Source: Haplosporangium gracile
Taxonomy: Eukaryota; Mortierellomycota; Mortierellomycetes; Mortierellales; Mortierellaceae
Reading direction: 5' to 3'
Length of the DNA: 38,257 bases
Assembly (NCBI GenBank): GCA_015499985.1
Contig: JAAAUF010000348.1
Location: 1 to 38,257 of the forward strand
Shown here: positions 1 through 38,257 of the stretch, piece after piece
Layout of the letters: each line of letters starts with the position of its first letter
Numbering within the stretch: the first letter of the stretch is position 1
Translations under genes and position numbers: made by a program
The notes under the pieces: generated by a model
Database searches by the model: none
What the model saw: the letters and a program-made list of their open reading frames with translations, nothing else
Told to the model about the DNA's origin: nothing

Positions 1-24
1 AACAAAACATATAAAAGAGACGAG

Positions 25-3000
25 ATGCTAAAGTTCTTTACAAAGGGCTTCTCCGCAAAAGACCTCGAAGACAAGCACACACGCGAGTTACTCGAGCAGG
101 AATGGCAAGTCTTTTTATTTTTATAAACACATACGCAACATCTTCAGTCCTTGACTACCCTGTCGACCCACACCCCGCATCCTTCCCCTATATAATAACC
201 ATCGTCACCTTCATTCAATCAACAAAAAGCACCCGACAACAAAATGAAAAAGAATTAAGACGACGAGAAAGGATGATCTACGATCGTGCGATCAAGTTCA
301 TACACAGCAGTTAGACTGGAAGCACAACGACAAGAGCGGTAAAAGTCCAGGGTGACACTAGTCCACTAGTCCATCTTTGGATGCAAATATCAACTATTCA
401 ATATTAAGAACAACAATAATGCCCTCTCTTCATCCGTCCTTCCTTCCTTCTTCTCCCTCTTCCTCTTCTGTTCGCCCTATCGTCTTTGTTTCCCTGCTCA
501 TAGCTCACTTCCTTTTACTTTTCTTTTCTCCTCTTCTCTTTTTGTCACTCTCGTTAAAATGTTTACAGATCCAATTAAACCATGGACCTATTATATCTAA
601 CCTGTGTCTTTCTTTCACCCTACTTCATTCTCGGATATATCCATGGCATCTGATACAGCTGGAACTTGCCGTCGTTTGGCACAAACGAGATCCGGGTGTT
701 GATGTGCCAGGAAGTCAGCGCAATTCATGATGTCGTCCTTTTTGACAGCCAGCAAGTCTCGGGCTCTGACTACAACCCATTAGAATCGCCCAGTCCGTCG
801 CCTGCCAAGAGCTCCTTCAAGAGCAGCAGCATGAACAGTCTCTTTGGCTCCCTCCGGAGTGACCGTTCCCTCCCCATCAACCTCACCGGCAGCCAAACTG
901 TCCCCGTCCGCCGCACAACAAAGCTCGTAAGAAACAAAAAAAAATATTACATATATTCACCATTTTCCTTTCTATCCAACAAACAAACAAACAAACATCA
1001 TCATCTTCATGACCATGGAATGGGTGGATTGGATCAAGAGCGAGTCTCATGTTCAATGGCTACAAAAGATCTGAAAGGGAGGAAAACACACATACATACA
1101 TGCATACGCACATGCATTGGGTCGCATCTATCACTTTTGTACCCTTTTCCATGCAAATGTTCCTCGAATGACGCCAGATCACGTCGCAGAGGGAACAACG
1201 ACGAGCTTATGCAGCGGACTTTTTTTCCCTTTTTTTTCGTTGTTTTGTTCGCCTGCTTAAGCGCATCCCCAGTTTACTTACCCTCCTTTGTTTTTTGTTC
1301 TTTAACCTATAGATCCCATCCATCATCCCAAAGCTCATGTTCGGCACAACCCCACTCGCCTACAAGGGCTCAACGACAAAGATCCACCTCCTAAACGAGC
1401 CCGCCCAGATTATGATGACAAAGACCTTCAGCATACACCCAACCGATGTCATGGCCTACACCGTCGCATCCACTCGGAGAGGCTCCTTCTCGTCCAACAA
1501 CAGCGCAAATACTACAACCGCAGAGGTCAACTACATGTCTACCATCAGCGGCCACGGTGACTACAGATCACACCCTCGTGCTTCACGACCCATGACAGCC
1601 TTTATACCCGAGTCCGCCTACACTCGAGACCGGGACCGAGACGAGAACAAGAATGGAAACGTTTCATTCTCACTACCTAATACCTCTCATATCCGGACAA
1701 GGTCCTCACGACCGGGGTTTGACATACGTAGGCTAAGGCGGGCCAGTCAAACCAGCATGGAGAACGGCACCTTCAACCCCACTCCCCTTCCCAGCTCCTT
1801 TTCGCACCTCGACAGTCTTGGTAACGCCAAGGTATGTTATGTTGCCTTCCGCGTCGTCCCGCCAACGTCTTGCCTGCTTAATCTAAAGGGCAGAGAACTC
1901 ATCTTTGTACGCTGTCTCATTCCATTGACTTTTTTCTAGCCATATCTCACTCAAGCAGCGCGGTCTAAATCATTCTCGATTACAGTTTTCATTGAGGTCA
2001 ACCACAACACTCGGTTGCGGGAATTCGTGTTTTCGCATTTCGCTCTAATCGAAACACGCCTGCACCACCTCCAAGCATTATGTCTGGAGCTGTTACTCCC
2101 AGTCTGCCGTCGAATGATGAACGCGGTATGAACCAACAGAGGACGATTCCCAGCACCCATTTCAGAAATATATGTAACCGTATGTGATCTCTCCAACACA
2201 GCACTAATGTCTGCAAATCTTGTTCAACTATGTAGAAAGCGGGGTTGTCAGGAAACGGGACTGTCCGATCAATACCGGATCTGGCGAGACTTTCCTTTCA
2301 GCAGGACCCGAGACTTCAGGAAGCGGTGGCCCGACTCCAGCAGACAATCTACCAGCTCTACAGCGCTCCACGGATACAGGTACGCCTGGGATGTTGCGCA
2401 AAAAAAAAATTCAAAAAAGGAGGTATTCTCAACAATCGTGCATCTCATACGAACAATCTTCACTTGGCGCAGGTATGCTAACAGCGTTTTACAAACTTTG
2501 TTCTTACGACTGCAATAGTCGCCTCTGTGGCTCAACATTAACACATACCCAAGCAAACGATCAGCTTACTCGTCGTCGTTTATGGGAGAGCTCACTTTTA
2601 TGATGGAGGAAAGTCCCGCGTCGAGTCAACTGGTGTCGGAAGTCATTACGGCAGTGTTGAGCCACCACATGTCCTGGGTTCCTACGGTAGCTCCTACTGA
2701 CCAGGCACTAGTGAGAGTAAGGATATCATTACCGAATCTGTCAGATCTCAAGGAAAAGTTGCAGCGGACAATCATACAGACATGCTGATATTGCTATAAT
2801 TTTCTTTGAACATCTATCAGGCTAATCCTCAAGGAGCATACGACCCACTCTGGGCCCAGCTGAGCGATCTATACGGGAACATTGGGACGTCTTCCAGAAT
2901 CAGTAGGACCATTGTGGTGGGCTCGAACGGTAGCTTTGTCCGGCGGCTATTGTTCATCCTAAGCTATTTTATCCGCTGTAATGAGGTCTTTCAACGCGTG

Positions 3001-4472
3001 ACAGAGTTCAAGGATGACCCCGAATCGCTGTTGAACCCACCTGCACTTACCAGGTCTATGAACGAACTTGTAGAGGAGAATGAAAGCGGGAGCCCAGCGA
3101 CAATGGTGCGATCGATCAGTATACCAAAGCGACCTAGGATCGATACTTTTGCGGCGCGCGGTCTGTCCGTTTCTCGGGCGTCTGTCTCCTCTCGACTGAC
3201 CTCGATCGGAGAGCCTCCAACCCCGACTTTGATGGCTCACAATGACAACGATCGACCCATCACGCCTTCGATCTCTCGGAGACCATTGTTTGACACATCT
3301 CGACCAAGGATTGATACCAAGGATTCTCTTTCCACAGAGTCGACACCTTACCATTCCCGACCTACAACCCCGACCACCATCGAGAGCCGTGCAGACTCTG
3401 ACCGCATCTCGGCAGTGGGCGAGGAAAACGGATTTCAATCACAGAATCGGCTTTCATCTATGAATGGCCCCAATCACCAACTTCGCGTGGACACAATGCG
3501 GTCCCGGACTCATTCTTCGGATACATTGAGCACGGATGCGCCACGGAGTGCACACGACTCTGGTTGCCCAGCACAGGATGTTCTTGCGGATGTGCCATTG
3601 CCACCGTCAAGGGTCGTTTGTTCCTTTCCCCCGTTTCCCAATAATGCGCGCCTTAATGGCAGCGGAGCTGTTAATGGCGCTAACAACGGAACAGGAGATG
3701 GCCTGGAGGACAAGATGTTGCCTGCAGATGTGCTTTTTTGCAAATCGTATGGACGATCGCTCATGGCACCCTACTGTGACAAATACATGTCTGATTTTGC
3801 GCTAATGGGAGTTCCCAAGTTTGATTTCCAGCATTTTATGGAGACGGACATGCGAGATACGATGCGTCATTTTGAGATCCAGGAACGAGTGTCGTCAACG
3901 GTGTGTATTGTGGCCGATGCGAACACGATGAAATGTAACGTGTTCTGCGCAAAGGCATCTGCACCTCTGCCTCAAGCGATACTGGACCCTGCAGATATGA
4001 GAGGAGGCGGCAACGGTGGAGGTTTCGGTGGAGGAGTAGGATTAGATCTGCGAGGTGAACCTGTGACTCGGCTACCCCATGCCTCGACTAGTTCGTTCTT
4101 GGACTCGACCCTGCATCAAATGGTTGACCTTGGTCGTAGCGGTCTCGCCGCAGAGCTCGTAAATGTTTTCATTTGTTTTGTGTATGGTTTGTCCCTTGTC
4201 CAACAAATTGTGTGAGATCAGCGTAGTAACCACGATGTTTGCTTTTTACTTTTGATATCTAGTGCTTGAATTACTTAGAAGACCGCCTTCATCAGTTGTA
4301 CCAGAGCAGTCGGATGCTTTCGAGTATGGCGCGGGACAAGGATCTATTGAGAAGTTATCCTACATTGGACTCTATGGCGCCATTGTTGGGGCTTCACCGA
4401 TCGGACATGTCGCTACTGGCGGCCATCTGTTCGACGTATGACGACCTAGTGTGCGCTGTCTTTGATAGCTAG
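25..4472 (+). CDS. FNIP: Folliculin-interacting protein (FNIP/Lst4 family), nine exons
   Basis: Proposed exons: 25-108, 311-351, 659-926, 1313-1831, 1940-2125, 2236-2379, 2519-2716, 2821-4158, 4263-4472 (about 995 aa). The family (FNIP1/2, yeast Lst4) pairs with folliculin/Lst7 as a Rag GTPase GAP at the lysosome/vacuole, linking amino acids to TORC1. Visible family blocks: VLMCQEVSAIHDVVLFDS (N-terminal longin-type region), MFGTTPLAYKGSTTKIH near residue 140, RASQTSMENGTF near 274, then the middle block with FSHFALIETRL, SHHMSWVPTV and YDPLWAQLSDLYGNIG, followed by RTIVVGSNGSFVRRLL and FILSYFIRCNEVFQR. A Ser/Thr/Pro-rich insert covers roughly residues 550-780. The FNIP_C region includes VCIVADANT and, in the last exon, CLNYLEDRLHQLY and LLGLHRSDMSLLAAICST. 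It resembles animal FNIP more than the shortened yeast Lst4. Exons 1-2 are the least certain: the first donor (GTCTTT) is weak, and exon 2 was chosen because it alone keeps frame into WNLPSFG. Confidence 0.88.
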
Positions 4473-4735
4473 ATAACCAAAGAGCTCAATTCCATTTTTT
4501 TTTTTCGTGTTTTTTTTTTTTTTTTACATTTTTTTTCCTTCTCGTACTTCAGCGTAAGTAGTTGATTTCTTTGAATTGTAGCATAGTGAACTTGAAATAA
4601 GAAATCACGCACAAGCTCTGAATTGAAGAAAGAACAAAAAACCACAAGTGGAATGTATGACAAAATGCAGATATTTTTAATATGTGAACAGGAACTCTCT
4701 AGCCTAGTGCCCTTGGAAGGACAGAGGCGGTTGGT
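4473..4735. other. Convergent 3' intergenic spacer
   Basis: This 263-nt gap lies between the stop codons of FNIP (+) and MZM1 (-), so both 3' untranslated regions must end or overlap here. It holds long T runs (about 4494-4531) that read as A runs on the other strand. No conserved ORF or RNA gene is visible. Confidence 0.6.
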
Positions 4736-5908
4736 TTAGTGGCCGGAGCAGCAAGAGGGAGAGCCGCATCCGCCAGCCTGCTGGTTCGTGAGGCGGCGCA
4801 GTTTGGAAGCCTGGCGGAGAGTCTCGTTATCGCCCAATTCGTGCTCCTCGTTCAGCTTTAATGCTATTATGGACATGGAAGGAGTAGCAATAATAGAAGC
4901 AGATGTTAGTGGAGCCTGACTGAAAATGATGATATTCTTTTTCTATTGTTTGTAGAGCGCCAAGTCTCCAGCGCCAAAAAAAAAAAGGTACTTAAGACTG
5001 TCAAAATACGAAAAAAGAAGCCGAGAGTTTTAAGAAGTAGCGTACAGTAGAGATCGTTTTTGCCCTCGACTTGGACGGCTTGGGCGAGGTTGTGGCGGAG
5101 AAGAGAGGCAACTTGTTCGGCAAGGTGGAGCTGTTCCTTGATCTTTGTCTCATCGGTCTCGTTGCGTTTGAGGTTGAATTCTATATACGTCTTTTCGCGA
5201 GCAGCTGTTATGCATTGAGAGGTAAGGAGACGGAAGTTTGGTGAGTTAGGATGTCGGGTGTAGGCCTATTTAGTGGTTGACGTTGGTCCCTCGGGTTTTT
5301 TGTTCATTAGTCCAAGTTCCTGGTCAGTGGCGGTGTCGGTGGTGATACTAGTAGTGTTGTTGCTCTTGGTAACGGTGAATGAAGTAAAAAGTTGTTCCCG
5401 GCATATCCTGGCAATTCTTGGCGCTGATACGTGTGCAGCCCCGTGTTGTTCCTGCCGCAAAAAAAAAAACAGAGTGCAATTCATGAGCTAGGTTCTCAGA
5501 TAGCTAGGCTTGTTCAGTTGCTCAAGTCTTTAGCCGAAGTTGAGAGGTTCTCGCTTTCCTGAGATTGTTGTTTTCCAGTTCAGATCCAACTGCTCTTTCC
5601 TGCGTGTATTTCCGAGCGTGTATTTCCAAGCGTGTGTGCATTGCTGCTTGTGTCCCGTTGCTTGCTGATGGTCTTGACAGCGTACCTGCGAGTGTGGCCC
5701 AGTCACCTATGATCAAAGAAAAACAACTGACGAGATTAGTTGAACTTGCTTCACGTAAACCTTTATCTCATAACGCAAAACATTCAAACTTAGCGAGGGT
5801 ATGTGCAAAAAATATAAAAAGAAAAAAAAACCTACCCTTGAAGGTCTGCTTCTGAGCCTTGAGGAGGTTTCTGTAAGCTCCGAGAATCTGGTGCCTTGAT
5901 ACGGACAT
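4736..5908 (-). CDS. MZM1: LYR-motif protein Mzm1/LYRM7, complex III assembly factor
   Basis: Minus-strand exons in transcript order: 5908-5836, 5706-5686, 5204-5046, 4863-4736, giving 126 aa. Mzm1 (LYRM7 in animals) is a mitochondrial matrix LYR protein that stabilises the Rieske iron-sulfur protein before insertion into complex III. The N-terminus has the LYR-type motif ILGAYRNLLKAQKQTFKGD. The middle is helical (KIKEQLHLAEQVASLLRHNL), and LNEEHELGDNETLR matches the LN...ELGDNET signature of yeast Mzm1. Length fits the family. The 21-nt second exon encodes DWATLA plus boundary codons and is needed to match the family's region between helix 1 and AAR. Intron 2 is long (481 nt). The C-terminus is Cys/Gly-rich (GGCGSPSCCSGH). 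The start is the first ATG before the LYR helix. Confidence 0.9.
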
Positions 5909-6354
5909 GCTTGCTGTTGTCTGTGTATAGTGGGTGGTGGTTGTGTGAAGGCGAAGGTGAGTGAGAGCAAAAAAGAACGAGTGGAAGGAGGAGATGGGTG
6001 ATGAATGAAAAGGATAGAGTGCGGAGATGTTGGAGATGTGAAGAGTATTTAAGAAAAGAATAATTTCCGTCTACCAGGGCGAGAGAGTGGGGAAGACCGA
6101 ATCGTCTGAAGGAGTGTGGACCGGGACGAACAACAAACGGAATGGCTCTAAGCCACTCCGCAGGCATATCAGTGTGTGCCTGGGAAATGGAAATTGGATC
6201 GATCGCCACCAAAATCATCGCACTCCTACTGCTGCCAGTACCTTTCACTTCCAGACCGAGTCACTTACATTCGCTCCTTTCTCCTTTGCCTTTCACACTC
6301 AAAGCACATTCCATCCTTATCACTCTTCCTCTTCCTCTGAAAACAAGTACCAAC
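5909..6354. promoter_or_regulatory. Divergent (bidirectional) promoter region, MZM1-ATP12
   Basis: This 446-bp interval separates the start codons of two divergently transcribed mitochondrial assembly genes and must hold both promoters and both 5' leaders. The ATP12-proximal side is CT-rich on the + strand (about 6240-6335), and the MZM1 leader is likewise CT-rich on the minus strand (about 5940-6000). No canonical TATA element was confidently identified. Confidence 0.6.
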
Positions 6355-7759
6355 ATGTTCCGCACACTCGCAGCAAAGATCGCAGCACCCACGCGTCCTC
6401 TTGCCACCATCCATCTGCGCTCATTCCACGCCAATGCCGCCCTCAGAGATCAGATGTCCCGTACGTGAAACAGACGACATGCTAGAAACAAGTGTTCATA
6501 CCATCATTTTTGTAGTATAGCAATCTCCGATTCTTCACGGACCATATCCTTGGAGAAGAGGATACCATGGCAATCGCAATTTACTCGCCAGATTAATTGT
6601 CACGACCAATCCTTCAATGTGAGCCGGTGTTAATCTGTGAGATGTAAACATTTTGTCCGCCTGAATAGGCGCCGAGGTATCTGGAAAGCGCTTCTGGGAG
6701 ACTGCCAGCATCAAAGAGGTCGGAGGTAAAAGTTCACCTTACTCAACAGTATCTCCTTGTTTCTTCAATCGATTGATTCGCCTTGCAAGCGAGTCATCAT
6801 GGATTAAGGCACCAGATCGACAAAAAGATCTAATCTCTCACAATCTCGAACTTCTTTCCACAAAAAAGACAGGATTGCGGTGACATTGGATGGAAGAGTG
6901 CTCAAGACCCCCGCTGGAAACCCATTGACGCTGCCAAGGGATCAGAAGCACCTCGCTCTTCTTATTGCTGGCGAGTGGCATGGCCAGAAGGCTCTTCTCA
7001 AGTCGCACTCCCTTCCCATGGTAACTAGCCCACTCGCGACTTGTTCATGTTCTTTACATTACCATATTTCAATGTTGAACTCTTTGTACTAACAAAAAAT
7101 CCACATTTACCTACTGCGAATATATAGACGTCATTGGTGGCAAGAGCGATCGATGGATTTATCGGAAACACAGAGGGGCGGGAGGAGATAATAAACAGGC
7201 TCATCAAATTCCTGGACACGGACTCGATCTGCTACCAGCAGGATTTCCCAGAGTCGATTGTCAAGGCACAGGAGAAGCACTGGGATCCAATCCTGAAATG
7301 GATCAAGGAGGAGTATGGGTTGGAGATTAAGGTTTCGCAGGGGATTACCTATGTCCAGCAGGAAGATCATGTCAAGGCCAAGTTGCGGGATATCGTCAAT
7401 TCTATGACTGACGTCGAGCTCTCCGGTACGAACAAATGAAAGCCAATATGACCAATGGATGTTAAGAAGGATGCAGAGGAAATGATGAGCAAGTGTACTT
7501 ACAGTTATCTCTTCATCTATTGGAATGATGAACAATAATAGCATTTGAGAGGGCGACGCTGACGGCAAAGTCCTTTTTGATTGGACTGGCGGTGGTGAAA
7601 AGACACTTGTCGGTGGAGAAAGCGTGGGCGGCAGCGCAGTTGGAGGTGCTGGACCAGATTGAACGCTGGGGTGAGGTCGAGGACAGCCACGATGTTGACC
7701 GGGAGTTTATCAAGAGTCAATTGGCCAGTGCCCGTCTTGCAAACATTGGCGCCTACTAA
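6355..7759 (+). CDS. ATP12: ATP12, mitochondrial F1-ATPase assembly chaperone
   Basis: Exons: 6355-6460, 6669-6725, 6869-7020, 7128-7425, 7542-7759, giving 276 aa. Atp12 binds the free alpha subunit of F1 in the mitochondrial matrix and hands it to the alpha/beta hexamer. The N-terminus is a presequence-like stretch with Arg/Ala/Ser and no acidic residue (MFRTLAAKIAAPTRPLATIH). Family blocks follow in order: GKRFWETASIKEV, VTLDGRVLKTPAGNPLTLP, AGEWHGQK, FLDTDSICYQQDFPE, EKHWDPILKWIKEEYGLEI, LIGLAVVKRHLSVEKAW and EVLDQIERWGEVEDSHDVD. The third exon's acceptor at 6867-6868 was chosen because the more pyrimidine-rich AG at 6871-6872 breaks the frame. Length is normal for fungal Atp12. Confidence 0.92.
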
Positions 7760-8012
7760 GTTGGCGTTTTTGGTGGCGTTTTTTGTATGTAAAGAATCTA
7801 TTGAGGAAGAATTTTGTAGGATCTTAAGGCAGGAGTAATTTTTCTTGATAAAAATGGCAATATTTAGATGATCCCTCGATTTACTTTATCTTTCTATTGT
7901 CAATGAAAGAAGCCGTCTGTCGGATGAGAGAGATGGACGGGCTAATTAGCTATTTCCTTATCGTGGGAGGGGGTTAGTGGTGAGGAAGTGCTATTCTTGG
8001 CAGCTGTGAGGT

Positions 8013-8961
8013 TCACACCGAATCGCGGGCTTGTTCATTCAGATTGCCATCTCTCGAGACCTTGTTCAATTTTGGCATGGTCGCGAGCAGTTCCTGGACC
8101 TTTGTTACTGACTTGGAGCTAGAGATCAACATTCCAGGAGCGTAGTTGTCAATCGATGAAGGAGGATTGCAGTCGAGTAATAAAGGATGTCGTCAAATTG
8201 GAAAAAGCAGATATCGTCGCACTGACAGGAGAGACAGCCATCGATCCTGAGGAACCATAGCACAGACCATATCCAGTAGGATTGCTGTTATTGAATTCGA
8301 AGAACCCCTTACTTCTGATCATTATGATGCTTGGATAAAATTTACGAGGACGAAATTTGGGTCCAGCACGTCGAGTTCCAGGTCAAGGGTTTGGACTGAG
8401 GTGGTGTTCAGTCGTGGAGTGATGTTGATTATTGGATTTATGAGCCCATTAGTCGGAGAAGGAAAGATACCGGATGAAATGTTTATGGTTGCAATGTGTC
8501 TGAGGGAGGAAATATGAGTGAAGGCATGGATGAGTTTACAACGCTTCAGAAGGAGTAAGTGGAAGAGCTGATTAACTAAGAGGAGACTTGGTAGATCTTG
8601 TGGCAAGTCTGGAGATCGAGGTATTAGCAAACAAAGTTGCAGAGTTCTTGGATCTGGAAGGCGTCTTACACGCTGCTGGCCATCTCGAGCCACGGTTGGG
8701 AAGGAGATGGGTTCGTTTGGAGAGATGAGAGAATGAGCAAAAAGGTAAAAACCTAGGTGTAGCTTCACCCCTTTTTCTGCGGCTAACGGGATGTGGGTGA
8801 CTTTGTTCACCACTGATACTGATGGGCGAAGACACTGATGGAGTGATGATATTTCGATGGATTGACGGATCGACGCGTGGCGAATGTTCTGTTTTGTTTC
8901 TAATCAGCGATATGAGCGATTGTTCGTGTCTCGCATTTTGCGTCATGGTGAAGACGGACAA
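8013..8961. other. Unassigned, possibly decayed protein-like region
   Basis: The gap between ATP12 and the Sec7-like gene contains open, protein-like stretches on both strands. Minus strand: 8322-8813 is open and Leu/Ile-rich (SVQTLDLELDVLDPNF), and a separate minus frame reads SIDNYAPGMLISSSK to a stop at 8013-8015. Plus strand: an open stretch around 8330-8505 (SRGVMLIIGFMSPLVGEG). No continuous gene model joins these pieces without in-frame stops, and I recognise no family. It may be a decayed member of a lineage-specific family or chance open frames. Upstream, 7760-8012 shows nothing clear beyond the ATP12 3' end. Confidence 0.25.
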
Positions 8962-9529
8962 AGAAGGTAGAGCGATGGAGAATGAGAGGGGAGGACGTTA
9001 ATTCGAGTTGGTGGCAAATAGGATAATACTTTTGTGTACACAAGCACACAATAAAGAGAGCGAGAGAAAGATTAGCATTTCGCCATTTTACTTTCTTGTT
9101 CAGCTTGTACTTGTATTTCATTATTTGCTCTAGTAGGAAAGAAGAAGAAGGTTCAAACATGGACCATGTGCATTATTAACCTGTCAAGCAATTTATTTGT
9201 TTTTGGTCTCCGGAATAAGTAGAGAGAAAAGGGAGGGAAGAGAGGCAAACAACAACGGCTCTCATTTGTTCTATTTTTCATGCTTGCCTGCTTCCTGTTT
9301 TGCCTGCCTGTCCGCCTGCCGGGTGCTGCCCCTCCCTCGTCACCTTCTTCTTTTGTACTTCCATTTTCTTCTTTCGCCTCTGCTTAAAAGCCTGTTGTTT
9401 GTCTCTTCTTTTCGTTATCTTACTCCTCCTTCACTTTCACTTTGCCATCTACACTCACACCTTGCACATACCTCCTCCCCTTCTTCAACTAAATAACAAC
9501 AAAAAAAGAGATCATTCATTCTTTCGTCA
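8962..9529 (+). promoter_or_regulatory. Upstream/leader region of the Sec7-like gene
   Basis: Between the unassigned region and the start codon at 9530 the sequence becomes strongly pyrimidine-rich on the + strand (about 9260-9480), with repeated CCTGCCTG-type units near 9283-9322. Such CT-rich tracts are common just upstream of fungal transcription starts. The last bases before the ATG are A-rich. No RNA gene or conserved ORF is seen. Confidence 0.4.
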
Positions 9530-12500
9530 ATGATGCCGTCTTCATCCCCACGGTCGCCTTCCTTATCTTCTTCGACCCAAACACCTATGCCTGCCTCGCC
9601 TGTCTCGCCCTCGCGATCCCGTGGAAACCAGTTTTACCACTCTGAACCCATCCCACAGTCCCCTACCCGTCCATCCGTCGACCTTGCAAGACCTCTCTCG
9701 CCTGCACCCTCCCAGCCACAACCACGACCTCCATCCTCACCCGCAACAAAGCATACCTCTCTGGGTGAAATGCCCGCCTCCCACCGCAACTGGATCAATA
9801 ATAGTTCCAATAATACCACCATCGACCAGAACCTTCATTCAACAAACAATTCCACGACAACACCTGCGAGTTCATCATCAGAGAGAGTCGCGCTGCAGTT
9901 CAACACTTCAGAAATAGAACGTAGTTTTCAAGCCCTGCTTAAGAAACAGCCCATAGCCACTCCAGGCCCTTCGTTGTTCCAGAGCAAGATACATAGACAC
10001 CTACACCCCAAGGATGCTAGCCAGCCCAGACACCTGCTGACCGCAGGAACACAAATACAGCAGCGACCGTTGCCTGGATCGCCCAACAGCAGCCATCTGT
10101 CACATTCCCCTGTCTTTGGCTCACCCGCTGCAGAGCATGCACGACATTGGATTAAATCCGCAGAACTCGGTCGGGACCATATCAGCGACTCGGAGAGTGA
10201 ACAGCGGGAGAGCAGTGACCACGACAGTTACGAGGAGAGCCAGCAGCAGCAGCAGTGGCAGATTGATTACGACCACCATATCGCAGGCCATGTCGAGCTC
10301 GAGACCGAGGTAGAGTCTTCTTCCAGCAAGCCAGTAGACTCGAAACAACAGCAGCAACAACAGCAACAACAACAACAGCAACAGCCATTGTGGACGGGCA
10401 AAGTACATCCTATGTTCAACATGTCAGGTATGAAAACAACAACATGGTCGCTTTTATTGATACCTTTCATAGCAGCAATGTAAATGCAGCCAGAAACACA
10501 GTCGCTCTTGACAGTAACCCTCTCATCAAATACACTCTCGTTTTTTGCATGATTAGACCCGCAGGGAGTAAGAGACCAGGGGCTGTATCCAGGACTGATC
10601 TCACCAGCAGCAGGACGACCCTCTATTCGCATCAAGGACCAGTGCGCCATCCACCCTCTCTCACCTGTCCCACCCTCCCCCAGCTCGGGAACCTCAACAC
10701 CCAGGATACCACAATCGCGATCGCCTGAAATTCGACCTCAGGTGGTTCTTCACCCGCCAGGTGACGCCGCCCTTGGCTTTGATCTCGGATCGATACCTCC
10801 CCTAGCACCCATTGCAGTCAACCAACCGCTCCCGCCTCTCCCACCGCTGCCCACCCAATCACCCCCAACACCTGACCAGTCTCGACTTCGATCCAAACAG
10901 GTCAGCAACCTCAGTAATGGCACTAGCAAAAGGTCAACCACACCCCTCAAAAAGTCATCCAAGTCCAACCTTCTTGCGGTCAAGCCAATACCATTCACGG
11001 AGAAGAAACCTGTCTCGCTCACCAATCCGCCACGAAAGTGTATCCATCACGGCAAGATCCTACAGGTCATCAATACATCGACCGTCAAGGATCGGTACCT
11101 CTTCCTGTTCAGCGACATCCTAGTCATTGCCAAGCCCATGTCGGACGGCCACCCAACCATCGACAGTCGATTCCAAGTCAAGGATGTCATTGAGCTCAAA
11201 AAGATCTCTCTTAGTCTGTCCCGAGACAAATACGACCCAAAGTCTGGCGATGCAGGATCATCTGGAAATCGCAAGATACCCCCTATCCTCGCAGAGTTCA
11301 TCCACACATTTGATCAGAGTCCCATTCGAGCGCTCAACACCTTTATCCAAAAACGCGCTCTTCATCCGGACCCAGTCTCTGTAGCCCACCTCTTGTTTAA
11401 GACACCAGAGTTATCAAAGATTCAACTCGCTTTGTTCCTCTCCAACCCGGCCAACAAGCATGTGTACAGAGCATTCCTGGATCAGTGTCAATTTGCGGGA
11501 GTCTTGCTGGACGAAGCCTTGCGGACGTTACTTGGTCGACTGTCTCTCCCCAATCGTGTCGACTCTCAGCGCTCCAATGGACACTCGGACCGAACTTTCA
11601 ACAGCGTCGACTATTTGTTGGAGGAGTTCACCCGGCGGTGGTACGAGGCCAACGTTAATGTTGTTGTTTACGACGCTTCCATTGCCCACAAGCTGGTCAT
11701 TGCCATGATTGTCCTCAACGCACAACTGCATAACAACGAAGGAGCAGGAATTGTCCGGGATCGGGAGGAAGTTGGCACCCTTGTTAGACCTCGAGTCGCT
11801 TCTCAACCATCTACGCCCACCATACCGTCGACACCCGTCATGGAGTCGACCCTTTCTGCACCTTCAGTACCTGCGCCACAACAGTATATGACAATGGAGT
11901 TGGATGACTTAACACTGTTCCCGACCCCAACGAAGGACTCTTTTGTGGAAATGTTCCAGCTCTTGGACCAGCAGCGCATTGTTTCGCGGGACACTCTCCA
12001 CAACATCTTTTTGTCGATCAGTCACCAGCCTCTCGACATTGAGTTTGACAAGATGGACACGCACGCCAGCAACCCCAAATCCAACCCTGTTGTTGCGCGC
12101 AAGCTGTGGCCTATCCTTATTTCGCCTGCAGTTCTTCCCCCGCGGTTGACACTCAAGATCCCCTCGGACTCAATTACCATTACTGTGCCGGTCCTCAATC
12201 CGCATTTTTCGATCCATGTGGGCGGACGCGATCTCAGGTGCGAGCCTTCAGTCCTAGAGTTTGGTTCTCACCGCAGTCAGCGGTTCAAGATCACGGGTCT
12301 GGTTCCTGGCAAGAAGACGTTGACGATCCATCCACGACTTGTTTCCGACAAGGGTTTGCCTGAGCAATTCTATGACCTCCAAAACTTGCCTACTAAGCAC
12401 ACTGTTGCCATTGAGCGACAGTTTATGCGTCACACCTTCCAGATTTCGTTGCTTAACGATTTGGGGACGAGACGCCGGTACCTCTTTGGAACTTCTTCTG

Positions 12501-13759
12501 CTGCCGAGAAGGATGACTGGGCTAGAGTTTTGACAGAGTGCCTGTTGGTGGCGAAGGGGCAGAATGCCGTCCGATTGAATGAGCATACGGGTCTTGAGCA
12601 GTCGATTGGGCTTCAAATTCTAAAGGAACTTTTGCTGGGAGTGGAGGCTTCGGATGAGGATGACTTGGGGGCCACACAGGCGAATGGGAAAACTGAGCCC
12701 GTCCCTTCTTTGCCTATTCCCATTCCTCTTCCAGGAGTGCCACCGCCTGCGCTTGGGCTAGGGATTCCATTGGATGGTCTTGGCATGACGGGCAAGACTG
12801 TTGTTAGTTCTCCGTTGTCTGCTATGAGTCCGAAGGTGCTTCCGCCCACGGGTCATGCTAGTCCGACGCTGGGGACAGGGGCTGGAGTTGGTATTCCAGG
12901 AGGTCCAGTTTCGGGTGGAGCCAATGGCGCCGAGTGGTCTTCAGGGCATATGCTCAAGGATGCATGGATGTGTAAGATGCCTCGTCCTGGTTCTGCTATA
13001 CCTGACCGACACGGATGGGAGTTGGTTCGACTGGTGGAGCAGAATAGTTTGATGGCATTGATGCTCGGGTTCATGGGAGCACTTGGTCGAGACCGACTCC
13101 GACGGATGGAGGCGGTGAGGAGGGCTATGGAGGAGGAGGCAAGGCAGGCAGAGGAGGATGGTTTTGAGGATGAAGAAGAAGAGGAAGAAGAATACGAGGA
13201 TGAGGATGAAGATGAGGGATATGAGGAGGACGAGTATGAGGATGGGTTGTACGAGAACATTATTGAGGAAGGAACGGAGGCGGAAGGAGAAGAGGAGGAT
13301 GACGATAGGATCCGCAGTGAAAGCATTGCCTCCAATAATAACAATGGTTCAGGAGGAGGAGGACGAGTTCGACGGCCTGGGCCGAATTTTTCACGATTGC
13401 CGCAGCCCCCGAGAAGAAGAAGATCGGTTGTTGTTGGAGCTGAGCCCGCGCTTGAGAGAATTGGCACCACCGCCTCCTCTACCTCAAGTAGGATTGCCAC
13501 TGGTAGTGAGACTATCGTCATCGGCGCAGCAGGAACAGGAACGAGAGCAGCAGCAGCAACAGCAGAAAGATCCGCTGTGGCAGACGCAGATGGGGAGCAT
13601 GTCGAGAGGATGGAGAAGCTAGAGGAGAGGGACGAACAGGAAGAGAGCCATGGCAACGAGAGAGAGGCACAGCCGGATGACTTTGAGGACGGAGTTGTGT
13701 CTGCAGTATCTGCCAAGGTGCGCAAAGTCAAAGGCAAAGAGATCTGGTGGGCGCAGTAG
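9530..13759 (+). CDS. PH / Sec7-like / PH protein (Arf-GEF-like, glutamic finger missing)
   Basis: Two exons, 9530-10427 and 10557-13759, 1366 aa. Residues 1-450 are disordered and Ser/Pro/Gln-rich with a 13-residue Gln run. Residues about 460-530 look PH-like (DRYLFLFSDILVIAKP). A Sec7-type fold follows at about 543-696: FDQSPIRALNTFIQKRAL, VAHLLFKTPELSKIQLALFL, FLDQCQFAGVLLDEALRTLL, VDYLLEEFTRRWYEANV and AHKLVIAMIVLNAQLHN line up with the ARNO/cytohesin order. Sec7 domains activate Arf GTPases through a Glu in an FRLPGEAQ loop. Here that loop reads LSLPNRVDSQ, followed by a short insert, so the catalytic Glu is absent. A second PH-like domain at about 865-970 contains HTFQISLLNDLGTRRRYLF and KDDWARVL. 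The tail has an acidic block at about 1168-1215. Likely role: membrane-bound Arf regulator or scaffold; catalytic GEF activity is doubtful. Tandem ATGs occur at 9530 and 9533. Confidence 0.82.
10346..10384 (+). repeat. Polyglutamine tract (mixed CAA/CAG)
   Basis: Thirteen consecutive Gln codons near the end of exon 1 of the Sec7-like gene, encoded by interspersed CAA and CAG. The mixture makes the tract less slippage-prone than a pure repeat. It lies in the disordered N-terminal region. Confidence 0.9.
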
Positions 13760-14605
13760 GTTGTTCACAACAACACGTTTTTCTTGTTCCACTATCCCTC
13801 TTTGTTTCAATTGAGTGCATATAATGCGGTGTGTCTGTGTGCTTTTTTTATATTGTTTAGTGTCGTTTGTTGATTTTTTTTATTCATTGCTGTGACAAGG
13901 GATATATCACTTTTAGCATAGAGACGATACATTTAAAGGAACAACAAGAAGGGTTCTTCAACGTGAACAAACCCTTTTTTTATATCTTCTTTCACTTTTC
14001 CAATTTCTTCTTGGTCTTTGTTCTTTCCTTGTCCTTGTGTGTTTAGAGTATTCTCGACAAAGGAAAGTGACGAGTGAGCACAAAAGTCGATGATAGTGAC
14101 CATGTATGGAACCCCGGGAAAAGGCACAAAGAAACAAGAGAAGAGAAAGAGAGAATGAGAGCAAAAAATCATAAGCAGGGATCATACCCAAGAAGGACAA
14201 ACGAGGCATCCCCTATGTGTGTGTCTTTGTGGTCCCTGTGTCCCTTTCTTCCTTTCTTCTTAAAAGTAAAAAAAAGTATTTTGAGGGAGAAAGAGCGCGA
14301 GAAGGGAAAGGTAAAAGAAAGTTTGTTTTGCCACCAGTGGGTCAGTTCAATTGAGCGTTGCCACCACCATCACCACCCACCACAAGAGTCTCCATCTGCG
14401 TTCGTGTCGACTCTGCCGCATAGAAAGGAGAGCTAAGCCACGTCAATCAGGCGGAGGTATTAAAGAAGAAATCGTCCCTTTTGGTTTCTCTTTTTCTTCT
14501 CTTACATTCTTTCATTATCCGCCCTTCCCTCTCCCTTCCCTTCCCCTCCCTTCCCTTCCCTCCAACTTACTCGAAAACACACAGGCGATACATACAACAG
14601 ACAAT
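13760..14605. promoter_or_regulatory. Spacer with SKP1 upstream region
   Basis: 846 nt between the Sec7-like stop codon and the SKP1 start. The first part carries T-rich sequence typical of a fungal 3' region. The last part has a strong pyrimidine tract of repeated CCCTT units (about 14519-14563) just before the SKP1 leader, the likely core promoter/transcription start region. No conserved ORF or RNA gene is seen. Confidence 0.45.
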
Positions 14606-15085
14606 ATGACCGTCATTCTTGTTTCCTCAGACAACCAAGACTTCAAGGTCGACAAGGAGGTCGCTGAGCGCTCGATCCTCATCAAGAACATGCTCGAGGA
14701 TGTCGGAGAGTCTGACTCGCCCATTCCCCTCCCCAACGTCACCGCCGCCGTCCTCACCAAGGTCATCGAGTACTGCGAACACCACCGCAACGACCCCGTC
14801 CAGGTCCCCGAGGAGACCGACGACCCCCGCAAGCGGTCCAACGACATTGAGGAGTGGGATATGAAGTTCATGCAGGTTGACCAGGAGATGCTCTTCGAGA
14901 TCATCCTCGCCGCTAACTATCTCGATATCAAGCCCCTCCTCGACGTCGGCTGTAAGACCGTCGCCAACATCATCAAGGGCAAGACCCCTGAGGAAATCCG
15001 CAAGGCCTTCAACATTGTCAACGACTTCACGCCCGAAGAGGAGGCCCAGATTAAGAAGGAGAACGAGTGGGCTGAGGACCGCTAA
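14606..15085 (+). CDS. SKP1: SKP1, SCF ubiquitin ligase adaptor
   Basis: A single intronless exon encoding 159 aa. Skp1 bridges F-box proteins to Cul1 in SCF E3 ligases and also serves in other Skp1-containing complexes. The N-terminal BTB/POZ fold is visible ([47 protein letters not shown]). The C-terminal F-box-binding helices carry the nearly invariant signature [17 protein letters not shown], then [38 protein letters not shown] and a final EWAEDR. Length is normal. An in-frame upstream ATG at 14351 was rejected because SKP1 proteins begin immediately before the first beta strand. It is the only intronless protein gene here and has C-ending codon preference, consistent with high expression. 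Confidence 0.98.
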
Positions 15086-16891
15086 ATCAGAGGGCGCCGT
15101 GAGCTCTGGTGTCTTACTTCGACGACACTCACACACACGTACATACCGTTGGACTCGACCCCAAAGTCTTTTTTTTTCGCCAGTACAAACGACACACAGT
15201 GGACAACGGAATAACAACACAAAAAACACACCAAAAAAATCACTTCGTCCTATTCAACGCGCGTTTGTGTTTTTACTATAGTAATTTTTTTTTTTTTTTT
15301 TGCTGCTCACCATCCTCTTTCACACGTAGTTTTCTCTTTATTCTTCTTTTTGTTCTCCTGATAGTCGTTTTTACTTGCTTGTACTTTTTCTCTCTCTCAT
15401 AAAAAAACCTCGCTTTTTTCGCACTCGCAAACCACAGTTGACCGTGCACATGACGACCTTGGCAAGAAAGAGCTTGCTTCACTGACATACGCACAAATGA
15501 AGTTTCAAGCTGATACCTATTGATGGGAACAAGAGTCAAAAAAAGATGTTCTTGATATCAACGAGGCGTAATAAGCTCCATAGAAGTAGTAATAGAAAAA
15601 GGTGGCGTGAGTGAGCACGAATAAGCGTCGTAAGGAAACAAGACGACCCCACGTATATATTATGTATCGCACAGTCAAGGGCTAAATCAACGTGAAAAAG
15701 TCGCGGCGTTGAGAATAGGACGTGAACGTGGAACAAAGGCGAAGGAGAACGTAAAACGAATACAACTTCAGGACGTGGAACTGAAGTTTGCCTTGCTGGC
15801 TTCTTTTCCACCACACCCCGTACCTCAGCTTTGCCTCCTTTACCTTTGCCAAGAAAAGGAGTGGTGTCTTTAATAGTCAGAAAGAAAGGAGGTGAGGACT
15901 TGTGTCGTTTCTTTTTTGTGTGGCATCTGAGACCACTTCAAGGCTTGCAGAATCATGTCAGATGGGTCTGTTGCATTGTCTGATGTTGTTCGCCGGAATA
16001 GCAAAATAATAAAAAAAAAAAAGCTCGATAACAACAATCGATAATATAAGAAATGCATTCCTTTTTTCACAGCATTCAAGTAAATGGCATGAAAGGGACA
16101 GAAAATGAGCAAGACAAGCCCTGACTGCGGTTTGTTTCCTTCTTTGTGTCTGTCTGCCCACTAGTGGTGCAGTATGGTTTTTTTTGTTGCTTCTTTTTCC
16201 CTTTCCTGGCTGGACAAACAGAGACGCATACGCACAACGATTCAAGACGACGAGGAAGGCTCTGTGGGTCCAACCAACCAGTCACTGTATGGTGCTAGCG
16301 CCAGTCAGATCAGACTCGTTCCTGCAAAACTCAAAAAGAAGTGCGGCGGTGTAAGGGCGGAGTGGCGATTCGTCATTTGATTTGCTTGTGTTGGTTGAAG
16401 TTTGCTTGGCGAAAAAAAAAAAAAAATCATAATGAGAGTGCGTGGGGGAGCATTTCGAGGATATGTATGTAGCGTGTGCCGCTGATGGAATCGGTGGCGA
16501 TAACATGCTTGTTGGAGGCCTCGGTGCAAGAGGTGGGGAGCTCGGGGTGGGAGAAGAGGCAGCGGAGGGTGGGGTGTCGACGCGGTCGACCTTCCTTAGA
16601 TGTCGCACGGTTCGAGACCCGGTGGAGGCAGAGTCATTTCATCACTTTATCTGTGGACAAGTAAGGAAAGAAAAAAAAAAGAGTGAGCTCATTCCTCTTT
16701 TTGTTCCTTTACTTTTTCTTTCTTCTCTTTTTCACTTTTTGCATTCAATTCTCACATACATACACACGCACTACAACCAGGAGCCACACACGACACTGTA
16801 GTGACACTGCTTCTACAAAAGGACCATCACCTAGACACCAACGACCAACAACCAAGAGGCAGACAAGTAGATAACGAAAAAAAAAAGAGCC
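15086..16891. other. Long intergenic region SKP1-RIM20
   Basis: 1.8 kb with no supported gene. It holds the SKP1 3' region with a long T run near 15285-15301, several short unsupported open stretches on both strands, and a CT-rich region (about 16684-16755) before the RIM20 leader. PacC/Rim101-type core hexamers occur at 15458-15463 and 16405-16410 (CTTGGC) and 15848-15853 (GCCAAG). The sequence around 16608-16618 resembles a tRNA B box but no tRNA folds there. Confidence 0.5.
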
Positions 16892-19800
16892 ATGAGCAAC
16901 TTGCTGGCAATCGACTTCAAGAGGACAGAGACACTGTCGATGACAAAGGCCCTCAGCGACTACATCTCAACCTCATATGCAGAACACCCAGACACCTACC
17001 AGGACGACTTTCGCGTCCTCGACGAGCTCAGAGCAGACATCGTCAACCTCGAGCCCCACCAGAACGCGCTTAATCGTCTCCTCAAGTACGTCTCTTGAAT
17101 TATTTGTTGTTCGAGCCTTTCGTTAACATAAAAGACGACAAGGGTCTTGGCAAATTTACATATCCGAGTGGACCTTTTACGTTGTGTTTTGTTTTGTTTC
17201 ATGGCGAAAGAAAGAATATATACTCATGCATCCTTCCTTTTTCCTTGTCTCTTTCTATTTCCGCTGCTTTTATCACTATCTGGATCGCTTTTGTTCCCAA
17301 CATTTTCAATGCCTTTTTCTCCATCAGGTATCATGCCCAGTTGGTCTTTATCAGTTCAAAATTCCCTATCGATGTAAGCCCACTCCTACATTCCACCGCG
17401 TACTCTGGGGCTATTGACGAGCAAGCTGAACATACACTCACGTGCATCTCCTTTATTGTTGCTGTTGACTGATAATTACCATCTCTTACTCGCATTGGTG
17501 CGTTATCTAGACCGGTATTGAGTTTCCTTGGGCACTCGTCAGCAGCACGGACAAGAAGATGAGTACGTCTGATACAGAGAAACCAGACTTTTGTCCGACT
17601 ACATTTAATCAAGAGTCATCAGATGTTTATTCTTTCACACACACACACACACACACGCGCGCGCGCGACACATGCTTTCGAGAGGACTCACACTCGCTAA
17701 CCTCTTTGTTTTTTTTCATGTCAATACTTTAGATTCGTTCAGGAATATGTATTATGAGCGAGCATGCATCTGCTTCAACATTGGAGCCATGTACTCTCAG
17801 CTGGGCAACAACGAGAACAGGAATTCAGCAGAGGGACTTAAGCGTGCTTACTCCTACTTTCAGGTGCACCTTGCTTGTTTACGCTAAGGACAGCTTCGTT
17901 ATACCGTTTGATACTTTCAAGCGTCTGTACCTATCCTTGCACTTTGCCAAACTATTTATGTTTGAGAAAAAAAAAACTCACAATTTGTTCCGCTTCTCGT
18001 TTCTTCGTATAATTGGATGGTTTTCTAGAACGCGGCGGGAAGCTTCCAACATTTGCACGATACAATCATCCCAGAGCTCAGGATTGCACCCACAGTAGAC
18101 ATCTCGACTGCAGCTCTTACCGTCTATGTCCAGCTCATGCTGGCCCAGGCTCAGGAATGCTTCTGGCAGAAGGGCGCTCTCGGTATGCACAACATAGGGT
18201 GATAGCATACGCTCATGTCGCAAAGACAGTAATACTTGAATAAGGCTCGAATTAACCAAATCATTATCCATTACACACCATTTGTCGTATAGACCAGATT
18301 AAGGATGGACTGATTTCAAAACTGGCAGGCAAGGTCGCGGATTACTATGAGGCTGCTCTTGAAGGCGCAACTCACAGCAGCATGTCTTCGCTCTTCACCA
18401 GCTCATGGACCAGTCATATGCAGGCCAAGGCGCTTCACTTCAACGCCGTTTCACAGTACAGAAAGTCTTGTGAATGTATCTCTCAAAACAAGTACGGCGA
18501 GGAGATTGCTCGTCTTCAGATCGCAGAGAGGCTGGTCAACCAAGGATTGAGTCAACGGGATCTTCGGGACACTGTGATGAATGATCTTAAGTCGCTCCAA
18601 AAGGCCATCCACAAGAACTTGTCGCGGGCAGAAAAAGATAATGACATCATCTACCTGGAGCCGATTCCTGCAGAGACGACTCTTATTGCGATTGGAAGGG
18701 CTGATATGAGTAAACCCACTCTTATCCCTGAGATATCGAACCCTGTGCCCTTGATGAACGAGCACAATATGCTTTTGGGTGTGCCATTGTTCTCAAGGCT
18801 GGTCCCCTTTGCGGTTCACCAGGCTGCAAGTGTCTACACGGAGCGTAAGGAGCGGATCGTCAAAGAGGACATTGGTGGAAAATTTGATGAGCTCACCGGC
18901 GTCTGTTATAGGTATGTGCACTTGCTTCCAATCTACTTCATGTAATTGCATTTACAGACGGGATGCGCTATGTGCTATGTTCATAACGAGACCACTTTTT
19001 AATTTGTTGCTTACATATATTAGTCAAATGCAGGCGCTCAATTTACCGGGAGCATTGCAGGCGATGGAACAACCGGTTGGACTGCCTCCTTCATTGTTGT
19101 CACATATTGACGAGATTCATGCCGAGGGAGGCGTTCGGGGCTTGCACGAGATGATGGAAACTGTGCGGACGCTCTCTCGGCAAAACTCGGCCATCCTGGA
19201 TGAAATCTTTGAGGCCTTGCAACAGGAAGCGGACGAGGATGAAGTGATGCGGCAGCGGTTCCAAGGACGATGGAACCGACCCACTTCGGCGTCCTTGACG
19301 GTTGCATTCGTGGAGCAAGGGCGGAAACATCGCGAAACTCTAGAGACTGCTAGGAAGAGCGACCTAATTGTCAAGAACAAGCTGGAGGCCCTGATGACTA
19401 CGTGGGGCAGGTCCTTGGAGCTCCTGAGCAGCGGACGTGTAAGCCCTTGGCTTTGTTCGATTATGGGAATGACTGTGCGAACATAGTCTCCTCATTGTGA
19501 ATATGCTAACGACCAGAGTTTCTCCCAATGACCATAGGCGGAGGTGGAAAGGGCTGTACCGAATACGACGAGCGCTCCAGGATCCTCTGACCCAGAGATT
19601 GTCGACGATCTGAAGATGTTGCTGGAGGAGGTAGACCAGATGATCAAGGCGCGTCGGATCAAGCTGGAGGAGATCAAGCGGATTGCGGACGAGGACGATA
19701 TTGGACCAGCGCTGGTGTCGATTACCAACAAACTGACTGCAAACTCGTCCGCAGTCAAGATTGAGCCCGCCCACTTTGAGGCACTCTTCCAGGAGCAATT

Positions 19801-20957
19801 GAAGAAATATGATGGATACAAGCGACTCGTCAAGGAGGAGACTGCCACCCAAGAAGACCTCATGGAAGCCATTCAGGTACATTTTCTATCTCCCGCACGC
19901 TTGCACTTTATTCCTCTCCAAAGGGTGGCTATGGCGTTTTGCACATATTGACTGGTTTGCGATTCATTATTTTTTTTCATGTAGGAGACAAACAAAGCAT
20001 TCGTCGCGTCGAGGAGGAGTAACGCTATGGTTCACCAGCGCGAGAAGGCACTTCAAAATCTGGATGCTGCTTTCCAGAAGTACAAAAGTATCCTCGCCAA
20101 CTTCAAGGAGGGCACCCAGGTATGAGATTCATGTCTGTGCTTTTGCTAAATGCTTATACTCAACGTATTTGGATTGCCCAGTATGTTTGGAAGTTTAAGT
20201 TGCTTACCGAACTTGCTATTGTTATGTGTTGACAGTTCCATCGGGATTTTGAAAAGATTCTGGTGCGCCTTCGTGACAACTGCAGGGACTACTTTTTCGC
20301 TCGCAAGATGGAGGCCAAGGACTACTTGAGGTACGATTATTGCAATTTTGGTTGTCAACTGTTGCGAAAACAAGTCGGTGTGTTATTGATTGAAGCTCGA
20401 AAACTAATGATGTCGTTTGCGTCTGTACTCTCAATAGTGAGGTGACGGTGGGGATGTCGGCGATGGATTTGAATCGGGCACAGCCGCAGAGCCCTGTTCA
20501 GAGTTCGCCCTATGAGGTAGCGAGCGCACCTCCTCCAGTGTCAGGGGGAGGCGGTGCATGGAATCCGAGTGTTGGAGTTCGCTTTGGAGGGTCACCAGCA
20601 ACAGTGCCAACGACCACTCCTCTTCATTTCGGGACGGCACCGATTTCAGCATTTGACCACAGTCGACCTAGTCCTTACAGTACACCGAACAACAACCGTG
20701 GATACATGGATGATACATCAGGCGCACCGCAGAACTTTGCTCAGCAGCTTCAACAGCAGTTCCAACAGAAGCAGCCAGCACAGGCACAGGGGCATGTTCA
20801 ACAACAACACCAACAACAACACCACCAACAGCAGCATCAGCTTCAGGCAACATCTCCTCCACCATCCTATCCCCCTGCACCAACGAGCGGGCAACAGAAT
20901 AACAGAGGATGGGACCCCACCAAGGGCCTTTACTTTGGTGGTAAGCCCAAGAACTGA
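16892..20957 (+). CDS. RIM20: Bro1-domain/V-domain protein, Rim20/PalA (ALIX family)
   Basis: Eleven exons: 16892-17085, 17328-17373, 17511-17562, 17733-17863, 18029-18182, 18293-18911, 19024-19438, 19538-19876, 19985-20119, 20236-20330, 20438-20957; 899 aa. Rim20/PalA scaffolds the ESCRT-linked complex that activates the PacC/Rim101 pH-response factor. The Bro1 domain (about 1-370) has [30 protein letters not shown] and [21 protein letters not shown], corresponding to the ALIX surface that binds Snf7/CHMP4, plus [16 protein letters not shown] and [12 protein letters not shown]. The V domain follows, with [56 protein letters not shown] and [13 protein letters not shown]. The tail is Pro/Gln-rich with PPPSYPPAP and two related W-P-G-FGG motifs. 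It could instead be the endosomal paralogue Bro1; I favour Rim20/PalA from the short tail. Exon 3's donor is the least certain junction. Confidence 0.88.
17636..17667. repeat. (CA)n-(CG)n microsatellite inside a RIM20 intron
   Basis: An uninterrupted alternating purine-pyrimidine run: about ten CA units followed by about six CG units, within the intron between RIM20 exons 3 and 4. Such runs are length-variable and can adopt Z-DNA under supercoiling. Confidence 0.95.
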
Positions 20958-21411
20958 ATCGTTGTAAGGACGTTTTGTGGTAGTGTAAAAGTAGAAGCGA
21001 GAACCGCTGAATAAAACTGAAAAAAATACATGTGCTCGTTTACTTACGACGCCTTGTCAGACCAATTCGTGCCATGATTCATTTTGGCTGGGGTTAAAAA
21101 TTGTCCAAAGTGTGAGAGGAAAATATTGGGCAAAAAAAACAAGGAGATAAATGCGAGCATGCCCCCTCTCTCTATCTTTTTCATCATTGAATTGCCCTTA
21201 TTACTGTGTGCTCTCTCGTTTCCCCCTTTCAATCTTCCGCTTTCCTTTTCTTTTCACGCTCACTCGTTTTCCTCTCTCATTTCCATTCGACTTTCATTGA
21301 CACCTCCTTTCAGTGCATTTCGACATTCAAGGACGGTTCACATTCAACTAGCCGACTTTTATTCTGTCCAAGGCAAGAACCTCTTTTTTTTTTGTGAAAA
21401 AAACATAAGGT
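20958..21411 (+). promoter_or_regulatory. RIM20 3' region and UBR-array gene promoter
   Basis: 454 nt between two genes on the same strand. An AATAAA hexamer lies at 21010-21015, 53 nt after the RIM20 stop, a plausible polyadenylation signal. A CT-rich block (about 21163-21335) precedes the start codon of the next gene and probably marks its promoter and leader. Confidence 0.5.
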
Positions 21412-24400
21412 ATGGAAACGGTGTTCCAGTTGGCCAGGGTCCAACTCCCGTCTTCCTCGTCGTCCTCCTTGTCGTCGCCAACATCTCCAGTCGCGAGTCC
21501 ATGGAGAGTTGAAGTCCCTGAATCCACAAGGACGTTACTCGAAGACATTACGCAGCCAATTGCCGTTATCTCTTACTGTAAGTTGTTCGCTTGTGTTTTG
21601 ATAGGTGCTTAATTGATCAGAAACACAAAAATACTTTCTTCGTCTCACCTTTTCTATTCTCTTGGTGTTATGTGTGTTAGTGAGTCAGGACCGAGAGGTG
21701 CGGGATGCGTTGTGGACGGCGTTCAAGGATGTCTATGGGTGGCAGGTTCAGGCAACGAAGACTATGACGATGACTGGAGGAGAAGAGATAGCAACAGGCT
21801 TGTCGATGGGTATCTGGGGGTGGATCTCACCCCCTGATACGGCCCAGGATGACGAAGAAACAGTAGAAGCAGCAACAGGAGGAGGAGGAGGAGGAGGAGG
21901 AGGAGGCTTTATGGCTGTGAGGAGGCTGCATCTATTATTTTGGGGTGACAACAATGGAGACCTTGAGGATGATGATATGAGTGATGACGAAAAACTGAAG
22001 AAAGGGAGGTGGGCAGATCAGGATCTGGAAGACGTCGAAAGAGTAGTCTGGTCGCTGTTGAGTCTTTGCTCGACGTATCTGACGGTTGTATCTCCTGATC
22101 TGGAAACGACACGGCGGGAGATTGCGAGACTTGTCGGGTTGGTGCAACCTCTTGCTGGAAATCGTAAAGGAAGGAATGATGCACGAGAGAAGGCGGTACT
22201 GGATTGGAGATGGGTTGGACAGGATATCGCAGATCAGGACCAGGATCTGGATCTGGATGGTGACGAGGACGACGGACGAGCTGTTCTGGAGAGTATCCTT
22301 GAAGACTATGACGGCATCGAAGAAAGAGGAGACAGCAGGCAGGTGTTGGATACGGTGTGTAAGGTGTTTGGCGGTGTAAAGTGTAAACCACCCACGCCGG
22401 TGGGTGTTGAGTGGAGTAGGAGAGGATCAGAGGTGGATGCGATTCGGGCCGAGGCCGCGACGGGGACGTTCCGGATCTTGTGTGATTACAGTATTGACGA
22501 CAATAAGGCCGAGAAGCGGTTTCAATGGATCCGGAAATTGTGGAGGTCGTTTGATGGTTGTGACTCTGGCATAGAGGATTGTGAGGCGGGGTATCCTAGG
22601 GTATTCTCTGGTACGCTATTGTTCGCTTTTTATTCTTTGTCTGTGCGATAGAAATCGTTAGTATCGAAGTGACGTTCAACTTCCGCATTTTTTTTTCAAT
22701 AGGTGCGATCTTGAGCAGCAGGATACAGGCATGTCTGGCACAACTGAACAAACACCCTCAGCCTTCTCCTCACCACCTTCCACTGCTACTGCAACAACAA
22801 TTCAACGCCAAAGAGCTGCAAACGACACTACAGGACCTGATCCGGGAACGAGCATTAAGTATCGGGATGCAGACATATCATCGAGAGATGAATATGTTTC
22901 TGAACAAGAGGCCGATCCCATTGCCGTGGCATACTTTGGCAATGGTCCATCTGCGGGCGCAATCCATTGCCTGCGAAGAGATCGAAGCGCGGTTTTGGGG
23001 AGCAGGAGGTGGTGGGTTGGAATTGAGGCGAGTGATGAAGGAGTTTCGGAGACCTTGTGTTGTCACAGAGGCTGATGAAGATGAAGTAGGAAAGAGAGAA
23101 GGGGGTGGAAAGAAGGAGGAGGTGAAAGTAGAGGTGAAGAAGGGGAGTAAAGGAGAGGGGATGGTGGTGCCAGGAGGAGGGCTGTATTTAGAGTACTATT
23201 CTGCGAATGCGGCGGCGTTGCAAGAACACCATTTGAGTGCGCTGGATGAGCATTGGCAGGTGTTGTTAAAGAACCGGCTGTTAGTAGCCAAGAATGGAGT
23301 TGGTGGTAATAATGGTAGTACTAGTGCTGCAGCTGTGGGGGGATCGGGCTCTGGGCTCTCGAAAGCTGCTCCGCACATTAAGGTAAATAGTGCTTTTTGT
23401 TTTTGTAAATATTTATTATTATTATTATTTTGTGTGTCTGAAAGTTACATCGCAGCACCCACTAAAACGCGTTTTTCTCGGCATTGAAAAACTAAATTAG
23501 GATTATACAGAATTCTTGTTGGCAGTGGATCAAGTGCGAAGAGGTTATTTGGAAAGCTGTATCCCAAGCCCAGAAGCACTTTCGGTGCTCGAGAACCTGG
23601 ATGAAATGCAACAATCGGAATCGATCTTGTTCTTACAGACCCTTGCCGCTGCTGCTCCTGCTGCAAACACTTCAGCGACAGCAACGACAACCCCGCCAAC
23701 GACGAATGCTCAGCAGCAACAACAGCCTGCGTCGGCAAAGGGATTGCCATCGAAACGGTACTCGATCACCAACCATCCAACAGTAGCATTGAACGGGCGA
23801 GAGTTGATGATCCATCCTGCGGCGGGAGATGACTCCAGGATCAGCAATACCAGTAGCGGTAATATGAGTAGCGCGCGTCGGCCGAGTAGTAGTCAGGCGA
23901 TGGAGGCGCCAACAGAGTTGGAGCAACAGATTGCCGATATCCTGATGTCGAAGAGTGGACGGGACAATTCGCAGAATGACTCGGCTTTGATCTCCAGGTT
24001 TGTCTTTTCTCTTAACTATTTGAAGGTAATCCAGGAACGTTTATAGAGAGGAGGAAGATTGTCATGAGACTAACTTTTAAGTGGACAATTGAGTAGAAAG
24101 TCGATTGGTAGCAACGGGTCCAGCAGTAGTGGAGCCAAGAGGAGTGCAATGTCATTATTCCAGAATAGCAGCAACGGCGCGGGAGTTGCACAGACAGCGG
24201 CGAGCGGAAGTATAGGCTCGGTGCGGAGGAAGAGTGAAGATAAAGACAAGACGGTGGTGCAGTTTGGATGGACGTTCCATCTGCGACATAACAACAGTCT
24301 GCAGTACGCTTGGATCTGGGATTGGTTGTCCTCCCATGCCGGTTCATCCCATCAGAACGTTGGTAAAGTTCTCTCTGTTGTCTTCAAGCAACAATAGTTA

Positions 24401-27376
24401 AACATACCCGATATCTGCGACTTTCAGTTCACGACTAAGCTCGTTTTTTCTTGCATCGTGACATCAATAGTGGCGTGCGATAACAAGATATACACGGCTT
24501 CAAAGTGGATGATCCTCCCTGCAAAGGATATTGCTGTGGCAAGGACAAGGACAGGGAGACAAAAGGAATGGAAGATTGCGTATGGGGATCGAATATGGTT
24601 AGTGTCATACTGGTACTCGATACAAAATGCCACAATGGAATTGCCAGAGTATCTCCTTCGGGCAAGAGGCGGAGCATGTCGACATATTGTGCCCTATGGC
24701 GAGACTTTTGTCATCTGTCGGACTTGTCCTGCCGATGTTCTGTGCATGCGTTGCTTCCGAGGTAAGGCGATAGATATTTGGTTGCTTCAGACGAGATACG
24801 TGAAGCAATTGGCCCAAAGCTAATTTTTTTTATCATTATTTTGTTGTGAATAGCTTCGGATCATGCGGACCATTCGATGTATCTGCAGTGCTCGTGGGGA
24901 GACTCTGTCTGCGTGTGTGGGGATCCAGCAAGGCTCAAGGAAGATGGCCATGCCCACGGGTTGCATTGCTCAATGCATAATGCAGAACCTGAACGAGCGT
25001 ATTCCAGATTTGCAAAGGGACGACCGTGTGAGGTTTTGTTCCTTCCAGGCGAAACTGTTTACAAGTGCAAGGTACAAAGACGTTTTTTTTAGCTCAGTGC
25101 ATGTTGTTTGATGATGGCCGTAGAAACATCTTTACTGACAGGCTATTGCTTTCTCTCTAGTCATGCCTGATCAATGAAATGGACGACAAAGCTCTTTGTG
25201 TTCGGTGCTTTCACTCGGTAAGTCGTGACAAGGAGCTCAATTGCAATGGTAAAGACTACAGCAGCACTCTAATGGCAGACCTACTGAACATCACCCTTCC
25301 TTTCGATAGCAAAACCACTTTGAGCATGATGTGGTGGTACAATTGGCAGAGGCGGGAACCAACTGTAGCTGTGAAGATGGCTATTCGTGGAGGGACGACC
25401 TAACATGCTCCTATCACAGTCCAGGCGACCTGGAGGTCGAATACCTTCCAAAATCCATTTCATTCAGCACCAACTCTACGGTTACAGAATCAGACAGTTC
25501 TCTGCCTACTAATACAGTGGTGGTGGCAACACAGGAGGAGCAACATCAGTGCGGGCATGTGTTCCAACAGGGCGAAGACATCTATCACTGTCAGGACTGC
25601 AGCACTCATGAAGGAGTAGCTCTCTGCAGCAGATGTTTCTTTGGCTCGGATTGTGTGACCCACCAATGGCGGGTGGGTCAATTCTGGAGTGGCGCACAAA
25701 GTAACAAACGTGGCAGTACTGGTGGATCGGTGGATGATACATTGACCTCTGTTGTTGTCGGACTTGGGATCAGCCAGAGTGCGCTTGGAGGCAGCACCGG
25801 TTCTATGCATCCGCTGGTGCAGCGGCAGCGAGATGAAGCAGAAGACGAGGAGGACGTAGTTATGAGGTGTGGGTGTGGTGACCCAGGGTTGTTTAGAAAG
25901 GCGTTTGATTGCAACTACCACTTACCACAAGAGTTCCGACCTGTACCTCAGTCGCACCACTGCAACTATCTCTTTCAGAGAGAGGAAGTCATGCTTCAGT
26001 GCCGGACGTGTCATATCTACAGGAACAACGAAGATGTTTGGATCTGCGGGCGGTGCTTTGATCCGACGCAACATGTGGGCCATGAGACTGAGGAGGTTGT
26101 GAATCGTTGGAATGAGGGGTTGTACTGCCGTTGCGGTGATCCGAGTATCTTTCAGGAGCAGGCCGTGTCAGAAGGATTGGCGGTAGGGATGGAATCGAAG
26201 TGCAGGGATGATCATAGTCGACAGACTGTGCTGTGTGCCACAGATATCAAGGACGGCATGTTCTTCTACAGATGTCAGGTAATCACAGAAGACTTGATAA
26301 GCATCGATAATGGACATTTAACGACGTGCTTCAGCTACTAACCACAGCGACTTTTCCTTTACTCAAACGAAAAACGACGAAAATAGTCGTGCCAGATAGA
26401 TGCAAAGTGGGTGTTCTGCGAAAGGTGCTTTGTCCATGAAGCACATGAAGGTCATTCATACGAGCGACGGCTGTGTACAACAATGGCTGGAGGATTAGAG
26501 GGTTTGCGGTGTGGGTGTGGTGAGAATAGTGCGTTCCGGTGTGCAACCCACTGTCAGCAGCATGAACGTGTTGGAGGGACTAATGTTGTCCTGAGGTGCA
26601 AGTATATTGCCCGTGCCGGCGAGTGGGTCTCCTTCTGCAGGTAAGGTCCTCGTTCTTTGTTTCTATTATGCTTGTCATTGGTGTATGCAGAGAATTAATA
26701 ACATTACCGTTGTTGTGGCTCGATGAGTAGCGATTGCTACCCGAGTGAAGAGGGTACTGAAGGTGTACGTGGATATCTTTGTCAAAGATGTCGTGAGACG
26801 TCGGATCATTCTGGGCATGAGGATGAATGGATGCAATTGGAGGAGGATATGGTTCTCTCGTGTGCATGCGGTTCACGGCGGCAGACATTGCTACTGGGTG
26901 AAGAAGAAGACGGAGAACAGATGGCCGTGATAGGACAGAGTCCTTCTTCACCACCGGCGCTGTGCGGGTATCACACGATGGTGTACAAGACGACACCTTC
27001 GACAACACTGTTCCTACACTCGTCTCGGGACCACCAACCAAGTAACCACCACCACGACGATGAGGACCGAAGTGAAGTCAGTGGGTGCAAGTACGACGAC
27101 TCTGACAATGACTGGGTCCTTCATCGCGCACCTTCTCATTCCTCTTCTACGAAACACGAAGAGACTGGCAGACAGTTGCTGAGGTGGAAGGATATGGTCT
27201 GGCTGGAGCATGCGAACACAGGACGATATTTTAGTTCGATGGCTGGGTACAAGAATGGACAGGGGTTCCAGGAGGTGGTGTGTGCGGACGAGACTGATGA
27301 CGAGGATGGAGATGGGGACCACGAGTGGATCGTTGAGGAGACTACCTGGGTCCGCCAGCACATCCTTGGGCAATGA
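21412..27376 (+). CDS. Six-UBR-box zinc-finger protein with C-terminal MIR-like repeats
   Basis: Exons: 21412-21577, 21681-22610, 22703-23382, 23501-23997, 24082-24362, 24471-24761, 24854-25071, 25161-25217, 25310-26278, 26387-26640, 26728-27376; about 1663 aa. UBR boxes are zinc-binding modules that recognise N-terminal degrons in UBR1-type ligases. Residues 1-920 show no known domain (low-complexity Gly, Ser, Gln runs). Six boxes follow at about 921-990, 1006-1076, 1121-1244, 1258-1342, 1349-1422 and 1434-1530. Box 1 is clear: CRHIVPYGETFVICRTC, LCMRCFRASDHADH, then CVCGD and CSMH; box 5 has FFYRCQSC and CERCFVHEAHEGH. The end (about 1535-1650) has two MIR-like repeats: LFLHSS...SEVSGC...DNDWVLHR and VWLEHANTGRYFSS...QEVVC...HEWIVEE. 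No RING, HECT or ClpS-like domain is visible. The acceptor of exon 6 is uncertain (24470 or 24602, both in frame). Confidence 0.85.
21878..21906 (+). repeat. (GGA)n tract encoding polyglycine
   Basis: About ten GGA/GGC codons in exon 2 of the UBR-array gene give a run of ten glycines. It is a likely slippage-prone linker within an acidic, disordered segment. Confidence 0.85.
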
Positions 27377-28683
27377 TGAAAGGACGTTGCTGCTGCTGCT
27401 GCTGCATACGTAACGAAAACTTTAATAACATTATACCTTACAATTACGCAATGCGGAGTTTGTTTCGTTAGGAATAGGTAATGGCAATAGTCTAATAGGC
27501 AATGATGTCGAGGGAGGGAGGGAGGAGTGATAAGTCATGCGTGTGTGTTTGCTTAATGCTGGTTCCCTCTGTGCCCTGACAAAAAGCGGCCTGTTTGTTG
27601 CTGTTGCTGCACACGTCCGCTGGGTTGAACGGGTACATACAGAAATACACGAACGATGGCTGTGGGACTGTGGGACAAGACGGAAGCAAGAAGAGTGTAG
27701 GCTAGAATAAGGAAATGACATCGCTGCTGAAAGGGCAAACGGAGGGGCAATGAAGAGATACACAGATAGAGGTGAACAAACCAAAGCTACAATCGTCAAT
27801 AGAACAGTATCTACCTTCGTCTTTCTTTCTTTCTTTTCTTCTTTGCTCCATTGCTGACATCCCATCATCACCTCACATTGACATTTGTCCTATTTTCTTG
27901 TTCATTTCAACAAACCCCCGTTCTCTGGGTTCATTTTCATTCACTTTTAACGACCACCCTTTCCTTATATTTCTTGCACTGACCCCTTCCCGCTTCTCGC
28001 TCTCTCTCTCTCCCTTCTTTTACCTCCCTCACTACCCTGCCCTTCTTGCCAGCTGGAACCTCACTCTACACCTTCACCGCCTATACCCATCCCTGTCAGT
28101 CCTATCTACCCCCTCCCTCACATCGTCCCTCTCTATACCTCCTCACTATTCAGAAATAAGGTAAGACGACCAACCATCCCTCTTTGATCCTTTGATGCTC
28201 ACTTTTGGACACTTTCTTTGCTGTCCTTTTTTGGAACATGGCCCCATTTCGTCGCACATAAAGTCCACCTGTAAATGCATTGGCGCATGCACCAAGTTGG
28301 CCACATTTACTATTCCCTACTTTCAGATAAAGAAGAAAGGGAGGAACACGACAAAGGAGAAAGAGAAGAGGCTTGTAGTGCTTAAGAGTTGTATGGATGC
28401 TTCTTCTGTGGATTGTTGCATTGACCTATGTTACTAACAGAAAGAAGTAAAAAGAAATGAGGAGAAAAGTGGCTCATTCACCGTTCGTTAAGCATAACAA
28501 ATAGCCACGGAGGTCTTGAGGCGCGTTCAGCTTCTCTTCTCGTTCTTCCTCTTCATTCCTTCGCTCATTCATCACCCATTCATTGCTTACAGTATATCTT
28601 TTTCAAATCGCTCACTCTCCTTTCTTCTCTTTCCTTTTTACTACATCGTGTAACAGATACCCTCGCCTAGCAGACCCACAAAC
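27377..28683 (+). promoter_or_regulatory. Spacer with candidate 5'UTR intron of the RhoGAP-like gene
   Basis: 1.3 kb between two same-strand genes. A short CTG run lies at about 27388-27402. The + strand is CT-rich around 27800-28150, a likely promoter/leader. A good donor (AG|GTAAGA at 28161) and an acceptor (GTAACAG ending at 28656) flank an interval that would leave a short exon ending 27 nt before the start codon at 28684. No protein or RNA gene is supported. Confidence 0.4.
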
Positions 28684-30137
28684 ATGTTGGCGACAAACTC
28701 ATTCAACGGCACCTCCGCAAAGGCCACAAATGCCAGCAAACGCACTCTCAACCAGCCACCAGAACACCAACAACAGCCTTCAGTCCCACTCCCCCACCTC
28801 GTCACCGTCAACAACGACAGCAACGCGACCAACACCAGTACATCGAACGTGGATAAGCGCCCAACTAAGAGAACTCGATTCCTGCACTCTCACAAACCAC
28901 TCCCCATCACCACAAATCCCACTATTGACTCTGAAAGTATCTCGCAGATGCAGCAACAAAGAGGCACTACACAGGAGACATATACCCCAGTGAAGATCCT
29001 ACGGTCTGCCAATGTGCGTTGTAAACCCGTGGCTGCGGTCCCTTACTCACCTGTGAGCGCCACTTCATCGACGCCCCTCCCTCCCGCTGAACCGCCTCTG
29101 CAGACAGTAAGGATTCATCCCGACATACCACCGCCGGCAGCAATGTCAGTCAAGGAGAGCGTTGACAGAGCCAACAATAACAGCTACAACAATAGTGACC
29201 GCGACCAAGAGATGGTTGACAAGAGTCACTCAGCAGAAGCAGCACCTTTCCTTGCCAGAAACGGCTGCGATCACTACGCCAGCACCAATGCGCCTACTAC
29301 TCTGCAGAGAGGAAATTCGGTAACACAGAACAGCAACAGCAACAACAGTGGCGGTCATGGCAATGGAGAGAGTATCAGCAACTCCTGGAGTCTTGGCAGC
29401 ACCAGCAGCAATGGTGGTAAATTCTTATCCGTCAAGAGGAAGATCAGTAATGAAAGCCTTCAGAGTAAGAGCGGAGGAAGTAGTATCCGAGGAGGAGGCA
29501 GGAACATGGGACAAAAGTTTGGCGAGTTCTTCGCGATTAATGGGTCGTTGCTGAGGAGGAAGAAGCGCGTGAGCGATAGGAGTATCAAGTCTGTATCCAA
29601 CAACACAGAAGAAGCTTCGCCCTCGTCCTCGACTTCCATCAACGGTAGTGACAGCAAGATGGCAAAGATGACGGGGACGATGCTGTTCTCGAAAAAGGAC
29701 ACTTCACCATCATCGACATCACTCAAGACACCCAAATCATCACTCCTGTCCAGTATTTTCAGCCCCGACGGTCGTCATCAACCACACCTGCCTCATTCAC
29801 TCTATCGGTCAATGTCGACGCGCCACACCAGCAACAGTAACAAGGAGGACAGTAACAATATGCCACCCTCGCCTATGGACCATGACATGGACGGTGACGA
29901 CTACGGATATCCTACAGGAATGCAACAGCAACAGCAAAAGCAGCATGGTGGTCTTCAGCGTAATGTGTCTTCGTGGGACATGGTCGATGACGACAAGATT
30001 GTCAATTGGGAGCTAAACAAGACCGCGCCGACGTCGTATTACGAGGACGAGGCATTTGGTCTTTGGATCCGACCCAACCATGAGACCCGCACGACGATCA
30101 GTGGTGCCGATATTGAGAAGGCTGAGAAGGAGGGTCG

Positions 30138-30172
<35 letters not shown>

Positions 30173-33172
30173 CATACAACTATCCAAATGCTGGAGTCAT
30201 GAAGAAGAACCGGCCAGAGTTGGAGGACATGAAAGTTCTCGAGGAGGTCCTTGATTTCTGTAAGTCCCTCTTTCTCTTTTTTCTTCTTTGGAATGATCTA
30301 TCTATTCCTTAGATTTTTTTCTGTGTGGTTTGACTAACGCTTTTGCTCCTTATCCACTTTACTTGTGTCACGACACGGATAGCGATTATTATTCTCATGC
30401 GGGCATCAGCCAGTCTGTACCCATTCATTGCCAGTGCGCACTCAAAGCCGATCCCATTCAATATCCTTTGGAGGCCCCTCCAATATGTAAGCAACCTTTA
30501 CATTCACATTCAACAGCTTCACTCATGACTTGCAAAGTAGCATTGGCATCCGACTCGCTCAATACTAACCGACTGTTGTAAATGCTTAAATTCTTGGTGA
30601 GAATAGAAGGAGCACAATTTCAGGCACCACAACATTCGAGCACTCAAAGAGTACCAGGACTATGTGATGGCCGACATTGGATGCGCCATCCAGGCCATGA
30701 ACGAGATCTACGATCAGCAGGAGCGGCCTTTTGGTCACCCAGACAACTGTTCCCGCGACACTAAGCCTCGCCCAGGAGTTCGATCGCCCCCTGTCATTAT
30801 GCCCCCCAATCGTGCCATCCATCCTACTACCACCAGCAACAGCAACAAGAACGGTATTCAGCCTAAAGGACTTTCACGTCATGGGAGCGGTATGCGCAGC
30901 ATTATCAACACTAACAACGGTGGCCGTCTCTTCTCCAATGGCAGCAATCTGCACATACAGAGCCCTCAGAAGCAACCATCGCTCGAACAACAGGCACTTT
31001 TGACTCCTTCGTCGATGACCTCGCCATTCAAGAAGAGTCATCGTCAAACATCTGTCCCTGGAAGTCGACCGACGATTTCGAGCATGATCACGTCGATCAA
31101 GCAGAGCATTCCCTCATCCATCTCGCTACACTCTGCGCACTCTGCTCGGAGTGGTAGCGTAAAAGGCGAGTACAGTCATCCGTACTATTCTTCCTACCCA
31201 GATGGAACACCATTCCTGTCAGGGTTCCCCGCAGATGTACCCACCTCGTACAGTCAAGCAGGCTCACCAGAGCCGCACAACCAGTCGTCGATCACCCATT
31301 CGTCCACCAGCAGCTTCTTAAGTTCTTCTATCAGTGGTGATTGCAGTAGCCCCAGTAGCAACTATAGCGGAGGGAGCCACTACAGCTTTGCCGGCATGGG
31401 CGGTGGCGGTGGCGGTGGAGGTGGAGGCTTTCTTCCTCAATCGATCCAGACAATGATTAACTCTTTCAGGCATTCGACGATCGGAGGGGGAAGGGGAGGA
31501 AGTACTGCAGGGGGCTCTTCAGTTTCTTCAGCGAGTTCGCAGTTCATGGCCCACCCACCCAATATCGCCATCTCCCCCGTCCCGCTGACCAAGCAAGAAG
31601 AGAAACGCTTCCGCCTCGAGAACCAATGGCGGATCGATATCATGCGCCGCAAAGCCCATCTCCGCGGGTGGACTTGTCGCGCATTCATGACCCTGTACGA
31701 ATTCTCACTTCAGAGTGCAGCGTCGCCGTTGCGTGAAGAGTTCAAGGATCTGTACCGGATCATCCGGGCGATTGTTGAGGTCGACGCGACGGCGACGGAA
31801 AAATCGCATGAGGTGTTGGCGATGGTGTTGGCGCAGGCACAAGAGCGTGAGAGGGAGCCGTTCCAGTTGAGGTATAGTCAGTACAGTACTCCTGCGCCGA
31901 CTAAGAAGGAAATTCGTGAGGCGAATGAGGAGGCTGTGAGGCGCTTTGAGGCGGATTTCAAGGAGGAGGAGTACAAGGGAGTAACTGCTGCTCGTGCTGC
32001 TGAGGCGGCGGCAACTCGACAGTTGACGCGTGAGGCCCCTAGTGGTATTGGTAGTCATCAGGAGCAAGGGTCATTTAGGTCGGGACTTAGTGGTGTAGAC
32101 CATGACGATCGAGTGGCACCGTTACGATCCGTCATCACAGGGATGAGCGGACGCGTACGCGAGGGATCTCCTCTTTCAAGTGCCTCATTCTCTTGTTCAT
32201 CTTCATCTTCGTCGTTGTTTGGCCATACTCCTTCATTGACACCCTGTTCATCAATCTCCTCATCGCCGACAACACTATCAACGCCTTACTACTCCTCCGC
32301 CTACGAGAACATGAACTTCTTTGGTTTACAGCGCCACCCTGTCTGGGACCCACTCATGGACCGCCTCACAAAGTTCGACACCACGCACCACGAACTGAAC
32401 GCCCGCAACATCTTTCACTTTTTCCGACGCATGAGTCTCGACTACCCCTCGGTCTCAGAACCGCCCTGCCCGAACCTCCTCACCGACGGGTCTCGTGATG
32501 AGCTATTGGCAGTTCTGTGGGTGCTCGAGAAATGTGTCCGTGAACGACCTGATGCGCAGCAATCACCCACATGGTTCCGGTTATCGTCGAGCGCAAGTGA
32601 GGTCCAGGCAGTCTTCCATGCTGGAGGCGTGATTCCCTACTTGAAGGAGTTGCAACAGAATGATATAAGGCACCAGGATCCAATCCAAACGGTCCACCCT
32701 GTTACATTGACGGGATACTTTAAGAGGCTGCTGAAGGATTGTGGAGGATTATTGCTCAAGGAGACCACGGCCCTATTCGTCGAACTCGCTCGTCCTACTA
32801 CTGACAACGGAGGTAGGCTTTTACTTTTTGATTCTTGTTCAGTGGCTTGCCTTTGTTAGTAAATCTTTACTCATCGTGCAACTTTTTTCCTTCTTCAACA
32901 AAATAGATATCTGGAATCTGGAAAAGCTGAGCAGAATCGACCGTGCGTTGCTGTATCGCGTCATTTGCCTGGACTACAACCGCGGCCGAGTCTTTCTCCG
33001 GATGTCGAGGGTGATGGAGCAGATCCTCGAGTCATCGCCCGAGGACATGGAATTGGACGCGTTTGCGCTATCAAATATGGTCCAGGTAGTCGAGTTGAGT
33101 GGCGTGTTGGATCTAAAGGCCTTGCGGAGGTGGAATGGCGCTTGGTCTTCTATTATCCTTGGATATATGTAG
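28684..33172 (+). CDS. Large regulator with divergent C-terminal RhoGAP-like domain
   Basis: Four exons: 28684-30259, 30383-30486, 30607-32812, 32907-33172; 1383 aa. Residues 1-520 are disordered, rich in Ser/Asn/Gln, with a Lys/Arg-rich patch (KFGEFFAINGSLLRRKKRVS). Residues about 520-610 (ILMRASASLYPFIAS, NIRALKEYQDYVMADIG) are structured but unrecognised. A helical block begins near 880 (FRLENQWRIDIMRRKAHLRG). The last ~250 residues follow the RhoGAP order: FRLSSSASEVQAVF with Arg near 1218 at the arginine-finger position, VHPVTLTGYFKRLLKDCGG at the helix before the GTPase contact, IDRALLYRVICLDYNR, and AFALSNMVQVVELSGVL where the NLA-FGP segment normally lies. RhoGAPs switch off Rho/Rac/Cdc42. 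The match is distant: the usual GIFR becomes TWFR and the Asn-Leu-Ala motif is altered. The exon 3 acceptor was chosen by frame. Confidence 0.6.
30139..30171 (+). repeat. (AAC)n tract encoding polyasparagine
   Basis: Eleven consecutive pure AAC codons near the end of exon 1 of the RhoGAP-like gene. A perfect trinucleotide run is likely to vary in length between strains. Confidence 0.9.
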
Positions 33173-34145
33173 CACTGCCTCTTCTTCATTTTTGATGTTT
33201 GTATAAACTGAGTTGATTTGAGAGTACAGAATACAAGACTTGTTGTATACATGTATCGTTTCCTTTTCGGTTTAAGATAGCTCGAGATTTATCTTTGTGT
33301 GTGCGTGTGTGTGCGAGGGTTACAGCGACGCGTAGAAAGGTGAAAAGGAAATTTGAGAAAGGTAAACCAAAAAAAAAAGAGCACATGAACGAAAAATAAA
33401 ACACGCTTTTTTTTGCTTCCACTATTGTTTTCATTTTCGCGATCTGTACAAAATCACGACGCGTTTTGTCTCGGAAAAGTACTGAAGCGTAGAGATTAGT
33501 CGTTTGCATCTGTTTGATTTGATATTCACCCGAAAATGGGCTAAGTGAAATCTACTCAGACGCGTTTAACAAAAACAAACCCCAAGAAGCGAGGGGGAAA
33601 CGTGAAACGACATACAATAAAGGGTGGGAAAATGAAAAATAAAAGTGACCCTAGTCACATAGCACCGATTTGCAGGAAACAGCACCGTCCACTTTCTCGC
33701 TAACACTTCCCATCTTTCTTTTGTTTATTGTCACTCGGGCCATTCACTCAGCACTACAACAGCTCTCAAAGTGATAGCGACAAGGGATGGAGCGCATAAA
33801 GAAAGGAAGATAGAAAAGGTCACCTAGATAGTTCGTCACTCCGAGTGGAAATGAATAAAAAAATATCTCAACCGCGTCCCTTCTCGGTGGGAGTTTATTT
33901 TTCAGCGAAAATAATAGAATGATCTTTGATCCGCTAATGACAATGTACCGGTAGAGTGCATTTCATCACCTGAAAACTGATGTCGCGAGTCAAAATGTCG
34001 AGAAGGAAGAGCACAAAAGAAAATGTGCTACTCAACTCCCTCTTTTCTGCCTTTTCCACTTTTTTTTTCTTTCTCCCTCGCATTTTGAAGCTTTCTCTGA
34101 CACTCCTCTTTCCTGCTTCTGCTTCTATCCTTTCAACGATTTACC
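33173..34145. other. Gene-poor spacer
   Basis: Nearly 1 kb with no supported gene. It contains the 3' region of the RhoGAP-like gene, a GT-rich microsatellite-like stretch (about 33295-33315), A/T-rich sequence and a short palindrome GTGACCCTAGTCAC near 33646. Nothing else is recognisable. Confidence 0.5.
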
Positions 34146-35566
34146 ATGGCAAAAGACACTGTCCAGCGCCTCGCCCGAGAGATTGCCTTTGGACTGAATT
34201 ATTTCCATTCCCTGGAGGTGGTCTAATGGGACATCAAGCATGATAACGTCCTTGTTACCGCGTCCCGGGAGGCCAGGATAACAGATTTTGGCTCCGCCGC
34301 CACGATGGACTAAGAGAGCAAGGTTGAGTAAGAAAAACACCATGCCGTTGTATTTTTTTTCTTTTGAGGAGAGCCACGAGCATGAATCCATTGCCCGTTT
34401 GTTTGATCAAGTGGATGTCTAAAAATGAAGGACTAAAAGACGCTTGATTTTTATTGGCGCTTGCTGCATTTTACTAGAGGCTACACGGAAACAGACAAGC
34501 CGAGGGCGGACGATATCACCGAGACGAGCACCTATGACAAAAAAGTCGACATGTTCTCGTTCGATGGGGCAGTCCTTTACATGTTGACGATGAGGTTCTC
34601 GGCAAAAAGAAAAAGGGCAGCGAGACCTATACATTCATCATCAGGTAAGCAACTTATTCATTGTGCGTACATCTTCAATATTTGAAACCTGCTTGCGTGC
34701 CATTATATGACATTGTGCTTTAATGGACGTTTTCTGTTTTAATACACATGACGGATTCAATAGAAAAGAAGGATATATGTGAAGATGTCAAGCCTACTGT
34801 TGAAACGGTCGAGCCTACTGCCGGAACAGTCGAAGCTATTGTTGCAAGCCAGACAATGGTCGCAGAGACAAAGACCGTGACTACGGAGAAGACGATGGCG
34901 AGGGCCGTCGAGGTCTAAACAAAGGCCCGGAAGCAAGGCGACACCGGTGAAGGGAAGGAAAGAATGCTACGATCGCGCAACAAGCTATCGCTGTCAAAGA
35001 CAATCTTACTGCCGAAAAGTACACAATCAAAACCGAAAGCGTTTTTCCATCAGCCACTGAGAATGCTCCCGCTCTCACCAAGGTCGAGATCAAGGATCTA
35101 TCAAACGGAACAGCGATACCTCTCCTGCTGATGCCTGCAAGGGCACTGCTGCCTGGAGCCTGGAATCCCTCTGAACTTGAAAAAGTCTATTTTGTCCAAT
35201 TAATAGCCGTTGCCGTAGTCGACAAAACCTCCTCCGCTGACGCTGTGACTGATGCAAATGACGCCACTGCTGGAGTTCCTGTCTTGCCTCTCAACAATCT
35301 TGGGGCCCCTTCGTCAGAGCCAGGAGCGCAAAGTCTTGATAGAGAACAGATCAAAAGAGCTGTTACTGAGGTTGACAAGAAACAGTACGAGTGCAATCCC
35401 CGCAGTCCCCAATGATTCTATTGACAAACTCAATCACTCAAATCCCTTTCTTTTTTTTCGATACAGGCTTTGGAGCGATGCCAACTTTTTTGTAGTATGG
35501 CTACTTGAGAAAGTCTACAACGTCAGACCGACTGCTAAGAAGGCGACACAGAGTGCCTTCATCTAA
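34146..35566 (+). pseudogene. Decayed protein-kinase gene (pseudogene)
   Basis: Pieces of a kinase C-lobe survive. From 34146 the frame reads LAREIAFGLNYFHSL, then a stop where the His-Arg of the catalytic HRD loop should be, then DIKHDNVLV and ITDFGSA (the DFG metal-binding motif), then another stop. After an intron-like gap with a TACTAG acceptor near 34477 comes RGYTETDKPRADD and YDKKVDMFSFDGAVLYMLT, the activation segment end and helix F, with an extra Asp codon in the normally FSFG stretch. A donor at 34645 and acceptor near 34762 lead to a Thr/Val/Glu-rich tail (KPTVETVEPTAGTVEAIVA) that breaks at a stop near 34915. More Ala/Val-rich coding-like sequence continues in shifted frames to about 35560. 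The N-lobe is missing. The gene is almost certainly non-functional; its family is unknown beyond eukaryotic kinase. Confidence 0.7.
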
Positions 35567-36220
35567 ACCCAGCCCCACAGGAAGGAATTGTACGAGAATA
35601 AGGAATCGACAAAGTGTCCTTCATCGCAGAGTCCCTCGAAGGAAGACGAGGTCAAGGCACGTAAAACACGGCACTATCTTCTGGAATAGGGATGAACCAC
35701 AGATCTCTATACTGGTATCGAACCCTAAACTAGCTTCAAGCGTTATCCCATCTTTTTTAATCTTTCTGGGATATTAATTACCCCTCCCCTCTCCCCCCCA
35801 CAACCAGTGAAGAATATATGGCTAATTACTTGTACCACTTCCCGCCCCCATATTTAGGTGAAAATTCCATAGCAGGATGGATAGGATAACAAGGATGAAA
35901 GAGATTGTTATGTCGATGTGGGAGTGAGACAGGAAAGTAGTGGAAAGACCGGTTTTTCAGGTCAATGAATGTGTCTAGAAACAGAAAGGTGAGTTGAGTG
36001 TCGAGGTCGGGAAAGGAATAAAGAAAGTATATTGAAAAGAGAGGGTGGTGCGAAAGTACAAGCGTAACTAAACTTGACGGATTGGTACTGGTGAATACGA
36101 CGCGCTGGCAAAAAGAAAGTGGTTGTGAAGAAGGAGGGAAGGCCTGTTCGTTAAGCGTCAAGGACAGATATAAGCTAAAAAAGTCAGTCGGTCTTGGAGT
36201 AACCAAAAGCAAAAGAGTAA
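35567..36220. other. Spacer between kinase pseudogene and tRNA-Glu
   Basis: About 650 nt with no supported gene. A minus-strand open stretch (35826-36278) runs into the tRNA and is low-complexity, so it is not taken as a gene. A C-rich run occurs around 35781-35801. Confidence 0.5.
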
Positions 36221-36292
36221 TTCCCAGTCCGGGGATCGAACCCGGGCCTTGTCGGTGAGAGCGACAAATCCTGACCACTGGACCAACTAGGA
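36221..36292 (-). tRNA. tRNA-Glu (anticodon CTC)
   Basis: A 72-nt cloverleaf on the minus strand. The acceptor stem pairs TCCTAGT with ACTGGGA (one T-G wobble), with discriminator A at 36221. The A box reads TTGGTCCAGTGG and the B box GGTTCGATCCC. The anticodon arm is TGTCG-CTCTCAC-CGACA, placing CTC at positions 34-36, which reads GAG (Glu). The T arm is CCGGG-TTCGATC-CCCGG. No intron is present. Runs of four T on the transcribed strand (36211-36214 and 36205-36208 as AAAA on +) provide RNA polymerase III termination a few bases downstream. Confidence 0.96.
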
Positions 36293-36423
36293 GCTTCTGT
36301 TGTTGAATGACTGTCGGACACTGTCATCTAAGTTTCTAAGGCTTCTCACTGTGTCACCTGATGAACGCCACCAACTTAAGGCATCAAAATTGGGGACAAA
36401 ATTGCGCACGAAAAAAAATGCTC

Positions 36424-36446
36424 GTGTGGCTAGCGAAGCGCCACAC
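36424..36446. repeat. Perfect 7-bp inverted repeat (hairpin)
   Basis: GTGTGGC at 36424-36430 and GCCACAC at 36440-36446 form a perfect seven-base-pair stem around a nine-base loop. It lies about 130 bp from the 5' end of the tRNA-Glu gene. Function unknown. Confidence 0.6.
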
Positions 36447-38132
36447 ATGAGAACGGGCGCTGCCCTGGAGCGTCCACGGATCCACGCGTGCCTGATGAGC
36501 GATTGTTAGACAGTTTGTTAGGGAGGAGGAGGTTGTCTTTAATGGAGAGGATGGAAAGAGTTCCTTTCCTTTTTATCATTGACATCCGTTACATTCGGCT
36601 CTCTCCTGACGTGTTTATCACTTTGCCCACTTTTTTTCTTAAAGTTTGGGTAGATTAATGAGTGTCACTTGTGTGCTATAGCTGAGTGAAGGCGTGCAGT
36701 TATAATTTTAGGTTGCCAGGTCAGTTCAAGCTTTCCTGGCTACTCACACACGCTTTACGAGTTTTTTTTTTTTTTTTTTTTGATGCGCCTTGTAAAAAAG
36801 AAAAAACCAGTATACAAATTCAACTTTTAGTGAAGTGAGTGGGTTCACTTTGATAATTGGGTTGACACTGGCCAATGAATGTTAGCGAGCACAGATGTAA
36901 TGTCTCGCTTTGTCTAAAACAGGAAGGGAGACCAAGGTAAGCTGCTTCCGTTTGGTGAGGGGAGGATTGAGGGATTGCTAAAAACAAAATAATGGAAAGA
37001 GGTCGCAGTGAGGGTTTAGATCCTGATTGCATTCGGTTCACAACCTTGGCCCACGGCAGCACACTCATGCTTCACAATTCACATACTGTGCTTGTGTCGC
37101 CGTTTGTAAAGAAAGGTAAACTGAGTAAGTAAATATGTACTCAAACTTTACGAACAGGGTCCCATATTTTCTTGTATTGAGCCTCATTGTTAGCAATGAC
37201 CGCCCCTTTCTACTTCATCTTGAATCACTATGCTTCTCTTCAGAGAAAAATTATTCGCGTGCCTTGAAGTGCAAAAAAAATGATACCATCGCCACCCCTT
37301 TTTGTATATTCTCTCGTTCAATCGCTCGTTGCGTCCACTCTTTAACTGTGCTGTTCTCTGCATGCACGTTGATGGTTGCGCCAGTCCATCTCTCCCTCTG
37401 AACGCTTCTTTTTGTATTTCACTGTCTTTTCGCACCACAGCATGAGGCACGGTTGCTGTCGGCTGGGATGGGGGGTTTTGGATTGTTGTATGCATGCAAG
37501 TCCCTAGCTTATGAGCTACTCGAGTTCTTTTTTTCTGATCGTCTGTCACTCTGTTTCTATCTCACTTTGTTCGGCCTCTCATCCATTTCTATTAGTGTTT
37601 TCTTCCCGTCTGCCAATTCATAAAAAAAGAAAAAAAAACCTTGACAAACAAATGCCCCTTCCTCGTGGCCAAGTTCCTGGATATATTTTTTCCTCTGTTA
37701 ACTCTCTCTTGAACTGTGGCAGGAGAAAAAAAAATATTACTCATATATACATCGCGCCTCAGAGATAGCTGGCGCCATAGTAGTCTCCCAAAGGTCAGAA
37801 TTCGACAAAGAAACACAAATGAAGGTATTCTCCTGATCACACCCTTCCCTTCATCCATTGCTTTATGGATGAGTTCTTTTCTATCTATTCTTTTCCCATC
37901 CTTCCCACTCCCCTTCTTTTTCATCCATCAGCTTTGGCTCCGAAAACCCCAGGATGTCGAAATAGATGGAACGTTTACGACGAGTGCTCGTCGACACAAG
38001 CGCGGCTCTCAAAAGAAGACTCCAACAGCGTGCGCAGTGCAGAACCAAGCAGTGGCCAGTGTATTGGGTAATTTGGAGAACTTTCATACGTTCAAACCAT
38101 CCGGAAAAAAGTAAAGCGGCATTGGACATATC

Positions 38133-38196
38133 TATTCGTTGCCCATCCTTTGTTGGTTCCTTATTTGTTGCCCATAGTAAAGTATATTCGTTGCCC
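38133..38196. repeat. Three imperfect direct repeats TATTYGTTGCCC
   Basis: Copies start at 38133 (TATTCGTTGCCC), 38163 (TATTTGTTGCCC) and 38185 (TATTCGTTGCCC), about 22-30 bp apart, just before the right edge. The array may continue outside the window. Confidence 0.6.
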
Positions 38197-38257
38197 CCCC
38201 CTTATTGCCATCGGAGATAGAATGTTCTTAAACGTTGCCAAAAAGGTGCCAATCTGT

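Follow-up and report, generated by a model that had tools for sequence, protein, structure and literature searches.

A Haplosporangium gracile gene predicted to encode six UBR boxes, probably set within a MIR-like domain

The window, meaning the whole stretch of 38,257 nucleotides of Haplosporangium gracile DNA that was analysed, carries a gene on the forward strand (21412-27376) with 11 coding exons, whose predicted product has 1657 aa. The predicted features of the gene, given in window positions, are as follows.

21412-21577, 21681-22610, 22703-23382 and 23501-23997, forward strand: exons 1-4 (splice-border model)
24097-24362, 24471-24761, 24854-25071 and 25161-25217, forward strand: exons 5-8 (splice-border model)
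25310-26278, 26387-26640 and 26731-27376, forward strand: exons 9-11 (splice-border model)
21505-22500, forward strand: degenerate GBP-like G-domain region lacking the P-loop Lys (approximate limits)
22703-23644, forward strand: helical region similar to the middle domain of GBPs and atlastins (limits approximate)
24254-24631, forward strand: N-terminal part of a predicted MIR-like trefoil, comprising repeat 1 and the opening strand of repeat 2 (aa ~811-900)
24677-24978, forward strand: UBR box 1 (aa ~916-985), one intron, 42.2 bits
25027-25417, forward strand: UBR box 2 (aa ~1002-1071), two introns, 46.3 bits
25550-25921, forward strand: UBR box 3 (aa ~1116-1239), its zinc ligands separated by a long insert, 38.3 bits
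25961-26215, forward strand: UBR box 4 (aa ~1253-1337), 49.4 bits
26234-26563, forward strand: UBR box 5 (aa ~1344-1417), one intron, 45.2 bits
26597-26974, forward strand: UBR box 6 (aa ~1429-1524), one intron, 33.9 bits
26996-27376, forward strand: C-terminal part of the predicted MIR-like trefoil, comprising the remainder of repeat 2 plus repeat 3, up to the stop codon (aa ~1532-1657)

Splice borders were picked by eye and checked by script, and the first exon and the start codon are the least certain parts of the model. All ten introns are of the GT-AG type, 89-118 nt long and compatible in phase. Of the ten exon junctions, eight align without gaps in 7-14 of 17 homologous models. For junctions 4 and 5 this is so in none of the 17: junction 4 falls within a variable linker, and junction 5 where some homologous models have additional residues. 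The public model P0030 (H. gracile BGZ47_006232) has 387 aa from the middle of the gene only, and 371 of these match the predicted protein exactly in a single run (aa 593-963); it is therefore taken as a truncated public model of this gene. An earlier note had placed the protein at 24471-27376. The frame is open through that interval, which runs from base 1 of an internal exon to the final base of the stop codon, but this is only the 3' part of a larger gene and misses about 850 N-terminal residues, including the GBP/atlastin-like region.

Several other genes were recognised by Pfam on the forward strand upstream of the UBR gene: a folliculin-interacting-protein-like exon (2800-4215; FNIP_M E 1.3e-18, FNIP_C 1.4e-16), a Sec7-domain protein in a single long frame (10553-13759; E 1.9e-29), a Skp1 gene (14315-15085; Skp1 E 3.4e-28, Skp1_POZ 2.9e-26) and a BRO1-domain exon (18256-18945; E 2.8e-56). 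The Skp1 gene lies about 6 kb from the UBR gene, a closeness that may be due to chance. A tRNA-Glu gene (anticodon ctc) is found on the reverse strand at 36221-36292.

The Pfam zf-UBR family matches the predicted protein in six stretches (E 1e-53). When the boxes are scored singly, all six exceed the curated PF02207 cut-off of 25.2 bits (33.9-49.4 bits), and they cover about aa 916-1524, in keeping with the earlier description of six consecutive UBR boxes filling about 610 residues. Judged from the alignment, Cys or His occupies the putative ligand positions of three zinc ions in every box; box 3 has Cys instead of the first His, and in box 4 the last ligand pair is displaced by an insertion and was assigned by eye. 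The structure model of the homologue P0006 contains a UBR fold at box 4 (691-785) and at box 5 (804-874). The insert of box 3 (window about 25685-25867) is long, variable in length, placed between zinc ligands and also present in the relatives compared. The genome has two further UBR loci: L001, on another contig, is a separate box that keeps all three pocket residues Asp118, Asp150 and Asp153, and L002 (around 1501-1698, reverse strand; PF02207 E 1.1e-12) has a different type of box (CDCGTARF), presumably UBR7-like.

Three homologue searches found 33 distinct database proteins of the family, one of them the public model of this gene, and all are named as coming from Mortierella-type genera; those other than Haplosporangium gracile we take to be Mortierellomycetes. 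The homologue searches, which found 23, 29 and 12 proteins, match through shared 5-residue words (in the 29-protein search the best 7989 candidates by shared words were scored), and the restriction to Mortierella-type fungi holds within these searches. Both MIR-like flanks occur within one protein in 14 of 34 sequences, counting the predicted H. gracile protein. The order of the six boxes was scored by short anchor motifs, by which 10 of the 34 were counted; P0006 was dropped, its box 2 anchor being false and lying in box 3. All six anchors thus stand in order between the flanks in the predicted protein and in eight public models (P0001, P0005, P0007, P0024, P0025, P0027, P0028 and P0029). In P0007 the repeat 2 anchor was matched by chance, ahead of its true position. 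Among the eight, every box is complete in P0027 and P0029 only; the other six (P0001, P0005, P0007, P0024, P0025 and P0028) have one or two boxes that are incomplete, with the missing part often at an exon border. P0002 and P0026 lack the box 1 anchor alone, N-terminal markers are also found in the six models P0024 to P0029, and many of the remaining relatives' models are fragments. The eight ordered models, which are themselves predictions, place the C-terminus in the same gene as the boxes, as had been proposed, and on their account a separate C-terminal gene is rejected.

Zf-UBR was matched in all 26 family members scanned at E ≤ 1. No RING, HECT, ClpS or F-box was found among the 16 Pfam families matched in 26 relatives at E 1, several of these being fragments, nor among the Pfam matches of the predicted protein at E 10. 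NCBIfam, with its bacterial and archaeal models, gave no match in the two sequences scanned. Some relatives are named 'E3 ubiquitin-protein ligase' although Pfam finds no RING, HECT or F-box in them, and the name has probably been transferred from the UBR box alone.

The array is flanked on both sides by conserved family motifs, FGWTLHMLHANTLQ...EGSSRQNVVACDSK...SKWIILPAKD...YGDRVWLVSYWF upstream and TTLYLHSH...NEVTGY...NNDWI...WKDVFWLKHANTGKYFNS...QGFQEVS...NNDWI downstream. An intron (24363-24470) lies within the upstream part. Profiles were made of the part before the array (A1), of the C part (A2) and of the two joined with the array removed, unedited (A8). Against the PDB, A2 matches PMT1 (E 8e-8), the SDF2-like protein 3MAL (8.6e-7) and 1T9F (4e-6), A1 finds only 1T9F (E 0.23), and A8 reaches 1T9F at E 8e-7 through a domain spanning the junction (2.1e-7 with A3, a partly edited joined profile). 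MIR-like repeats after the array, as the earlier note described them, are thus borne out by A2; they are probably not a tail but belong to a split domain, part of which apparently precedes the array and was overlooked at that time.

The flanks were compared by hhalign with A9, a four-sequence MIR profile of two PMTs and one SDF2-like protein from the same genome and the 1T9F fragment. A8 aligns with A9 continuously over the junction (columns 2-156; score 86.0, 98.0%), the N part alone aligns with columns 2-44 (25.9, 27.0%) and the C part alone with columns 48-156 (72.4, 97.5%), so that the C part supplies most of the joined score. The permuted control and the control with a reversed N part both score 71.8 and revert to columns 48-156, and the N part with a reversed C part scores 24.5. 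From these scores and columns, the N part fills columns that are absent from the C part, and does so in the correct order only; because the two ranges adjoin without overlapping, the array probably sits inside one MIR-like domain, in the hairpin of repeat 2. A9 is a small profile, and the first half of repeat 1 lies outside it, as its 1T9F row starts at the point where the alignment with A3 had started. For that half the evidence is the repeat pattern and PF08709, the IP3/ryanodine receptor trefoil family, which matches P0016 before the array (E 5.4e-4) and, over the junction, the joined form of P0026 (E 5.5e-4), both under that family's 23-bit cut-off. PF08709 matched one of three joined sequences, and the permuted one was unmatched. 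A direct alignment of A1 with A2 covers just 13 columns (E 0.11), in the expected register.

Pfam MIR (PF02815) does not match the predicted protein, whole or with the array removed; in the C parts of relatives its best match has E 1.8e-5 and 25.2 bits against a cut-off of 25.6, and it matches four of six joined rows (best E 2.4e-7), three of the six being edited sequences. Its single-sequence scores drop on joining in three of three cases, the permuted control scoring about the same as the joined sequence. With HMMER, 1T9F scores 31.3 bits joined, including one 22.2-bit domain over the junction, compared with 27.2 permuted, 25.9 for the C part alone, 12.1 for the N part alone and at most 9.1 in the 741 reported shuffles. 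Joined scores are lower than those of the C part alone for the two PMTs (21.6 vs 25.6 and 20.1 vs 24.4) and for the genome's own SDF2-like protein (27.5 vs 31.7). The AlphaFold model m8e5132a570a0 does not build a trefoil, and its pLDDT is mostly below 60 in the MIR-like region. The falls in score on joining lower our odds slightly; insertion of the array into a MIR domain is still considered likely from the profile alignments.

The N-terminal part of the protein probably derives from a GBP/atlastin-like large GTPase, as far as structure models indicate. GBP and atlastin rows rank top in both structure comparisons of the helical region; AHSP also appeared in one of them (with the P0006 model), which lowers our odds slightly. 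With the P0023 model, no Foldseek match reached E ≤ 0.001: rows for herpesvirus capsid came first (probability ≤0.10), and atlastin-1 at rank 7 had the highest probability among the matches listed (0.75). Sequence comparison gave no significant similarity of the N-terminal region to GBP or atlastin. The N-terminal profile A7 reached GBP5 at E 0.13 and 0.22 and GBP2 at 0.33, with Talin-1 also at 0.064-0.31, a further comparison gave GBP5 at E 2, and the helical-region profile found no GBP in the PDB. Pfam GBP did not match the predicted protein, and across the H. gracile genome it matched nothing, the controls included, so that this genome scan is uninformative. GTPases of the GBP/atlastin type carry the P-loop motif GxxxxGK[S/T]; Lys at the aligned GK position is present in none of ten aligned rows, and the GBP-like region is likely to be inactive as a GTPase.

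The earlier note saw in the array a multivalent reader of protein N-termini. The pocket positions Asp118, Asp150 and Asp153 are named in what we take to be UBR2 numbering. At the Asp150 position, boxes 1-6 of the predicted protein have V, S, G, R, G and A, at the Asp153 position they have D, D, D, D, E and S, and Asp118 is retained in boxes 1 and 5; none of the six boxes has all three. In UBR2, as described in PMC10687169, Asp150 and the Phe148 backbone hold the amino terminus and Asp153 holds the arginine side chain. The residues by which UBR2 holds an N-degron are thus not retained, Asp150 being replaced in all six boxes, and the proposed role as a multivalent N-terminus reader is not supported; for H. 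gracile, an array of six UBR1/2-like type-1 N-degron readers is rejected. Pocket residues were counted for all six boxes in the predicted protein and for boxes 3, 4 and 6 in the relatives. In box 3 the Phe103 position is conserved in 22/22 sequences, Asp150 in 15/22 and Asp153 in 21/22, with Gly at the Asp150 position in the remaining seven, the predicted H. gracile protein among them. This one box may, from its residues, read N-termini in the species that keep Asp150. At the same position, 22 of 23 sequences carry R, H or K in box 4 and 14 of 15 carry Ala in box 6, a pattern that suggests constraint for something other than N-degron reading.

By a narrow balance, we favour a protein in which six UBR boxes are flanked by the two parts of a single MIR-type β-trefoil and preceded by a GTPase-like region that is likely inactive, and which acts as a non-catalytic multivalent adaptor. 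Closing like a clasp, the trefoil would keep the two ends of the arm of zinc boxes next to each other; with the ends brought together, the six boxes would form one looped, multivalent binding surface. The boxes would bind protein partners. Since none of the six has the Asp150 that holds the amine, these would mostly be other than Arg/Lys/His N-degrons. The N-terminal GBP-like region may be a platform for dimerisation or for a partner. As no RING, HECT, ClpS or F-box was found, the protein on its own is probably not an E3 and would have no ubiquitin transfer of its own.

The array could instead be a multivalent N-recognin whose six boxes bind N-degrons and deliver clients for ubiquitination. 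The boxes are genuine UBR boxes, box 3 keeps most of its pocket across the family (Phe103 22/22, Asp150 15/22, Asp153 21/22), and a box without the arginine-selecting Asp, that of UBR4, can still bind N-termini, according to PMC10687169. Against this, Asp150 is replaced in six of six boxes, Asp153 gives way to Glu in box 5 and to Ser in box 6, Pfam finds no RING, HECT or ClpS, and the L001 box of the same genome has Asp118, Asp150 and Asp153 all intact; we regard this function as unlikely. A low probability is also given to an arrangement without any trefoil insertion, in which the protein simply ends in a short MIR-like tail and an unrelated linker precedes the array. Such a tail would account for the match of the C part by itself (72.4, 97.5%) to the MIR profile, for the fall of Pfam MIR scores on joining (3/3) and of three of four HMMER targets, for an N part that finds just 1T9F in the PDB (E 0.23) and for an AlphaFold model without a trefoil. 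Against it stand the alignment of the N part by itself to MIR columns missing from the C part (2-44 vs 48-156), a joined score of 86.0 vs 72.4 that depends on order (71.8 permuted, 71.8 with N reversed) and PF08709 matches that take in the N part.

Fusion of neighbouring genes in the gene model, such that the UBR array, the MIR-like parts and the GBP-like region are not one protein, would be in line with a public model of only 387 aa (P0030), with the fragmentary models of many relatives and with an exon model built from sequence alone. We consider it very improbable, since eight public models, predicted by others, have six ordered box anchors between both flanks and P0024 to P0029 also bear the N-terminal markers. 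As a further and less probable extension of the adaptor with its split trefoil, we tentatively propose a looped receptor of a new class that would have arisen in the Mortierella lineage: a dead GBP/atlastin-type GTPase would carry a trefoil clasp, a six-UBR arm would leave the hairpin of repeat 2, and the N-degron reader module would have become a clamped surface with six sites for other ligands.

Each component has known counterparts. The N-recognin E3s UBR1 and UBR2 and plant PRT6, with one UBR box each, resemble the array in box sequence and zinc ligands and are the best PDB matches of its boxes, but the present protein differs in having six boxes and a changed Asp150 in all of them, and neither RING nor ClpS was found in it. 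UBR4, an E3 that has a single UBR box, contrasts with the six boxes here, beside which no catalytic module was found. UBR4 and other UBR proteins with non-canonical boxes likewise depart from the UBR1/2 Asp pocket (PMC10687169). The flanks share the MIR repeat pattern and a profile match with PMTs, SDF2 and the IP3/ryanodine receptors. In contrast to these, a stretch of ~630 residues with the zinc array apparently lies inside repeat 2, and Pfam MIR does not match the predicted protein itself; in contrast to the PMTs and receptors, no mannosyltransferase or channel family is found by Pfam. GBPs and atlastins, large GTPases of the dynamin superfamily, are alike in the structure rank of the helical region and in a weak N-terminal profile match, but differ by the missing P-loop Lys, the unmatched Pfam GBP and the lack of a significant sequence match.

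The literature searched contained no prior description of a protein that combines a UBR box with MIR, GBP or atlastin domains, which agrees with the earlier statement that UBR and MIR-like parts in one gene were undescribed; nor did literature on Mortierella UBR-type proteins, Mucoromycota N-recognins or multi-UBR-box proteins describe such a protein. The list of domains found beside UBR boxes in a 2015 survey, which ends in 'etc.', names neither MIR nor GBP, and the same source states that most UBR boxes outside the N-recognins were without experimentally shown functions or partners (PMC4506424).

UBR boxes have been studied chiefly as single readers of N-degrons. A conserved array of six, none of them with the full canonical pocket in H. 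gracile, provides material for asking what other ligands UBR boxes may have. If it is true that this array lies within the hairpin of a β-trefoil, it would be a striking case of domain insertion.
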